Below, in pieces: positions 1-64,000 of a stretch of DNA of 64,000 bases (position 1 is the first letter of the stretch; every line of letters starts with the position of its first letter). The DNA is from Kallipyga massiliensis ph2 (lineage in GTDB: Bacteria; Bacillota; Clostridia; Tissierellales; Peptoniphilaceae): the NCBI RefSeq assembly GCF_000311985.1, contig NZ_HE978585.1:404346-468345 (forward strand), given 5' to 3'. Under the pieces are notes generated by a model. It did not search any database. It was given only the letters and a program-made list of their open reading frames with translations, and was not told the DNA's origin. The position numbers and the translations under genes were made by a program.

Positions 1-199
1 AAACCTTATAAATATCCAGTTCGACCTGGCTCTTGTCCACTCCAAAACCCGAACTCGCATTACCTTGCGGGTCCAGGTCGATGACCAGGACCTTCTTCTT
101 AAAGAGTCCGGTATAGGCCAGAGCTGCCGCCACATTGATCACCGTGGTCGTTTTTCCCACCCCTCCTTTTTGGTTGTAGACACTAATCACTTTCCCCAT
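1..199 (-). CDS. parA: ParA/Soj chromosome-partitioning ATPase (N-terminal part)
   Basis: Only the first 66 codons are in the window; the gene continues past the left edge. The N-terminus carries the deviant Walker A of ParA ATPases ([11 protein letters not shown] at about residues 9-19) and the following Walker A' aspartate block ([11 protein letters not shown]). ParA proteins dimerise on ATP, bind DNA non-specifically and work with ParB at parS. The start ATG at 199 lies inside the end of cinA, a 17-base overlap suggesting co-transcription. The position left of rsmG and the two parS-like palindromes nearby fit the usual soj-spo0J locus. parB itself is not visible. Confidence 0.93.
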
Positions 200-1433
200 G
201 GATTCCCTCTTTCACCATTAGCAATGCATAATCGATCGCCCGGTTGGTCGCACGGTGTCGGATTCGGTTTCGTGGGCTATCCCATTGATATTCAAGGATA
301 CGGGATTTCCCCTTGTAAGCCAGACCAATGAAGACCTGTCCGGCACGGTCGCCGCCGGGTCCGGCAAATCCGGTCGTCGCAATGGCCAGGTCGCAGGCCG
401 TCTTCTTTTGAAGGCCTTCCAGCATAGCCCGGCAGACTTCCTCCGACACCGCAGTTTTTTCCTCAATCAACTCAGGATCCACTCCTAGAATTTCCGCCTT
501 GGCCTCATCGCTATAGACAACATAGGCTTCCTTGATAATACATGAGGCCCCCGGAGCATTGATGATCCGGGAGGCCACCATGCCGCCGGTGAAGGACTCC
601 GCAGTAGACACGGTTGCTCCTTCTTTTGCGAGAAGGTCAACCAAGGCCTCTTCACGACTGGATTCCATAACCCCCAGGACAAGATGGCCCAACCTTTCTT
701 TAAGCAGGGCTTGACCCCGATCCAAGATCTTTTCCGCCTTGTCCTGGTCCGGCTCCTGGGTCGTCATCCGAACCAGGACTCCATCCGCCTTGACATAAGT
801 CGCAAAGGTAGGTTCAGTCGAATGATCGGCCAAGTCTTGGATCGCCTGAAAGACCTTCCATTCACCCAGAAGGGCAATCTTTACCTCTCTGGATCGGGTG
901 GTGGATGTGGAGAATTGGCGTAGAAGGCCAATCAGGTCCTTTTCCATCACCCCTCGCAATTCATTGGGAGGTCCGGGCAGGACAATTAGGTACTTCTCCT
1001 GACCCCGGTCATCAAAAGGCATCCAGGCCCCGGGTGACATGCCCACAGGATTTCGGAGGACAGTCGCCTTTTCAGGGAAGGTATAGATATCTTTAGCCGC
1101 AGCAAAGAATTCCGGATCATCCGCATAATGCTGGGCATGTCTTTCCTTGGTTTCCGGATCTTCCTTCCTTGGACCGCCCACGCAGTCCATAGCAACACGT
1201 TTGGTAATATCGTCCGAAGTGGATCCTAAGCCCCCGGATAAGATAATGATGTCTGACCGAGAAGCTGCTTGTTCTATTTCAACCCTTAACCGTTTATCAT
1301 TATCGCCAACCACTGAAGTGTGATAGATGTTGAAGCCTAACTCAGCGCATACCTTAGAAAGATATTGAACATCTGTATTTACAATATCGCCAAGTAGGAG
1401 TTCCGTTCCTACTGAAATTAATTCTACAATCAT
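183..1433 (-). CDS. cinA: CinA family protein (NMN deamidase / competence-damage protein)
   Basis: A 416-residue protein with an N-terminal molybdopterin-binding-like fold (VGTELLLGD near the start, [10 protein letters not shown] about residue 68) and a C-terminal CinA domain (TAESFTGG and GFAGPGG). The C-terminal domain hydrolyses nicotinamide mononucleotide in characterised members, and the N-terminal domain resembles ADP-ribose pyrophosphatases. A longer reading frame reaches 1475, but the ATG at 1433 has an AAGGAG ribosome site at good spacing and begins with the family-typical [10 protein letters not shown]. The usual Cys of TAESCTGG is Phe here. It overlaps parA. Confidence 0.93.
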
Positions 1434-1448
1434 TGTTTTCTCCTTAAA

Positions 1449-1464
1449 TGTTTCATATGAAACA
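1449..1464. other. parS-like palindrome 1
   Basis: A perfect 16-bp palindrome, TGTTTCATATGAAACA, lies just upstream of the cinA ribosome site. It matches the parS consensus bound by Spo0J/ParB (TGTTNCACGTGAAACA) except that the central CG is TA. An identical copy lies 62 bases away. Proximity to parA supports a ParB site, but a regulator operator for cinA is possible. Confidence 0.6.
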
Positions 1465-1510
1465 TTGTAAAACAATTATATCAGATCAATGGTTCCTGAC
1501 ACTCCCAAAT

Positions 1511-1526
1511 TGTTTCATATGAAACA
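1511..1526. other. parS-like palindrome 2
   Basis: Second identical 16-bp palindrome (TGTTTCATATGAAACA), placed between the first copy and the terminator of the upstream gene. Two identical copies in a 78-bp segment beside parA point to a partition centre rather than chance. Confidence 0.6.
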
Positions 1527-1528
1527 AA

Positions 1529-1564
1529 AAATCCCGGATTCAGCAATTTGCGAATCCGGGATTT
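1529..1564 (-). terminator. Rho-independent terminator
   Basis: Arms AAATCCCGGATTC and GAATCCGGGATTT enclose a ten-base loop and are followed, on the minus strand, by a T-rich run. It terminates the gene ending at 1574 and separates it from cinA-parA. Confidence 0.85.
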
Positions 1565-1573
1565 GAAAAATTA

Positions 1574-2371
1574 TTATTCTTGGTTTTCTTGGGCTTTCTC
1601 ATGTCGGTATTCCTCCATGATCGCCCCAAAAATATCTGCAGAGGAAGGTGGGGTGTAGGAGATGGCATTGGCCCCGGCATCAATCGTCTTCAGGATGTGT
1701 TCTTCTCGGTGACCGCCCGTAGCGATGATGGGAAATTCATTGCCAATATCCCGCCGAATTTGTCGGACCAGTTTGGCCGTATCTTTTCCGGCCGATACAT
1801 TCAGTATCTTGGCTCCGGCCTGGACCTTCTCCTTATAGGGGTCATTCGGAGAGATGATGGTAGCAACGACAGGAATGTCCACATACTTGGAAATTTCATG
1901 GATATCCTGACTGGACATGGGTGCATTTACCACCACCCCATAGGCTCCCATGAGCTCCGCCTGGAAGCCCAACAAGAGGGACCGTCTCCCATTGGTGGTC
2001 CCTCCACCGATGCCCAGGAAGACCGGGGCAGAAGCCGCTTGGATGACGGCTTGCATGATGGTGATTTCCGGTGTAAAGGGGTAGACCGCCAAAATGGCGC
2101 CGGCATCATTATTCCGGATGATGGCAATATCGGTGGAAAAAATTAAAGACTTGATTCTCTTCTTCATAACTATGATGCCTGAGGCCCGGTAGATAACCTC
2201 GGGGACCATAACATAGCGGTGGCGGAGGCGGCTGGAGACTGCGGGTATGTATTTTTTATTCCCATTATTTTGCTGTTCCTGGTTAATAAAAGGAGTTTCC
2301 CTCTCCTTCTCATAATTCTCAACAACCCCTTCTAAGTTGTTTTCCATCTCCAGAAAATAATGCTTATCCAT
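1574..2371 (-). CDS. conserved TIM-barrel-like protein of unknown function
   Basis: A 265-residue protein. The C-terminal two thirds looks like a (beta/alpha)8 barrel: alternating hydrophobic strands, a glycine cluster (GIGGGTTNGRR), and near the end a phosphate-binding style segment (IIATGGHREEHILKTI, then AGANAISYTPP). The first 40 residues are polar and low-complexity (runs of E, N and Q). I recall similar clostridial proteins loosely labelled 'hydrolase', but I cannot assign a reaction. The ATG at 2371 follows AAAGGAG; a longer open frame reaches back into rsmG but lacks a ribosome site. It lies 25 bases after rsmG, probably in the same operon. Confidence 0.75.
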   Translation of the reverse strand: MDKHYFLEMENNLEGVVENYEKERETPFINQEQQNNGNKKYIPAVSSRLRHRYVMVPEVIYRASGIIVMKKRIKSLIFSTDIAIIRNNDAGAILAVYPFTPEITIMQAVIQAASAPVFLGIGGGTTNGRRSLLLGFQAELMGAYGVVVNAPMSSQDIHEISKYVDIPVVATIISPNDPYKEKVQAGAKILNVSAGKDTAKLVRQIRRDIGNEFPIIATGGHREEHILKTIDAGANAISYTPPSSADIFGAIMEEYRHEKAQENQE

Positions 2372-2396
2372 CCTGGCTCCTTTCTCGTCTTCTTTA

Positions 2397-3107
2397 TTAT
2401 AGAGGACTCTTCCGGGCCTTCCCTTGGCCGCGGGGATATTTCTTGGGGCTTTCCTTGACCTTCTCGAGGACAACCAAGCTCCTTTGATAGCCTTCTTCTG
2501 TCCAACTAAAGCTGTCCACTTCTTTGAGCCGACCCCCAAGAACTTGGATGGCCCGGTCGGCTTGGGAGACTTCTTCCCGGCCGCCGGGGCCTTTCATGGC
2601 GATAAAGTGTCCTTGTATTTTTACCCCGGGTAGGCAGTACTCAAGCAGGGTGGGAAGGGGGGCCACAGCCCGGGAAACGACCAGGTCGAAGGATTCTCTT
2701 TCCCCGGGATCCTGGAGAAAATCCTCTGCCCGGGCGTGGATACAACGGACCCCCTCCAGACCCAGGCGACTCACCACTTCCTGAAGAAAGTCCACCCGCT
2801 TTTTCAGGGAGTCAACCAGGGTCATCTCCAGGCTGGGATCAACAATCTTCATGGGGATACCGGGGAAGCCCCCACCGCTGCCCATATCCATGACTCTGAT
2901 ATGAGAGGGAATCCGGACTTGGCGGAAGACGGAGAGGGAGTCAATAAAATGCTTATTATCCACCTCCCGGTCCTCAGTAATGGCTGTGATGTCAATTTTT
3001 TCATTCCATTCTTTAATTAAGGCCCGGTAGCCCTCAAAGAGGTCCAGCTGTTGGGGGGTCAGGTCCAGACCCGCCTTGGCCAGGCGATCCACGAAGCCCT
3101 TATTCAT
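2397..3107 (-). CDS. rsmG: 16S rRNA (guanine527-N7)-methyltransferase RsmG
   Basis: A 236-residue class I SAM methyltransferase that methylates G527 of 16S rRNA. The SAM-binding motif DMGSGGGFPGIPM is at about residue 75. The central VSRAVAPLPTLLEY and basic KGPGGREE segments are typical of RsmG/GidB. The ATG at 3107 overlaps the last bases of mnmG by 8 bp, the standard arrangement in this locus. Confidence 0.96.
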   Translation of the reverse strand: MNKGFVDRLAKAGLDLTPQQLDLFEGYRALIKEWNEKIDITAITEDREVDNKHFIDSLSVFRQVRIPSHIRVMDMGSGGGFPGIPMKIVDPSLEMTLVDSLKKRVDFLQEVVSRLGLEGVRCIHARAEDFLQDPGERESFDLVVSRAVAPLPTLLEYCLPGVKIQGHFIAMKGPGGREEVSQADRAIQVLGGRLKEVDSFSWTEEGYQRSLVVLEKVKESPKKYPRGQGKARKSPL

Positions 3108-5028
3108 GGTCCGTCCTCCCTTCCCGCTTGTCCTGTCTCTCCCTTCTTTCCTGCTCCAGGTAGACCAGGAGAACATTAATATCTGCCGGGGACACCCCGG
3201 AAATCCGGGAGGCCTGGCCTACCGATTCCGGCTGGACCTGGTTGAGCTTTTGGGCCGCTTCCTTCTTCAAGCCGTGGATCTTCCCATAATCCTCAACAAA
3301 GAGACGGCGGGATTCCATCTTCTTGAATTTTTCAATCTGGATATTCTGTTTTTTGATATAGCCCTCGTACTTGATCCGGTTCTCCACCTCCATCCGGACT
3401 TCCTTGGGGAGGCTGGGCCGGTCAGGGTCCAGTTCGGCTAATTTATCATAGCTTATTTCCGGCCGCCGGAGGAGGTCAGCCAGGCTCCCACCGGTTTTCA
3501 GTGGGGATGAGCCCAGGCCTTCCAGGAAGGCGTTGACTTCCGCCTTGGGGGTCACCATGAGGGCGGAGAGGCGGGCGACTTCTTCATCAATGGCTCGACC
3601 CTTTTTCTCCGCCAGAAGGTATCTCTCCCGAGAAGCCAGGCCAATCTCATAGCCCAGTTTGGTTAACCGGAGGTCGGCATTGTCTTGGCGGAGGGAGAGC
3701 CTGTATTCACAGCGGGAGGTCATCATCCGGTAGGGCTCATTGGTCCCTTTGGTCACCAGGTCGTCGATGAGGACGCCGATATAGGCCTGGGACCGGTCCA
3801 GGACGAAGGGGGAGAGGCCATCGATTTTCCGGGCGGCATTGATTCCCGCCATGAGCCCCTGGCAGGCCGCCTCTTCATAGCCCGATGACCCGTTGATCTG
3901 GCCGGCAAAAAAGAGGCCGGAGATGGTCCGAAGCTCCAGGGACCGGGTCAGGATCCGGGCGTCGATGCAGTCGTATTCAATTCCATAGGCCGACCGCATG
4001 ACCTCCGCCTTCTCCAGGCCGGGGAGGGTCCGGATTGCCTCCATTTGAACCTCTTCCGGCATGGTGGAGGACATCCCGTCCACATAGACTTCCAGGGTGG
4101 AGGCGGATTCGGGCTCCAGAAAGATCTGGTGGGCCTCATGGTCGGGGAAGCGGACCATCTTGTCTTCAATGGATGGGCAGTAGCGGGGGCCCACCCCTCT
4201 TTTTCCCCCCGAATACATGGTGGACCGGGTGATATTGGCTTCGATCAGGGCCTTGGTTTCCGCCGTGGTCCGAGTAAGATAGCAGGGCCACTGCTTGGAG
4301 GCGTCGTAGGTTTTATCCTGGTTGAGGAAGGAGAAGGGAACGATTTCCCGGTCCCCCTCCTGGATGATCATTTGGGAAAAATCTACCGTCCGCCGGTTGA
4401 TCCGGGGAGGCGTCCCCGTCTTGAACCGGCGGAGATCAATCCCGTGGGCCCGGAGGTCCTCCGAAAGGTGGAGGGCCGGCTTGGTATTGTGGGGACCTGA
4501 AGAATAGGTCAGGGGGCCCATGAGGATGGTCCCGTTGAGGAAGGTCCCCGTACAGAGGATGACGGTGGGGGCGGTAAAGATGGCCCCCTGGACCGTGGTC
4601 AAGCCCCGGACTTGGCCTTCTTCCACCAGGATCCGGTCAACCTCGGCCTCCACCAATTGGATTTTCTCCTCTTCCTCCAGCCGCCGTTTCATGACCTCTT
4701 GGTAACGCTTTTTATCCGCCTGGACCCGGAGGGAGTGGATGGCGGGACCTTTTGAGGTGTTAAGCATCCGGGACTGGAGGAAGGTCTCATCAATGACCAG
4801 GGCCATTTCCCCGCCCAAGGCGTCGATTTCCCGGACCAGGTGGCCCTTGCCGGTCCCCCCGATGTTGGGATTACAGGGCATATCGGCCACACTATCCAGG
4901 GATATGGAAAAGAGGGCGACTTTTTTCCCCAAGCGGGCTGCAGCAAAGGCGGCTTCGATGCCGGCATGGCCGGCACCCACTACGGCCACATCCACATCCG
5001 ACCGGTGGTAGCCTTGAATATTTTCCAT
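3100..5028 (-). CDS. mnmG: tRNA uridine-5-carboxymethylaminomethyl modification enzyme MnmG
   Basis: A 642-residue FAD protein that, with MnmE, installs cmnm5 on wobble U34 of certain tRNAs. The N-terminal dinucleotide-binding motif VVGAGHAGIEAA, the conserved DMPCNPNIGG and KGPA-HSLR segments and a helical C-terminal domain of about 100 residues are all present. The length is normal for MnmG. The gene starts 6 bases after mnmE and overlaps rsmG at its end. Confidence 0.97.
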   Translation of the reverse strand: MENIQGYHRSDVDVAVVGAGHAGIEAAFAAARLGKKVALFSISLDSVADMPCNPNIGGTGKGHLVREIDALGGEMALVIDETFLQSRMLNTSKGPAIHSLRVQADKKRYQEVMKRRLEEEEKIQLVEAEVDRILVEEGQVRGLTTVQGAIFTAPTVILCTGTFLNGTILMGPLTYSSGPHNTKPALHLSEDLRAHGIDLRRFKTGTPPRINRRTVDFSQMIIQEGDREIVPFSFLNQDKTYDASKQWPCYLTRTTAETKALIEANITRSTMYSGGKRGVGPRYCPSIEDKMVRFPDHEAHQIFLEPESASTLEVYVDGMSSTMPEEVQMEAIRTLPGLEKAEVMRSAYGIEYDCIDARILTRSLELRTISGLFFAGQINGSSGYEEAACQGLMAGINAARKIDGLSPFVLDRSQAYIGVLIDDLVTKGTNEPYRMMTSRCEYRLSLRQDNADLRLTKLGYEIGLASRERYLLAEKKGRAIDEEVARLSALMVTPKAEVNAFLEGLGSSPLKTGGSLADLLRRPEISYDKLAELDPDRPSLPKEVRMEVENRIKYEGYIKKQNIQIEKFKKMESRRLFVEDYGKIHGLKKEAAQKLNQVQPESVGQASRISGVSPADINVLLVYLEQERRERQDKREGRTDHE

Positions 5029-5034
5029 CTTGAC

Positions 5035-6468
5035 CTACTTTCCCACGCAAAAATCTTGAAAGATCTTATTCAGAACGTCTTCTTCAATGGATTCCCCGGT
5101 GATGGCGGCCAGGTCCTGGTAGGCATCCTGGAGGTCCACGTCCAGGGCATCCAGGCTAACCCCTGTTTCCAGGCCCCCAAGTGCGGAGGAGAGGGAGTCC
5201 CGGGCCTTTTCCAGGAGGTTGATCTGGCGGATATTGGAGAGGGAGTCCGCCCCCTCCCGACCGTCATCTCCCTCGAGAAAGAGGACGGACAGGGCCTTTT
5301 CCAGGTCTTCCATCCCCTGACCGGTCTTGGCGGAAATGGCCAGGGCCGGCCCCCCATCCCCTTCCTCCTGAAGGAGGGTTTGGGCATCCGAACTTAAGCC
5401 CAAGTCAACCTTGTTGACCAGGATGAGGTGGGGGCGGGCGGCGGATTTTTCCAGGATAGCCCGGTCCTCCTTCCGGATGGACTGGGACCCATCGACCAGG
5501 ACCAGGACCAAATCCGCCTCCTCCAGGAGGGCCATGGATCGGTCCACGCCAAGGGATTCAACCAGGTCGTCCGTTTCCCGGATCCCGGCCGTGTCAATCA
5601 GGCGGAGGCGGAGGCCCTCCAGCTGGTAGGATTCTTCGATAGCATCCCGGGTCGTCCCCGGGATGTCCGTGACGATGGCCCGGTCGTCCTCCAGGAGAGC
5701 ATTGAGGAGGGAGGACTTGCCCACATTGGGCCGGCCTACGATGACCGTCTTGATCCCCTCCCGGATCAGCCGGCCCGTCTCCGCCCCGGCCAGGGCTCGG
5801 TCCATCCGGTCCAAGAGGGCTCGGGCCTCCTCCTCCATGGGCTCCCGGGGGAGGTCCTCCATGGCGTCCTCCATGAAATTGATGGCGTATTCTACATGAG
5901 CTAGGAGCCTGAGGAGGTCCTCCTTCATCCCCTTGATCTTCTTGGAGACCCCTCCGGTCAGTTGGTGGACAGCGGATTCCTGGGCCAGGCCCGTCTGGGC
6001 TCGAATGATGTCTTCGACCGCCTCAGCCTGGGCCAGGTCAATCCGCCCGTTGAGGAAGGCCCTGCGGGTAAACTCCCCGGGCTCGGCCATTCTAGCCCCC
6101 ATCCGGAGAAATAGGGCCAACACTTTTTGAACAGAGACCCGGCCCCCATGGCAGTTCACTTCGACAATATCCTCCGCCGTATAGGTATGGGGGGCCTTCA
6201 TATAAACACAAAGAACCTCGTCAAGGACCTTTTCTCCCTCAATAATATGGCCATAGCGCAGCTTCCTTTGGTCAGAGGGGGAGAAGGCCTTGCCGGAATA
6301 GGCCCGGAAGGCTCGGTCCGCCAGGGAGAAGGCTTCCGGCCCGGACAGGCGGACAATCCCGATCCCCGCCGGAGCCTGGGCGGTGGAGATGGCCACGATG
6401 GTATCCTTGTCCACGGTCCCCATGGGCCGGCTATCCCCACTATTTTCCCTTCCGAATGGCTTGAACAT
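5035..6468 (-). CDS. mnmE: tRNA modification GTPase MnmE
   Basis: A 477-residue GTPase, partner of MnmG. The N-terminal folate-binding domain starts at TIVAISTAQAPAGIGIVRLSG-like sequence. G-domain motifs are VGRPNVGKSSLLNALL (G1), DIPGTTRD (G2), DTAG (G3) and NKVD (G4), and the C-terminus ends in the hallmark FCVGK. The ATG at 6468 follows AAAGGAA and is preferred. A longer frame would run back through the jag terminator, and an internal ATG at 6423 is a weaker alternative. Confidence 0.96.
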   Translation of the reverse strand: MFKPFGRENSGDSRPMGTVDKDTIVAISTAQAPAGIGIVRLSGPEAFSLADRAFRAYSGKAFSPSDQRKLRYGHIIEGEKVLDEVLCVYMKAPHTYTAEDIVEVNCHGGRVSVQKVLALFLRMGARMAEPGEFTRRAFLNGRIDLAQAEAVEDIIRAQTGLAQESAVHQLTGGVSKKIKGMKEDLLRLLAHVEYAINFMEDAMEDLPREPMEEEARALLDRMDRALAGAETGRLIREGIKTVIVGRPNVGKSSLLNALLEDDRAIVTDIPGTTRDAIEESYQLEGLRLRLIDTAGIRETDDLVESLGVDRSMALLEEADLVLVLVDGSQSIRKEDRAILEKSAARPHLILVNKVDLGLSSDAQTLLQEEGDGGPALAISAKTGQGMEDLEKALSVLFLEGDDGREGADSLSNIRQINLLEKARDSLSSALGGLETGVSLDALDVDLQDAYQDLAAITGESIEEDVLNKIFQDFCVGK

Positions 6469-6483
6469 GGCATTTCCTTTCAT

Positions 6484-6513
6484 AAAAAAAAGGCACTCCG
6501 GAAGGAGTGCCTT
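6484..6513 (-). terminator. Rho-independent terminator after jag
   Basis: Arms AAGGCACTCC and GGAGTGCCTT with a four-base loop are followed on the minus strand by eight T residues. It lies between jag and mnmE, so mnmE must have a promoter of its own or depend on read-through. Confidence 0.85.
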
Positions 6514-6517
6514 GTCC

Positions 6518-7423
6518 TTACTCATCGATTCGGATGACGACCTTCCGGTAGGGCTCTCGGCCTTCTGAAGCAGTGGTCACCCCCTCCACATCTTGGAGGG
6601 CAGTGTGGACCAGCCGGCGCTCATAGGCATTCATGGCTTCCATCCGGTAGGGACGGCCGGTCTTAAGGACCTTATCCGCATTCCTCTGGGCCATCTTTTG
6701 GATAGAGGCCTTACGACGTGACCGGTAACCGCCCACATCCACATAAACCTGGTGGTGGGTCTTGGTCAGGCGGTTGACGGCGATGGACTGAATATACTGG
6801 ATGGCATTCAAGGTCTCCGCCCGCCGACCGATGACGATCCCGGTATCGGTCTCGGAGATATTGTCAATCTCCAGGAGGATGCCTTCACCCTCCATGCTGG
6901 CATTGACGTCCGCCTGGATATGCATGAGGGAGAGAAGACTTTCCATCCACTCCTTGCAGTAGGCCAGGGGATCCTCCACTTGGTCCGGGAAGAGATGACT
7001 GAGGTCTGCGCTTTCCCGGTTGATGTAGGCATCCCAATCTCCATAGAGGTCTTCCTTGGAAAATTCCTCCGAAGGCTCATCCTCTTCTTCAGAAGAGAAG
7101 TCGTCTTCTTCCTCCACATCAAAGTCGACTTCCTTGGCGTCTTCCTTCTCTTCAGAAATCAAGCTTTCATCTTGATGATCATCGAAAGAGGGCCCCTTAA
7201 AAAGGTCTTCCTCTCGAATATTTTCTTCTTTAAGAAGGTCGTCGAAGCGGTCTTCCTTGAGGGAGACCCGGACAACGGCGTCCTGGGCCCCAAAACCGAG
7301 AAACCCGGCCTTGGCTTCCTTCAAGACATCAATGGTCACTTCATCTCGACCCACCTGCAAAGAATCCAGGGCCTGCTGAACGGCCTTTTCTACCGTATCT
7401 GCTGTCTTAATTACTGTGGTCAT
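6518..7423 (-). CDS. jag: RNA-binding protein KhpB/Jag (SpoIIIJ-associated)
   Basis: A 301-residue RNA-binding protein with an N-terminal Jag domain (about 1-52), a strongly acidic low-complexity linker (about 60-130), a KH domain (about 155-230, with GRRAETLNAIQYI) and a C-terminal R3H domain. Family members (KhpB/EloR) bind RNA with KhpA and affect cell elongation. The acidic linker is longer than in many homologues. It follows yidC by 26 bases, as in most Firmicutes. Confidence 0.93.
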   Translation of the reverse strand: MTTVIKTADTVEKAVQQALDSLQVGRDEVTIDVLKEAKAGFLGFGAQDAVVRVSLKEDRFDDLLKEENIREEDLFKGPSFDDHQDESLISEEKEDAKEVDFDVEEEDDFSSEEEDEPSEEFSKEDLYGDWDAYINRESADLSHLFPDQVEDPLAYCKEWMESLLSLMHIQADVNASMEGEGILLEIDNISETDTGIVIGRRAETLNAIQYIQSIAVNRLTKTHHQVYVDVGGYRSRRKASIQKMAQRNADKVLKTGRPYRMEAMNAYERRLVHTALQDVEGVTTASEGREPYRKVVIRIDE

Positions 7424-7449
7424 TGTTTTCCCTTCCTATCTATTGTCCA

Positions 7450-8172
7450 TTAAGCTTGGTCTTTGGATGGTCTCTTGGAAAGAATGGCGCCGGAAATCAG
7501 ACGGAAGATGACTTCCAAGAGGTTTCCGAAAGCCCAGTAAAGGATCAGACCGGCTGACCAGGAGATGGACATGAAGTAAAAGATCAAGGGCATGAATTTT
7601 AACATTGCCGCAGAACCACCCGCCGGATTATCCTTCTGCATCTTCATGGCAGGGTTGAGGAAGGTGGAAGCAAAGGTCATGACCATATTAATCAAGGGGA
7701 GACCGAACCACTTGAGGGGGTCCGCCTGAGAAAGGTCCTGGATCCAGAAGAAGTTCTTCTGGATGTGGTTAAATTGGTCGGGGTTATCAAAGATGAACTT
7801 GCCCGGTTCCTTAAGTACGGCAAAAAGGGCGACGATGAGGACTAATTGGATAATCATGGGCAGGCAAGAGGAGCAACCGGCAGCGGAAAGGTTATTTTCC
7901 TTATAAAACTCCATGGTCTTTTGCTGGAGGATCCGCTCATCATAGCCATACTTTTCCTTAAGCTTCTCCAGCTGGGGTTGGAAGTCCTTCATCTTGGCTG
8001 AATTTTTGGTGGATTGGTAGGTCAGGGGGATGGTAATCAACTTACTCACCACAGCCATCAGGAGGATGGATATGGCGAAGAAAGAAATCATCTCCGGCTC
8101 GGCCCCTTTTCCTTGGAGCGTTTCATAGAAGAAACGCATGATGGAGCCGAAAATTTTTGAAATTGAACTCAA
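7450..8172 (-). CDS. yidC: YidC/Oxa1 membrane protein insertase
   Basis: A 240-residue polytopic insertase with the YidC core: a membrane helix near the N-terminus, a charged cytoplasmic loop with LEKLKEKYGYDE, then several hydrophobic segments. It lacks the Gram-negative periplasmic domain, and no lipobox is visible at the N-terminus, unlike SpoIIIJ. The frame opens with TTG at 8172 behind GAGAGGG. The first ATG (8139) has no ribosome site, so the TTG start is likely. It sits between yidD and jag. Confidence 0.93.
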   Translation of the reverse strand: MSSISKIFGSIMRFFYETLQGKGAEPEMISFFAISILLMAVVSKLITIPLTYQSTKNSAKMKDFQPQLEKLKEKYGYDERILQQKTMEFYKENNLSAAGCSSCLPMIIQLVLIVALFAVLKEPGKFIFDNPDQFNHIQKNFFWIQDLSQADPLKWFGLPLINMVMTFASTFLNPAMKMQKDNPAGGSAAMLKFMPLIFYFMSISWSAGLILYWAFGNLLEVIFRLISGAILSKRPSKDQA

Positions 8173-8197
8173 TCTATTGCCCTCTCTTTTCGCATTC

Positions 8198-8413
8198 CTA
8201 GGGTCTCAAGGGGTCATATCCTCCCTTGGACCAGGGATTACATCGTAAAATCCGCCACAGGCTAAGAACCAGGGCGGTGGAGAAGCGGTAGTGTTGGAAG
8301 GCCTGAAGACAGTAGCTTGAACAGGTGGGCCGGTAACGGCATTTTCCTCTCCCCAGAACAGGGGAAATAAAACGCCGGTAAAGAAGAATCAGGCTGACGA
8401 CAAGCTTGTTCAT
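8198..8413 (-). CDS. yidD: membrane protein insertion efficiency factor YidD
   Basis: A 71-residue YidD protein with the family signature YRRFISPVLGRGKCRYRPTC followed by SSYCLQAF and ending in GGYDP. It is thought to assist YidC. It is complete and typical in length, 42 bases after rnpA. Confidence 0.94.
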   Translation of the reverse strand: MNKLVVSLILLYRRFISPVLGRGKCRYRPTCSSYCLQAFQHYRFSTALVLSLWRILRCNPWSKGGYDPLRP

Positions 8414-8455
8414 AAGAAGGCCCTTCCTACTAAAGTTGTCTCTTGTGGAAAAGGA

Positions 8456-8809
8456 TTAATTTTTAGGAGGCCAAAAGGAAAGGCAGTGGAAGAGGGATTT
8501 CTCCAACCACCGGTAGTCCTGCCCCTTGGCTTTTTGCCGGGGGAGGATGACAAAATCATAACCTTTAGGAAAGGCTTCCTTGTTCTGTCGGATGATTTCC
8601 TTGACCTGGCGCTTCATCCGATTTCGGTCGTGGGCCTTGCCGAACTTTTTCGACAGGCTGATCCCATAGCGGGTTACCCCCCGGGGATTCTTACAACCGA
8701 CAATCTGGAAGTCCCGGTTGAATGCCGACTTTCCCTTCCGGTATACCCGGTTGAAGTCCTCATTCTTCCGAAGCCTCAAGTCTTGTGGCCAATCCTGTTT
8801 TCCATCCAT
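8456..8809 (-). CDS. rnpA: ribonuclease P protein component
   Basis: A 117-residue basic protein that assists RNase P RNA in 5' tRNA maturation. The conserved basic helix AHDRNRMKRQVKEIIRQ (the RNR motif) is present, as is the N-terminal LRLRKNEDFNRVYRKGKS. The ATG at 8809 has GGAGG seven bases upstream. A TTG one codon earlier is less likely. It follows rpmH directly. Confidence 0.95.
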   Translation of the reverse strand: MDGKQDWPQDLRLRKNEDFNRVYRKGKSAFNRDFQIVGCKNPRGVTRYGISLSKKFGKAHDRNRMKRQVKEIIRQNKEAFPKGYDFVILPRQKAKGQDYRWLEKSLFHCLSFWPPKN

Positions 8810-8844
8810 CAAGCCGCCTCCATCCTATCAATATTGAGAGGAAA

Positions 8845-8979
8845 CTAGGCGGATAAGCGTACCCGACCTCTGCGTCTTCTATTTCTCAATACGCGGCGTC
8901 CGGACTTGGAAGCCATTCTCTTGCGGAAACCGTGGTCCTTTTTTCTCTTCATTTTGTTTGGCTGGTAGGTGCGTTTCAT
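8845..8979 (-). CDS. rpmH: 50S ribosomal protein L34
   Basis: A 44-residue, very basic protein: [20 protein letters not shown] at the start and [16 protein letters not shown] at the end, a textbook L34. It is the first gene of the leftward operon next to oriC and has its own consensus promoter upstream. It extends the usual rpmH-rnpA-yidD-yidC-jag cluster. Confidence 0.97.
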
Positions 8980-9083
8980 GACTTTCTCCCTTCTCGTGTA
9001 AAAAATATGATTCATTGGCTCTCGGCAACCTGGTCAAAGTGGGTTTTAGAGTAAAATCAGGCATAATAGAGAGCATCTTAAAT

Positions 9084-9112
9084 ATTATATGAAGGAGTGA
9101 AAATCCTGTCAA
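9084..9112 (-). promoter_or_regulatory. consensus sigma-A promoter of rpmH
   Basis: On the minus strand TTGACA (9112-9107) and TATAAT (9089-9084) are separated by exactly 17 bases, about 100 bases upstream of the rpmH ATG. Both hexamers are perfect, as expected for a ribosomal protein operon. Confidence 0.85.
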
Positions 9113-9125
9113 GGACTAGATGAAC

Positions 9126-9379
9126 TTATCCACCGGGCTTTTATCCACAAATAATCGCGTAAATAAGGGAATTGTGGTAAAATAAGAGGGTGCAAACCAG
9201 GGATATCCTCCTATATTTTCCACAATCTTTCCACAAATTGTGGACAAATATTTTCCTCATCTACTGAATATGGGGAAAATCCCTTAAAAACTCTTGAAAA
9301 AGGCCAATAATATGGACTTTATTCCGTGGAAAAGATTCCTGTGGACAGTGTGGATGAAAAATTGTGGAAAAGTGGATAA
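9126..9379. other. oriC, upstream DnaA-box cluster
   Basis: The 8980-9517 gap upstream of dnaA is AT-rich and holds many DnaA-box-like nonamers: TTATCCACC (9126), a perfect TTATCCACA (9141), TTGTGGTAA (9172), TTTTCCACA (9216), CTTTCCACA (9227), TTGTGGACA (9238), TTGTGGAAA (9362) and AGTGGATAA (9371). They occur in both orientations. With the second cluster after dnaA this makes the bipartite origin known from Firmicutes. The clustering also suggests autoregulation of dnaA. Confidence 0.9.
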
Positions 9380-9517
9380 AGAATGTGAATTGCTTCTTTC
9401 TGCCTTTTCCGGCGTGGAAAAGTCCTTCAAAGAGAATTTTTATTTCTATCCGCCAACATGCCTTGATCAAGAAAAATGAAATTTGTAGAGCTTTATGAAA
9501 AGAATCAAAGGATCGCC

Positions 9518-10966
9518 ATGACCGACTTGACCATGATCTGGGATGAAGTGATCAACATGCTTGACCTCCAGCTCAACACCATACAATTGAAGAATTGGAT
9601 TAAGCCCCTCCGGCCCATCCAGCTCAAGGATGATGTTCTTTTATTGGATACGGCCAGCTCATTTATTGGAACCATGGTAAAGAAAAACTACCAGGCTTCC
9701 ATTGAACAATGCCTATCCTATATTTGTGAGCGGCCCATCACCATCCGGCTCATTGACCCTTCTTCCAACGACTATGACCAGTGGAGGACTTTTCCCGCCA
9801 TGGATGAGGATCCTCTTCCCTTGGAAAAAGAAGAGGTAAAAGAGATGGAGCCGGTGAATACCTCCCCCCTCCAAAAAAGTCCCCGGGCCGGAAGGAAAGA
9901 AGGGGAAGAAAATAACGGCTACTCCTCTTTGAATCCGAAATATACCATGGAGGCCTTTGTCCGGGGAAATTCCAACGATTTCGCCTATGCGACCGCCAAG
10001 GCGGTCATTGCCAACCCCGGAACCACCTACAATCCCCTCTTTATTTACGGACTTTCCGGTCTGGGAAAAACCCACCTCATGCAGGCCATCGCCCATGAGA
10101 TTCTCCGGAATGACCCCTCCAAAAAAGTTCTCTATATTACCAGTGAAAATTTTATGAATGAGATGATCGCTGTCATTGAAAACGGGACCAATGCAGAGAA
10201 GGAAAACTTCCGGCGGAAATACCGGTCCATTGATGTCCTCCTGATCGACGATATCCAATTCATTGCCGGAAAGAAGGCCACCATGGAGGAGGTCTTCCAC
10301 ACCTTCAATGATCTTAAAGAAGCTAATAAGCAGATCGTCCTTTCTGCGGATAAGCCCCCCAAGCAATTGAAAAACCTGGAGGAGCGTTTGGTCACCCGCT
10401 TCGAGGGAGGAATGACCGCTGACATCCAACAGCCCGATTTTGAGACACGGGTGGCCATTTTAAATAATAAAATGAAGGGAGAATCCATCCACCTTCCCCA
10501 ATATGTGGTTGAATTCATTGCCCAAAATGTCACCGCCAATATCCGGGAATTGGAGGGAGCCCTCCTCCGGGTCATCGCTTACTTCCACTTCCGCAATAAG
10601 ACGATCGACGAAAACGACCGCGACAACAACATGGCTATCGCCCGGGAAGCCCTAAAGCTCGAACGGGAGAGAGATATTGAAATCACTTTAGAGGATATCA
10701 TCAAGGCCGTGACGGAATATTACAATTTGGAAGCCAATGACTTGACCTCCAAGTCCAGGATCCAAACCATCGCCCAACCTCGACAGATCGCCATGTATCT
10801 TGGTCGAAATCTGACCAACCTTTCCTTGGTCGCCATCGGTCGCTCCTTCCTTCGGGACCATACCACGGTCATGCACGCCGTCGACAAAATTTCCGTCCTG
10901 GTGAAAAAGGACCCGGAAATTCGGGAGGAGGTAGAAAATTTGGAGGAACAATTGAAACACCGTTAG
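9518..10966 (+). CDS. dnaA: chromosomal replication initiator DnaA
   Basis: A 482-residue initiator. Domain I (DEVINMLDLQLNTIQLKNWI) is followed by a low-complexity linker to about residue 145, then the AAA+ domain with Walker A GLSGLGKTH and Walker B LLIDDIQFIAGK, and C-terminal domain IV with RDHTTVMHAV for DnaA-box binding. The ATG at 9518 (AAAGGAT six to seven bases ahead) is preferred to the ATG at 9476, which has no ribosome site and would add 14 atypical residues. Confidence 0.97.
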   Translation: MTDLTMIWDEVINMLDLQLNTIQLKNWIKPLRPIQLKDDVLLLDTASSFIGTMVKKNYQASIEQCLSYICERPITIRLIDPSSNDYDQWRTFPAMDEDPLPLEKEEVKEMEPVNTSPLQKSPRAGRKEGEENNGYSSLNPKYTMEAFVRGNSNDFAYATAKAVIANPGTTYNPLFIYGLSGLGKTHLMQAIAHEILRNDPSKKVLYITSENFMNEMIAVIENGTNAEKENFRRKYRSIDVLLIDDIQFIAGKKATMEEVFHTFNDLKEANKQIVLSADKPPKQLKNLEERLVTRFEGGMTADIQQPDFETRVAILNNKMKGESIHLPQYVVEFIAQNVTANIRELEGALLRVIAYFHFRNKTIDENDRDNNMAIAREALKLERERDIEITLEDIIKAVTEYYNLEANDLTSKSRIQTIAQPRQIAMYLGRNLTNLSLVAIGRSFLRDHTTVMHAVDKISVLVKKDPEIREEVENLEEQLKHR

Positions 10967-10993
10967 GACTTTTTGAAAACTCTTGAGACAGTC

Positions 10994-11138
10994 TGTGGAC
11001 ACTTTGGGAAGCTTTGGGAAAAGAAGGAAGAGATATACACATTTTCATCCCAAGGGAAAAGACAAGTCTTTGACGTCTTTCCTCCCCTTATCCCCCCTAT
11101 CCACAGGCCCTACTACTATTACTACTGTCTTACTACTA
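10994..11138 (+). other. origin unwinding region: DnaA boxes and DnaA-trios
   Basis: Between dnaA and dnaN lie box-like sites TGTGGACAC (10994), TTATCCCCC (11088) and TATCCACAG (11098). The last is followed by a three-base GCC step and then by repeated CTA/TTA triplets, CTACTACTATTACTACTG (11110-11127) with a further TTACTACTA (11130-11138). This is the arrangement of the basal origin unwinding element: a DnaA box, a short GC step, then DnaA-trios that load DnaA on single-stranded DNA. Confidence 0.85.
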
Positions 11139-11213
11139 GAATAACTAGGCCAGCCGCCCCTTGAAGTCGGCCGGATTTAATCTCACTTTTTAAGGGATTT
11201 GAAAGGAGAAATC

Positions 11214-12323
11214 ATGAAAATTCAAGTCATGCCCCAGGATATGGTCCAACAAATCGGAATTTGCCAACGCGCCATCTCCAGTCGGACCACCATGCAAATT
11301 TTGGAGTGCATCCGCTTCCAAGCCAAGGGGTCTGAAGTCATTTTGACCGCAACGGATTTAGAGCTCTCCATTGAAACACGGATTTCCTGCCAGGTCCTGG
11401 AAGAAGGGGCTGTGGTCATTCCTGCCACCATGATCGGGAACATCTTCCGCAAGCTCCCCAATGAGCCGGCTATTGTCGAAGAAAAAGGAGGCCTGGTCAC
11501 CATCGACTGTGGCCAAGTCCACTTTGAAATCCAGGTTCCCAATGCCAGCGAATTTCCGGCCCTGCCGAATGTAGAAGAAGAGGGCAAGACCCTGGTAGAT
11601 AATGATGTCCTGGTCCAGGCAGTCCGCGAAACGGAATTTGCCACTTCTTTAGATGAGTCCAAGATTGCCCTGACCGGGATCTTTTTTGAGCGGAAGAAGG
11701 ACCGTCTCCGCTTGGTTACCTTGGACGGTTACCGGATGGCGGTTCGGGAAATCCTCCTTCCACCGGAAGCAGAGGCTTTTGAAAAATCGGCCATCATTCC
11801 AAAGAGAGCTTTCAATGAGCTGGCCCGGGTCGTCCGGGAGGGAGGGACGACCACCATGGCCTTGTCCACCGGCTATGTCTACTTCTCCTCCGGTCCGATC
11901 AAGATGTACTCCCGCCTCATCGATAAAAATTACATCCAATATGAAGAGATTATTTCCAGGGAATTCAAGTCCAAGGTGGTCCTTTCCCGAACAGCCTTCC
12001 AGGCAGCTTTGGAGAGGGCGACTATCTTAGCCAGGGAAGAGAGGGCCAACCTCATCAAACTTCTCTTTAAAGAAACTGGCTTGGAGATCCAGTCCAATTC
12101 GGAAATCGGGTCGGTCCATGAAAATGTGGCCTGCCAACTGGAGGGGGGAGAGATCACCATCGCCTTTAATGCCAAGTACCTCCTGGATGGGATCAAGGCC
12201 TTGAACTGCGAGGAAGTAAGCCTCCATTTGAATGGCCCCCTCAACCCCATGGTCATCCACCCCGCCCAGGATGAGGATGCCTACCTCTACCTGGTCCTCC
12301 CTGTCCGGATTGCTTCGGAATAA
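11214..12323 (+). CDS. dnaN: DNA polymerase III beta subunit (sliding clamp)
   Basis: A 369-residue clamp of three similar domains, normal for DnaN. The ATG at 11214 has AAAGGAG six bases upstream; an ATG at 11199 is out of place for the ribosome site. The C-terminus (YLYLVLPVRI) matches the clamp consensus. It dimerises around DNA and tethers polymerase III and other partners. It is first in a run with yaaA and recF. Confidence 0.97.
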   Translation: MKIQVMPQDMVQQIGICQRAISSRTTMQILECIRFQAKGSEVILTATDLELSIETRISCQVLEEGAVVIPATMIGNIFRKLPNEPAIVEEKGGLVTIDCGQVHFEIQVPNASEFPALPNVEEEGKTLVDNDVLVQAVRETEFATSLDESKIALTGIFFERKKDRLRLVTLDGYRMAVREILLPPEAEAFEKSAIIPKRAFNELARVVREGGTTTMALSTGYVYFSSGPIKMYSRLIDKNYIQYEEIISREFKSKVVLSRTAFQAALERATILAREERANLIKLLFKETGLEIQSNSEIGSVHENVACQLEGGEITIAFNAKYLLDGIKALNCEEVSLHLNGPLNPMVIHPAQDEDAYLYLVLPVRIASE

Positions 12324-12332
12324 GGGGACGGT

Positions 12333-12566
12333 ATGGAAGAACTTTGGATTCGTCAGGACCCCATCCGCCTGGACCAGGTCTTAAAATTGGCCAACTGGGT
12401 TATGTCAGGAGCGGAGGCAAAAATGGTCATTCAAGAGGGGATGGTCCTCCTTAACGGGGAGGTCTGCCTCCAGCGTGGAAGGAAGGTCCAGGTCGGAGAC
12501 CGGGTGGATTTTGAAGGGCAGAGCCTCCTGGTGAAGAAGTTACCTTCGGACATGGCCGAGAGTTAG
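12333..12566 (+). CDS. yaaA: S4-domain RNA-binding protein YaaA/RlbA
   Basis: A 77-residue protein made of one S4 RNA-binding domain (RLDQVLKLANWVMSGAEAK, then VLLNGE and GDRVDF). Such a protein lies between dnaN and recF in most Firmicutes and is thought to have a ribosome-related role. Spacing to both neighbours is under 10 bases. Confidence 0.9.
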   Translation: MEELWIRQDPIRLDQVLKLANWVMSGAEAKMVIQEGMVLLNGEVCLQRGRKVQVGDRVDFEGQSLLVKKLPSDMAES

Positions 12567-12570
12567 GGTC

Positions 12571-13671
12571 ATGATTTTAAAAAACATCCGACTCATCAAC
12601 TACCGAAATATCGCCTTCCAGGATATCCAACTCCACCCCCATTGGAATCTTTTTTACGGTGCCAATGCCCAGGGAAAGACCAATATCCTGGAGTCCATTT
12701 ACCTGACCGCCCGGGGAAGGTCTTTCCGAAATGTGCCGGACCGAGACTTGGTCCGGTTTGGAGAGAGGTCCGCCTATGTTCTTTCCGACCTGGAAAGGAA
12801 GGGGAGGGACAAGCGGGTCGAAGTCAAAATTTCCCGGGTGGAGAAGAAGCGGATCCGGGTCAATGAAGTGGAGATGGAAAACACCAAAGAATTGGCTGCC
12901 CAATTTGAAGTGGTCCTCTTTGCTCCGGAAAACCTGGTCCTGGTCAAAGGTGGGCCGGGAGAAAGAAGGGCCTTCCTGGATGACCTCCTTCGGGCGGTGG
13001 ATCCCGCCTATGGCGCCTTGGTCAGGACCTACGATAAGGTCCTCTCCCAGAGAAATTCTCTTCTAAAAAGTCCGGGGGATTCTTGGTTTGACCGCCAACT
13101 TTCCACCTATGATGACCAGCTTTCTTCTGCCGGGAGCCAAATCGCTTGGAAAAGGAAGGAAATCCTGGAAGAAATCCGGGCCCTGGCCCCCCGCTTTCAA
13201 GCCTCCCTATCCAGCAAGCAAGAGGATTTGGACCTGTCCTACCAGTCCCAGCTCTTCGAAGGAGAGGATCCGACCGGTCCGGATGACCTCGCCGAAAAGA
13301 TGAAAGACCTCCTCTTCCAACGGAAGGAGGAAGACCGGTCCCTGGGCTATACCGGCCTGGGTCCCCATAAAGATGATATTCTCCTCCGTTTGAATGGCCT
13401 CCCTTCCCGGTCCTTCGCCTCCCAAGGTCAGGCCCGGACCATCACTTTGGCCCTCAAGCTGAGTGAAATAAAATTAATCGAAAAATACAAGGACCTCCAT
13501 CCTCTCCTCCTTCTGGATGATGTTTTTTCGGAATTGGATGGGAAGCGGTCGACCTTTCTCCTGGAGACCATCGGTTCCTACCAAACCATCCTGACCTCCA
13601 ACCACTTGGTAGAGGGAGGACGGGAAGGGACAGCCTTTCGGGTGGACAATGGCCGGGTCCATGTGAAATAA
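12571..13671 (+). CDS. recF: DNA replication and repair protein RecF
   Basis: A 366-residue SMC-like ATPase that helps load RecA at gaps with RecO and RecR. It has Walker A GANAQGKTNILESI (about residue 30), the ABC-type signature region GQARTITLALKL (about 290) and Walker B LLLLDDVFSELD. Length and position are typical. It starts 5 bases after yaaA. Confidence 0.96.
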   Translation: MILKNIRLINYRNIAFQDIQLHPHWNLFYGANAQGKTNILESIYLTARGRSFRNVPDRDLVRFGERSAYVLSDLERKGRDKRVEVKISRVEKKRIRVNEVEMENTKELAAQFEVVLFAPENLVLVKGGPGERRAFLDDLLRAVDPAYGALVRTYDKVLSQRNSLLKSPGDSWFDRQLSTYDDQLSSAGSQIAWKRKEILEEIRALAPRFQASLSSKQEDLDLSYQSQLFEGEDPTGPDDLAEKMKDLLFQRKEEDRSLGYTGLGPHKDDILLRLNGLPSRSFASQGQARTITLALKLSEIKLIEKYKDLHPLLLLDDVFSELDGKRSTFLLETIGSYQTILTSNHLVEGGREGTAFRVDNGRVHVK

Positions 13672-13739
13672 AAATAAGCGTTATAATCAATGTTGGTGAA
13701 TTTTACCCAATCGGGATTCAAGTGTGGAAATGAGGAAGT

Positions 13740-15653
13740 ATGGGAAATAAGAAAAACGAGTACGGGGAATCCAATATCCGGGTTCTGGAAGGTCTGGAGG
13801 CGGTTCGTGTTCGGCCGGGGATGTATATCGGGTCGACCGATGAAAGAGGTCTCCACCATTTAGTCTATGAGGTGGTCGACAACTCGGTCGATGAAGCCTT
13901 GGCGGGACGTTGTGACCACATCACCATCAAATTGGAAAAGGATGGGGCTTGCACCGTTATTGATAACGGGTCCGGAATCCCTGTGGAAATCCACCACCAA
14001 ACCAAAAAATCCACCCTGGAAACCGTCATGACGGTTCTCCATGCGGGGGGAAAATTCGATTCCTCCGCCTACCAGTTTTCCGGCGGCCTCCACGGTGTGG
14101 GCGTATCAGTCGTTAACGCCCTTTCCAAGCGGCTGGATGCCTGGGTCTACCGGGACGGAAACATCTACCACCAGGCCTATGAATATGGGAAGGCGGTCAC
14201 CGAACTGGAGACGGTGGGCAAGACCAAGAAGACGGGGACGAAGGTGACCTTCTACCCGGATGGGTCCATTTTTGAAAGCCTGGACTTCCACCGGGAAACC
14301 CTGGAGAAGCGCTTCCGGGAGATGGCCTTCCTCAACGCCAATGTTACCTTCCACCTGATTGATGAACGGGATGATACCGACCAGACCTTCCGGTATAAGG
14401 GAGGGATTGCGGAATTCGTCTCCTTCCTCAATCGGAATAAGGACCCCCTCCATAAGGAAATCCTCCATTTCACCGGTGAACAGGATGGGATCCTGGTGGA
14501 TGTTGCCCTCCAATATACGGATGGCTATTCGGAAAATGTCCTCCCCTTCGCCAATAATATCCTGACCCCGGAAGGAGGAACCCATTTAACCGGCTTCCGG
14601 TCCGCCTTGACCAAAACCTTGAACGACTATGGTCGGGAAAAGGGACTCATTAAAGAAAAAGACGACAACCTCTCCGGTGACGATGCCCGCGAGGGCCTGA
14701 CGGCGGTTTGCTGTGTTAAGTTATCCAACCCCCAGTTCGAAGGCCAGACCAAGGCTAAGTTGGGAAATTCAGAAGTCCGCGGGGCGGTAGATACCTTCCT
14801 GACCAGCAAACTATCCGCCTTTTTGGAAGAAAATCCCACTCCGGCCAGGGCTATTATAAAGAAGGCCTTGGATTCCCAGAAGGCCAGGAATGCTGCCCGG
14901 AAGGCCAGGGACCTGACCCGGAAGCGGTCCATCTTAGACAACACCACCCTACCGGGCAAATTGGCCGATTGTCAGTCCACGGACATCACGGAGAATGAAA
15001 TCTTCCTGGTCGAGGGGGATTCAGCAGGCGGTTCCGCCAAGACCGGCCGGGACAACACCATCCAAGCCATTCTCCCCCTGCGAGGGAAAATTTTGAACGT
15101 GGAAAAGGCCTCCTTAAACCACATCCTCTCCTACCAGGAAATCCAGGCCATGATTACGGCCTTCGGAACGGGGATCGGGGACCAGTTCGACATTTCCAAG
15201 CTCCGCTACGGGAAGATCATTATCATGACCGATGCCGACGTGGATGGGGCCCACATCCGGACCCTCCTTTTGACCTTCTTCTACCGCTATCTCCGTCCTC
15301 TTATTGACGAAGGCCATGTTTTCGTGGCCCAGCCTCCTCTTTTCCGGATTACCCAGGGAAAGAAGGAAAGGTATGTCTACGATGAGAAGGAATTGGAGAA
15401 GGTCTTGTCCTCCATAGGAGACGGCAATTACAAACTCAACCGCTATAAGGGTCTCGGTGAAATGAATGACGACCAGCTTTGGGAGACCACCATGAATCCG
15501 GAAAGCCGGGTCCTCCTCCAAGTTAAGGCAGACCAGGAATCCACTTCCGTGGATGACACCTTCTCCCTCCTGATGGGGAATAAGGTGGAACCCCGCCGGG
15601 AATTCATTATGGAAAACGCCAAGCTGGCAGAACACATTGATACGATAGGTTAG
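13740..15653 (+). CDS. gyrB: DNA gyrase subunit B
   Basis: A 637-residue ATPase subunit. GHKL motifs NSVDEALAG and DNGSGIPV are in the N-terminal domain, and the Toprim residues are in EGDSAGGSAK and MTDADVDGAHI. The C-terminus is typical of GyrB. A TATAAT at 13682 in the 68-base gap after recF may provide a promoter, though no good -35 is visible. It is co-transcribed with gyrA. Confidence 0.97.
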   Translation: MGNKKNEYGESNIRVLEGLEAVRVRPGMYIGSTDERGLHHLVYEVVDNSVDEALAGRCDHITIKLEKDGACTVIDNGSGIPVEIHHQTKKSTLETVMTVLHAGGKFDSSAYQFSGGLHGVGVSVVNALSKRLDAWVYRDGNIYHQAYEYGKAVTELETVGKTKKTGTKVTFYPDGSIFESLDFHRETLEKRFREMAFLNANVTFHLIDERDDTDQTFRYKGGIAEFVSFLNRNKDPLHKEILHFTGEQDGILVDVALQYTDGYSENVLPFANNILTPEGGTHLTGFRSALTKTLNDYGREKGLIKEKDDNLSGDDAREGLTAVCCVKLSNPQFEGQTKAKLGNSEVRGAVDTFLTSKLSAFLEENPTPARAIIKKALDSQKARNAARKARDLTRKRSILDNTTLPGKLADCQSTDITENEIFLVEGDSAGGSAKTGRDNTIQAILPLRGKILNVEKASLNHILSYQEIQAMITAFGTGIGDQFDISKLRYGKIIIMTDADVDGAHIRTLLLTFFYRYLRPLIDEGHVFVAQPPLFRITQGKKERYVYDEKELEKVLSSIGDGNYKLNRYKGLGEMNDDQLWETTMNPESRVLLQVKADQESTSVDDTFSLLMGNKVEPRREFIMENAKLAEHIDTIG

Positions 15654-15664
15654 GTGGGTGAACG

Positions 15665-18169
15665 ATGACAGACGATAAAAACCAAGAATTCAACAAGCGG
15701 CTGGAAACGGACCAGAGGGTCAAGGACGCCTTTGCCGCGGACGAGAACATCTTCCCGACCGACCTGGAAGAGGAGATGAAGTCCTCCTATTTAGACTATT
15801 CCATGTCCGTCATTGTCGGCCGGGCCCTCCCGGACGTCCGTGACGGTCTCAAGCCGGTCCACCGGCGGATCCTCTATGGAATGAGTCTCCTGGGTTTAAC
15901 CCCGGATAAGCCCTACCGGAAGTCCGCCCGTCTGGTCGGGGACGTCATGGGACGTTTCCACCCCCATGGGGATTCGGCCATCTATGATGCCGTGGTCCGC
16001 CTGGCCCAGGATTTCAGCATCCGTTATCCCCTGGCTGACGGCCAGGGCAACTACGGGTCGGTCGATGGCGACGGGGCGGCCGCCATGCGGTATACCGAGG
16101 TCCGGATGACCAAACTGGCCCAGGAAATGCTTCGGGACATCAATAAAAATACCGTGGACTTTCAGCCCAACTTCGACGAAGAAGAAGAGGAGCCGGTGGT
16201 CCTTCCTTCCCGCTTCCCCAACCTCCTGGTGAACGGGTCGGCCGGAATTGCCGTCGGCATGGCCACCAATATGGCCCCCCACAATTTAGGGGAGACCATT
16301 GATGCCTGCATCGCCTACATGAACAATCCCGAGATCGAACTCAAGGAGCTCATGAAGTACCTGCCGGGACCCGACTTCCCCACAGGGGCCTCCATCATGG
16401 GGAAGAAGGCCATCCGCCGGGCCTATTCCACCGGACGGGGCAAGTTGACCCTCCGGGCCGTGGCCAAGATTGAAACGATCAAAAACCGGAACCGGATCCT
16501 GGTGACGGAAATCCCCTACCAGGTCAACAAGGCCAAGCTGATTGCCAAGATCGCCGACCTGGTCCGGGAAAAGAGGATCGAGGGCATTTCCGACATCCGG
16601 GATGATACCAACCGGACGGGAATGCGAATCGTCATCGACCTCAAGCGGGATGCCATCCCCAAGGTGGTCCTCAACAACCTTTATAAATACACCCAGATGG
16701 AAGTCACCTTCGGGATTATCAACCTGGCCCTGGTGGATGGCCAGCCCCGGGTCCTAACCCTCAAGGAACTCATCGAATACTATATCCTCCACCAGAAGGA
16801 TGTGGTGACCCGCCGGACCCAATTCGACCTGGACAAGGCGGAAAAGAGGGCTCACATCATCGAGGGCCTTCGGATCGCCATCGACAACATCGACGAAATC
16901 ATCAAGATTATCCGGTCCTCCTATGATAACCAGCAGATCAAGGCCATCTTCCTGGACCGCTTCGGTTTGGACGATGTCCAGTCCCAGGCCATCCTGGACA
17001 TGCAGCTCAAGCGCTTGTCCGGCCTGGAGAGGGAGAAGCTGGATGAGGAATACCAGGACCTCCTCAAGCAGATCGCCCGCTTTAAGGAAATCCTGGGGTC
17101 CGAACGGGTCCTGATCTCCGTCATTGAAGAAGAGCTCAAGGACATTAAGGACCGTTACGGCGACAAGCGGCGGACCCAAATCCTTCCGGAAGCGGATGAA
17201 ATCAACATCGAAGACCTGATCAAAGAAGAGGATATGGTCATTTCCATGACCCAGCGGGGCTATATCAAGCGGACCCCGACCGACCGTTATAAGGTCCAGA
17301 ACCGAGGCGGCAAGGGGATTCGGGGGATGACCACCCGGGAGGGGGACTATGTGAAAAACCTCTATGTGGTCTCCACCCACGATGTCCTCCTCTTCTTCAC
17401 CAACTTGGGCAAGGTTTATTCCCTAAATGCCTATGAAGTGCCGGAAGGATCCCGGATCGCTCAGGGTTCCGCCATCGTCAACCTCCTCCAGTTAGAGGCG
17501 GGCGAGTATGTGGAATCCCTCTTCCCCATCAGCGAAGAGCCCTGCGACGACACCCACTTCCTTTTTGTGACTGCCCAAGGAATTATCAAAAAATGCGACG
17601 TGGAGAATTTCCGCAACGTCCGTTCCTCCGGTCTACGGGCCATCACCCTGGCGGAAGGCGACGTGCTTCGGGTCGTCCGAATCGGCAAGGGGGACGATGA
17701 GGCCATGATCGTGACCAAGAAGGGAATGGCCATCCGCTTCAGCCTCAAGGACGTCCGGCCCATCGGTCGGACCGGGATGGGGGTCAAGGGGATCAACCTC
17801 AACGCCGGCGATGAAGTCATCGATATGGACCTGGTCGGGGAGAATGACTACCTCCTGACGGCCACCCGGGGCGGATACGGGAAGAAGACCCTGATTGACC
17901 ACTACACCCTCCAGAACCGGGGAGGAAAGGGACTAAAAACCTATAAGATCACCAAAAAGACCGGTGACCTGGTTTGTGGGATCCTGGTTCAAAAGGACGA
18001 TGAGATGCTTCTCATGAGCCAGTCCTCCGACCTCATCCGCCTGAATGTGGCGGATGTGACGACCCAGACCCGGGCGACCCAAGGGGTCAAGCTCAAGACG
18101 GTCAAGGGTGAGGACGACGAAATTGCGGCGGTCGCCAAATATATCGAATCCATGGATGAGGAAGAGTAA
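15665..18169 (+). CDS. gyrA: DNA gyrase subunit A
   Basis: An 834-residue cleavage subunit. The N-terminal [20 protein letters not shown], the catalytic tyrosine in [10 protein letters not shown] (about residue 140) and the C-terminal beta-pinwheel domain are present. QNRGGKG occurs twice, and the first copy stands at the GyrA-box position (consensus QRRGGKG), which marks gyrase rather than topoisomerase IV. It lies 11 bases after gyrB. Confidence 0.97.
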
Positions 18170-18212
18170 GCCCCTCCATGGCAACCAAGCCCGGACTTTG
18201 AAAGGAGTTACT

Positions 18213-18542
18213 ATGGCTTTTTCCATACACATCGACAAGGGCCCCCGGGATGAACATCGGGTGGCATTGAAGGGAGATTTGGATATCAACGCCTCTCCCC
18301 GCCTGAAAAGCGAGCTGGCCTTGGCCTATGAGGACCGGCCGGCCGATATCTTCCTGGACCTGGCCTCCCTGGATTACCTGGATTCCACGGGTCTAGGCGC
18401 ATTGATTTCCGTCCTCAAGAGGGCTCGGGTGAATGACCACAAGGTGGCCATCCTCCATGCCAAGCCCTCCATCGAGAAGCTCTTTTACATTACGGAGCTG
18501 GACAAGGAATTTGAGATGGGAGGACCTGATGGAGACTGTTAG
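18213..18542 (+). CDS. anti-sigma factor antagonist (SpoIIAA/RsbV family STAS protein)
   Basis: A 109-residue STAS-domain protein. The conserved phosphorylation-site region reads LDYLDSTGLGALISVL, with the serine kept. Unphosphorylated antagonists bind the anti-sigma kinase and free the sigma factor. The ATG at 18213 has AAAGGAG six bases ahead. It is 43 bases after gyrA and overlaps the next gene by 14 bases, so it heads a three-gene partner-switching module. Confidence 0.9.
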   Translation: MAFSIHIDKGPRDEHRVALKGDLDINASPRLKSELALAYEDRPADIFLDLASLDYLDSTGLGALISVLKRARVNDHKVAILHAKPSIEKLFYITELDKEFEMGGPDGDC

Positions 18543-18864
18543 TCTGGTCATCCCCTCCGACCCCATGTATGTGACGACCCTCCGCTTGGTCACGGCCTCT
18601 ATTGCCCAGAAGATGGGCTTTGATATTGAGGCGGTGGACGACCTCCGGGTCTGCGTGAGCGAGGCGGTAAACTATCTTTTCCCCTACAATGAACGGATCC
18701 GGGTGAATTTTTCGGAAGAAGACGACCGGATCACCATTGCCATCCTGGCCCAGGCCCCCTCGGAGGATTCGGAGGAGAGCCGTCTCCACCGGATGATCAT
18801 GGAGAGCCTTCTGGATGGGGTGGAGGAGAGGAAAGACGGCTTTGTCCTGACCAAAGGACGGTAA
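18529..18864 (+). CDS. RsbW/SpoIIAB-like anti-sigma protein with degenerate ATP site
   Basis: A 111-residue protein between an RsbV-like antagonist and a SigB/F-type sigma factor, so its position predicts the anti-sigma kinase. The N-terminal half fits (IPSDPMYVTTLRLVTASIA, then DDLRVCVSEAV). However, the N-box has Asn one place early (SEAVNYL where the family has SEAxTN), the DxGxG ATP-lid box is not found, and the protein is shorter than the usual 135-160 residues. It may bind sigma without phosphorylating the antagonist, or use an altered ATP site. Confidence 0.8.
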   Translation: METVSLVIPSDPMYVTTLRLVTASIAQKMGFDIEAVDDLRVCVSEAVNYLFPYNERIRVNFSEEDDRITIAILAQAPSEDSEESRLHRMIMESLLDGVEERKDGFVLTKGR

Positions 18865-18874
18865 AGGAATCCCT

Positions 18875-19657
18875 ATGGCCAAGAAGAAAAAAGAAAAAGA
18901 GATGAAAAAAAATAAGGTAAGGGAGGAATTCGAGGATCTGGCCCGGACGGGGGATTTGGAACTCCGGAACAAGCTCATCACCGACCACCTTTATATTGCG
19001 GAAATCCTGGCCAAGAAGTACGTCAACCGGGGCATCGAATATGATGACCTCTACCAAGTGGCCTGTATGGGCTTGGTCTTTGCCATCGACCGCTACGATG
19101 TATCCAAGGGCTACGAATTTTCTTCCTTTGCTACGCCGACCATTGTCGGGGAGATCAAGCGCTATTTCCGGGACAAGGGCTGGGTCATCCGGGTCCCCCG
19201 GCGGATCCAGGAGCTGTCCAAAAAAGTCAACCTGGCCCGGTCCTCCCTGGCTCAAGAGCTCCAGCGTCAGCCGACCGTGGACGATATTGCTGACCGGCTG
19301 GGCGTTTCGGTGGAAGAGGTCTTGGAGACCATGGAAGCCTCCAAGGTCTACACCCCCCAATCCCTGGATATGACCTTCGACAATTCCGGAGATGACCGGG
19401 AGATCAACCTGGGGGATATGATCGGGGTGGAGGATGAGGCCTATGAGGATGTGGATTTCAACGATGTCGTGGACCGGCTGACGGAATCCCTCAACGACCT
19501 GGAGAAGAAGATCTTCTACTACCGCTATTATGACAAGCGGACCCAAATCTCCATTGCGGAGGAACTCAATGTCTCCCAGATGACCATATCCCGCCTGGAA
19601 AAGAAGATCATCAGCAAATTCAGGACCACCCTCAATGTGACCGTGGATGAAAAATAA
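18875..19657 (+). CDS. SigB/SigF/SigG-family RNA polymerase sigma factor
   Basis: A 260-residue sigma-70 protein with region 2 (LITDHLYIAEILAKKY, then YDDLYQVACMGLVFAIDRYD and FSSFATPTIVGEIKRYFRD), region 3 (RVPRRIQELSKKV) and a region 4 helix-turn-helix (TQISIAEELNVSQMTISRLE). This is the SigB/SigF/SigG group, which controls general stress or forespore genes. Its partners sit directly upstream, 10 bases away. I cannot tell a stress from a sporulation role, and no spo genes are seen. Confidence 0.92.
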   Translation: MAKKKKEKEMKKNKVREEFEDLARTGDLELRNKLITDHLYIAEILAKKYVNRGIEYDDLYQVACMGLVFAIDRYDVSKGYEFSSFATPTIVGEIKRYFRDKGWVIRVPRRIQELSKKVNLARSSLAQELQRQPTVDDIADRLGVSVEEVLETMEASKVYTPQSLDMTFDNSGDDREINLGDMIGVEDEAYEDVDFNDVVDRLTESLNDLEKKIFYYRYYDKRTQISIAEELNVSQMTISRLEKKIISKFRTTLNVTVDEK

Positions 19658-19665
19658 AGGAGCCT

Positions 19666-20853
19666 ATGATGTCCGACCAATATGAAGAAAGGGAGTGGAT
19701 TGACCTCTTTGACCGGGACGACCATTTGCTGGGGACTTTCCAAAGGGGGGACCAATATCCGGAGGGAAGCCATAACCACATTGTCTGCGTCTTCACCCTG
19801 AATTCCAAAGGGGAGATCCTCCTGACCCGGCGGGCCATGAACAAGTCCTGGCCGGGCCTTTGGGAGAATACGGCGGGCGCCTGCCTGTCAGGGGAGGACC
19901 CCAAGGAGAGCGCCCAGAGGGAATTGGAGGAGGAGACGGGGATCTCGGCTGACCCGGATGACCTGGTCTTCCTGGGAAAACTTCCTTCCATCAATGGCCA
20001 GCACCTTCTCCACGCCTACTTCCTCCACCAGGACCTTCCCATTGAAGAGGTCCGACTCCAGGAGGGGGAGACCATGGATGCCAAGTGGGTCCCCATGGAC
20101 CTCTCTTTGGTTTACGATGAGAGCCTGGCCGAACCGGTCCGTTACCGCCTCCTCTACTATTGGCACCAGCTCATTTCCTATGCCCATCCCCGGGAGGGAA
20201 TGGAACCCTGGCTGGACTGGGCCAAGACCCTCCAGTTTTATGCTCAGCAGGGCCTGGAATACACGAGAGATCCTTTCGATAAGGAGCGCTTTGAAGGGAT
20301 CCGGCAGATCGCTTCCCGGATGATGGCGGAGAAGACCGGGGTGACGACGGAAAAAGTTCTGGGCCTCTTTGCCGGCGACAAGGGCTACCAAACCCCCAAG
20401 GTGGAAGTCCGGGCGGCCGTTTTCCGGGAGGACCGGGTCCTCCTGGTTCTGGAAGGGCGGAATGGGGAGTGGTCCCTGCCGGGTGGATGGTGCGATGCCG
20501 GAATCAGCCTGCGGAAAAATGCCGAGAAGGAGTGCATGGAAGAGGCGGGCATCGCCGTTACCGCCCACCGCCTGGTTACTGTCCAGAATCGGTCGGAGAA
20601 TGACTATAAGGAAGTCATCCCCTACGAAGTCTACAAGTGCTATGTAACCTGCCGGACGGATTGGGCCGGGAAGGTCAACGAGGAGGGGATTGAGATCGTC
20701 ACAGACTTCAAGGTCAACCCCGAAACCAAGGCAGCAGCCTTCTTCCCCATTGACCGGCTCCCGCCCCTATCGTCGGGGAGGGTTAATGAAGCCTCCATCC
20801 GCCTCTGCTACGAAGCCCACCAAGCGGACCATTGGGAAAGCCGGTTCGACTGA
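19666..20853 (+). CDS. tandem Nudix hydrolase fusion
   Basis: A 395-residue protein with two Nudix units. Unit 1 (about 1-165) resembles the YfcD/IDI-like group and has an intact Nudix box, G-x5-E-x7-REL-EEETGI at about residue 66. A helical linker (DWAKTLQFYAQQGLEYTRDP) matches the Nudix_N_2 domain that normally precedes a separate Nudix enzyme. Unit 2 (about 245-385) has GGWCDAGISLRKNAEKECM then EEAGI, in which the first Glu of the box is Ile and the Arg is Lys. The first unit is probably active and the second questionable. Substrates are unknown. It starts 9 bases after the sigma gene. Confidence 0.88.
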   Translation: MMSDQYEEREWIDLFDRDDHLLGTFQRGDQYPEGSHNHIVCVFTLNSKGEILLTRRAMNKSWPGLWENTAGACLSGEDPKESAQRELEEETGISADPDDLVFLGKLPSINGQHLLHAYFLHQDLPIEEVRLQEGETMDAKWVPMDLSLVYDESLAEPVRYRLLYYWHQLISYAHPREGMEPWLDWAKTLQFYAQQGLEYTRDPFDKERFEGIRQIASRMMAEKTGVTTEKVLGLFAGDKGYQTPKVEVRAAVFREDRVLLVLEGRNGEWSLPGGWCDAGISLRKNAEKECMEEAGIAVTAHRLVTVQNRSENDYKEVIPYEVYKCYVTCRTDWAGKVNEEGIEIVTDFKVNPETKAAAFFPIDRLPPLSSGRVNEASIRLCYEAHQADHWESRFD

Positions 20854-20862
20854 TGAACAATA

Positions 20863-20909
20863 AAAAACGACCTCCACTGGCTCAGGACCTGTGGAGGTCG
20901 TTTTTTTTG
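20863..20909. terminator. bidirectional Rho-independent terminator
   Basis: Arms AACGACCTCCAC and GTGGAGGTCGTT around a 13-base loop, flanked by an A run on the left and eight T on the right. It can stop both the gyrase-to-Nudix strand and the convergent zinc-ribbon gene. Confidence 0.88.
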
Positions 20910-20941
20910 TTGAGTTTTTCGCCTCATGGACCGGCCATCAG

Positions 20942-22420
20942 CTAGTCCCAGGGGAGGGCGGCGTTGAAGTTGGCCTGGACCCATTTTCCGTCGACAAAGC
21001 GGAAGGCGACTTTCATGGTGTAGTCGTCGGAGGAAAAGGCCCCGGCTAGCTTTTCCCATAGGCTGGTTTGGGTCAGAGTCTTGGTGCAGGAGGCTTTGAT
21101 GAGGACTTCGTCAGTCTTGGGGAAGGCCTGGACCCGGACCTTGTCCACGGTGAAGTGGGAATACTTCTTGAGGTCATTCTTCAGGGCCTGGTATTTCCTC
21201 TCCGCATCCTGACGGATACCATCCTCATGGAGGAAGAGGGGGGCGATGGTCTCGAAGTCCTTGTCCTGGGCAGCGGCAAGGAGGATGGTCCGGAAGTTTT
21301 TCAGGGCTTGTTGATTGAGGGCCTGGATGGCCTCCGGGCTGAGGGGGAGGTCCGCCATGGATAGGGTCTTATGGCGGTCATCCACCGGGATGACTGTTTT
21401 TACCAGGGGGACCCCCTTGCCGGAGATCTCCAGGAGATGGTCACCACGGAGGATGCCGGGCAGGCGGTAGACATCCCAACCGTCATCACCCCGCTCCGTA
21501 TCCAGGAAGTTTTGGCTGACGATCTTTCCGTCAATGGAGACCTGGGCGGAGGGAGGGACCTTGACCTGGAACTCATCCAGGGCATAGGTTTCGGGGCGAA
21601 CTTTCCAGTTGTCAAAGAAGAGGAAGGACCGGGTGTTCTTTTTCTCCAGGGTCAGGGGGAACTTGTAGACTTCCTGGGACCCTTCCACCATGTATTCGAT
21701 AGTCAGGTCCTTTTTCAAATTCCCCTTGTTGCCTTTGATGGTGTCCATGATGAAGCCTTCGTCGATAACGGAGTAGGAGGAGACCTTGTCCAGCTGGTAG
21801 AATTTCTGGAGGATGGCCAGGGATTGGTCATTGAGCTGGAGGGATTCTTCCTCTCGGTCGAGGAGGCGGAGGGCTTCCTTGGGGGAATTGTTGGCCAGGG
21901 CAACAAAGAAGTGTTCGCTGACGGCCTGGGGGGTGAAGCGGGGTCGGAGGAGGCGTCGGCCGAAGAAGAGGATGACCAGGAAGGCCACCAGGGCCACCAC
22001 TAAGATGGTCTGGTAGGCAGAGAACCCCCTCTTCCGGGGGGCAGGAGGCGGCGGGGTCGGCCGATAGGGAGCCTGAGCCTTGTCCGGATGGAAGAATTCC
22101 TCATAATAATCCGCTTCCCCGTAGGACCGGGCCCTTTCCAAATACTGGTCCGGGTCCAGGTTCAGCTTAGAGGCCTCTTCTTCAATCGGAAGCGTTTCGG
22201 CGATAGGAACTTCATCTTCCGGAGAATCGGTGACTTCCGAGACGTCCTCCTTGGAACCTATCGTGGCATCCTTATCCTTATCTTCCGTGGGGATGGGGGT
22301 CAGGGGCTGGGTGGACTCCATTTCTTCTTCCGGTTTTTCCTCCTTGTTCATGGTAGCCCCGCAGGCCCGGCAAGTTTTTTCGTCTTCCGGATTCCATGAT
22401 CCGCACTTTGGACAAAACAT
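20942..22420 (-). CDS. zinc-ribbon membrane protein, TcaA-like
   Basis: A 492-residue protein with a cytoplasmic zinc ribbon (Cys 3, 6, 17, 20), an acidic and proline-rich linker, one membrane helix at about 135-155 (TILVVALVAFLVILFF) and a large outside domain. This is the layout of the TcaA/YvbJ group of Gram-positive envelope proteins, some of which affect glycopeptide tolerance. The outside part appears to contain a small beta-rich segment (VSIDGKIV, then DTERGDDG) followed by a SnoaL/NTF2-like end. Function here is inferred only from layout. It follows a small membrane protein gene by 8 bases. Confidence 0.8.
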   Translation of the reverse strand: MFCPKCGSWNPEDEKTCRACGATMNKEEKPEEEMESTQPLTPIPTEDKDKDATIGSKEDVSEVTDSPEDEVPIAETLPIEEEASKLNLDPDQYLERARSYGEADYYEEFFHPDKAQAPYRPTPPPPAPRKRGFSAYQTILVVALVAFLVILFFGRRLLRPRFTPQAVSEHFFVALANNSPKEALRLLDREEESLQLNDQSLAILQKFYQLDKVSSYSVIDEGFIMDTIKGNKGNLKKDLTIEYMVEGSQEVYKFPLTLEKKNTRSFLFFDNWKVRPETYALDEFQVKVPPSAQVSIDGKIVSQNFLDTERGDDGWDVYRLPGILRGDHLLEISGKGVPLVKTVIPVDDRHKTLSMADLPLSPEAIQALNQQALKNFRTILLAAAQDKDFETIAPLFLHEDGIRQDAERKYQALKNDLKKYSHFTVDKVRVQAFPKTDEVLIKASCTKTLTQTSLWEKLAGAFSSDDYTMKVAFRFVDGKWVQANFNAALPWD

Positions 22421-22428
22421 GGCCCCTC

Positions 22429-22707
22429 CTATTCTTGACCGGCGACTTGGCCGGCCGCCTTGCCGTCAATGATCACGGCAAAGCCATCACCTTCCCTGTT
22501 GAGATTTGCCTCATCAGAGGCAGGATCCTCAGCAGTGGATTCCTGGGCCGCCCTCACCTCCTCGGGCAAGGCGGCCTTTTGGGGGGCCAGGGCCGGCACC
22601 CCGGTGACCTGGTGGATAACCCCGATGGCCACCAGGAGGATGACCAGGACCAGGGCAATGAGGATCAGGCTGATTTTTTTCGTATTCTCTAAAATTCGTT
22701 CGTACAT
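22429..22707 (-). CDS. small single-pass membrane protein
   Basis: A 92-residue protein with a short basic N-terminus, one strong membrane helix (ISLILIALVLVILLVAIGVI, about residues 12-31) and an acidic, alanine-rich outside tail. AAAGGT precedes the ATG. It probably forms an operon with the TcaA-like gene 8 bases downstream. I do not recognise a family. Confidence 0.7.
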   Translation of the reverse strand: MYERILENTKKISLILIALVLVILLVAIGVIHQVTGVPALAPQKAALPEEVRAAQESTAEDPASDEANLNREGDGFAVIIDGKAAGQVAGQE

Positions 22708-22873
22708 AGCTGACCTTTCCGGGTAAAGATAGTGTGAATAAAGTCTTTCTTCCAGTATAGTAGATTAAGGAGGAAGTTTCTTCTTTTCATCCTCAAAATC
22801 CCTTGATAAAATTTGGATATAAATGAGAAAAAGGATCTTGAATTGACCTATGGAGGTCATTGAAGGAGTGAAT

Positions 22874-24883
22874 ATGGCAAGAGAAACCTTACCGGGTTGG
22901 GGGAAGGATAACCCCAAAATCCCCCAGTGGGTAAAGGATAACACGGATAGAGGGACCGACCCCGACCGATTGGACAACCCGTCTTTGTATGGGGAAGTGG
23001 ATGATGAAGGGGTCAAGGTCTATCAACCGGGCAAGTCCAGGAAGGTCTGGAAGAAGGCCGACCATGAGGAATATGGGGATTACACCTTCGAAGAGGACCT
23101 GGACCAGGCCTACCCCCCGGTTTACGAAGAAGATTATGGGGAAGATTTTTCCGACCCGGAAGAGGATTTATTTCGGGAAGGGGCCAACAAAAAGAAGGTC
23201 GGGGCCCTGGTTGGCCTGGCCGGCCTGGCCCTCCTGGCCGTCCTCTTCTTTAGATGGAGAGGGGGCCCGCCCAAGACCCTGGTTAAGCATGAAGATTCGG
23301 GGAATGAAGTCGCCCTGGAGGAATCCCAAGAAAAGAAAGAGGACCTGCCACAGGTTGTTTGGGAGGAAAAGGAGGGGGCGGATGCCCCCAAAGAAGCGAA
23401 TTATGAGGCCGACAAGCTGAGAGAACCCAACCTGTCCAATTCCGTCAAGGCAACCCGGGAGCTGTCCATCCATTATCCGGACCAGTCCATCGAAGAAGGG
23501 TCCGGGAATCCGGAGGAGTCGGGTGAGCCGGAAGCGGCCAAGCCGGATCCGGAGAAGAAGATGGCAAAGGGGAACCGGATCCTGGCCGGATCTTCTGAGA
23601 ATCCTCGGATTTCTTCCAACCTTCCTCTGGCGAGTGCTTCCTCCTCCCCGGTCCCCTTTTCCCTGAACTTTTCCGGGGACCCCGACCTTTCCCGCCAGGT
23701 CTTTGTCCAGGCCGGAAAGGACGGCTATGACCTTTATAGCCGCCATGAGGCGAGTTTCCAGGGACTGACTTCGGCCGACCTCCTTTCCCGGCTTCATTCG
23801 GGAGAAAGGGGCCAGGGAGAGGATTATCCCTCTAAGCTGACCGTCCGGGTAGTTAGCCCCGAAGAGGCCCAAGCCATCGCCGCTGATCCCGACCTGGAAT
23901 CCCTGGTGGAGACCTGGAAGGGGGTCGATTCGGGTCTCCGCCTGGTTCTCTACCGAAAGGCCAAGGAGGGGGCCATAGTCGATAAGGTCTTCTCCGCCAT
24001 GGATACGCCGCCCCTGACCCTGGACCGGATAGAAAAGCTGGTCCAAGAGGGGACGGAGGTTAATGAGGAAGGTCCGTTTGAAGAGACCATGAGTCCGGAG
24101 GAAGAGTGGGAGAAGCTGACTGATAAGCTCCTCAATGATGCCTTCCGAGTGGAATGGGAATACAACCTTCCCCTTTACGCAGCCGGCCCCTTTGACCGCC
24201 TGGGGATCGAGGACTTGCGTAAGAATAAGCCGACAACCGAGCCGGCCTATGAGGTGGGCCTGGTGGACTTGGATAGGGATGGCCACCCGGAATACCTCAT
24301 CCACGCTTCCATGCGGGGGGAGACCCGGGAAAATGTCCAGGGTTATTGGGCTATTTTGACGCCCTCTAAAGCCGGCCTCCTGGTCCAGGCCTGCTACCCC
24401 TACGGAAATGGGGACATGATTTATAAGAAGGGGGGTCTGGTCCTGACCTCCCAGTCCCGGGGGAAAAACAAGCTCACCTTCACCATCTACCGGACCGCCT
24501 ATCCGGAAACGGCCGGGCAAGACCAGAGCCTGACCTTCTACCAGCCGGAGGGTTTGGGCCAGACCTTGACCTATGAGGACCTCAAGGACGACTACAAGGG
24601 CGCCTACCTGGTTCCCTACAAAGGGGGGGTCTACCTGGCCAGCCGGAAGGACTATGACGCCATGATGGACCTGGCGGAGAACGTCATCCAAGGCGGGGTC
24701 CAACTGGCCCTCTCCGGTGGGCCGAGTGAGGATGCGACCATCGTCGATGTCAACCGCTATCTCCAGAGGAACTTCCAGGAGCTCCCCCTGTCTTCGGCGG
24801 CTTGGTCGAAGGCGGTTCCCCTCTCCCGCTTCGAGGGGCGGACCGATCCTATCCGATATGAGGACCTGGCTTCGGAAGGATGA
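22874..24883 (+). CDS. large membrane-anchored protein of unknown function
   Basis: A 669-residue protein with an acidic, tyrosine-rich cytoplasmic N-terminus, one membrane helix near residues 108-125 (VGALVGLAGLALLAVLFF), a low-complexity acidic/proline stretch, then a globular outside region from about residue 230. The segment EVGLVDLDRDGHPEYLI resembles an FG-GAP/EF-hand-like calcium loop (DLDRDGxPE). The ATG at 22874 has AAGGAG upstream; the frame opens 24 bases earlier without one. It is divergent from the small membrane protein gene. I cannot name the family. Confidence 0.75.
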   Translation: MARETLPGWGKDNPKIPQWVKDNTDRGTDPDRLDNPSLYGEVDDEGVKVYQPGKSRKVWKKADHEEYGDYTFEEDLDQAYPPVYEEDYGEDFSDPEEDLFREGANKKKVGALVGLAGLALLAVLFFRWRGGPPKTLVKHEDSGNEVALEESQEKKEDLPQVVWEEKEGADAPKEANYEADKLREPNLSNSVKATRELSIHYPDQSIEEGSGNPEESGEPEAAKPDPEKKMAKGNRILAGSSENPRISSNLPLASASSSPVPFSLNFSGDPDLSRQVFVQAGKDGYDLYSRHEASFQGLTSADLLSRLHSGERGQGEDYPSKLTVRVVSPEEAQAIAADPDLESLVETWKGVDSGLRLVLYRKAKEGAIVDKVFSAMDTPPLTLDRIEKLVQEGTEVNEEGPFEETMSPEEEWEKLTDKLLNDAFRVEWEYNLPLYAAGPFDRLGIEDLRKNKPTTEPAYEVGLVDLDRDGHPEYLIHASMRGETRENVQGYWAILTPSKAGLLVQACYPYGNGDMIYKKGGLVLTSQSRGKNKLTFTIYRTAYPETAGQDQSLTFYQPEGLGQTLTYEDLKDDYKGAYLVPYKGGVYLASRKDYDAMMDLAENVIQGGVQLALSGGPSEDATIVDVNRYLQRNFQELPLSSAAWSKAVPLSRFEGRTDPIRYEDLASEG

Positions 24884-24895
24884 GAGGGGAGAAAG

Positions 24896-24942
24896 AAAAA
24901 AGCGACGCCGGAAGGAAAATTCCTTCCGACGCCGCTTTTTTG
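24896..24942. terminator. bidirectional Rho-independent terminator
   Basis: An almost perfect hairpin with arms running AGCGACGCCGGAAGGAA and its complement around a two-base loop, A-rich on the left and T-rich on the right. It lies between two convergent genes. Confidence 0.9.
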
Positions 24943-24960
24943 TTTTGTTAGATTTTCGTC

Positions 24961-27699
24961 TTACTGCCGGCTCATGCCCTCGTAAACTTCGGTAGCAGCG
25001 AAGGGGATGATGGAGAGGATCAGGGTGGGGACCCATTCCTTGAGGGTCATGAAGGACACATCGAAGAGGTCCCGGAGCTGGGGGATGTAGAGGACGATGA
25101 GGAGGAGGGCGACGCCGATGAGGATGGCGTAGTTCATGGACTTGTTGGAGAACCAACCGATCTGGGACATGGTGTAGGTGTCGGACCGGGCGGCCATGGC
25201 CCGGAAGAGCTCGGCCAGGATCAGGGTGGAGAAGCACATGGTCCGGCCCTCCGCCAGCTTTTCGGCCCCGGTCAGGCCTTGGCCAAAGTAGTAGTAGCCG
25301 ATGGCGAAGGAGGTCAGGGTAGCCACGGCAATGGCTACGGCCTGGACGATGATGGACCGCTTCATCTTGGCGTCGATGATGGCTTCTTTGGGGTCTCTCG
25401 GGGGAACATTCATGATGTCAGGCTCACCGGGTTCCATCCCCAGGGCCAGGGCCGGGAGGGAGTCGGTGACCAGGTTGAGCCAGAGGAGCATGATGGGCGA
25501 GAGGGGGGTGGGGAATTGCTGGCCGCTCTTGGAGAAGATCAAGCAGATGTCGATGATCATGGCCACGGCGATGACGATGACTTCACCGACGTTGCAGGAG
25601 AGGAGGAAAGAGATGAACTTCTTGATGTTGGAGTAGATGGTCCGGCCTTCCTCGACGGCGTTGACGATGGTGGCAAAGTTATCGTCGGTCAAGATGACGT
25701 TGGCCGTGTTCTTGGCCACGTCGGTCCCCGTAATCCCCATGGCGATCCCGATGTCGGCTCGCTTGATGGCGGGGGCGTCGTTGACCCCGTCCCCAGTCAT
25801 GGCGGTGATTTCGCCGTTGGCCTTGAGGGCTTCGACAATCTGAACCTTATTTTCCGGGGAAACTCGGGCGAAGATCCGGGTGGTTTTGACGATCTCCTGG
25901 ACTTCTTCGGGGGTCTTATCGTTGAGTTCCCGGCCCATCATGGCCTGGGACCTGTCTTGGCAGATGCCCAGATCCTTGCCGATGGCGTAGGCGGTTTCCA
26001 GGTAGTCCCCGGTGATCATGATGGTGGTGATGCCGGCGGACTTGGTTTCGGCAATGGCCGCCTTGACTTCGGGCCGCGGGGGGTCGATCATCCCGGTCAG
26101 GCCCACGAAGACCATGTCCTTTTCGACCTTATCCGAGGTCTGGTCTTCCTTTGCCGGCAGACCGTCCCAGGTCCGGTAGGCATAGCCCAGGCAGCGGAGG
26201 GCTTGGGAGGCGAAGTCGGTGTTCATGGCCAGGGCCTTTTCTTTCAGGTCGGGGGTAAATTCCCGGACCTCTCCATTGAGGAGGACCCGGTTGGATTTTT
26301 CGATGATGATGTCGGGGGCGCCCTTGGTGAAGGAGGCGACCTTCCCTTCGAAGAAACCTTCGTTGAAGGTGGTCATCATCTTCCGGTCAGAGTCGAAGGG
26401 GATTTCCGCCAGGCGGGGGATCCGGTCCGCCAGGCCCTGGATATCCACATGGGCCTTGGCGGCCATGGTCAGGAGGGCTCCCTCCGTCGGGTCGCCCAGG
26501 CAGTCGTAGTTGCCCTCGTGTTCGGTGATTTCCGCATCGTTGGCGGAGGCGGCGATGGTGACCATGGTCCGGAGGACCTCATGTTCCCCGGCATCCAGGT
26601 TCTGGCCCTCCCTGGTGATCTCGCCTTCGGGGGCGTAGCCGGTTCCGGACACTTCCAGGACTTCGTCGTCGGTGAAGATCTTGGTGACGGTCATTTCGTT
26701 TTGGGTCAAGGTTCCGGTCTTATCCGAGCAGATGACGGTGGTGGTGCCCAAAGTTTCCACGGAGAGGAGTTTTTTAACGATGGCGTTGCGCTCGGCCATC
26801 CGGTTCATCCCGATGGAGAGGACAATGGTGACGACGGCGGTCATCCCTTCAGGAATGGCGGCTACCGCCAGGGAGATGGCGGTCATGATGATGTCGGTGA
26901 TTTCATTGCCGGCGATGAAGCCCAGGATGCCGACAAAGATGGCCACGCCGATGATGAGCTTGCCCAGCTGACCGGAGAGGACGTTGAGCTTGCGCTGGAG
27001 GGGGGTGGCCTCTTCCTCGAAGGATTCGATGGTGGAGGCGATCTTCCCGATCTCCGTCTCATGGCCCGTATCCGTGACGATGCCCTTGCCGTGGCCATAG
27101 GTCACGATGGTGGAGGAGTAGGCGTAGTTGGCCCGGTCCCCAATGCCCACCTCATCGGTATAAGACGTAGCAGCGTCCTTCTCCGCGGCGACGGATTCTC
27201 CGGTGAATGAGGACTCATCGATCTGGAGGTTGGAGGATTCAAAGAGGCGGAGGTCAGCCGGAACGATGTCCCCGGTTTCCAGGAGGACCACATCGCCAGG
27301 GACCAGGTCCTCGGATTTGACCTCCATGGACCGGCCCTCTCTCACCACCTTGGCATTGGGGGAGGACATCTCCTGGAGGGCGGCCACCGAATCCTCCGCC
27401 TTTCCCTCCTGGTAGATGGAAAGGGCGGCGTTGAGGATGACGATGGCAATGATCATGATGGCCTCGACCATATCTCCGGTGAACATGGAGAAGATGGAGG
27501 CCACGATCAGGATGATGACCAAAGGATCCTTAAATTGGTCGATCAGCTTTTCAATAAAGGGCTTTTTCTTGGACTCCGACAGCTTGTTAGGGCCATATTT
27601 CTCCAGGCGGGCTTGGGCTTCCGCAGGGGAAAGACCCCGGTCGGCCTGGGTGGACAAGGCCTTCTCCACCTCCTGGACGGATTCTTGGTACCAGTTCAT
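24961..27699 (-). CDS. calcium-type P-type ATPase (P2A, SERCA/PMR1-like)
   Basis: A 912-residue cation pump. The phosphorylation site is DKTGTLTQNEMT, the actuator motif is TGES, and the hinge is TGDGVNDAPAIKRADIG. Membrane segment 4 has AAIPEGMTA (PEG motif), and C-terminal helices include NLVTDSLPALALG. These indicate a calcium-exporting P2A pump, although substrate choice is inferred. The ATG at 27699 follows GAAGGAGG; the longer frame upstream is probably not translated. It is monocistronic, with terminators on its 3' side. Confidence 0.93.
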   Translation of the reverse strand: MNWYQESVQEVEKALSTQADRGLSPAEAQARLEKYGPNKLSESKKKPFIEKLIDQFKDPLVIILIVASIFSMFTGDMVEAIMIIAIVILNAALSIYQEGKAEDSVAALQEMSSPNAKVVREGRSMEVKSEDLVPGDVVLLETGDIVPADLRLFESSNLQIDESSFTGESVAAEKDAATSYTDEVGIGDRANYAYSSTIVTYGHGKGIVTDTGHETEIGKIASTIESFEEEATPLQRKLNVLSGQLGKLIIGVAIFVGILGFIAGNEITDIIMTAISLAVAAIPEGMTAVVTIVLSIGMNRMAERNAIVKKLLSVETLGTTTVICSDKTGTLTQNEMTVTKIFTDDEVLEVSGTGYAPEGEITREGQNLDAGEHEVLRTMVTIAASANDAEITEHEGNYDCLGDPTEGALLTMAAKAHVDIQGLADRIPRLAEIPFDSDRKMMTTFNEGFFEGKVASFTKGAPDIIIEKSNRVLLNGEVREFTPDLKEKALAMNTDFASQALRCLGYAYRTWDGLPAKEDQTSDKVEKDMVFVGLTGMIDPPRPEVKAAIAETKSAGITTIMITGDYLETAYAIGKDLGICQDRSQAMMGRELNDKTPEEVQEIVKTTRIFARVSPENKVQIVEALKANGEITAMTGDGVNDAPAIKRADIGIAMGITGTDVAKNTANVILTDDNFATIVNAVEEGRTIYSNIKKFISFLLSCNVGEVIVIAVAMIIDICLIFSKSGQQFPTPLSPIMLLWLNLVTDSLPALALGMEPGEPDIMNVPPRDPKEAIIDAKMKRSIIVQAVAIAVATLTSFAIGYYYFGQGLTGAEKLAEGRTMCFSTLILAELFRAMAARSDTYTMSQIGWFSNKSMNYAILIGVALLLIVLYIPQLRDLFDVSFMTLKEWVPTLILSIIPFAATEVYEGMSRQ

Positions 27700-27848
27700 A
27701 AAACCTCCTTCGAATAAGGGCAAGGCGATCGATCCGGATAAGTCATCCTCGATCGCAAAATGAGGGCAGAAAAATTGCATAGCTAGATTATAACACGGCC
27801 TCTTTTATACCCCAAAGGGGACGATTCTATTATCAATAGGAAAAGAGA

Positions 27849-27884
27849 AAACCCCCTTTACCGGAGTTTCCGGTAAAGGGGGCA
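27849..27884 (-). terminator. Rho-independent terminator
   Basis: Arms CCCCTTTACCGG and CCGGTAAAGGGG with a short loop, followed on the minus strand by GTTTTCTCTTTT. It ends the lipoprotein gene at 27948 and lies upstream of the calcium ATPase. The rest of 27700-27947 shows nothing else clear. Confidence 0.8.
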
Positions 27885-27947
27885 TCGATTAAGCTTGTGA
27901 ACGAATGAGGTTTTTTTTGAAGATCAAGATAAGAGGTGTTTTACCCA

Positions 27948-28376
27948 CTACTCCATTGGGGTTAAATAAACGGTCTCATACCCTTCCCCCTCATATTTTT
28001 GAATCAGATCCGGTAAATATTTTTTTTGGATATCACTGGCTGTGGCAAAAGGTAATAGATCCTTTCCTGTCTCCTTCCCTAAGAGAGGAGGGTCCTGTGT
28101 GGGATCTTCCACCCTAACGAGGCCATTTGGGCCAAGAAAAACAGAGGTGTAGACTTCTGTGAGGTATTGATCGGATTCTTTTTTTACCAGAATAAGGGAG
28201 AATCCTTCTTTTTCTTGTTTAACAAGAAATGCTTGAGAACCGGAGGCTTTTTCCTTGATCGCCTCTTGAACCTTTGGATTCTCTAAGTTGCCTTCTAATT
28301 TGTTGTTTTCTCCAGGGTGACGACAAGATGTAATGGCCAGCAAAAGAACAAGTAGGAGTAAAGTAGTTTTTTTCAT
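27948..28376 (-). CDS. small putative lipoprotein
   Basis: A 142-residue protein with a lipoprotein signal (KKTTLLLLVLLLAITSC; the Cys is the predicted lipidation site). The mature part is charged, with no family I recognise. The last residues (GEGYETVYLTPME) look like a strand. The ATG at 28376 has AAGGAG at the best spacing; an ATG at 28379 and a TTG at 28382 are too close to it. Codon use is more AT-rich than its neighbours. It is monocistronic, and the 28377-28621 gap is AT-rich. Confidence 0.72.
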   Translation of the reverse strand: MKKTTLLLLVLLLAITSCRHPGENNKLEGNLENPKVQEAIKEKASGSQAFLVKQEKEGFSLILVKKESDQYLTEVYTSVFLGPNGLVRVEDPTQDPPLLGKETGKDLLPFATASDIQKKYLPDLIQKYEGEGYETVYLTPME

Positions 28377-28621
28377 CATCAACTCCTTTTCTTAATACAT
28401 ACATTAAAACATTTAGATAAACCTTTTCCTAGATAAATTATACCTTGTTAATTCTAAATTGTAAATATTAAGTGGAGTTGTATTTCCCCCTAGCCTCAAA
28501 AAATTGATCGAATAAGGAGGATCAGCACATGCGGATCCCTCGAGCTCCACCCCCACCAATCATCTTGTCATCTCCCCCTTTCTTTAGTATTCTAATTAAT
28601 TGTGATAGAAAGGAAGCGCTT

Positions 28622-29485
28622 ATGAAAGTCCAGTCCATTTCATCGGGTTCCTCCGGAAACTGCGTCTATGTGGAGAGCGACCAAGTCTGCTTTTTGGTCG
28701 ATGCGGGGAAGTCGGGGCGACAAATCCAGGAGATCCTCCAGGCAGCAGGCATCGACCCCAGGCGGTTGGATGGGATCTTTGTGACCCATGAGCATGCGGA
28801 CCACATCCAGGGGGTGGGGGTCTTGAGCCGGCGCTTCCGGATCCCGGTCTTTGCCAATGAGAATACCTGGGGGGCCATGGCCAAGCGTCTGGGACGAATT
28901 GCCCCCAACCACCGGATCGTCTTCAGAAACGACCAGGCCTTTGAGTGGAAGGGACTGGAGGTCCGGGCCATCCCCATCCACCATGATGCGGTGGACCCGG
29001 TGGGCTACACCTTCACCAGCCGGGAGGAGAAGGCCACGATCCTGACAGACACGGGTTTTCTGGATGACCGGATCATGGACCGGATTGCGGACTCCAATAT
29101 CTTCTACCTGGAGGCCAACCATGATGTGGCCATGCTTTTGAATGGCCCCTATCCCGAGCCCCTGAAGGAAAGGGTCCTGTCCAACCGGGGCCACCTCTCC
29201 AACCGCCAGGCAGGCCAGGCCTTGGCCGGCCTCCTTCGGGGGAAGGATGAGGTGGTCCTCTTGGCCCACTTATCCGAAGAAAATAATACGCCGGAGATTT
29301 CTCTGGCGACGGTCCGGGCTGTCCTCATGGAGGAGGGCATCGATCCCGACCGGGGGATGACCATCAAGGTGGCTCCCCGGCATGCGGCATCGAGGGTCTA
29401 CACCTGCCGCTACGATCAAGAAAATTGTCCGGATGCCGGCGACATCAGCCCGGGTCCATTGGTAGAGAAAGAAAGGAGGGGATGA
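28622..29485 (+). CDS. MBL-fold metallohydrolase, WalJ/YycJ-like
   Basis: A 287-residue metallo-beta-lactamase-fold protein with the metal motif THEHADHIQG (about residue 58) and later metal ligands (DTGF and NHD). It begins SSGSSGNCVYVES, typical of WalJ/YycJ, thought to be a nuclease or hydrolase linked to cell-wall and DNA-replication coordination. The walRK genes are not nearby. The ATG at 28622 has AAAGGAAG upstream; an earlier in-frame start would add an untypical segment. It is translationally linked to the next gene. Confidence 0.9.
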   Translation: MKVQSISSGSSGNCVYVESDQVCFLVDAGKSGRQIQEILQAAGIDPRRLDGIFVTHEHADHIQGVGVLSRRFRIPVFANENTWGAMAKRLGRIAPNHRIVFRNDQAFEWKGLEVRAIPIHHDAVDPVGYTFTSREEKATILTDTGFLDDRIMDRIADSNIFYLEANHDVAMLLNGPYPEPLKERVLSNRGHLSNRQAGQALAGLLRGKDEVVLLAHLSEENNTPEISLATVRAVLMEEGIDPDRGMTIKVAPRHAASRVYTCRYDQENCPDAGDISPGPLVEKERRG

Positions 29486-30522
29486 TGGAAGACCGTCATA
29501 TGGAAGACCGTCATATGGAAACCGGCCAGGACATCCTCCGCCGGAATTTCAGACCGGAGGACCTGGCCCAAGCCAACACCATCCCTGTGGGGGATGCCAA
29601 GACCATCGGGGTCCAGGTCCGGGAGGGGGAGAGCCATGAGGAAGCCGTCGCCCGGGCTTACCCCCGAGCCTATGAATACTTCGGCCGGGACCTCCTCCCC
29701 ATGAGAGAGATCGAACACAAGATCCAGACCACCTACCGGATCGACACCGTGGCCAAGTTCACCAAGGCCCTCAAGGAATATGACATGCTGGCGCCGGGGG
29801 ATAAGGTGGGGGTGGCCATCTCGGGAGGCAAGGATTCCCTCCTCCTGGCCAAGCTCTTCCAAATTCTCTCCCGCTATTCCAAGATTCCCTTTGACGTGGA
29901 ATTTTTAGCCATGGACCCGGGCTATGCCCCCATCAACCGGGAGCTTTTGGAATTCAACCTGGCCTGGCTGGGCATCCCGGCCACCATCTACCGGTCGGAC
30001 GTCTTCGAGGTGACGGACAGCGAGGAGCCCAAGGCCCCCTGCTATCTTTGCGCTCGGATGCGGCGGGGCTTCCTCTACGCCAAGGCGAAAGAGATGGGCT
30101 GCAACAAGCTGGCCCTGGGCCACCACTACAATGACGTCATCGAAACCACCCTCCTCAACGTTCTCTTCTCCGGCAACTTCAAGGTCATGATGCCCAAGAT
30201 CGTCGCCCGGAATTTCGAAGATATGGACCTCCTCCGGCCCATGGTCCTGATCAAAGAGGAGGCCATCATCCGCTGGCGGGACGGGGTGGGACTCAAGGCC
30301 CTTGACTGTGCCTGCACCGTAACCCAGAAATCCGAAGGCTCCCGGCGAAAATTCGTCAAGGGCCTGATCCAAGAACTCAAGAAGGAGAACCCCATGGTGG
30401 AAGATTCCATCTTCCGCTCCGGCCAGAATGTGGCAGTTGATGCCATCCTGGGCTATGTCAACCACGGGGTCCACCACAGCTTTTTAGAACATTATGGAGA
30501 TCAAACATGGGAACCCTTTTAG
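29485..30522 (+). CDS. TtcA-like tRNA 2-thiolation PP-loop protein
   Basis: A 345-residue N-type ATP pyrophosphatase with the PP-loop AISGGKDSLLLAK (about residue 114) and Cys pair CYLC (about 188), as in TtcA-family enzymes that thiolate tRNA cytidine-32 using an Fe-S cluster. A later CACT adds further cysteines. The ATG at 29485 overlaps the WalJ stop codon and follows AGGAGG. The first ten codons are a perfect 15-base duplication (MEDRH twice). The last 16 bases overlap uppP. Confidence 0.85.
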   Translation: MEDRHMEDRHMETGQDILRRNFRPEDLAQANTIPVGDAKTIGVQVREGESHEEAVARAYPRAYEYFGRDLLPMREIEHKIQTTYRIDTVAKFTKALKEYDMLAPGDKVGVAISGGKDSLLLAKLFQILSRYSKIPFDVEFLAMDPGYAPINRELLEFNLAWLGIPATIYRSDVFEVTDSEEPKAPCYLCARMRRGFLYAKAKEMGCNKLALGHHYNDVIETTLLNVLFSGNFKVMMPKIVARNFEDMDLLRPMVLIKEEAIIRWRDGVGLKALDCACTVTQKSEGSRRKFVKGLIQELKKENPMVEDSIFRSGQNVAVDAILGYVNHGVHHSFLEHYGDQTWEPF

Positions 30523-31406
30523 ACATTCTTAAAGTAGCCATCCTGTCCCTGGTGGAGGGGGTCACGGAATTCCTCCCCATCTCATCCACCGGCCACCTCA
30601 TCCTGGTCAACGACTTCATCAAGCTCTCCCCGGAGGCCTTTGCCAACGCCTTCACCGTCATCATCCAGCTGGGGGCCATCCTGTCGGTAGTCGTCCTCTA
30701 CTTTGACCGCCTCAACCCCTGGTCCAAAAACAAGCCCCACCCCCAAAAGCCCCGTCGCTATGAGGACTTTAACGTCCAGACCAAGGTCCACTATCAGCTG
30801 ACCCAAGCCGCCGACGCCAAGACTCTCCGCCTTTGGGGCAAGGTCCTGGTCGCCTGCATTCCGGCCGCCATCCTGGGCCTCCTTTTCGACGACATGATCG
30901 ATGCCAAGCTCATGAACATGCCCGTCGTGACCGCCACCCTCTTCCTCTATGGGGTCCTCATCCTGGCCATCGAAAGATGGAACGCCGGCCGGGGCTCCGC
31001 TGCCTATGAAGAGGTCAGCGACCTCCCCCTCCGGATCGCCTTCCTCATCGGCTGCTTCCAATGCCTGGCCCTGGTTCCCGGCACCTCCCGGTCCGCCGCC
31101 ACCATCCTGGGGGCCATGATCCTGGGCTCATCCCGGGTCGCCGCCGCCGAATTCTCCTTCTTTCTGGCCATCCCCACCATGCTGGGCGCCACCTTCCTCA
31201 AGGTCATCAAAAACCTGGGCGGCTTCACCCTCTACCAGTGGTTCCTCATCCTCCTGGGCCTGGTCCTTTCCTTCATCGTGGCCTATATCGTCATCAAGAA
31301 ATTCATGGACTATATCAAGCGGAAGGATTTCGCCGTCTTCGGCTATTACCGGATCGGCCTGGCCGCCATTCTGGTGGTCTATATGCTGGTGAAGAGCTTG
31401 TTGTAG
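30507..31406 (+). CDS. uppP: undecaprenyl-diphosphatase UppP/BacA
   Basis: A 299-residue polytopic enzyme that recycles undecaprenyl pyrophosphate for peptidoglycan and other surface polymers. Both family motifs are visible: VEGVTEFLPISSTGHLIL near the N-terminus and LVPGTSRSAATILGAM in the second half. It overlaps the TtcA-like gene, suggesting translational coupling. A DUF368 protein elsewhere in the window may act on the same lipid carrier. Confidence 0.95.
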   Translation: MGTLLDILKVAILSLVEGVTEFLPISSTGHLILVNDFIKLSPEAFANAFTVIIQLGAILSVVVLYFDRLNPWSKNKPHPQKPRRYEDFNVQTKVHYQLTQAADAKTLRLWGKVLVACIPAAILGLLFDDMIDAKLMNMPVVTATLFLYGVLILAIERWNAGRGSAAYEEVSDLPLRIAFLIGCFQCLALVPGTSRSAATILGAMILGSSRVAAAEFSFFLAIPTMLGATFLKVIKNLGGFTLYQWFLILLGLVLSFIVAYIVIKKFMDYIKRKDFAVFGYYRIGLAAILVVYMLVKSLL

Positions 31407-31419
31407 GAATCATGGTTGA

Positions 31420-31456
31420 GCGCCCCCCTAGTTTTCTACTAGGGGGGATTTTTTTG
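31420..31456 (+). terminator. Rho-independent terminator after uppP
   Basis: Complementary CCCCCCTAG and CTAGGGGGG arms around a short loop are followed by ATTTTTTT. It ends the walJ-ttcA-uppP transcript. Confidence 0.88.
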
Positions 31457-31504
31457 TCGCCATTTTACAAGAATGTCTTACCAACAGCTGAACCTTGCCC
31501 GAGC

Positions 31505-31775
31505 CAGGGATAAAACCCTGTTAAATAGAAAACTCATGAGTATAACAGGGTTCGGCGCCCTGACAATTGATTAGATTTCAAAATTAGCAGGGTCAAAAAA
31601 GATCCTGACAAATAAGATAATCGCAAGAATATCAGGGTCAACGGCCCTGATAATTTGCTAAATCATGAAAATAGCAGGGTGAAAAAGGGCCCTGATAATT
31701 TATCGGATTGTGAAAATATCAGGGCTTGAAACCCTGACAACTAGCGAAATGACAGGAAAATCAGGATTGAAGGAT
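31505..31775. repeat. tandem palindrome array A (period 41-45 bp, six units plus a degenerate one)
   Basis: Six palindromes of the form CAGGG-loop-CCCTG start at 31505, 31546, 31588, 31633, 31675 and 31720, with a degenerate seventh at 31762. The loops vary (6, 7, 10, 7, 10, 7 bases), but the spacer between successive palindromes is always exactly 25 bases. The spacers are AT-rich, diverged and mostly end in AAAATA or similar. No open frame covers the array. G-T wobble in several stems is compatible with a plus-strand RNA, although unit 6 argues the other way. The last spacer resembles the core of arrays B and C. Confidence 0.85.
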
Positions 31776-31917
31776 ACTTAAGAATCGAGCAACTCATGAG
31801 TTCAGAGCCCGAGGCAGGAGTCACCGCCGAAGGCGGCTTGCCATCAAGGGTAGCTACCCAAACTCATGAGGAAATCAGGCCCTAGCCAGGGTGGCGGCTC
31901 CAAACAACCCGCCCGAA

Positions 31918-32069
31918 GGGAAATTTCCCTCCATCCCGGTCCAATATGATAAAATAAACCTAACTGTTCTGTCCTAGCGAGTGCGCCCGTGGACGACGAC
32001 CAAATAGCTTAATAGGTCGCATTCGAACCGGTTGAAGCCTCCCTAGACGGAAGAACTTAAGGAGAACAT
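31918..32069 (+). promoter_or_regulatory. promoter, palindrome and structured leader before the CorC-like gene
   Basis: The 31776-32069 segment contains small hairpins (CCGCCGAAGGCGG, GGGTAGCTACCC) and then a perfect 12-bp palindrome GGGAAATTTCCC (31918-31929) just upstream of a -10-like TATGAT (31945). A leader of about 110 bases follows. GTCCTAG at its start can pair with CTAGAC near 32044 (one bulge), closing a region that contains CGACC/GGTCG and AACCGGTT. It resembles a multi-branched RNA regulator but matches no riboswitch that I know. AAGGAG precedes the ATG at 32070. Confidence 0.45.
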
Positions 32070-33443
32070 ATGGACCCTGCGCAAACTGACCCTGGAGCCC
32101 GAAGTATTATTAGCCAATTGGTGGTGATGTTCATCCTCATCCTGATCAATGCCTTTTTTGCGGCGTCGGAGATGGCCTTGGTGAGTGTGGATGACCACCG
32201 GATGAAGGAGCATGCGGAGGAGGGGGATCCTAAGGCCAAGCGGATCCTCAAGCTTATGGAGGATCCTTCGCGCTTTCTGTCAACCATCCAAATCTGCATC
32301 ACCTTGGCGGGCTTTTTCAACTCAGCGGCAGCGGCAACGGGTCTTGCCCAATATCTGGGGGTCTGGTTTGCCCAACTGGGCCTGCCCTCGCCCTACCAGG
32401 TGGCGACGGTCCTCTTGACCGTGGTCCTGTCCTTTCTCACCATCGTTTTTGGGGAACTCATCCCCAAGCGTCTGGCCCTTCAAAATCCGGACGGCTTTTC
32501 TCTTTCCGCGGTCACCTTTCTTTGGTGGGCCTCCAAGATCCTCCGGCCCTTTGTCTCCCTCCTCTCCAACATCACCAACGGCATCCTCCGCTTGATGGGG
32601 ATTGAGATTTCCTCTTCGGAAGAGCAGGTCACCATGTCGGACATCAAGTCCATCATCAACGTGGGCCAGTCCCAGGGCATCATTAACCACATCGAAGAGG
32701 AGATGATCAATTCCATCATCACCTTCGACAATAAGATGGCGGAAGAGATTATGACCCCTCGGACAGAGGTCTTCTGCATCGACATCAACGACCCCATCTC
32801 CGAGTTTTTGGATGAGCTCCTCTCCGTTCGCTATTCCCGGATCCCGGTCTATGACGATGAGATTGACAACATCATCGGGGTCCTCTACATCAAAGACTTT
32901 CTCCAAGCTGCCTACAAGTCGGGCTTTGACGGTATCAAGCTCCGGGACATCATCCGCCCCGCCTACTTCGTCCCCGAACGCAAGAACATCAACGAGCTTT
33001 TCGGGGAGATGCGGGAGGACAACTTCCACTTCGCGGTCCTCATCGATGAGTACGGGGGCTTCTCCGGCATCGTGACCATGGAGGACCTCCTGGAAGAAAT
33101 CGTCGGCGACATCGACGATGAGTATGATGCGGATGAGCCGGAAATTGAAAAGGTCTCGGATAACATCTGGTACGCTAAAGGGACCCTGTCCATCAAAGAA
33201 CTCAACACCAACCTGGGCAGCCGGTTGGATGAGGCCCACGAAGATTACGACACCCTGGGCGGCCTCCTCTACTTTCTCATGGGACGGATCCCGGAGGATA
33301 GCGAGCAGCCCTACGTCTATTACCAGGGGATCCATTTTATGGTGGAAGAGATTGAAAACAAGCGCTTTGCCCGAGTCCGGATCGAGTACGACCCCGAAGA
33401 GCAGGATGAGGATTCGGAAACGGAAGACAAAGAACGATTCTAA
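32070..33443 (+). CDS. CNNM/CorC-family membrane protein (hemolysin C-like)
   Basis: A 457-residue protein with an N-terminal DUF21/CNNM transmembrane domain (about 15-200), a CBS-domain pair (about 215-340; EIMTPRTEVFCID and VPERKNINELFGEMR) and a C-terminal CorC_HlyC domain (about 355-440). Relatives such as MpfA and CorC act in magnesium export or tolerance. The C-terminus is acidic. The leader immediately upstream could couple expression to an ion or metabolite. It starts at ATG 32070 with AAGGAG. Confidence 0.9.
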   Translation: MDPAQTDPGARSIISQLVVMFILILINAFFAASEMALVSVDDHRMKEHAEEGDPKAKRILKLMEDPSRFLSTIQICITLAGFFNSAAAATGLAQYLGVWFAQLGLPSPYQVATVLLTVVLSFLTIVFGELIPKRLALQNPDGFSLSAVTFLWWASKILRPFVSLLSNITNGILRLMGIEISSSEEQVTMSDIKSIINVGQSQGIINHIEEEMINSIITFDNKMAEEIMTPRTEVFCIDINDPISEFLDELLSVRYSRIPVYDDEIDNIIGVLYIKDFLQAAYKSGFDGIKLRDIIRPAYFVPERKNINELFGEMREDNFHFAVLIDEYGGFSGIVTMEDLLEEIVGDIDDEYDADEPEIEKVSDNIWYAKGTLSIKELNTNLGSRLDEAHEDYDTLGGLLYFLMGRIPEDSEQPYVYYQGIHFMVEEIENKRFARVRIEYDPEEQDEDSETEDKERF

Positions 33444-33447
33444 GCCA

Positions 33448-33483
33448 AAGACCTGCCAGCCGACCCGGGGCAGGTCTTTTTTT
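33448..33483 (+). terminator. Rho-independent terminator
   Basis: AAGACCTGCC and GGCAGGTCTT arms around a ten-base loop, followed by a run of T. It lies between the CorC-like gene and the next gene, which is 58 bases downstream. Confidence 0.82.
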
Positions 33484-33500
33484 ACGAGAAAGGGGGGGCC

Positions 33501-34889
33501 ATGGACCCGATGGATAAAACAAGCCCGGATGACCGGGAACCTGCTGAGACCGAGGTGGTTCCGGACGATGTCGCTCCTGCGGACAAGGTGACCCCGGACC
33601 AGGACGAAGAAGATAAAGAAGAGAAAGAAGAGGAAGAAGAGAAAGAAGAGGAAGAAGAAATCTTCCCCTGGCGGGCCTATGAGGAAGAGAGCCCGGTGGA
33701 CCGGGCGGAGGGCTCAGGGGAAGGTCCGGGGCCGAATCTCGCCCAGGAGCCATCGATGGTCAAGGACTTCCTTGCCGGAGGAAGGGACTTTATCCGGAAA
33801 AAATTCAAGTGGACCCTGGCCGGGCTGGCCCTTATCGTTCTTCTCTTTTTGGCGATTTCCTTTTTCCGGAACCGCCAGGTTCTGACCCAGCCTATCAAGG
33901 TGGAGGAAGCCTGGAAGAAAAAGATCCTCAAGGGAAATACCCTCTACTACCTGGAGGGGACGGAAATAGTGGCCCGGGAGGGCGGCCAGGAGCGCTTCCG
34001 GGTGGCCTTGGGCAAGCAGGTGAGTGACCTGGCCTATGGCCCCATGATCTATGCCCTGGCGGATGGAAAAATCAAGGTCCTGGACATGGATTCGGGCGAG
34101 ACGGTCCATGAGAAAGAGGAGGCCAAAGCCCTCTGGCTCCAGCCCCTGGAAGACGGGGGAGTGGCTGTGGCCCTGCCGGACCGGGTCCTCCTCCTCGACC
34201 GAAATTTGGAGGTCCGGGAGGTCCAGGAAGCCCGGTCCATCCCCTATGCCTTCTATAAAACCGCTATGGGGACAGCCCGGTTGGACGGGGGTCCCATCCA
34301 AAAGGACCTGGTCGTCCAGGGTCAGGTGGAGTGGGATGTGGGGATCGCCCCCTATCCCCCCGAAGACCGGACCCTCTCTTTTCTGGCTATCCATGAGGAG
34401 GGTCGGCCCGACATCCTCCTGCCCTCCCGTCGTCCCCTTCTGGATGTCAAAGAAGGACCCAAGGGGGCCTGGCTGGTCCTTTCTGCTGACCGCCTCCTGG
34501 TCATTCGGGAGGGGGCCATGGTCCGGTCCATCCCCTTCACCAGGGTCCGAGACTGGGCTATTGGAGACAAGCTGGCCATCTTGGACGGGGCCAAGGTCCG
34601 CCTCATCGACATGGAGAACTGGGAGGTCCAGGACCTGCCTCTGGACTTTATCCCCAGCCAGCTGGCAACCTTCCAAAGGGAAATCTATGCCCTTGGCGAA
34701 GGAAAGCTGGCCCACTTAAATGGGGAGGTGAAAGAAGGCAAATTAGTCTTGAAAAAGGGCATTTCTCAACCCATCATCCAAAACCTGGATGGAGCCCCCG
34801 CTGCCGTCACCGACCAAGGGTTGGTTCCCTTGAACCGGGTGGATCTGGGCCAGGAAGAAAAGATCCCGGAAAAGACCCAAGAGAAATAG
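33501..34889 (+). CDS. membrane-anchored beta-propeller-like protein
   Basis: A 462-residue protein. Residues 1-75 are very acidic with runs of E and K, then comes one membrane helix at about 110-128 (LAGLALIVLLFLAISFF), and the outside part is rich in short beta-strand repeats (LYYLEGTEIVA, IYALADGKIKVLDMDSG, VALPDRVLLLDRNLEV). The layout resembles DUF5711-type clostridial proteins, predicted to form a propeller. Function is unknown. It is followed 13 bases later by mscS and DUF951, so a three-gene operon is likely. Confidence 0.75.
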   Translation: MDPMDKTSPDDREPAETEVVPDDVAPADKVTPDQDEEDKEEKEEEEEKEEEEEIFPWRAYEEESPVDRAEGSGEGPGPNLAQEPSMVKDFLAGGRDFIRKKFKWTLAGLALIVLLFLAISFFRNRQVLTQPIKVEEAWKKKILKGNTLYYLEGTEIVAREGGQERFRVALGKQVSDLAYGPMIYALADGKIKVLDMDSGETVHEKEEAKALWLQPLEDGGVAVALPDRVLLLDRNLEVREVQEARSIPYAFYKTAMGTARLDGGPIQKDLVVQGQVEWDVGIAPYPPEDRTLSFLAIHEEGRPDILLPSRRPLLDVKEGPKGAWLVLSADRLLVIREGAMVRSIPFTRVRDWAIGDKLAILDGAKVRLIDMENWEVQDLPLDFIPSQLATFQREIYALGEGKLAHLNGEVKEGKLVLKKGISQPIIQNLDGAPAAVTDQGLVPLNRVDLGQEEKIPEKTQEK

Positions 34890-34902
34890 GAAAGGAGACC
34901 GC

Positions 34903-35748
34903 ATGAGACTGGAAAACCTGATTCTTTGGATGGAGGAAAGCCTCCACCTGCCCCGAATTCTGGGCGCCCTATTGATCTCCGGGGTCCTCATCCTTCTGGC
35001 CAAGATCATCCGGGAGGTATTCTGGCGTTTTCTTTCCCAGGTCTATGCCAAGAAATCGACCTGGAAGGGGACCAACGAACGGGATAAGACCATTCTTTCC
35101 ATCGCCCGGTCTACCCTGACCTTCCTGATTTACTTCTTCACCGCCGTGATCATCCTGGACCTCTTCGGCATCAACACCGCCTCGGTTCTAACGGCGGCCG
35201 GGATCGGCGGTATCGCCCTGGCCTTTGGTGCTCAGCGGATCATCGCCGACCTCTTTTCCGGCCTCTTCATCCTGGTTGACGGCGACCTCAACGTGGGCGA
35301 TTGGGTGGAATTTGCCGGCAAGGAGGGGGAGGTGGTGGAAATCGGCCTCCGCCGGACCAAGATTATCCAATACACCGGAGTCCTCATCATCGTCCCCAAC
35401 TCCGAGATCAAGACCATCATCAACTATCGGACGACCCGGAACCGGGTCAAGTGCGACGTCACCCTTTCCGTCCCCATCCGACTAGCTCCGGAAGAGGCTC
35501 AGGCCATCTTCCAGCCGGCAGCCCTGGCCCTCTACCGAGACCAGGGGGACTTCTTCCTGGAAGAACCCACTTACATGGGGATCGACCAGGTCAATGCCTA
35601 TTCCTATCTCTACCGGATCGGCTTGGTTTCGGACTATGACCACCGCTTTGCTGCCCAGAGGAAGGTTCGGGAGGCTTGCCTCAAGGCCCTCCAGGACCAC
35701 CGCCCTGACCTCCTGGGCCAGGGGCCGGTCCTTGTGGAAGGAGAGTGA
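34903..35748 (+). CDS. small-conductance mechanosensitive channel MscS family
   Basis: A 281-residue channel with two or three N-terminal membrane helices, the pore-lining helix (TAAGIGGIALAFGAQRIIAD) and the beta domain starting VGDWVEFAGKEGEVVEIGLR and NSEIKTIINY. It opens under membrane tension to release solutes on osmotic downshift. AAAGGAG precedes the ATG. A putative propeller protein is upstream and DUF951 is 3 bases downstream, an arrangement I recall near the origin of other Firmicutes. Confidence 0.92.
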   Translation: MRLENLILWMEESLHLPRILGALLISGVLILLAKIIREVFWRFLSQVYAKKSTWKGTNERDKTILSIARSTLTFLIYFFTAVIILDLFGINTASVLTAAGIGGIALAFGAQRIIADLFSGLFILVDGDLNVGDWVEFAGKEGEVVEIGLRRTKIIQYTGVLIIVPNSEIKTIINYRTTRNRVKCDVTLSVPIRLAPEEAQAIFQPAALALYRDQGDFFLEEPTYMGIDQVNAYSYLYRIGLVSDYDHRFAAQRKVREACLKALQDHRPDLLGQGPVLVEGE

Positions 35749-35751
35749 GCT

Positions 35752-35979
35752 ATGGTCAATTACCGGGTGGGCAATGTGGTCGTTCTGAAAAAAGGCCATC
35801 CCTGCGGGACGAATGCCTGGATCATCCGCCGGACCGGGACCGAAATCAAGCTGGAATGCGCCGGCTGTGGTCGGGAGGTCTGGATGGACCGGCCCGCCTT
35901 CCATAAGAGCCTGCGGAAGATTCAAAACAAGGAGGGAAAATTCGTTTCCATCCTCCACTACATAGGGGAGGATGAATAA
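35752..35979 (+). CDS. DUF951 family protein
   Basis: A 75-residue protein matching the Firmicute DUF951 family: GNVVVLKKGHPCGTNAWIIR, then KLECAGCGREVWMDR. The cysteines (HPCG and CAGCG) could bind a metal. Function is unknown. It usually lies beside an mscS homologue, as here, 3 bases after it. Confidence 0.9.
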   Translation: MVNYRVGNVVVLKKGHPCGTNAWIIRRTGTEIKLECAGCGREVWMDRPAFHKSLRKIQNKEGKFVSILHYIGEDE

Positions 35980-36148
35980 AAAAAGGATAATCTTATTCAA
36001 GAGATGCTTCTTTTGATGCAAGGCGTTTTGTCAAACACACTGCATTAGAGAAGCTCTTTTTTTATTCGAGCTGTCATCGATGTCTTCCTTCATTACAGCT
36101 TGGAAGCCTAGCCTGGCTTATATTTGTCCTCATTTATTCCATAAAAAC

Positions 36149-36235
36149 GTGCATATGCACATAAAATAGGAATGAATCATGAAAAGTATCTTATTTTGCG
36201 ATAGAATATCATTACTAAAAAGCGTGCAATTGCAC
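36149..36235. promoter_or_regulatory. paired GTGCA palindromes upstream of AAA ATPase
   Basis: Two 12-bp perfect palindromes, GTGCATATGCAC (36149-36160) and GTGCAATTGCAC (36224-36235), are 75 bases apart; the second is 19 bases before the ATPase ATG. They share GTGCA arms and differ only at the two central bases. They may be operators for the gene or motifs tied to its mobility. The rest of 35980-36254 is AT-rich with nothing else clear. Confidence 0.55.
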
Positions 36236-36254
36236 AGAAATGAGGAGCAATCTG

Positions 36255-37508
36255 ATGGAGATTAAAAGAGATACTTACCTACAGCAGTTAATTGAGAGAA
36301 AAGATAATGGGATGATCAAGGTAATCACCGGCATTCGTAGATGCGGAAAATCCTATTTGCTCTTTACCATCTTTAAGAGATATTTACTGGAGAAGGGGGT
36401 TGGCTCTGATCATATTATTGAAATTGCATTGGACGGTATTGAGAACGAGGAATTAAGGGATCCTAAGATGTGTTTCAAGTATATCAAGGATGTGATGAAG
36501 GACGACGGGAAGTATTATCTTCTTCTGGATGAAGTACAGTTTATGCCCCGATTTGAGGAAGTGTTGAACAGTCTGCTGCGCATGAGCAATATTGATGTGT
36601 ATGTCACCGGAAGTAATTCCAAGTTCCTGTCCAGTGATATTGTGACCGAGTTTCGCGGCAGAGGGGATGAAATCAGAATCCATCCCCTTTCTTTTGCTGA
36701 GTTTTATTCTGTTTATGACGGCGACTATAATGATGCCTGGGACGACTACATGACCTACGGAGGATTGCCGCAGGTTGTTCGTTTCCAAAGTGAACGACAG
36801 AAAGCAGACTATCTGAAGAACATCTTTGCTAATGTTTACCTGAAGGATGTTATAGAAAGAAATAAAATTCAAAATGTGGATGAGATTGGTATTCTGGTTG
36901 ATGTGCTCGCATCTGCAATCGGCGCACCAACTAACCCTTCAAAGATTGCGAATACCTTTGCCAGCGAGCGTCAAATGACGTATACCAATAAAACGATCTC
37001 AAACCATATTGATTTTTTGGCAGATGCCTTTTTAATTTCCAAGGCAAGCCGTTACGACATTAAAGGACGAAAATATATCGGTGCAAATCTGAAATATTAC
37101 TTTACTGATCTGGGACTGAGAAATGCTCGTTTGAATTTTAGACAACAAGAACCTACTCATATTATGGAGAACATTGTTTATAACGAGCTGCTGATTCGTG
37201 GCTATAATGTTGATGTGGGCATCGTAAAGATCTTTGATAAAGATAAAGAGGGCGAGCGTATCCGTAAGCAGTTAGAAGTTGACTTTGTGGTTAACCAAGG
37301 CAACCAGAGGTATTATATTCAGGTTGCCTATGACATGACTTCGGAAGAGAAGCAAACTCAGGAGTTCAACTCTTTGCGTAATATCCCAGACTCTTTTAAG
37401 AAAATCATCATTGTAAATGGCAACAAGAAACCCTGGAGAAATGATGAGGGATTTGTCATCATGGGAATGAAGTATTTTCTTTTGAATGCAGATAGTTTAA
37501 AGTTCTAA
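36255..37508 (+). CDS. AAA ATPase with C-terminal DUF4143 domain
   Basis: A 417-residue protein of the AAA_14/DUF4143 group: Walker A TGIRRCGKSYLL (about residue 24), Walker B YYLLLDEVQFM, sensor VTGSNSKFLSSDI and a C-terminal DUF4143 nuclease-like domain (IMENIVYNELL, then LEVDFVV). The role of these proteins is poorly known; they are common on accessory islands. Codon use is AT-rich, unlike its GC-rich neighbours, which suggests horizontal acquisition. The ATG at 36255 has GAGGAG upstream. It converges with the next gene and overlaps it by 12 bases. Confidence 0.9.
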   Translation: MEIKRDTYLQQLIERKDNGMIKVITGIRRCGKSYLLFTIFKRYLLEKGVGSDHIIEIALDGIENEELRDPKMCFKYIKDVMKDDGKYYLLLDEVQFMPRFEEVLNSLLRMSNIDVYVTGSNSKFLSSDIVTEFRGRGDEIRIHPLSFAEFYSVYDGDYNDAWDDYMTYGGLPQVVRFQSERQKADYLKNIFANVYLKDVIERNKIQNVDEIGILVDVLASAIGAPTNPSKIANTFASERQMTYTNKTISNHIDFLADAFLISKASRYDIKGRKYIGANLKYYFTDLGLRNARLNFRQQEPTHIMENIVYNELLIRGYNVDVGIVKIFDKDKEGERIRKQLEVDFVVNQGNQRYYIQVAYDMTSEEKQTQEFNSLRNIPDSFKKIIIVNGNKKPWRNDEGFVIMGMKYFLLNADSLKF

Positions 37509-38429
37509 ACGTTGAAGAATTCCTGCATATTTTTCCTGCCTTTCCCTTTCTCTCCCTGCCATCTTATAGAAGGAGTGGTGGGCATAGAAGCGGAAGGGAT
37601 AGTCCCGAACAATTTGGTCAAAATCCAGGGCCGAAGCCAGACGGAGGAAGTCCTTCCGGGTCATGATCCGGTAGAATTCCCCGGCTTCCTCAGTGTGGAG
37701 GTAAGTCTTTGCCAATTCCTGGGCCAGGAATTCGTAGAAGGCAAACTCAATAAAGATCTGGGAGGAGAAGACAGCACAGAGTTTTCGGAGTTCCTCTTTA
37801 TCCTTGTCATCAATCAAGAGATAAGCGTTGATCCAGGAATAGGGGAGGAAATTGGATCCCTGGTAGAGGAGGATGTCGGGTGGGGAAGGATTCTCTGCCC
37901 CCAGGTCTTCCAGAGCTTGGGCCAGGCCGAAGCACGTTGCCTCATGGTCGATATGGGCATCCAAAAAATTTACCGAACAAATCAGGTCATAGTCCTTGGC
38001 GACGAGGACCTCTTTGATTTGGTCGACAAAATAGGACCAGTGGGCCCGGAGGTGGGAGGTCTCCCGGGCATTGGGGAGGCCGATCGCCTTGATCACATGG
38101 AGGTCCAGGTCTTTCGCAATCTCCTCCAATTCCCGGAAGCGGACTTCCTGTCCCTGACCATTCATATTATTGGTGGTGTAGAGGAGGTCAATATCCGCCT
38201 TTCCTTTTAAGGAGAGGAAAAACTGGCCCAGGCCCAGGATCTCGTCATCGATATGGGGGGAGAGAACCAGGATTTTCTTTCCATAAAAGGAAGAAGGGTC
38301 CAGGGCCCGGGCCCGTAAGGGTCGATCCTGGTGGATTTGTCGAATCTTTTTTCGGTTATAGGCACGGAAGGGTCCCTTGAGAAGGCGGATGAGGAGACGC
38401 TTAGCGGCGACGGAAAATCTTTTGAACAA
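37497..38429 (-). CDS. PIG-L/LmbE-family deacetylase
   Basis: A 310-residue protein of the zinc-dependent N-acetylglucosamine deacetylase family (as MshB, BshB, PIG-L). The metal motif is SPHIDDEILGLG (about residue 55), with a second ligand in DAHIDHEAT. The N-terminus is basic. Translation probably starts at the TTG at 38429, because no in-frame ATG precedes the conserved part; AAAGGAT lies upstream. It overlaps the ATP-grasp gene by 29 bases and is last of a three-gene operon. A substrate with an N-acyl sugar is inferred. Confidence 0.85.
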   Translation of the reverse strand: MFKRFSVAAKRLLIRLLKGPFRAYNRKKIRQIHQDRPLRARALDPSSFYGKKILVLSPHIDDEILGLGQFFLSLKGKADIDLLYTTNNMNGQGQEVRFRELEEIAKDLDLHVIKAIGLPNARETSHLRAHWSYFVDQIKEVLVAKDYDLICSVNFLDAHIDHEATCFGLAQALEDLGAENPSPPDILLYQGSNFLPYSWINAYLLIDDKDKEELRKLCAVFSSQIFIEFAFYEFLAQELAKTYLHTEEAGEFYRIMTRKDFLRLASALDFDQIVRDYPFRFYAHHSFYKMAGRERERQEKYAGILQRLEL

Positions 38430-39594
38430 GAGTTTTCATCCTTTCTCGGTTAAGGTAACGTCTAGGCTTGGGGTCATCGGCATCCTTAACCGCAAAGACC
38501 ACAGTCCCTTGGAGTGTTTTTTTGTACTGGCCATAGCTGAGGGTAAAGTCCGGATATTTTTTCCTGTTGAAGAAAAGGGCTCGGAGAATATCCTCATGGT
38601 CCTTGACCCAGAGGACTTTCTTCTGGACTTTCTTGGGGATAAAGTCGATGGGTTGGCCCAGGAAGTCCAGGTAGGCAGCCTGGAGAACATTAACTCCTGT
38701 CGGTTCAAGGGCGGAAATATCCAAATAGGTCCTGGGATTGGAGTCCAGGAAGTAGTATTTTCCATCCCTGGGGTCATATTTGAATTCCATCCCATGGAGA
38801 CCATCAAAGGCCAGGGCCCGGTTGATCTTCTGGGCGGCCGGGCACACGCCGGGAATATCCTCATAGAGGCCGGCGGTTGTTGTTCCTGCATTGGGAGGGT
38901 ATTGGCGAATTTTTCGGGAAGCCACTTCTCGAATGGTCTCCCCTTTTTTGACATAGGCAAAATAGTAGATGAGGTTTTGCTCGCTGCCGGGAATATACTC
39001 TTGGGCGACCAGGACTCTCCGGTCCAAGCCCGCCTCTTTTAACCTCTCGACATAGTTTTTTACCGCTTCCTCTTCGTGGAGTATGGTGGCCTTGTCAAAG
39101 CGGTCAGAAAAATGGATGGAGACCACCGGCTTGACCAGGAGGGGGAATTTCAGGTCGTGGATGTCCAGCAAATCCTTCCCCTCCTCCACCCGGCGGGACC
39201 GGGGATAGTCCACCCCGATTTCATCGAAAAGGGGGTAGAGGCCGGTCTTGTCCAGGCAGGCTTGGATGGTTTCCGGATTGTTGTTGACAATGTGGAAGTT
39301 GGGCAAGGAACCCAGGCGGGTGACTCGGAGGGCGTAGTCATCCGAGGTGGCCAAGAGGTAACCTTTCTTTCCTATAGAAGCCAGGTAGGCTCCGGCCTTT
39401 TCCAAGCCCTCCACCAGGTCATCTTGAATGAAGGTTTTAACCGCATACTTGGAGTAGCAGGCCACGCCATCTTCTTCCGCCACAATGATTCCCCCGACGC
39501 CTAGGGACCGGAAGGCACGGATGGTCCCCAGGGAGTTCATGTTGGACCCCAGGACAACCGGGATGTATTCATATGGGCATTGAGCGAGCTTCAT
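38401..39594 (-). CDS. ATP-grasp carboxylate-amine ligase
   Basis: A 397-residue ATP-grasp enzyme that should join a carboxylate to an amine or thiol at ATP cost. The ATP-grasp core runs from about 115 to 300, with a lysine-bearing strand (FPLLVKPVVS), an adenine-loop (VAQEYIPGSEQNLIYYF) and Mg-binding residues (GMEFKYDPRDGKYYFLDSNPR). It is reminiscent of D-aspartate ligase-type or cell-surface ligases. The upstream gene ends 12 bases before it and the PIG-L gene overlaps its end, so the three proteins probably act on one pathway. Confidence 0.85.
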   Translation of the reverse strand: MKLAQCPYEYIPVVLGSNMNSLGTIRAFRSLGVGGIIVAEEDGVACYSKYAVKTFIQDDLVEGLEKAGAYLASIGKKGYLLATSDDYALRVTRLGSLPNFHIVNNNPETIQACLDKTGLYPLFDEIGVDYPRSRRVEEGKDLLDIHDLKFPLLVKPVVSIHFSDRFDKATILHEEEAVKNYVERLKEAGLDRRVLVAQEYIPGSEQNLIYYFAYVKKGETIREVASRKIRQYPPNAGTTTAGLYEDIPGVCPAAQKINRALAFDGLHGMEFKYDPRDGKYYFLDSNPRTYLDISALEPTGVNVLQAAYLDFLGQPIDFIPKKVQKKVLWVKDHEDILRALFFNRKKYPDFTLSYGQYKKTLQGTVVFAVKDADDPKPRRYLNRERMKTLVQKIFRRR

Positions 39595-39606
39595 CTTTTT
39601 ATCCTT

Positions 39607-40527
39607 CTAGTTCAGGGGAAGTACGTCCACCCGATCGACTTCCTCTCGGATATCTTCCAGGCTGGGGAGGGAGCGGACATAGTAGGTAGCATTGGAAACG
39701 GCCTGGGCAAGTTTGAAGGCTTCCTTGGGGTCGTTGATCCGCATATAGTCTCCAATAAAGCCGGCAGCCAGGGTCATATCCGTGTGGGTAGAAGAGACTA
39801 CTTTCTTGCTCGGCCCCTGGGCTTCATAGGTTTTTCGCTCCGAGGTGATGAGGAGGGAGCCCGCAAGTTCCTGGTTGATGATGACATTTTGTGCCCCCAT
39901 GTCGATGCAGGTCAGGCCGGCCCGGAGGATATCCTGCTTGGTCCGGAGGTCTTCTTCCAGCATCTCGGAGAGTTCCTTGACCGTGGGGGTAATCAGGAGG
40001 GGTTTTTTGGACAAGACCTCGGGGAGATATTCGGCATTGATAATGGGGAGGAAGTTGGCCCCATTAACGACAGCAATGTCAATCATCCGGTCGTAGAGGT
40101 CGGCGGAGACATTTTTGGGCAGGGATCCGGCCAGGACGATGTAGTCTCCTTCCCGGATCCGGGAGAGGTAGAACATGAGGTCGTTGATTTCCTGGACGGT
40201 CACAATGGTCGACCGGCCCAGGACCCGGGTTTCCACATCGTTATCAAAGAGGGATACGTCGATCCGGGTGTTGTCGGCGATGTGGACAAATTGGTTGGAA
40301 ATCCCGGCATTGGAGAGCTCCTCTTCGATAAATGCGCCGGTGTGGCCCCCCACAAAGCCGGTGGCCGTGGAGGGAATATCCAGAATACTCAAAATTTGAG
40401 AAACGGTAATGGCCCGTCCGCCCGCTCGGAAGCTGTCGTTGGTCGCCAGGTTGGTCCGGCCCGGCTTCAGCTCATCTAAAATGGAAATCAAATCCAAAGA
40501 GGGGTTGAGGGTAATGGTGTAAATCAC
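39607..40527 (-). CDS. divergent PfkB/1-phosphofructokinase-like protein
   Basis: A 306-residue protein starting like FruK (IYTITLNPSLD). The first PfkB signature is altered: GGRAITVS where the family has GGKGxNVA. The second, normally GAGDSMVAGF, is STHTDMTLAAGF, keeping the catalytic Asp but losing the glycine anion hole. Length is normal. Either the substrate has changed or kinase activity is lost. The start is GTG at 40527 behind GGAGGAGG. It leads an operon with the ATP-grasp and PIG-L genes, not with fructose PTS genes. Confidence 0.8.
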   Translation of the reverse strand: MIYTITLNPSLDLISILDELKPGRTNLATNDSFRAGGRAITVSQILSILDIPSTATGFVGGHTGAFIEEELSNAGISNQFVHIADNTRIDVSLFDNDVETRVLGRSTIVTVQEINDLMFYLSRIREGDYIVLAGSLPKNVSADLYDRMIDIAVVNGANFLPIINAEYLPEVLSKKPLLITPTVKELSEMLEEDLRTKQDILRAGLTCIDMGAQNVIINQELAGSLLITSERKTYEAQGPSKKVVSSTHTDMTLAAGFIGDYMRINDPKEAFKLAQAVSNATYYVRSLPSLEDIREEVDRVDVLPLN

Positions 40528-40590
40528 GGTTCCTCCTCCTTCCAGAGTCTAGAAAAAGTTAAAAATACATACACCCTATCCTACCACGAT

Positions 40591-41838
40591 TTACCGGGCG
40601 CAAGCGACAAATTTGTTGGTGGGCATGTCCGCCCGATCCCGGTCCAGATCGGCATAGTCATAGCCATAGAGGGCGGCGAAATCCACTGACTTGGAGCCGA
40701 ATCGGGACCGGATGGCGAAGAGGGCCCGGCTCAGGTCCTCTTTTTTCTCATGGGCAGGGTAGTCCGGAAAGAAAGCCCTTTGGACGGCCTTGGGCTGGGG
40801 GAGGAGGCGGGAGGCCCGGAGGGTCATGGCCCGGACCCGGTGCTTCCAGAACCAGAAGCCGTCGAAGATGTCCAGGGCCCGGTCGGCCAGGTCCTGGGCG
40901 TTTTGGGTGGGATAGGGGAGGGGGAGGTCATCGCCCATTTGAAAGAGAGTATTGTCTCGGACGGAGAGGGAGAGGCGGCTGGCAGAGAGGCCGGCGGAAA
41001 GGAGCTTGCCCTCCACTTCCTTGGCCAGGCGGCGGAGGGAGAGGGCCACCTCATCCCGGTTGACCAGGTCCCTCCGGAAGGTGGTCCCACAGCCCAGGGA
41101 CTTAATGGGAGGGCGAAAATCATAGGGAGCTACGGGAGTCCTGTCCCGGCCGTTAGCCGCCAGCCAGAGCCGATAGCCGTTGATGCCCAGGAGCTTGCGG
41201 ATGAATTCGGGGTCCGACCGGGCCAGGTCACCGATGGTGTGGATGCCGAAGCGGGCCAGCTTTCTTGTCGTTTGGGGACCACAGAAGAGGAGGTCGGAGG
41301 TAGGTAGGGGCCAGGCGACTTCCTTATAATTACTCCGGTCAATCCGGGTCTGGGCATCCGGCTTCTTATAGTCGGAGCCCAACTTAGCGAAAAACTTATT
41401 GTCGGAAATCCCCACGGAGATGGTCACCTCCAGTTCATCTCGGAAGCGCCGGCGGAGGGTCCGGGCCAGGGTCTCCCCATCCCCGAAGAGGCGGTCAGTC
41501 CCGGTCACATCCAACCAGCACTCGTCCATCCCGAAGGCTTCCACCCGGTTGGTGTAGTCCAGGTAAATGTGGTGGGCCATCTTGGAGTAGGCCAAATAGA
41601 GGGAGAAGTCGGCGGGAACCAGGAGGAGACCCGGACATTTCTGTTGGGCTTCCCAGATGGCCTCCCCGGTCTTGACCCCTTGGATCTTGGCTTCCTGGGA
41701 CTTGGCCAGGATGATCCCGTTTCGGGCTTCCACCGATCCACAGACGGCCATGGCCTTTCCCCGGAGGGCGGGATTGCGGGCTTGTTCAATCGAAGCGTAG
41801 CAGGCATTCATGTCGGCATGGAGGATGGTGGGGGACAT
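40591..41838 (-). CDS. Y-family (UmuC/DinB-type) DNA polymerase
   Basis: A 415-residue translesion polymerase. The palm residues are in ILHADMNACYASIE and the metal pair in GMDECWLDVTG. A helix-hairpin-helix region (ARFGIHTIGDLA) and little-finger domain follow. The C-terminus lacks an obvious clamp-binding motif. Translesion synthesis after damage is the expected role. Transcription starts from a perfect promoter with an inverted repeat next to it, facing the XRE-ImmA genes. Confidence 0.93.
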   Translation of the reverse strand: MSPTILHADMNACYASIEQARNPALRGKAMAVCGSVEARNGIILAKSQEAKIQGVKTGEAIWEAQQKCPGLLLVPADFSLYLAYSKMAHHIYLDYTNRVEAFGMDECWLDVTGTDRLFGDGETLARTLRRRFRDELEVTISVGISDNKFFAKLGSDYKKPDAQTRIDRSNYKEVAWPLPTSDLLFCGPQTTRKLARFGIHTIGDLARSDPEFIRKLLGINGYRLWLAANGRDRTPVAPYDFRPPIKSLGCGTTFRRDLVNRDEVALSLRRLAKEVEGKLLSAGLSASRLSLSVRDNTLFQMGDDLPLPYPTQNAQDLADRALDIFDGFWFWKHRVRAMTLRASRLLPQPKAVQRAFFPDYPAHEKKEDLSRALFAIRSRFGSKSVDFAALYGYDYADLDRDRADMPTNKFVACAR

Positions 41839-41849
41839 GAGCTGACTCC

Positions 41850-41918
41850 TTTCTCATAAATAAGAAGATGAACTTCCTGTTTATGAGAAATTATAGGAAG
41901 AATGACTTCGCTTGTCAA
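41850..41918 (-). promoter_or_regulatory. perfect sigma-A promoter and 11-bp inverted repeat controlling the Y-polymerase
   Basis: On the minus strand TTGACA (41918-41913), a 17-base spacer, TATAAT (41895-41890). The repeat arms TTTCTCATAAA (41850-41860) and TTTATGAGAAA (41880-41890) are 11-bp exact complements, with centres 30 bases apart. The right arm abuts the -10 and covers the start site; the left arm reaches the ribosome site. A repressor bound here would block a very strong promoter. A second palindrome, AGAAAAGATTTTCT (41957-41970), lies before the XRE promoter TATAAT (41983). Confidence 0.8.
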
Positions 41919-42030
41919 GAGAAAAAGGAAGATATTTTTCGGATTTTGTTGAAAAAAGAAAAGATTTTCTTCTGTTTTCATGTATAATGGAAGGAGCAAT
42001 GATCGGGTAAATGAAAAACTAGGGGGATGT

Positions 42031-42402
42031 ATGAAGTTTGCGGATAAGGTAAAGGACCTGCGGAAGAAGGCGGGCTGGACCCAGAAGGACCTGGCCGACC
42101 AATTGGGGGTAACGGTCCGGACGGTGGGGTCTTATGAGACGGGCCAGTCCTACCCCAAGAGTCGGCAGATTTATGATAAGATGGCCAAGATTTTCGCGGT
42201 GGACCGGAACTATCTTCTTATGGAAGAGGTTGAGGAAGGCCGGGGAGGGGGTATGGCCCCTGACCCGGGGATGGCGGAAGCCCAGGACCTGGTCCGGCGG
42301 GCCTCGGCCATGTTTGCCGGCGGGAGTTTGACGGAAGAGGATAAGGATGCGGTCATGCGGGCCCTCCAGGATGCCTATTGGGAGGGACGAAAAGAGGGGT
42401 AG
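42031..42402 (+). CDS. XRE-family transcriptional repressor
   Basis: A 123-residue protein with an N-terminal helix-turn-helix (VKDLRKKAGWTQKDLADQLG, VTVRTVGSYETGQSYP) and a C-terminal helical domain. This is the ImmR/DdrO size and arrangement. The stop codon is one base before the ImmA-like start, and the Y-polymerase is divergent upstream. The ATG at 42031 follows GGGGG; a longer frame to 41980 would begin upstream of the likely transcription start. It is the likely repressor of the divergent polymerase. Confidence 0.88.
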   Translation: MKFADKVKDLRKKAGWTQKDLADQLGVTVRTVGSYETGQSYPKSRQIYDKMAKIFAVDRNYLLMEEVEEGRGGGMAPDPGMAEAQDLVRRASAMFAGGSLTEEDKDAVMRALQDAYWEGRKEG

Positions 42403-42403
42403 G

Positions 42404-42916
42404 ATGGAGATTGAGAGACGGGTAGAGTCTTTAAAGGAAGAATTTCGGACGGAGGATCCGGAGGAACTGGCCCGGGGGCTGGGGGTCTCCATCTACGAAC
42501 GGTCCGACTTCAGCCAGCTCCTGGGGATGTTTGCCGTTGTCGACCGGAGACCCTGCATCTTCCTCAACGCCAATATGGGAGAGAGGGACCGGCGGATCGT
42601 CCTGGCCCATGAGCTGGGCCATGCCGTCCTCCACCAATCAGAGGAGGGGATCTTGGACATGGTCCAATTCACCCTCTTTTCCACCAATTCCCGGTCGGAA
42701 TATGAGGCGAATGTCTTTGCCGCCCATCTCCTCATGGATGATGGGGAGGTCCGGGACCACCTGAAGGAGGGGGTCGATGTCGTCAGCCTGGCCCAAACCC
42801 TCCAGGTGGACATCAACCTGCTTCTCATAAAACTGCATGAAATGGAAAAGAAGGGGATGGGGATGGACCTGCCGGACCTTCCCCCTTCGGACTTTTTGAA
42901 ATATGGTCACCAATAG
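42404..42916 (+). CDS. ImmA/IrrE-family metallopeptidase
   Basis: A 170-residue DUF955 protease with zinc motif VLAHELGHAVLH (about residue 65) and the downstream glutamate region (EYEANVFAAHLLM). ImmA cleaves the repressor ImmR, and IrrE/PprI cleaves DdrO after DNA damage. This gene follows the XRE gene by one base and opposes a Y-family polymerase, so a repressor-cleaving damage switch is inferred. The ATG at 42404 is chosen over an ATG at 42347 inside the XRE gene. Confidence 0.9.
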   Translation: MEIERRVESLKEEFRTEDPEELARGLGVSIYERSDFSQLLGMFAVVDRRPCIFLNANMGERDRRIVLAHELGHAVLHQSEEGILDMVQFTLFSTNSRSEYEANVFAAHLLMDDGEVRDHLKEGVDVVSLAQTLQVDINLLLIKLHEMEKKGMGMDLPDLPPSDFLKYGHQ

Positions 42917-42965
42917 GGCGGGACATGGTCCGGCCCTGGATGAGAAAAATAGAAAAGAGGATAGT

Positions 42966-44393
42966 ATGATCGACTTTCAATTATATGGACAGGGTGGAGC
43001 CAAGGTGTTTTTCCTCCGCCCGGGAGACAAGGCGGAAGGAAGCCTCGGTGCTTACCTGGACAGGCTGGATTTTGAGGGAAAGAAGGGGGAGATGGTCTAC
43101 CTCCCCTCTCCGGAAGGGGCCGGCCAGGTCGCCCTGGGTTTAGGGGAGAAGGACCTGACCCTGGACGACCTTCGGGAGATCTTCTTTGACCTGGGCAAGT
43201 TGGTCCGGGAGAAGAAAGAGGGTGTAGTGGAAGTGACTATGCCTGACCTGGGCCTCTGCCACCGGAAGACCTTGATGGCGGTCTATGAGGGCCTCCGTCA
43301 AGGGGACTACCGCTTCTCCAAGAAAACCGACAAGAAGGACGATGAGGTCCGGTTGGTCGTCAACTACACTCCTGCCGGGGGAAAGGAAGACAAGCTTAGG
43401 GATGGTTTGGCCCGGATCCGGGATATGATGGATGGGGTTTTCTTTGCCCGGGACCTGGTCAATGAGCGGGCCAATGTCATTTATCCCGAAAGCCTGGCCC
43501 GTCTGGCCAAGGAAAAGCTGGAGTCGGTGGGGGTCAAGGTGACGGTCTATGAGGAAGAGGCCATCCGGGACCTGGGGATGGAGGCCTACCTGGCGGTTGC
43601 CCGTGGGGCAGCCAACCGTCCCCGACTCATCGTCATGGAGCTGGCCAACAGCGATGGCCCAAAGACGGCCCTGGTGGGCAAGGGCCTGACCTATGACAGC
43701 GGGGGCTATTGCGTGAAATCGCCTGCCGGTATGGCCACCATGCACTCGGACATGGGCGGGGCCGGGTCGGTCATCGGGACCATGTACGCCCTGGGTAAGT
43801 CCAAGGCCAAGTGCAATGTGGTGGGCCTGGTCGCGGCCTGCGAGAATATGATCTCCGGGACCGCATACAAGACGGGGGACATCATCGACTCCATGAAGGG
43901 CTTGACCATCGAGGTGGTCAATACGGATGCCGAGGGCCGGTTGACCCTGGCGGACGCCGTTCACTACGCCTCCAACGACCTTGGGGCAGACCGGGTAATC
44001 GACCTGGCCACCTTGACCGGGGCGGTCCTCAGCGCTCTAGGCGAGGAGTACACCGGGGCCGTGACCAATGCACCGGACTTCTATGAGGAATTCCAGGAGG
44101 CTGCTGACCTGGCCGGGGAGAAGGTCTGGGCCTTCCCCTATGACGACCTCTTCAAGAAGCTCAACGATTCCGACGTCGCCGACATCAAGAACTCCGCAGG
44201 TCGGGAAGCCGGATCCGTCACCGCCGGCCTCTTTGTCGGGGCCTTTGTCAAGGAAGACCTCCCCTGGATCCACCTGGACATCGCCGGGACCGCCTACCGG
44301 TCCAAGGCCCGGGGCTACTTGCCCGCCATGGCCACCGGCGTCCACGTCAAGACCCTCTACCAGCTCTTGAACCCCTTGGTTTCCTGCGATTAG
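42966..44393 (+). CDS. pepA: leucyl aminopeptidase, M17 family
   Basis: A 475-residue M17 metallopeptidase. Metal and catalytic residues are in VGKGLTYDSGGYCVK (about residue 238) and NTDAEGRLTLADAVHY (about 318), the PROSITE cytosol aminopeptidase signature. The length is normal. Cytosolic release of N-terminal residues is expected. The ATG at 42966 follows AAAAGAGGAT; an earlier ATG at 42903 overlaps the ImmA gene. It may be part of the same transcript. Confidence 0.94.
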   Translation: MIDFQLYGQGGAKVFFLRPGDKAEGSLGAYLDRLDFEGKKGEMVYLPSPEGAGQVALGLGEKDLTLDDLREIFFDLGKLVREKKEGVVEVTMPDLGLCHRKTLMAVYEGLRQGDYRFSKKTDKKDDEVRLVVNYTPAGGKEDKLRDGLARIRDMMDGVFFARDLVNERANVIYPESLARLAKEKLESVGVKVTVYEEEAIRDLGMEAYLAVARGAANRPRLIVMELANSDGPKTALVGKGLTYDSGGYCVKSPAGMATMHSDMGGAGSVIGTMYALGKSKAKCNVVGLVAACENMISGTAYKTGDIIDSMKGLTIEVVNTDAEGRLTLADAVHYASNDLGADRVIDLATLTGAVLSALGEEYTGAVTNAPDFYEEFQEAADLAGEKVWAFPYDDLFKKLNDSDVADIKNSAGREAGSVTAGLFVGAFVKEDLPWIHLDIAGTAYRSKARGYLPAMATGVHVKTLYQLLNPLVSCD

Positions 44394-44401
44394 TGAAAGA
44401 A

Positions 44402-44456
44402 AAAAGAGCCCCCTCCGGTCCCGCTAGCCTGCGGGATGGGAGGGGGCTTTTGTTTT
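44402..44456 (+). terminator. Rho-independent terminator after pepA
   Basis: Outer arms AGCCCCCTCC and GGAGGGGGCT enclose an inner CCCGC/GCGGG stem and are followed by TTTTGTTTT. The left flank is A-rich, so it may also serve the convergent small membrane gene. Confidence 0.87.
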
Positions 44457-44470
44457 GACTGGAAAGGATC

Positions 44471-44749
44471 CTAGATTTTTTTTCGGAGGAGAGAGCTGAT
44501 GAGGAACAAGGGGAGACAGACGGCGGCAAAGAAGGAAGTGGAATATGCCGCATTAACCGCCACTTGTTCGAAGCGAGTCATATTTCCTTGAAGCTGGAGG
44601 AAGGTCAGGATGACCCCATCAATCAAGCTGATGAGGAAAAGGGCTGCCGCCATGCATGCTGCAATCTTGAAAAGATGATAGGAAAGATTGAGCTTAGTGT
44701 AGGGGTGCTTGATTTCCTGATAAATCGTTAAAAACTCATTCTTCAACAT
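44471..44749 (-). CDS. small two-helix membrane protein
   Basis: A 92-residue protein with two hydrophobic segments (IAACMAAALFLISLIDGVIL and STSFFAAVCLPLFLISSLL), a short charged N-terminus and a basic C-terminus (RKKI). GGAGG stands eight bases before the ATG at 44749; a GTG one codon earlier is possible. It lies between pepA and repeat array B. No family is recognised. Confidence 0.7.
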   Translation of the reverse strand: MLKNEFLTIYQEIKHPYTKLNLSYHLFKIAACMAAALFLISLIDGVILTFLQLQGNMTRFEQVAVNAAYSTSFFAAVCLPLFLISSLLRKKI

Positions 44750-44910
44750 CACTATTACCTCCGATCTGTTGAATTGATCCTGTGTGATTGCCCGGATAGA
44801 AGAGAAGATAGAGGAACTCTCTCTATATAATTAGTATAGTTCTAAATTACAAAAAAAAGGATTTGATGAAAAAAAGAAATCATTGAGGAGATGATCAGAG
44901 AAGCGGGCTA

Positions 44911-45186
44911 TTTTGCCACTGTCATACCGGCCCAACCGACGAAATTGGTGGAAAGAGGGGTATCCTCATACCGCTCTAAATGGCGAAATCATCAGGAAGA
45001 GGGGTATCGCCGTACCGCCCCAAATGGCGAAATCATCAGGAAGAGGGGTATCCTCATACCGCTCCAAACGGCGAAATCATCAGGAGGAGGGGTATTGCTG
45101 TACCGCTCCAAATGGCGAAATTCATCAGGAGGAGGGGTATTGCCATACCGCCCCAAATGACGAAATCATCAGGAAGAGGGGGAACT
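44911..45186. repeat. tandem palindrome array B (44-bp period)
   Basis: Units start with GAGGGGTAT at 44955, 44999, 45043, 45087 and 45132, with a partial unit at 45176 and a degenerate one from 44911. The period is 44 (once 45). Each has a 14-base palindrome, GGTAT-N4-ATACC or a GTACC variant, then a conserved core around AAATGGCGAAATCATCAGGAA. The A-to-G variants keep a G-T wobble only on the plus strand. Because 44 is not a multiple of three, several plus-strand frames stay open across it, but no start with good spacing is seen. The rest of 44750-45246 is AT-rich on the left and, on the right, includes CCTATGAGTCCC and CCTCATGAG. Confidence 0.88.
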
Positions 45187-45246
45187 TTCCGGCCTGAGTC
45201 GCCTCATGACCCCACCTCGCCCTATGAGTCCCGCCTCATGAGCCTC

Positions 45247-46053
45247 CTACTTCAGCTTGACGAAGAGTTGGTTGGCGCCGTCTTTGGAGTTTTTCCGGGC
45301 TTCCAATTTGACGTTCTTCACCGTGGGGATAAAGGAGGCGAGTTTGGTATAGCCGTAGTTTCGGACGTCGAAGTCGGGATGGCGTTTGACCAGCTGGTTG
45401 CCCAGGTTGGCCAGGGAGATCATGCCTTCTTCATCGGAGTTTTCCTGGATGATGTTGTTGATGGACCGTTTGATGATGGAGATGGAGGTTCCGGCCTTGG
45501 ACTTGGAGGACTTGCTGTGGGGCCGGTTGTTGGGTGAAGGGGATTTCCGGTTGCTGGAGGGTTTGGCGGTGGTCGGCTCTTCTTCTCGCTCCTCTTCCTC
45601 CTTGCCCTCACGGCTGGAGTCATAGAGGACGTCCAGGTATTTGAAGGAGTTGCAGGCGGCGATGAAGGCGGAGGGGGTTTTGGATTCTCCCATGCCGATG
45701 ACGTGCATGCCGGATTCCCGGAGGCGGGAGGCAAGGCGGGTGAAGTCGGAGTCCGAGGAGACCAGGACAAAGCCGTCCACCGACATGGTGTAGAGGATGT
45801 CCATGGCGTCGATGATGAGGGCTGAGTCCGAGGCGTTCTTGCCGGAGGTGTAGGTGTATTGCTGGATGGGGGTGATGGAGGCATCCAGGAGGGTGGATTT
45901 CCAGCCGGAGTTTTCATTGGAGGTCCAGTCCCCATAGATCCTCCGGTAGGTGGTCAGCCCATAATTGGAGACCTCATCAAAGATGATCTGGATGTACTTG
46001 GGGGAGACATTTTCTGCGTCGATCAGGACCGCATAGCGTGCTTCATCATTCAT
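45247..46053 (-). CDS. NYN-domain protein with C-terminal LOTUS/OST-HTH-like domain
   Basis: A 268-residue protein. The NYN (PIN-like) nuclease domain (about 1-145) has the acidic residues YAVLIDAENVS, SALIIDAMD and VLVSSDSDFTRLA. A low-complexity Ser/Pro/Lys linker (about 150-190) leads to a C-terminal helical domain (about 195-268) resembling LOTUS/OST-HTH (ISLANLGNQLVKRHPDFDVRNYGYTKL). This is a known bacterial layout, probably an RNA nuclease. Its start overlaps the end of the DUF368 gene by 8 bases. Confidence 0.87.
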   Translation of the reverse strand: MNDEARYAVLIDAENVSPKYIQIIFDEVSNYGLTTYRRIYGDWTSNENSGWKSTLLDASITPIQQYTYTSGKNASDSALIIDAMDILYTMSVDGFVLVSSDSDFTRLASRLRESGMHVIGMGESKTPSAFIAACNSFKYLDVLYDSSREGKEEEEREEEPTTAKPSSNRKSPSPNNRPHSKSSKSKAGTSISIIKRSINNIIQENSDEEGMISLANLGNQLVKRHPDFDVRNYGYTKLASFIPTVKNVKLEARKNSKDGANQLFVKLK

Positions 46054-46945
46054 ACGACACTTCCTCTTCTAGTTTGGAGAAACGGTAGGAGATGAGGATC
46101 CCGGCCACCAACATGACCGCTCCGAAAGCCAGGGCCGGGAGGAAGGTCAGGCTGGCCTGGGCCAGGCCTTCTGCGGTGTAGGCGGGGAAGATGATGGCGG
46201 GGAAGATCCCCAGGGTGGATCCGATGACCATGCCGAGGACGGAATGGAAAATCTTGGAGTAGTTGTGGTCAAAGAGGTAGGTGGCGACCTTGGACAGGGC
46301 GAGGACACAGAGGACGATGCCCAGGGAGAAGGGGAGGATCATGGACAGGTCCAGGCCGGCCAGGGCCCCGGCCATCTTGTCATAGAGGCCGAAGTAGATC
46401 AGGAAGTTGGAGGGGGACATGCCGGGGATAATGAAGCCCAAGGCCACCACGGCGCCTGAGAAAAACCAGACCAGGGGAGAGGATTGGATCTTGGGGAAAT
46501 TTCGTCCCAGGAACATGAGTCCAAAGATGATCATGGCCCAGACCACCATGAGGACCAGGTCGGTCGAGTCCCGTCCCTCCCTGCCGGCTTGCTTATATAA
46601 GGAAGGGAAGGTCCCGATGACGAAGCCGATGAAGAGGCAGACGAATTGGGCCGCATATTGGCCGAAGGCCTTCTCCACAAAGATGGAGAAGAGGAAGATG
46701 CCGGCCAGGCCGCCGATGCCGATAGGCATGAAGAAGCGGACATTGGCCAGGAAGTGGTCACGGATATTGGAGAGGAAGCGGATGGCGGGTTGGTAGACCC
46801 CGAAGATGACGGAGAGGACCCCGCCGGATAGGCCGGGGAGGATGCCCCCGATGCCAATCAAAATGCCCTTGACCAGGCGGATGACCCAGTTTTGCAGCCC
46901 GGGACCCGCATTGGGGGCTTGAATGAGATTTTTTGAAGATTCCAT
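46046..46945 (-). CDS. DUF368 membrane protein (polyprenyl-phosphate transporter family)
   Basis: A 299-residue polytopic protein with many hydrophobic segments and the repeated glycine/proline motifs GIGGILPGLSGGVLSVIFG and LGFIIPGMSPSNFLIYFG. DUF368 members (PopT) are proposed flippases of undecaprenyl phosphate back to the cytoplasm. It overlaps the NYN gene. Function is inferred from family only. Confidence 0.88.
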   Translation of the reverse strand: MESSKNLIQAPNAGPGLQNWVIRLVKGILIGIGGILPGLSGGVLSVIFGVYQPAIRFLSNIRDHFLANVRFFMPIGIGGLAGIFLFSIFVEKAFGQYAAQFVCLFIGFVIGTFPSLYKQAGREGRDSTDLVLMVVWAMIIFGLMFLGRNFPKIQSSPLVWFFSGAVVALGFIIPGMSPSNFLIYFGLYDKMAGALAGLDLSMILPFSLGIVLCVLALSKVATYLFDHNYSKIFHSVLGMVIGSTLGIFPAIIFPAYTAEGLAQASLTFLPALAFGAVMLVAGILISYRFSKLEEEVSYE

Positions 46946-46961
46946 ATATTGATATACCTCC

Positions 46962-46988
46962 TATGGTAAGCGGTTTTATTTTACCATA
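46962..46988. promoter_or_regulatory. inverted repeat upstream of the DUF368 gene
   Basis: Arms TATGGTAA (46962-46969) and TTACCATA (46981-46988) are exact complements around 11 bases. The element lies just upstream of the GAGGT ribosome site of the DUF368-NYN operon. Operator or mRNA hairpin cannot be decided. Confidence 0.5.
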
Positions 46989-47112
46989 ACCGTCGAGCTT
47001 GGGGATATTATGGGATTTTCGAGAAAGATCCTTGGGTTCATCGGACCTGACTTGGTAAAATAAGTCGTAAGAAAGATCTGGCTATCGAAAGCAAATGACA
47101 TGAGGAGGAACC

Positions 47113-47697
47113 ATGAGGATCATTCCACCGGACGCATTCCGTCGCTCAACCTGGTCGGGCGGCGAGACCACTGAGCTCACCATCTTCCCGGAAGGGGAGA
47201 ACTTCAAGGACCGGACCTTCCTTTTTCGGATCTCATCCGCCAGCTTCACCGGGACAGAATCCGTCTTCTCGGACTTCACCGGCTACCAGCGCTACATCCT
47301 TCCCCTGGTCGGCAGCCTCTGGCTGGCCCACGCTGACCCCCAAGGCCACCCTCTCTACCGGCGGAACCTTGTTCCCTATGAGGTAGACTACTTTTCCGGC
47401 TCATGGACCACCCAATCCGGCAACAGCCTGGACTGCCGGGACTTCAACCTCATCGTCCGGGAAGACCTCCCTGCCCAGCTGGCTGTCCTTCGTCCGGGGG
47501 AGGCCTTTGTCCCCAAACGCCGGGGCCTCCTCTTTGCCTACTCCCCGGCTGACGCCTGCATACGCCTGGGCAGCCGGGATCCCCTGGACCTCCCTGCCGG
47601 CCATCTCGTCCTGGTGGAGGAAGAGGATGCCCTCTTTCTATTGGAAGTGGTGTCCGCCGAAAGCCCCCTTGTGGTGGGGGAGGTGGGGGTTGGGTGA
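47113..47697 (+). CDS. hutD: HutD/Ves family protein
   Basis: A 194-residue bicupin-like protein. The N-terminal RRSTWSGGETTELTIFPEG and the central RISSASFTGTESVFSDFTGYQR, LPLVG are HutD signatures. HutD proteins co-occur with histidine degradation genes and may regulate or tune the pathway. hutH, fchA and ftcD lie 4-11 kb away. GAGGAGG precedes the ATG. The gene ends at a repeat next to a broken ATPase gene. Confidence 0.85.
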   Translation: MRIIPPDAFRRSTWSGGETTELTIFPEGENFKDRTFLFRISSASFTGTESVFSDFTGYQRYILPLVGSLWLAHADPQGHPLYRRNLVPYEVDYFSGSWTTQSGNSLDCRDFNLIVREDLPAQLAVLRPGEAFVPKRRGLLFAYSPADACIRLGSRDPLDLPAGHLVLVEEEDALFLLEVVSAESPLVVGEVGVG

Positions 47698-47706
47698 AAA
47701 AGCTCA

Positions 47707-47812
47707 GAAAATCCTACTGGTTGAAAAGTAGAAACCCTGCTGGATGAAGCTTGAAAATCCTGCTGGTTGAAAAGTAGAAATCCTGCTGGATGAAGCTTGA
47801 AAATCCTGCTGG
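47707..47812 (+). repeat. alternating 22/24-bp tandem repeat at the edge of a broken gene
   Basis: Units beginning GAAA(A)TCC(T)GCTGG start at 47707, 47731, 47753, 47777 and 47799, so spacings alternate 24, 22, 24, 22 (a 46-bp dimer). Linkers alternate TTGAAAAGTA and ATGAAGCTT. The last unit runs into AAA-ATC-CTG-CTG-GAT-GAA, the Walker B codons of the following ATPase remnant. The repeat is therefore amplified from the gene itself. Confidence 0.85.
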
Positions 47813-48852
47813 ATGAATGGCAGGAGGTGCCAAGCCTATGGGATGCTGTCCGCTATGAGGTGGATCGGAGGGGTGAGTTGGGGCAATTTATCCTGACAGG
47901 ATCATCTACGCCCACCCAGAAGGGAATTCTCCATAGTGGGGCGGGGAGAATTGGGTCCATTCGTATGCGACCCATGTCACTCTATGAATCCGGAGAGTCC
48001 AGCGGAGTCGTTTCACTCCAGGCGATCTGCCGGAAGGATTTCACAAACCATCTTGTTGAAGAAAGTAAAATAGAGGACCTCGCCCATTTTATTATTCGAG
48101 GAGGGTGGCCGGGTTCTTTGTCAGTAGCAAGGGAGGATGCCTATCAGGTCCCAAGAGAATATCTTCATCAGGTCATTAACCATGATATTTACCGTTTGGA
48201 AGGGGTTAACCGTGATACAAATAAAATGGAAGCCCTTCTGCGATCTTTGGCAAGAAATGAATCGACAACAGCTAGCATTCAAACACTGATTCGGGATATT
48301 AGCTTCCATGATGGAAATCCTATTAATAGAGAAACGGTAAGCAATTATTTAGCTCTTTTTGACCGTCTTTTCTTGATCGAAGACCAGAAAGCTTTCTCAT
48401 CCAATATTCGCTCCTCTGTTCCCATAAAACAACAAGCCAAGCGACATTTTGTTGATCCTTCTCTTCCGGCGGCTTTACTAGGTGTCACCGAGGAAGCTTT
48501 GATTCAGGACCTCAACACCTTCGGTTTCCTTTTCGAATCTTTATGTGAACGAGACCTCCTTATTTATGCGGAATCTTTCGGAGGAAAGCTATTCCACTAC
48601 CAGGATTATAAGGGGAATGAGATAGATGCGGTTATTTCCTTTGATGATGGTGATTGGGCTGCTTTTGAAATCAAGTTGGGGGCTGGACAGATTGATAAGG
48701 CGGCAAAGCATCTTTTGGCGATCAAGAAACAATTTGCCGAGGATGGGTTGAAAGGACCGGAAGTCCTTTGCGTCCTATGTGGCCTAAGCCATGCAGCTTA
48801 TCAGAGGGAAGACGGGGTGTATGTGGTTCCCATCACTGCCCTGAGAGAATGA
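47800..48852 (+). pseudogene. 5'-truncated AAA/DUF4143 ATPase
   Basis: About 350 codons remain of an AAA_14/DUF4143 ATPase. The reading begins at KILLDEWQEVPSLWDAVRYE, the Walker B segment, followed by FILTGSSTPT and the C-terminal DUF4143 domain (FLFESLCERDLLIYAE). The roughly 80 N-terminal residues with Walker A are missing. No ATG with a ribosome site is present, only a TTG inside the repeat. The right end is intact, and AT-rich codons suggest acquired DNA. The protein cannot bind ATP in the normal way. Confidence 0.85.
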
Positions 48853-48971
48853 GGGATGGCTTTTTCTTTCTCCCTGTCTAATGATATAATTTTTATAGAA
48901 AGAAAACGCATTCACCATCATCCATTGTCCGAATCGATGTACTCAGCCCATTAGGGAGAAAGGAAGATCTC

Positions 48972-49766
48972 ATGAAGCACATCCTCTCATTTTTCCTCGT
49001 TTGCGTCTTGGCACTGACGGCCTGCTCCGGCACGGCCCAGACACAGACCCAGGACCAGGTAGTAGCGGAGGTGGTCTCCACCATCAAGCAGGCAGATAGC
49101 CAGCCCGTCGGAATGAAGATGAAGGGCGAGATGGATCTGGGCCTAGCTCAATCGACTATGGACCTGACCGCCGATAAAGAAGCCAACACCCACATGAAGA
49201 TGTCGGTGACCATGGCCATGCTGGGAATGACGAATGCCCAGGATGTGGAGTTCTATGTTTCGGGAGGTCATGGCTATGTCAAGCAGGAAGGAGGCGGCTG
49301 GCAGGAAACAGAGGGACTATCCAAAGAAACCCTGATGAAGAATACCATGCTGCCGGGTAAGGACCAGGTCAAGGAGCTGGAAGACCAACTGAAGAAGGCG
49401 AAAATGACGGAAAAGGACGGAGCCTATGTTTTTGATATGGAATTGGACTTCAAGGAATTTTCCAAATCCACCGGGGCTCAGAGCCAGCAGGCCCTTCCGG
49501 ATGTCGAGAATGCCAAGCTTCCTGTCAAGATGACCATGAAATTTGACCAGAAAAGCTACCGTCTTATCGGCCTTTCTTTTGATGGGACAGAAGCCATGAA
49601 GGAACAGGTCACGGACTCCTTAGGCCTTTCTTCTGATGGGATGGACTCCATGGAAGGGATGGGCATGAGCCCGGATGATTACAAGATGGTCGGGAACTTC
49701 GACATCGAATACCAGGATGATAACTTCAAATTGGCGGTGCCGGAGGGAATCCCGGCCGCCCGGTAA
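48972..49766 (+). CDS. lipoprotein with LppX/LolA-like fold
   Basis: A 264-residue lipoprotein: signal and lipobox FFLVCVLALTAC (Cys 18), then a Gln/Thr-rich spacer. The rest shows alternating beta-strands with methionine-rich stretches (MKMKGEMDLGLAQSTMDLT and MKMSVTMAMLGMTN), similar to DUF6612/LppX-type clamps that may carry lipids. A TATAAT lies at 48885 in the gap upstream. AAGGAA precedes the ATG. Confidence 0.8.
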   Translation: MKHILSFFLVCVLALTACSGTAQTQTQDQVVAEVVSTIKQADSQPVGMKMKGEMDLGLAQSTMDLTADKEANTHMKMSVTMAMLGMTNAQDVEFYVSGGHGYVKQEGGGWQETEGLSKETLMKNTMLPGKDQVKELEDQLKKAKMTEKDGAYVFDMELDFKEFSKSTGAQSQQALPDVENAKLPVKMTMKFDQKSYRLIGLSFDGTEAMKEQVTDSLGLSSDGMDSMEGMGMSPDDYKMVGNFDIEYQDDNFKLAVPEGIPAAR

Positions 49767-49786
49767 ATGAAAGATGAGGAGATAAT

Positions 49787-50311
49787 ATGACAAAGAAAAA
49801 TCCCATTGTGACGATTGAAATGGAATCAGGCGGGACCATCCGGGCCGAGCTCTACCCGGACCTGGCCCCCAATACGGTCCGGAACTTCCTGGCCCTGGTG
49901 GCGGACGGATTTTACGATGGAACCATCTTCCACCGGGTCATCCCCGGCTTCATGATCCAGGGAGGTGACCCCGAGGGCACCGGCATGGGCGGCCCGGGCT
50001 ATTCCATCCAAGGCGAATTTGCCTCCAACGGCATCCCCAACGACCTCAAGCATGACCGCGGCGTCCTCTCCATGGCCCGGTCCATGATGGCCGACTCCGC
50101 CGGCTCCCAGTTCTTCATTATGCACGCTCCGGCACCCCATCTCAATGGCGACTATGCCGCATTCGGCAAGGTCATTGAGGGCCTGGATGTCGTGGATGAG
50201 ATCGCAAAGACACCGACCGGCTTCCAGGACCGTCCCCTCGAGGACCAGGTCATGAAGAAGGTGACCGCAGAAACCTTTGGGGAAAGCTACGATCCTCCGG
50301 AAAAGATGTAA
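49787..50311 (+). CDS. cyclophilin-type peptidyl-prolyl cis-trans isomerase
   Basis: A 174-residue cytosolic cyclophilin. Motifs FHRVIPGFMIQGGDP, SMARSMMADSAGSQFFIM and the Phe/Gly block HLNGDYAAFGKV carry the active-site Arg, Phe and Gln. No signal peptide is seen. It follows the lipoprotein by 20 bases, possibly in one operon. A long hairpin terminator follows. Confidence 0.93.
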   Translation: MTKKNPIVTIEMESGGTIRAELYPDLAPNTVRNFLALVADGFYDGTIFHRVIPGFMIQGGDPEGTGMGGPGYSIQGEFASNGIPNDLKHDRGVLSMARSMMADSAGSQFFIMHAPAPHLNGDYAAFGKVIEGLDVVDEIAKTPTGFQDRPLEDQVMKKVTAETFGESYDPPEKM

Positions 50312-50320
50312 AAACAATAC

Positions 50321-50396
50321 AGCCCCCAGGTCCACTTTCGCTTAGGCAAATCCTTCGGATTTGCAATGCGCTCAAGCTGGACCTGGGGGCTTTTTG
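50321..50396 (+). terminator. long-armed terminator with internal hairpin
   Basis: A 14-bp stem (AGCCCCCAGGTCCA with its complement at 50378-50391) encloses a 43-base loop that itself holds GCAAATCC-TTC-GGATTTGC (50346-50364). TTTTT follows. It ends the cyclophilin transcript and resembles a compact folded element more than a simple terminator. Confidence 0.8.
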
Positions 50397-50429
50397 GTTG
50401 GTGGGGGTAGTGGGATTGGGCAGGGGAAG

Positions 50430-50785
50430 CTGGCCCCCTCATTCGGCGGAATGCGGGAACAAGGGGGCCAAGTGGAGCCCTCTTATCTGGCGGAATTGGG
50501 GGAAAGGGGGGCTATGGTGAGCCGCCTCATTCGGCGAAATGCGGGGAAAAGGGGGCCATGCGGGGCCGCCTTATTCGGCGAAATGCGAAGAAAAGGGGGC
50601 CATGGTGAGCCCCCTTGTTCGGCGAAATGCAGTAGAAAGGGGGCCATGGTGGGCCGCCTTATCCGGCGGAATGCGGGAACAAGGGGGCCATGGTAAGCCT
50701 CCTCATTCGGCAAAATGCAGGAACAAGGGGGCCAAGCGGAGCCTCCTCATTCGCCGAAATCGTGGGAAGGGGGGCCGCCGCCCTA
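50430..50785. repeat. tandem palindrome array C (exact 44-bp period, eight units)
   Basis: The core ATTCGGCGAAATGC, or a variant, starts at 50441, 50485, 50529, 50573, 50617, 50661, 50705 and 50749, exactly 44 bases apart. Between cores is a palindrome based on GGGGGCCATGGTGAGCCCCC with arm changes: GGCC/GGCC, GGCT/AGCC, GGGGGC/GCCTCC. Several changes are compensated or kept as G-T wobble on the plus strand, so an RNA hairpin is plausible. Plus-strand frames stay open, giving repetitive Arg/Gly/Pro peptides, but no convincing start exists. It lies between two convergent genes. Confidence 0.9.
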
Positions 50786-50796
50786 TGAGCCCCCAC

Positions 50797-50839
50797 AAAA
50801 AAGCCCCCGGTCGCCAAGAGGCGGTCAGGGGCTTTTTTT
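50797..50839 (-). terminator. Rho-independent terminator of hutH
   Basis: AAAAAAGCCCC and GGGGCTTTTTT arms with an inner CGC/GCG stem. It can act on both strands, but its place right after hutH favours the minus strand. Confidence 0.85.
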
Positions 50840-50890
50840 CTTTAATTCTTGCGTGGCATCAGCGCCGGCGGCGCATCCGCCTTGTTTCAA

Positions 50891-52429
50891 CTACATCTCG
50901 ATGTCGACGACCTTTTCGACGGCGTTCAGGAGGTCGTCGTTGACCAGGAGGTCGGTCATCTTTTCCAGCTCGTCATACATCTGGATGTCTTTGTCGTGGG
51001 CGATGAAGTCGAGTTTGGACCGGACAAGGTCGTAGGCGGCTTGGGTGCCTTTGCCCAGCTGGCCGTCGGTCATTTCCTTGCGGAAGTCGATGGCTTGGAC
51101 GGCAGCCATGATTTCGGTGGCGACGACCCGGCGGGAGTTCTTGATGATCTCGCGAGCCTTGCGGGCGGCGATGGTTCCCATAGAGACGAAGTCTTCCTGG
51201 TTCTCGCATGAGGTGATGGAATCAACGGAGGCGGGGTGGGCCAGGACCTTGTTCTCGGAAACCAGGGCGGCACAGGCGTATTGGGTAATCATGAAGCCGG
51301 AGTTGAGGCCGGGGTGCTTGACCAGGAAGGAGGGGAAGTCGGAGAGCTGGGCATTGACCAGGCGCTCGACCCGGCGTTCGGAGACGTTGCCAAGCTCAGC
51401 GGCGCCGATGCCCAGGAAGTCGAAGGGCTGGGCCATGGGCTCCCCATGGAAGTTCCCGCCGGAGATGACTTCATCCTCAGAGATGATGATGGGGTTGTCG
51501 GTGGCCGCATTGACTTCGATGGCGACCTTGTCTGCTACATAATTGATGGTGTCTTTTGATGCGCCATGGATCTGGGGCATGCAGCGGAGGGTGTAGGCAT
51601 CCTGGACCCGGATTTCGGCAGTGTGGGTCATGAAGGTGGAGCCCTCGGTCAGGGTCCGGATGTTCTTGGCGGTGGTCAGGTTGCCGGCATGGGGGCGGAT
51701 GGTGTGGAGCTTCTCATAGAAAGCATCGATGATGCCGCGGTGGGCTTCCAGGGAGAGGGCACCGGCGATGTCGGCCAGCTTGGCCAGCTTGATGGCATCA
51801 TAGGTGGCCAGGGCGCCGATGGCGGTCAGGACCGTGGTTCCGTTGATGAGGGCCAGGCCTTCCTTGGCCTCCAGGTGGATGACCTTGACGCCGGCCTTGT
51901 CCATGGCCTCCTGGCCGGACATGAGTTCGCCCTTATAGAAAGCACGGCCCAGGCCCAGCATGGGCAGGACCATGTGGGAGAGGGGGGCCAGGTCGCCGGA
52001 TGCGCCGATGGAGCCTTTTTCAGGAACATGGGGGACGACGCCTTTGTTGAGCATATCGAGGAGGGTCTGGACGGTCTCCAGGCGGATGCCCGACACGCCC
52101 TTGACCAGGGAGTTAATCCGGATCAGCATGAGGGCGCGGACTTCTTCTTCGCTCAGGGGGTCGCCGTAGCCGGAGGAATGGGTCCGGATGAGGTTCTCCT
52201 GGAGCTGGGAGCAATCGTCCTTGTCGATGTGGACCTTGGCCAGGGAGCCGAAGCCGGTGGTGACACCGTAGACGACCCGCTCTTCCTCCACAATTTTGTC
52301 CACGATCTTCCGGGACTCTTTCACTTTTTCAATGTTCTCCGGGGCGATCTCCACCGGAGCCTTCTCACGTGCAACGGCAACGACCTCTTCCAGGGTCAGG
52401 TCTTCTCCATTTAGAATCACTTTTTCCAT
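50891..52429 (-). CDS. hutH: histidine ammonia-lyase
   Basis: A 512-residue lyase that converts histidine to urocanate and ammonia, the first step of histidine degradation. The MIO cofactor triad Ala-Ser-Gly is in GSIGASGDLAPLSHM (about residue 145). The active-site tyrosine loop YGVTTGFGSLA and later FHGEPMAQPFD match HutH. Length is normal. hutU and hutI are not in the window. It is divergent from a SARP-like regulator. Confidence 0.96.
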   Translation of the reverse strand: MEKVILNGEDLTLEEVVAVAREKAPVEIAPENIEKVKESRKIVDKIVEEERVVYGVTTGFGSLAKVHIDKDDCSQLQENLIRTHSSGYGDPLSEEEVRALMLIRINSLVKGVSGIRLETVQTLLDMLNKGVVPHVPEKGSIGASGDLAPLSHMVLPMLGLGRAFYKGELMSGQEAMDKAGVKVIHLEAKEGLALINGTTVLTAIGALATYDAIKLAKLADIAGALSLEAHRGIIDAFYEKLHTIRPHAGNLTTAKNIRTLTEGSTFMTHTAEIRVQDAYTLRCMPQIHGASKDTINYVADKVAIEVNAATDNPIIISEDEVISGGNFHGEPMAQPFDFLGIGAAELGNVSERRVERLVNAQLSDFPSFLVKHPGLNSGFMITQYACAALVSENKVLAHPASVDSITSCENQEDFVSMGTIAARKAREIIKNSRRVVATEIMAAVQAIDFRKEMTDGQLGKGTQAAYDLVRSKLDFIAHDKDIQMYDELEKMTDLLVNDDLLNAVEKVVDIEM

Positions 52430-52445
52430 AAATATCCTCCTTATT

Positions 52446-52652
52446 GAGTCCCGGGACTCCTCTTTTCGCTGGGTTAGTCAGCATTCATCACAATTATTCT
52501 AAAACGTTTTCGTCCACAAACGGTCTATTGAGAGGCCTCATGGAAAAGAATCAGGAGAAAAGGGGGAGAAATGGCCTCATCGACCCGGCCGGTGGACCGT
52601 CAAAAGAATTTTCTTTTTTTGACGAAAATGACCCCCTATGACAAAATAGGGG
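52446..52652. promoter_or_regulatory. hutH / SARP divergent control region
   Basis: The 316-base gap holds four symmetric elements: the perfect palindrome GAGTCCCGGGACTC (52446-52459) just upstream of the hutH ribosome site, AAAACGTTTT (52501-52510, weakly cre-like), GTCAAAA/TTTTGAC (52599-52623) and CCCCTAT-6-ATAGGGG (52633-52652) before the regulator gene. They are candidate operators for the divergent pair. No consensus promoter stands out. Confidence 0.55.
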
Positions 52653-52745
52653 AAAGAAGTCTTTCGCCTCATGATCCACTCCCCGGGCGACCTCCCGGAG
52701 GGATGGAGCGGGAAAAAAGAGGCGGTTTTTGAAAGGAGAAGGCCC

Positions 52746-55664
52746 ATGGCCAAATTGGAAATCACCCTCTTCGGCATGCCCCAGGTCCGACTGGACGGGG
52801 AGGAAGTCTATTTTCCCTATGCCAAAATCAATGCCATGCTCTATTATTTAGCTGTCAAGCCGGTAGTGGGACGGGATGAGATTGCCGGCCTTCTCTGGCC
52901 GGAGGAGGATGAACGGATTGCCAAAAAGAACCTCCGCAATGCCATCTACCAGGCAAAAAAAAGCCTGGGGGCGGAATTCATCGACTCGCCTAAAAAGTCC
53001 CTCCTTTGTCTGGATTGGTCCCAAGACATCTCTTGTGATGCCCTGAAATTTGCCGATAATCCTGTGGACAATTTGGCCCTCTATGGGGGCGATTTTTTGG
53101 ATGGATTTTATATCAAAGACAGCGAAGAATATGAATTCTGGACCATGAAGATGCGGGCCTTCTACCAGGAGAAATACATCGCTAACGCCTACCAGGTCCT
53201 GTCCGAGGCCATCGAGGCCGGACGCTTCGACCAGGTGGAAAAGCCCCTCCACACCCTGGTGGGGATGGATGAGTTTGATGAGCGCAATGTCCGCCTCCTC
53301 ATGACTTTTTATGCAAAGACGGGCCGGCGGGGAAAGGTCATCGAGGCCTATTATAATCTGAAGAAACTCCTCCGGGATGAATTGGGCATCAGCCCGGACA
53401 ATGATACCCGGGCCCTCTATGAGGAGGCAGTGGCTCAGGTCCGCCTGCCTGAAAAGGAAAAAGAGGACTTCTTCTATGGTCGCTACCCCGAGTTAGCCCA
53501 GGTGGGCGGGGCTATCCAAGCGTTGGCCAAGGGCCGGGGGGAGGGTCGGTCCATCCTCCTGGAAGGGGAGGCGGGGGTCGGCAAGACCGCCCTCATCCGC
53601 CGGGCCATGGAGGACCTCCCCCAAGGCGTCCTGACTACGGAAGTTATCGCCTATCAGGCGGAAACCCATTTTTCCCTTCGCCCCATGGAGGTCTTTTTGA
53701 GACGACTGGAGGACATCTTGTCCAGCCAGGGAGAGGAAATGAAGCGCAGTCAGGAGGTCCGGGACCTTTCCCGAACCATCCTCCTGGCCTTGGAACAAAT
53801 CACCCAGAAGTCCCCCCTGGTGGTGGTTTTCGACGACCTCCACTGGATGGATGACCTCTCCGTCCAGGTCCTGACCGCCACCATCCTCCGGGCCAACCCC
53901 CGGGTCCTCTTCCTCCTCCTCTCCCGTCCCGCCTTCCGCCAGGACCTCCTGGACATGGCCTCCAGCCTGGTTAATGCGGGGAAGCTGACCCCTATTACCC
54001 TCAAGCGGTTCAACCGGAAGGAGTCCGAGGAATTTGTCCGCCAGGCCATGGGGAAGAAGCTGGAAAATAAGGTCATGGACAGGATCTATTGGGAGACCGA
54101 AGGATCCCCCTTCTTCCTCACGGAATACCTCCAGGTCATGAATACGCCGGATCGAGACCCCTTTATGACCCCCAAAATCAAGGATGCCATCCGGGCCCGC
54201 TTCGCCTTCCTCAGCCCCCAGGAGCGGAAGCTCATCGACCTCATTTCCTATTTCTATGATGAGGCCCCCCTGTCCGTCCTCTCCCAGTTGACCGGCCTGT
54301 CGGACCTGGACCTGATTGGAATGCTGGAGGGACTAAAAAGGACCAACCTCCTGGTGGAAAAGGTCCACCAGGAGGATGTGGGGATTGCCTTCACCCACAT
54401 TAAACTCCGTGAGTACATCTACCAGGACCAATCCCCCGCCAAGCGTCAGGCCATCCACCAGCGGATTGGGCAGATTTTGGAGGAGGGCATCGAAAAAGGA
54501 GGGACGGGCTATATCTATTCCAAGCTGGTCTACCACTTCCGTGGGGCCAAGGACCCCTTCAAGAGCCTGGAATATGAGCTGGAAACTCTGAACTACTACC
54601 TGAATTTTTCGCATGAGCTCTTCCCGGTTCTGACCAACCAGCGGGAGGATGACCGCGAGGGGGTCTACATCCCCCGGGATCGGGCCAAGTCCTCCTTCGC
54701 CCATTTGGAAGCCCAGTTCTCTGACCTCCGTGGCCCGGATGAAAAGGAAATCCACCGCCTCCTCATGATCTTTTACTACATCAAGGGCCGCTACCTCATC
54801 CACGATGGCCTCTATGAGGAGGGAATCCAGGACATCCGCCGAGTCATCGACCTGGCCCGGGAGCTGGGGGACCAGGTCTTCATCCTGGAATCCTACAAGC
54901 AGGTCATCTTCTACCACATCCAGACCAACCAGGCCCAGGGGATGGAAAAGTATATCCGGGGAGGCCTGGACCTGGCCCGGTCCCTGGAGGATAAGGAAGA
55001 AGAGGGGATCCTCCTCCGCCTCCAAGGCCTATATTATATGATGGTTGGCGACAACGATCAGGCCCGGACCCACCTGGAGGCCTCCCTCCAAATCTTCCAA
55101 GACCGGGACTTCCTGGGTAGCCGGTATGCGGTCAACATCGCCGCCGCCCACAACTACCTAGGCGAAATCTTCTTCCAGGAAGGCAAGTACCGGGAAGCTT
55201 TGTCCGAATACGACCGGGCCATCGGCCTTTCCGAAGAGAAGAAGGCCTCATCCGCCATGTCCGTCTTCTACATCAACAAGGGTAAGACCCTCTATGCCCT
55301 GGGTCAGGTGGACCTGGCCGGCGAGGAATTCGCCATGGCCTACCAGCTCTATGGCCTCTTCGACTCCTTCTGGAAGCGGCCCGTCCTCGAAGCCTACCTG
55401 GCCCTCTGCTATTTCGACACCGGGGATATGGAAGCCGCCGCCAAATTCCTCAGCCGGGCCGGCGAAAACCGGGCCTCCCTCAAGGACCCCCGGGCCGACG
55501 GGACTGTCGCCTTTGCCTGGGTCCACATCCTGGAAACCACCGGCTCCTCCTCCCTCGACCCGGCCCTGGCTGCCCTCCAAAACCAAGACCTCACCAGCTA
55601 CCGGACCCGGGCCCTGGCCGGCCTGGATCCCAACCGGGATGCTTTCGAGAGAGGTCGGTTGTAG
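52746..55664 (+). CDS. SARP/BTAD-type regulator with AAA ATPase and TPR repeats
   Basis: A 972-residue protein. An N-terminal winged-helix region (LEITLFGMPQVRLDGEEV) and bacterial transcriptional activator domain (to about residue 245) are followed by an ATPase with Walker A EGEAGVGKTALIRR and Walker B LVVVFDDLHWMDD, then a helical half with TPR-like units (AAAHNYLGEIFFQEGKYREA). This is the AfsR-like layout: DNA binding gated by an ATP switch and a sensing superhelix. It faces hutH, so control of histidine use is suggested. The ATG at 52746 follows AAAGGAG. Confidence 0.88.
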   Translation: MAKLEITLFGMPQVRLDGEEVYFPYAKINAMLYYLAVKPVVGRDEIAGLLWPEEDERIAKKNLRNAIYQAKKSLGAEFIDSPKKSLLCLDWSQDISCDALKFADNPVDNLALYGGDFLDGFYIKDSEEYEFWTMKMRAFYQEKYIANAYQVLSEAIEAGRFDQVEKPLHTLVGMDEFDERNVRLLMTFYAKTGRRGKVIEAYYNLKKLLRDELGISPDNDTRALYEEAVAQVRLPEKEKEDFFYGRYPELAQVGGAIQALAKGRGEGRSILLEGEAGVGKTALIRRAMEDLPQGVLTTEVIAYQAETHFSLRPMEVFLRRLEDILSSQGEEMKRSQEVRDLSRTILLALEQITQKSPLVVVFDDLHWMDDLSVQVLTATILRANPRVLFLLLSRPAFRQDLLDMASSLVNAGKLTPITLKRFNRKESEEFVRQAMGKKLENKVMDRIYWETEGSPFFLTEYLQVMNTPDRDPFMTPKIKDAIRARFAFLSPQERKLIDLISYFYDEAPLSVLSQLTGLSDLDLIGMLEGLKRTNLLVEKVHQEDVGIAFTHIKLREYIYQDQSPAKRQAIHQRIGQILEEGIEKGGTGYIYSKLVYHFRGAKDPFKSLEYELETLNYYLNFSHELFPVLTNQREDDREGVYIPRDRAKSSFAHLEAQFSDLRGPDEKEIHRLLMIFYYIKGRYLIHDGLYEEGIQDIRRVIDLARELGDQVFILESYKQVIFYHIQTNQAQGMEKYIRGGLDLARSLEDKEEEGILLRLQGLYYMMVGDNDQARTHLEASLQIFQDRDFLGSRYAVNIAAAHNYLGEIFFQEGKYREALSEYDRAIGLSEEKKASSAMSVFYINKGKTLYALGQVDLAGEEFAMAYQLYGLFDSFWKRPVLEAYLALCYFDTGDMEAAAKFLSRAGENRASLKDPRADGTVAFAWVHILETTGSSSLDPALAALQNQDLTSYRTRALAGLDPNRDAFERGRL

Positions 55665-55763
55665 GGGGTGGGGCATACTCGTGTCATGCGGCAGTCCTGT
55701 GTCATTGCACAGCAAGCGAAATCGTTGTTTTATGAGGAAAGTTGGGACAACAAAAGACAAAAA

Positions 55764-55837
55764 TTTACCTCATGGGTAAATTATGAAATTGACAAAATCA
55801 CCTCTTCATGTTATATTAAATTTACCTTATAGGTAAA
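55764..55837 (+). promoter_or_regulatory. toxin-antitoxin promoter flanked by twin operators
   Basis: TTGACA (55789-55794), 17 bases, TATATT (55812-55817). Two 17-bp operators with identical arms TTTACC-5-GGTAAA flank it: 55764-55780 (centre TCATG) and 55821-55837 (centre TTATA). One lies before the -35 and one after the -10. This is typical autoregulation by an antitoxin dimer. Confidence 0.85.
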
Positions 55838-55857
55838 CTTTGAAAAGGGGTGACGGT

Positions 55858-56154
55858 TTGGTAATCACGTATAAATACAAAAAGATTGAAAAGATTTGTA
55901 CGGATGCCAAATTAGCGGAAAAAGCTTATGGTACAAACATGGCCCGAAAGATCCATCAGCGTATCGATGAAATCACAGCAGCCGATTCCGTTGAGATGAT
56001 GATAGAGTATCGAATTGGACGATGTCATCCTTTGACACAAAATAGGAAGGGTCAGTATGCAGTAGATTTGGTTCATCCCTATCGATTGGTTTTTGAAAAG
56101 ATTAATGAAGAAATCCAAATTGCCCATATCTTGGAGATTGTTGATTATCACTGA
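55858..56154 (+). CDS. HigB-like RelE-family toxin
   Basis: A 98-residue protein of the RelE/HigB mRNA-interferase fold: YKYKKIEKICTD near the N-terminus, GRCHPLTQNRKGQYAVDLV in the middle and the C-terminal EIVDYH. It probably cleaves mRNA at the ribosome. Start is TTG at 55858, with AAAGGGG seven bases upstream; no in-frame ATG is near. It is AT-rich relative to the core genes. The antitoxin gene follows 26 bases later. Confidence 0.87.
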   Translation: MVITYKYKKIEKICTDAKLAEKAYGTNMARKIHQRIDEITAADSVEMMIEYRIGRCHPLTQNRKGQYAVDLVHPYRLVFEKINEEIQIAHILEIVDYH

Positions 56155-56180
56155 ATGAAGAGTCCGGAAAAGGAGGTGGC

Positions 56181-57242
56181 ATGATGGTAAGAAGTCATAC
56201 TTATATTGCAACGCCTCCCGGGGCGACAATAAAGGAACAATTGAATGATAGAGGAATGAGCCAGAAAGAGTTTGCCGCCAGGATGGACATGTCGGAGAAA
56301 CATATCAGCAGGTTGATTAATGGCGAAGTGCAGTTAACACCGGAAACTGCGGTGAGATTGGAAATGGTGCTGGGCATTCCGGCTCGGTTTTGGAATAATC
56401 TGGAAGCTATTTTCAGGGAGAAGGTGATAAAAGCAGAAGCTGAAAATAGCATGGATGAAGATGCTGAACTAGCGAAGAAATTCCCTTACAAAGAAATGGC
56501 AGATAAGGGATGGGTCCCAGCGACAAAAAATATTTATGAAAGAGTATTTTATCTCAGAAAATTCTTTGAGGTTATCAGACTTTCGCTCATTGGCAAAGAT
56601 CAGATTACAAGAATAGCCTGTAGAAGGTTGAAGATCACCCAGAAAAGCGATCTCGCACTGATGGCATGGACCCAAGAGGTGAAGATCAAAGCACGCGAAA
56701 TTCCAACAGATCCAATTACCATCAAAGGTTTGAAGGCTGCAGTGCCTAAAATTCGGAAGATGAGTTTGCTTGAACCAGAGGACTTTTGCCCACAATTGAA
56801 AGAATGTCTTGCAGACTGCGGCATCGCACTCGTTTTTCTTCCTCATCTGAAAGGATCCTTTTTGCAAGGAGCTTCCTTTATAGATGGAAATAAAATTGTT
56901 GTAGGCCTGACAGCGAGAGGGAAGGATGCCGATCGTTTCTGGTTTAGCCTTTTCCATGAGCTCGGACATATCATTCTTGGCCATACTGGCCTGGTTAACG
57001 GTACATCGGAGGAGGATGAAAAAGCGGCAGATCAATGGGCTAGTGATGTCCTAATTAGTAAAGAAGCCTTCGAAGATTTCAGGAATCAAGGGGATTACTC
57101 TGCCCAAAGCGTTAAGCACTTTGCCGAGAATCAGGGAATCGCTCCTGGAATTGTTGTTGGAAGAATGCAGCAGGAGCGGATGATAAAGCATAGCATGTTG
57201 AACTCCTTAAAAGATAAGTACCTCATCTCCTATACATCTTGA
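56181..57242 (+). CDS. HigA-like antitoxin fused to ImmA/IrrE peptidase domain
   Basis: A 353-residue protein. The N-terminal HigA-type helix-turn-helix (GATIKEQLNDRGMSQKEFAA, then MSEKHISRLINGEVQLTPE) is joined to a long helical middle and a C-terminal DUF955 peptidase with FHELGHIILGH (about residue 257). An antitoxin carrying its own zinc protease motif could switch its own repression. AGGAGG precedes two ATGs, 56181 and 56184. Codon use is AT-rich, consistent with acquisition. Confidence 0.87.
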   Translation: MMVRSHTYIATPPGATIKEQLNDRGMSQKEFAARMDMSEKHISRLINGEVQLTPETAVRLEMVLGIPARFWNNLEAIFREKVIKAEAENSMDEDAELAKKFPYKEMADKGWVPATKNIYERVFYLRKFFEVIRLSLIGKDQITRIACRRLKITQKSDLALMAWTQEVKIKAREIPTDPITIKGLKAAVPKIRKMSLLEPEDFCPQLKECLADCGIALVFLPHLKGSFLQGASFIDGNKIVVGLTARGKDADRFWFSLFHELGHIILGHTGLVNGTSEEDEKAADQWASDVLISKEAFEDFRNQGDYSAQSVKHFAENQGIAPGIVVGRMQQERMIKHSMLNSLKDKYLISYTS

Positions 57243-57255
57243 AGCTAAAGCACGG

Positions 57256-57310
57256 CAGAGCCATATGGAGCCTCCTTATCTGGTGAAACCGGAGAAAAGG
57301 GGGGCTCCCC
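57256..57310. repeat. single unit of the 44-bp palindrome family (locus D)
   Basis: GAGCCATATGGAGCCTCC then TTATCTGGTGAAACCGGAG and AAAAGGGGGGCTCCCC align almost base for base with unit 2 of array C (GCCAAGTGGAGCCCTC, TTATCTGGCGGAATTGG, GGGAAAGGGGGGCT). One copy is present, between two convergent genes, followed by a terminator, like array C. Confidence 0.75.
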
Positions 57311-57337
57311 CTGCGTCCCGCCTTTATGAGTTCCGCC

Positions 57338-57392
57338 AAAAAAGCCCTGCCCCTGTCGGCATATTTCCGACAGAGGCAGGACTCTTGTTTTC
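57338..57392. terminator. bidirectional Rho-independent terminator
   Basis: Arms AGCCCTGCCCCTGTCGG and CCGACAGAGGCAGGACT pair with few mismatches around a short loop. A run of six A on the left and TTGTTTT on the right let it work for both convergent transcripts. Confidence 0.82.
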
Positions 57393-57458
57393 CCCGGCTT
57401 CCCAAGCTTCCCGGGCTCCCAGGCCACCTGGCTCCGGGCCGCCCGGGCTTCCCATCGC

Positions 57459-58088
57459 CTAGGCAATGGCTTCTTCTACTGCCTGGATGATGGGGCGGGT
57501 CTCTTCTTCGACCTTGGCCAGGATGGTGGCCATGGAGGATTTTTTCTCTTCGACGTAGGCCTGGTCTTTAATGGAACCCAGGTTGATCTTGACGTTATAG
57601 AATGCGCCGACGACGGCCATGCGGAGGTTGTGGACGCCGAGGCCCAGGTCGGTGATGGCGTTGGTGTTGCCCTTTTCCAGAAGGATGGGGGCATATTTGG
57701 TAAGTTCAGCGGCCTTGGTCCCTACGCCATAGGGGACGTTGGCGGCATTTTTGTATTCGGCCTGGATTTTTTCCCGGCGGGCCTGTTTCTCTTCGTCGGT
57801 ATCCTTGGGCATGCGGAAGGCGGCCATGACGCCGTTGAAGGAGTTGGCATCATTGTCCACTTCTTCCAGGAAGTGGTCCTGGAGAGCGTGGAGTTCGTTG
57901 GCCATTTCCTCCATTTCCTCTTTCACGTCGGTGTATTTGGGCGACTGGGCGGTGAGCTCGGCTACCATGGCGAAGAGGGCGGCGGATTGGGCAGCGGCCA
58001 GGGCGGCTACCGAACCGCCACCGGGGGCGGGGGAGTTGGACCCCAGTTCCTGGACGAAATCGGTCAGGGTCAGATGACGCAGTTCCAT
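57459..58088 (-). CDS. fchA: formiminotetrahydrofolate cyclodeaminase
   Basis: A 209-residue helical protein that converts 5-formimino-THF to 5,10-methenyl-THF and ammonia. The glycine loop SPAPGGGSVAALAAA (about residue 20) and the late segment DLGLGVHNLRMAVVGAFYNV are typical. It is the stand-alone form of the C-terminal half of animal FTCD. It lies 8 bases after ftcD, so the two steps are co-expressed. Confidence 0.93.
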   Translation of the reverse strand: MELRHLTLTDFVQELGSNSPAPGGGSVAALAAAQSAALFAMVAELTAQSPKYTDVKEEMEEMANELHALQDHFLEEVDNDANSFNGVMAAFRMPKDTDEEKQARREKIQAEYKNAANVPYGVGTKAAELTKYAPILLEKGNTNAITDLGLGVHNLRMAVVGAFYNVKINLGSIKDQAYVEEKKSSMATILAKVEEETRPIIQAVEEAIA

Positions 58089-58096
58089 GGTCCCTC

Positions 58097-58990
58097 CTAT
58101 TCTTCGATCAGGAGAGTTTCGATGACCTGGTCGGCCCGGAGGTCATGGCATTGGAGATAGTAGGAAGCGGTGTCGATCAGGGCCTGGAGGGGGACCATGC
58201 CGATGAGTTCGGTTTCGCCCACGGTCACACCATAGCGTTTGGCCTCGTACTTGATCATCTCCAGGGCCTGGTAGATGGCGGACTTTCGGTAGTCAACCAG
58301 GTTCATGGAGACCTGGACCATGCCCTTATCTTCCAGGGAGAGGCCGATGCCCTTGACCTTGGCCAGGCCGCCGCCGATGTGGCGGACCTTGCGGGCGATG
58401 GCATCGGCAATTTCGAACTTATCCGTGTTGAGGTTGACGTTGAAGGCGACCAGGTGGAAGCGGGCGCCCACCGCGGTGCAGCCGGATTTGGCATTCATCT
58501 CATGGGGGCCGTAGTCCGGCTCCCAGCCGTCTTCCTTGATCTTCTCGAAGAAGCCCTCATACTGCCCCTTCCGGACCTTGGCCAGGTTCTTGCGGGACTT
58601 GGACGTCGCTGCATCCTCATAGAGGTAGACCGGGATGCCCAGGTCGCCGATGGCCTTGCCCACCTTGTTGGCGTAGTCCACACACTCTTCGGTGGTGGTT
58701 TCGGTGATGGGGATAAAGGGAACGACATCGACCGCTCCCATCCGAGGATGGCCACCTTCATGCTTGGTCATATCGATGACCTCCTGGGCCACCTTGACCG
58801 ATTCGATCACGCAGTCAATGACCGCATCCGGGTCCCCGATAACCTCTACCACTGTTCGGTTGTGGTCCTTGTCGGGCTGGTAGTCCACCAGTTTGACATT
58901 TTCCTTGGCCCGGAAGCACTCGACAATCTTGTCCACCTTTTCCAGATCCCGACCCTCGGAATAGTTCGGGATGCACATGACACGCTTCAT
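58097..58990 (-). CDS. ftcD: glutamate formimidoyltransferase
   Basis: A 297-residue protein that moves the formimino group of N-formimino-glutamate to THF, the last step of this form of histidine degradation. It starts CIPNYSEGRDLEKVD, with HEGGHPRMGAVDVVPFIP in the middle, both conserved; length fits the bacterial single-function enzyme. GAGGAACC precedes the ATG. The sequence just upstream is repeated 762 bp away. Confidence 0.95.
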   Translation of the reverse strand: MKRVMCIPNYSEGRDLEKVDKIVECFRAKENVKLVDYQPDKDHNRTVVEVIGDPDAVIDCVIESVKVAQEVIDMTKHEGGHPRMGAVDVVPFIPITETTTEECVDYANKVGKAIGDLGIPVYLYEDAATSKSRKNLAKVRKGQYEGFFEKIKEDGWEPDYGPHEMNAKSGCTAVGARFHLVAFNVNLNTDKFEIADAIARKVRHIGGGLAKVKGIGLSLEDKGMVQVSMNLVDYRKSAIYQALEMIKYEAKRYGVTVGETELIGMVPLQALIDTASYYLQCHDLRADQVIETLLIEE

Positions 58991-59115
58991 GGTTCCTCCT
59001 TATACGCTATGGTTTGGGCACTGGGCCCATTTCTCATTCTCATTCATCCTCACTCTAGCAGGGGGCAATCTACCCACCGTCTAAAAGCGGGTTGGTCAGC
59101 CATTTTTTGCAAAAA

Positions 59116-59150
59116 AATGCCCCCGAAACCGGAAGGCCGAGGGCATTTTG
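59116..59150 (-). terminator. terminator of first duplicated gene
   Basis: AATGCCC and GGGCATT arms, with CCGG symmetry in the loop, followed on the minus strand by TTTTTTT. The homologous element occurs after the second copy. Confidence 0.8.
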
Positions 59151-59168
59151 GTCCGTTTATCGACGGGT

Positions 59169-59747
59169 TTACTTCTTATCCGACGTCAAGGACAAATTGA
59201 TAAACCAAGGGGCTTGGTCCTCGCCGGTTCCACTGAGAGCGAGCCTGCTGCCGTCCTTGAGCGTGTAGACGACCACATAAAGTCCGGATCCTCCCTTCTC
59301 ATGGGGAAGGTGGTCAAAGTCCGACCAGGTGACATGGTCCCCGCCGACCTGGCCTAGATAGCGAATGACATCCTCCTTGGTTTGGATGGACTTGGGCTCG
59401 ATTTTTCCCTCCTTTTCCTGTGGCTGGATGGAGGCCTTTTCCAGGTTGAGGGAAATATCCCGGGGAGGCTGGTCCATGGAATCTCCGCTGAAATGCAGTG
59501 TACTGCCGTCTTTCAACTGGTAGGTGATCGTATGGCCCTCGGCGTCTTCCTTTTCGTGGGGGAGGTGGTCAAAATCCGACCAGGTAATATTTTTTTCGCC
59601 CTTTTGATCGAAATACTGGAGGAACTGGGCGGCGGTGGTCACATCTTGGCTCTTGATCGGGGCCTGCCGGAAAAAGTGAAAGTAGGCAATAACGGCAATG
59701 AGGATCAGGATGCCCACAAGAATCCGACGTCTTTTTTTATCCTTCAT
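59169..59747 (-). CDS. membrane-anchored two-repeat protein, copy 1
   Basis: A 192-residue protein: basic N-terminus, one membrane helix (ILVGILILIAVIAYFHFF), then two repeats of about 70 residues. Each has a TWSDFDHLPHEK segment, a YxLKDGSxL strand and a (S)GxxxDQxP turn, separated by a charged linker. It may export a domain of unknown fold; no family is recognised. AAGGAG precedes the ATG. Paralogue of the next gene. Confidence 0.78.
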   Translation of the reverse strand: MKDKKRRRILVGILILIAVIAYFHFFRQAPIKSQDVTTAAQFLQYFDQKGEKNITWSDFDHLPHEKEDAEGHTITYQLKDGSTLHFSGDSMDQPPRDISLNLEKASIQPQEKEGKIEPKSIQTKEDVIRYLGQVGGDHVTWSDFDHLPHEKGGSGLYVVVYTLKDGSRLALSGTGEDQAPWFINLSLTSDKK

Positions 59748-59878
59748 AGTGATTACTCCTTCTTATAGGTATGGTTTGGGCCCTGGGCCCATTTCTGATT
59801 CTCATTCACCTTCACTCTAGCAAGGAGCAATCTACCCACCGTCTAAAAGCGACCTAGCCAGCTATTCTTTGCAATAAA

Positions 59879-59912
59879 AATGCCCCCGAAACCGGAAGTC
59901 GGGGACATTTTG
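59879..59912 (-). terminator. terminator of second duplicated gene
   Basis: AATGCCCCCGA and TCGGGGACATT arms, slightly mismatched, flanked by A and T runs. It corresponds to the 59116 element. Confidence 0.7.
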
Positions 59913-59930
59913 GTCTGTTTCTTGACGGAT

Positions 59931-60518
59931 TTACTTCTTATCCGGAGTCAAGGACAAATTGATAAACCAAGGAGCTTGGTCCTCTCCGGGGCCACTTAGA
60001 CTGAGCATGCTGCCGTCCTTGAGCGTGTAGATGACCATATAAAGTCCCGATGCTCCCTCCTCAGGGGGTAAATGGGGTAAGTGGTCAAAGTCCGACCAGG
60101 TAACATGGTCCCCGCCGACCTGGCCCACATAGCGAATGACATCTTCCCTGGTTTGAATGGACTTGGGCTCGATTTTCCCCTCCTTGTCCTGTGGCTGGAT
60201 GGAAGCCTTTTCCAGGTTGAGCGATATCCACCGGGGAGGCTGATCCAAAGAATCTCCGCTGAAAAGCAGTTCACAACCGTCCTTTAACCGGTAGGTGACC
60301 GTATGGCCTTCGTCGGCGTCATCCTTTTCATGAGGAAGGTGGTCAAAGTCCGACCAGCTAACAGTCCGGGTTCCATTTTGATCCAAGTATTGCAAAAAGT
60401 CAGGCCCGGTTTTCACATCTCGGCTATTGATTTGGCCTTGACGGAAGAAGACCAAGTAAAGCAACAAGACAACAAGGACAAGGACGGGGAGAATTATTTT
60501 GTATTTCTTTGCGTTCAT
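59931..60518 (-). CDS. membrane-anchored two-repeat protein, copy 2
   Basis: A 195-residue paralogue of copy 1: membrane helix (IILPVLVLVVLLLYLVFF), then two WSDFDHLPH repeats. The second repeat has an insertion (LPHLPPEEGAS). The ATG at 60518 is chosen because it aligns with the copy 1 start, although its ribosome site is weak; earlier in-frame starts (ATG 60539, TTG 60545) are possible. It lies 37 bases after a low-GC secreted-protein gene, with no terminator between. Confidence 0.78.
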   Translation of the reverse strand: MNAKKYKIILPVLVLVVLLLYLVFFRQGQINSRDVKTGPDFLQYLDQNGTRTVSWSDFDHLPHEKDDADEGHTVTYRLKDGCELLFSGDSLDQPPRWISLNLEKASIQPQDKEGKIEPKSIQTREDVIRYVGQVGGDHVTWSDFDHLPHLPPEEGASGLYMVIYTLKDGSMLSLSGPGEDQAPWFINLSLTPDKK

Positions 60519-60555
60519 AAGATCACACTCGACTTTCATTTTCAAAGAAAATAAA

Positions 60556-61404
60556 CTAATGTTTTATGAAAAAATATCCATAAAATATATTGTAGTTTAA
60601 GGATCCATAATTACGGTTTGCTTTTCTAGGATTTATAATTTGCTTACCAGAAGCATCTGTCCTTGTAATCGCAGTGGATCCCCTTTTATGGCTCCAATAT
60701 CCATCAGAATCTTGACGATACCAGTGATAATCTTTCTTCTTCCCTATTTCTGTCGCTATTACTAATGCAACCTTATATTCATTTTTTCCAGGCTTTTGAT
60801 TTTCTGAAGCAGAACGTAAGCCTTTAACACCTGATAAATATGGGACATCTCGTTTAGCCGCTTCCAGAATTGCTTTGCCTGTGCAGGAAGTAAACTTTCT
60901 ACCGGAAGCATACCCTGGCTGTTGAGTTGCAGGGTTTTTGCCAGCTAAATAATTTAGAGCATAAGTATAACAGTTCGCTCTGTCTTTATAACTGTTCCAG
61001 TATTGAGGATTATATTTTAGTTCATAGCCAGAGAGAGGCAATATTTTGTTTCCCGGGTCTTGTGGGTTCACTCCAAATGTAGTGATTGAACCAGATGTGA
61101 ATATATCTGCTTCGTCAGGAAAAATAAAATGGAGGTCTAATGGATTAAAATACTTATTATTTTTTTCATAAGAATAACCATCTAACTCGGATGGTCTATA
61201 GTTTACGTATTGTTGCTCTTCCGAAGGTAAAGAATCAAACCAACGAAGCCAATCTTTTGTGTCTTCGCTTATTTTACTAGAATTTAATATATAAGGTATA
61301 TCATTTCTTGTAGGTTGGTTATCTTTTGCCAAAGCGAGAGAGTTAATAGAGATAAAAACGATCGCTACCATTAGAATAGAGATAATTCGTAATGCTTTTT
61401 TCAT
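60556..61404 (-). CDS. secreted protein with possible papain-like Cys/His site
   Basis: A 282-residue protein with a signal peptide (KKALRIISILMVAIVFIS, cleavage near LALA). NCYTYALNYL (about residue 143) and DYHWYRQDSDGYWSHKRG (about 224) resemble the Cys and His blocks of NlpC/papain-like folds, with SCTGK between them. A peptidase or amidase role is only a guess. Codons are AT-rich, unlike the flanking genes, which suggests recent acquisition. Confidence 0.75.
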   Translation of the reverse strand: MKKALRIISILMVAIVFISINSLALAKDNQPTRNDIPYILNSSKISEDTKDWLRWFDSLPSEEQQYVNYRPSELDGYSYEKNNKYFNPLDLHFIFPDEADIFTSGSITTFGVNPQDPGNKILPLSGYELKYNPQYWNSYKDRANCYTYALNYLAGKNPATQQPGYASGRKFTSCTGKAILEAAKRDVPYLSGVKGLRSASENQKPGKNEYKVALVIATEIGKKKDYHWYRQDSDGYWSHKRGSTAITRTDASGKQIINPRKANRNYGSLNYNIFYGYFFIKH

Positions 61405-61667
61405 AATGATCTTCTTTCATAAATAAAAGATAGATTGAATAAAATATCAATCCTTTTGATCGATTATTAGGGGTTGAATAAAAAGCACTTTAACTTGGAT
61501 TGCGCTTTAGAAAAAGAATAACCTCCTTTCTGAAAAGGAACCTATTTCGTATTAATAGGAAACGTTCTACTTATTTTAATTATTATTATACCATTAAAGT
61601 GAGAAGAGAATACTCTTATTTGTCTCACATTATTACAAATGTTTATCATCAAATTATTAGCCATTTA
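61405..61667. other. AT-rich intergenic stretch
   Basis: A 263-base AT-rich gap between the secreted-protein gene and the end of the ABC operon. An open plus-strand frame here runs antisense into the ABC gene and has no ribosome site, so it is not called. No clear hairpin or promoter was recognised. Confidence 0.6.
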
Positions 61668-62360
61668 CTATTGTTCCATGGCCTCGGGGAACATCTCCAT
61701 ATATCGGGCTTCAGACCCGCTTCCGTCAATGATTTCTTCAATAATTTGTCCGTCCTTTAGCCAGAGGATGTCCTGGGTCATCTTGTCCACTTCACTCAGG
61801 GTGTGGCTGGAGATGAGGATGGTGGTTCCCGCTTGAACCAGGTCTTTAAGAAGGCGGCGAACCTTGACAATGGCCGCCGGATCCAGACCGTTGAGGGGCT
61901 CATCCAGGATCATGAGTTTGGGCTTATTGAGCATAGCCAGGGCTAAGAGGAGGTGCTGTTTCATACCCAGGGAATAGTCGCCGACCTTCTTGTTCATATA
62001 GCTTTCAATATCCAGAGCATCCACCACTTCTTTCACCCGATCCGGATCCAGTTTTTGAGCCTTTTGAATAAAGAAGAGGTGGTCGTAGCCGGTCAGGTAG
62101 TCGTAGAGGACACGGTTGTCCTTGAGAAAGGAGCAGGAATAGAAGATCTTGGGGTCTGTGTTCTTTAACCCGACCACCTCAATCGTTCCTGAGCTTGGAG
62201 AGATAATGTTGGAGATGCAATTAAAGAGGGTGGACTTCCCGGCTCCGTTGGGTCCAACCAAGGCATAGATGCCGGGTTTATCCAGGGTTAGGGTAATGCC
62301 CTTGAGGACCTCATGTTTTCCATAGGACTTCTTTAGATCCTTAATTTGTAAAATGGCCAT
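61668..62360 (-). CDS. ABC transporter ATP-binding protein
   Basis: A 230-residue nucleotide-binding subunit: Walker A VGPNGAGKSTLFNCI (about 36), signature YSLGMKQHLLLALAML (about 130) and Walker B LMILDEPLNGLDP. The signature has Tyr-Ser-Leu-Gly-Met, of the CcmA/NatA group that pairs with large ABC-2 permeases. The ATG at 62360 has GGAG upstream. It overlaps the permease stop by 1-20 bases, so the two are translationally linked. Confidence 0.93.
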   Translation of the reverse strand: MAILQIKDLKKSYGKHEVLKGITLTLDKPGIYALVGPNGAGKSTLFNCISNIISPSSGTIEVVGLKNTDPKIFYSCSFLKDNRVLYDYLTGYDHLFFIQKAQKLDPDRVKEVVDALDIESYMNKKVGDYSLGMKQHLLLALAMLNKPKLMILDEPLNGLDPAAIVKVRRLLKDLVQAGTTILISSHTLSEVDKMTQDILWLKDGQIIEEIIDGSGSEARYMEMFPEAMEQ

Positions 62361-62377
62361 GATTAACTCCGATCTTT

Positions 62378-64000
62378 TCATTCATTATCTTTGTGTTGAA
62401 CCAATACGTGTCCAACCAGGCCAAGGACCACCCCCCAAACCAAAAGGACGACCATCACCAGGGGAGGACTGGCCAGGGGGAGATCCCGCAGGATAGAAAG
62501 ACTATTGTCGGCCACCAGGGAAACTTCCAGGTAGGGGAAGGGGGTCAGGGCCCGAAGGCTTGCCGGAAGGAAACGGCACAGGACATAACCGGACAATAAG
62601 AGGGCCGCCGTGGCAAAGATGAGGTTGTTTTTCTTCCGAATAAAGAGGGAAAGGAAGGTGGCCAGGGCAGAGATGAAGAAACTGACCAAAAAGAGGGTGA
62701 CCATAGTCCGCCCTACAAAACCGGCAACGCTAATAAAGCGGTAACCCCCATTCTCATAGAAGGCCACAGGATAGTTATAACTCCCAAAGCCTTCACAGAT
62801 CCCGCCCAGAAGGACCTGAAAACCGAAGAAGACGGCAATGACAAAAACGGAGATCAGGGCATGGGCAAGGATTTTCATCCAGTGGATAGTTTCTCTCCGG
62901 TAACCGGACGTGTACATGAGTTCGATTTGCCGCCCTCCCTCCCGGTCTGTCGTATAACCGGTCATGACCATAAGGAGGACTAAAGCCAGACAAAGAAGGC
63001 CGGAATGCTCGTTGATTAACAACTCATAGGGAAAGAAAAACCCGTCCGCCTCGTTCTTTGAGGTTCGCAGGACATATTCATCCCGGGCTTTCGGACTCTC
63101 GAAGTGGTCGTAGGGAGAAATCGAGATGACGTCTTCGCCAACAAGCGGTTTTGCCCCTCTTTTCCCGGCTTCACGGTAGATGTCCTGGGTAAAGCTAAGG
63201 CTGGTGCCGGGGTAGTTCATCTTTCGAAACGTGTGATCATACCAATCCACCTCTTTCTGGGCCCGCCGGCTAAGAGCGTCATAATAGGCCGCACTATCAT
63301 TATTTTTAAAGCTATCACTAAGGGATTGATATAGCTTCAATTTCTCTTCCTGCTCCCGGTAGATGGTCTCATAGCTTTCTAAGAGGGTTTGGTAATAGGA
63401 CTTGATTTCCTCGGTCCACTCCTTGACCGGAATATAGCCCTCTTTTTCATTACCATAGAGGTGGTTCATGGTGTCCGGATCTTGTATGTAGTCCAGCTCT
63501 TTTTTTGCGTCCTCAGCCTCCTCTTGGTACATATGAAGAAAGCCCTCGTCTCCCAATTGGTTTTGGCGAACGTCACGAGCCAGCTGTAAGCGGGGAATGA
63601 ATAAAATGACCAAAACCACAAGGCTGCCGATGAAAAAAGTTCGGAATCCCTGGCTATCGACAATCTTCAGGGTCTCCATCTTTAAAAGAGACATGGACCG
63701 TTTCCGCCCGGCCTTCCTTCCTTCAATAACCTCCACCTTGGGCAGGCAAGAGAGGGCAAAAAGCAGGAGGGAATAGCCGATGAAAACCAAAGAAAAGAGG
63801 GGAGAGGAGGGAGGAAAGAGTTCTACCTGAACCATTCCCCCGGGGGAGGTCCACATCCATTCCTCCCCCAGTAAACGCAGGACGACCTTTCCGGCAAAGA
63901 GGGGGTTGGCACTGTTTTGGAAAAGCGGAAGGTGTTGGGTCAAGACAAAGAGTCCGGCAAATAAGGTCAGGGAAAGAGCCAAAGCCTTTTGGCTGTGAAA
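62378..64000 (-). CDS. ABC-2 type permease (5' end outside window)
   Basis: At least 540 residues; the frame stays open to the right edge, so the start is missing. It has membrane helices near the N-terminus seen here (FLVLTQ-like and YSLLLFALSCL), a long charged outside loop (about residues 150-310, with YDALSRRAQKEVDWY), then five or six helices (LLCLALVLLMVMTGY, and so on). This is the ABC-2/GldF layout with a large outside loop. Partner of the ATP-binding gene; substrate unknown. Confidence 0.88.
   Translation of the reverse strand, partial: FHSQKALALSLTLFAGLFVLTQHLPLFQNSANPLFAGKVVLRLLGEEWMWTSPGGMVQVELFPPSSPLFSLVFIGYSLLLFALSCLPKVEVIEGRKAGRKRSMSLLKMETLKIVDSQGFRTFFIGSLVVLVILFIPRLQLARDVRQNQLGDEGFLHMYQEEAEDAKKELDYIQDPDTMNHLYGNEKEGYIPVKEWTEEIKSYYQTLLESYETIYREQEEKLKLYQSLSDSFKNNDSAAYYDALSRRAQKEVDWYDHTFRKMNYPGTSLSFTQDIYREAGKRGAKPLVGEDVISISPYDHFESPKARDEYVLRTSKNEADGFFFPYELLINEHSGLLCLALVLLMVMTGYTTDREGGRQIELMYTSGYRRETIHWMKILAHALISVFVIAVFFGFQVLLGGICEGFGSYNYPVAFYENGGYRFISVAGFVGRTMVTLFLVSFFISALATFLSLFIRKKNNLIFATAALLLSGYVLCRFLPASLRALTPFPYLEVSLVADNSLSILRDLPLASPPLVMVVLLVWGVVLGLVGHVLVQHKDNE

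Follow-up and report, generated by a model that had tools for sequence, protein, structure and literature searches.

The boxB module of the pneumococcal BOX repeats is about 45 bp long. BOX elements of Streptococcus pneumoniae are organised as boxA-boxB(n)-boxC (PMC3049150), and the palindromes of REP sequences and BIMEs are tagged with GTAG or CGTC (PMC3733652). Whether selection on such BOX- and BIME-type repeats acts on sequence or on pairing is a long-standing question. Here we describe an array of 44-bp repeats, array C, in a 64-kb stretch of the Kallipyga massiliensis ph2 genome (the window). It is probable (we would put it at roughly 0.6) that array C is a member of a genus-specific family of palindromic repeats, set in tandem between genes and organised in the manner of BOX boxB arrays or BIMEs, and that this family grows in place and has palindrome arms kept by recognition or by folding.

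The array lies between two convergent genes. The features of the locus, in window coordinates, are:

49787..50311 (+), cyclophilin-type peptidyl-prolyl isomerase gene (PF00160, 1.9e-50), convergent neighbour of array C
50313..50399 (+), cyclophilin terminator, a long inverted repeat with the inner palindrome GGCAAATCC-TT-CGGATTTGC
50433..50784 (+), array C, eight head-to-tail 44-bp units without indels, the last unit degenerate at its 3' end
50461..50747 (+), the seven inter-unit palindromes of array C (G-arm, 8-nt loop, C-arm), the first at 50461-50483 and the others following at 44-bp intervals; the part of the repeat under constraint
50797..50838 (-), hutH terminator hairpin, symmetric, with an A-run before it and a T-run after it
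50891..52429 (-), hutH-like aromatic amino acid lyase gene (PF00221, 2.5e-196), convergent neighbour of array C

Each unit is made up of a GCCNCCT arm, a 22-nt core, an AGGGGGC arm and an 8-nt spacer, and a palindrome spans each junction between units, running from a G-arm across the spacer to the C-arm of the following unit. The earlier note on this DNA had described eight units with an exact 44-bp period and no indel, situated between the cyclophilin and hutH terminators, and both the count and the position are confirmed by the coordinates above. TRF gives the array a score of 330 at period 44 and of 386-388 at periods 88 and 132. A coding function was rejected since 44 is not divisible by 3 and no gene is predicted there by the gene model, as was a CRISPR-like reading, because the units diverge throughout and there is no constant repeat with unique spacers. 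Searching the 64-kb window against Rfam gave no match above the gathering score, only weak chance matches.

To place array C we analysed selected stretches of the K. massiliensis genome (1,770,670 bases; the published ph2T genome has 1,770,679 bases, PMC3910704) and of two further Kallipyga genomes, G001, taken as K. gabonensis GM4, and G002, taken as MAG SUG1733; the three are 81-91% complete. Using DNA and covariance-model searches, about 20 arrays together with single copies, around 100 units in all, were located in the K. massiliensis genome, with the covariance model of the unit finding dozens of them at E values of 1e-12 to 1e-6. All three Kallipyga genomes carry the repeat family, and no unit was detected in 127 genomes of other genera within the same taxonomic family, which puts array C far beyond chance. 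Likewise, 24 genomes representing other families of the order yielded no member, and when named genomes and viral contigs were scanned with patterns, all hits beyond Kallipyga were isolated and attributable to chance. There are several sequence subtypes with a common architecture and period. Arrays range from 1 to 14 units, nearly all the units of an array share one orientation, and 114 of the 138 steps between units are exactly 44 bp, with 16 steps of 43 bp. Two further members lie in the window:

44909..45181 (+), divergent array of the same family, with arms ACCGCTC / GAGGGGT, core GGCGAAAT and period 44
57253..57306 (+), one degenerate unit on its own; G002 has two units at the equivalent place

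A literature search found no paper on repeats of the genus, and the arrays add a genus-limited family that we have not found described. The 44-bp arrays are a new, genus-specific sequence family of a kind already known; as the GC-rich palindrome is preserved while the rest of the unit drifts, we regard them as a new family of a known kind of repeat and not as a new system.

The family works like BOX or BIME in its organisation and belongs to neither. As with BOX, these are short intergenic repeats with a tandem module that varies in number between genomes (44 bp, present 1 to 14 times in Kallipyga), a limited taxonomic range, fold-back potential and an enrichment between convergent genes. Unlike BOX, the Kallipyga arrays end without counterparts of boxA or boxC (31 left and right flanks, by inspection), their arms are GC-rich runs and no Rfam or sequence link was found. 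Membership of BOX was therefore rejected: the variable tandem module is present, but the conserved termini, or end modules, are not. With REP sequences and BIMEs the family shares short GC-rich intergenic palindromes in many copies, clustered and often downstream of genes. However, the weighted consensus of 171 Kallipyga units lacks a GTAG or CGTC tag, and the units are strictly head-to-tail at a near-fixed period whereas REP/BIME orientations are mixed. A search for the RAYT, or Y1 tyrosine, transposase with PF01797 found none in the three Kallipyga genomes (81-91% complete), while 5 of 14 control genomes were positive. With neither tag nor RAYT, REP was rejected. The likeness to MITEs such as RUP is that of small dispersed non-coding repeats with inverted arms, but in Kallipyga the inverted arms are found within each unit, and by inspection the arrays have no common ends; terminal inverted repeats bounding them were not seen, nor was a target-site duplication at the two present/absent sites examined, whose boundaries are not clean.

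By investigating the neighbouring genes we found that convergent gene pairs hold 17 of 30 arrays, compared with 49 of 263 gene pairs overall (Fisher P=6e-7), though this count includes orthologs and overstates independence. For K. massiliensis alone the figures are 9 of 15 arrays and 7 of 53 gene pairs (P=6e-4). The neighbours are ordinary metabolic or cell-wall genes. Between genes in the same direction there are two sense and two antisense orthologous groups of arrays; array orientation is independent of transcription, and a strand-specific RNA was rejected on these grounds. Pneumococcal BOX has the same convergent bias, which was read by its authors as insertions being tolerated at the 3' ends of genes (PMC3049150).

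Comparison of flanks identified orthologous array sites in two or three species, and at these sites the Kallipyga species differ in unit number and sequence. At the hutH site K. massiliensis and K. gabonensis each carry eight units, which differ in sequence between the two species; in G002 the array is absent although the cyclophilin and hutH genes are still neighbours. At the place equivalent to 28538-28546 of the window G002 carries an array and K. massiliensis is empty. Independent assemblies carry arrays at the same places, which rules against an assembly artefact. Within an array near units are more alike than far ones, similarity falling with distance, and 88 of the 171 units have their nearest relative in their own array, both of which show local tandem duplication and loss. 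The 31 left and right flanks share no common sequence at the array ends by inspection, and no clean boundary or target-site duplication was seen at either of the two present/absent sites that were compared. Comparison of the three closely related genomes shows units being gained, lost and reshuffled in arrays whose sites stay fixed.

The palindrome had been proposed to change in both arms together, as a sign of kept pairing. This does not hold for array C, where the G-arm is GGGGGC in all seven internal hairpins and only the C-arm varies (in order CCCTC, CCGCC, CCGCC, CCCCC, CCGCC, CCTCC and CCTCC), giving three stems with G.G mismatches, three with G.T pairs and one perfect stem, and no compensatory double change. 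Of the examples put forward, GGGGGC/GCCTCC contains a G.T pair, while GGCC/GGCC and GGCT/AGCC are loop bases adjacent to the stem, which do pair in three of the seven units (T-A, C-G and C-G) but are C.A in the other four. Covariation was then assessed position by position with shuffling within arrays, for 159 hairpins from 26 arrays in the three genomes. Stem positions 1-6 showed no covariation, with 148 Watson-Crick mismatches against 147.4 after shuffling (P=0.63), and only the loop-closing pair covaried (31 mismatches against 46.1, P<0.001). This pair switches in blocks between C-G and A-T within mosaic arrays, and its covariation can be explained without compensatory mutation if hairpin cassettes are copied intact. 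Adjacent arms in the K. massiliensis genome do pair better than arms shuffled within the array, but the by-position test places this signal in the loop-closing pair only. A count of covariation across the whole alignment, which was apparently positive, was set aside in favour of the within-array test because it mixes subfamilies. Alignment of more loci had been named beforehand as the check that could refute kept pairing. Its outcome goes against kept covariation but not against a kept palindrome, since the stem does not covary and yet the arms are near-invariant in recent duplicates; the palindrome is constrained, and it is the compensatory change that is missing.

Tandem copies amount to an internal mutation experiment, in which the palindrome arms are held while core and spacer drift, and the comparison of held and drifting bases allows selection on sequence to be separated from selection on pairing. 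Recent duplicates, defined as disjoint pairs of units differing at ≤6 positions, gave 47 pairs with 163 differences. Only 10 differences fell in the 13 arm positions compared with 48 expected (binomial P=9e-14). When only G/C sites are considered 10 of 520 had changed in the arms and 138 of 696 elsewhere (P=8e-25), an odds ratio of 0.08 or approximately twelve-fold depletion. The middle position of the C-arm accounts for 6 of the 10 arm changes, and the AT shortly after the C-arm had none among recent duplicates. The GGCGAAAT core, which the earlier note had used, is not specially constrained, with 43 changes against 29.6 expected, above the average. Detection bias is small, as an undetected unit was hidden in just 2 of 138 steps. 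The arms AGGNGGC and GCCNCCT are thus held, through purifying selection or through recombination concentrated on them; such recombination, or gene conversion, could mimic selection. Arm mutations are removed and not compensated, a pattern that suits recognition of the sequence no less than it suits folding.

Beyond the organisation, turnover, context and arm constraint seen above, we infer what acts on the arms. Slippage or unequal exchange, aided by the palindromes, would lengthen and shorten the arrays in place, and the arrays would be tolerated at the 3' ends of genes. The dyad AGGNGGC-N8-GCCNCCT would be kept for one of two reasons: it may be recognised as DNA, putatively by a protein of the nucleoid or of DNA topology or by an enzyme responsible for its past spread, or it may fold into a hairpin. 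Recognition of the sequence is slightly favoured over pure pairing, since changes in the stem are removed instead of being compensated.

A more specific form of recognition can be put forward tentatively, though we think it doubtful. The arrays may serve as multi-site landing pads for a putative sequence-specific Kallipyga protein, gyrase- or nucleoid-protein-like, that reads the dyad and organises or insulates the DNA between convergent genes, where converging transcription piles up supercoils. The dyad would be the site, the 44-bp period the spacing, and the palindrome would be kept by recognition, not by RNA pairing. The near-invariance of the arms in recent duplicates would suit such a protein, with the one middle arm position that drifts uncompensated resembling a degenerate half-site, as would the enrichment between convergent genes and the mostly exact period. 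On the other hand, the array is missing at an orthologous site in a sister species, some arrays lie outside convergent pairs and the 16 steps of 43 bp depart from the spacing.

It is unlikely that the arrays act instead as structured RNA, with hairpins in the transcript protecting the 3' ends of mRNAs or stopping read-through from either convergent gene. On both strands array C has a better fold than shuffled sequences (z -4.7 and -4.2), the hairpins are GC-rich and at gene 3' ends, and the better pairing of adjacent arms might be read in the same way. However, array C is located beyond the cyclophilin terminator and before that of hutH and, being outside both, is probably little transcribed. 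Its minimum-energy fold is long-range with no row of unit hairpins, which together with the position outside the two terminators makes a dedicated RNA role less likely. The independence of orientation from transcription, the stem without covariation and the lack of an Rfam family also stand against it.

Spread by a transposase, as a miniature element of the MITE or REP-like kind, seems more improbable again. While the arrays are dispersed, genus-specific and present or absent at orthologous sites, and a terminator-type repeat adjoins several of them, their ends are not conserved, target-site duplications are not seen and the Y1 transposase was found in none of the three genomes. Neutral satellite-like tandem DNA without function, its arms homogenised by recombination at the palindromes, is scarcely credible, for although turnover is fast, absence is tolerated in G002 and the neighbours are ordinary, arm changes in recent duplicates are depleted some twelve-fold at equal base composition and the same arms are kept across arrays with very different cores.

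Other repeats are found close to the arrays. Within the cyclophilin terminator there is a repeat (GCTTAGGCAAATCCTTCGGATTTGCAATGCGC) that is dispersed and specific to the genus, copies of which are also present in G001 and G002. In K. massiliensis four of its five sites are no more than a few hundred bases from a 44-bp array, and at the hutH site of G002 both the terminator repeat and the array are missing. Between the cyclophilin gene and the ortholog of array C in K. gabonensis (L101) there are two copies of the terminator repeat, with an insert of ~600 bp enclosed by them. The insert contains a small gene that by eye has the look of a RelB/DinJ-type antitoxin, followed by a broken remnant. 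In L085, after 4222, and in L090, at 4262-5571, runs of N beside the arrays are flanked by sequence that by eye resembles IS3-type ends (GTTGGACCA...CCCCAAAAAGTTGGACC), from which it would seem that insertion sequences may sit in or beside arrays. Elsewhere in the window a tandem repeat of 23/46 bp (AAAATCCTGCTGGATGAAAAGTA) occupies 47708-47817, at the start of the gene called at 47797-48852; its sequence has no relation to that of the 44-bp family. Finally, half of the terminator repeat forms a perfect 32-bp tandem repeat of 3.9 copies (GCCTAAGCGAAAGTGGGTCTGGGGGTCGTCCC) at L005 1787-1912, where it adjoins a 44-bp array.
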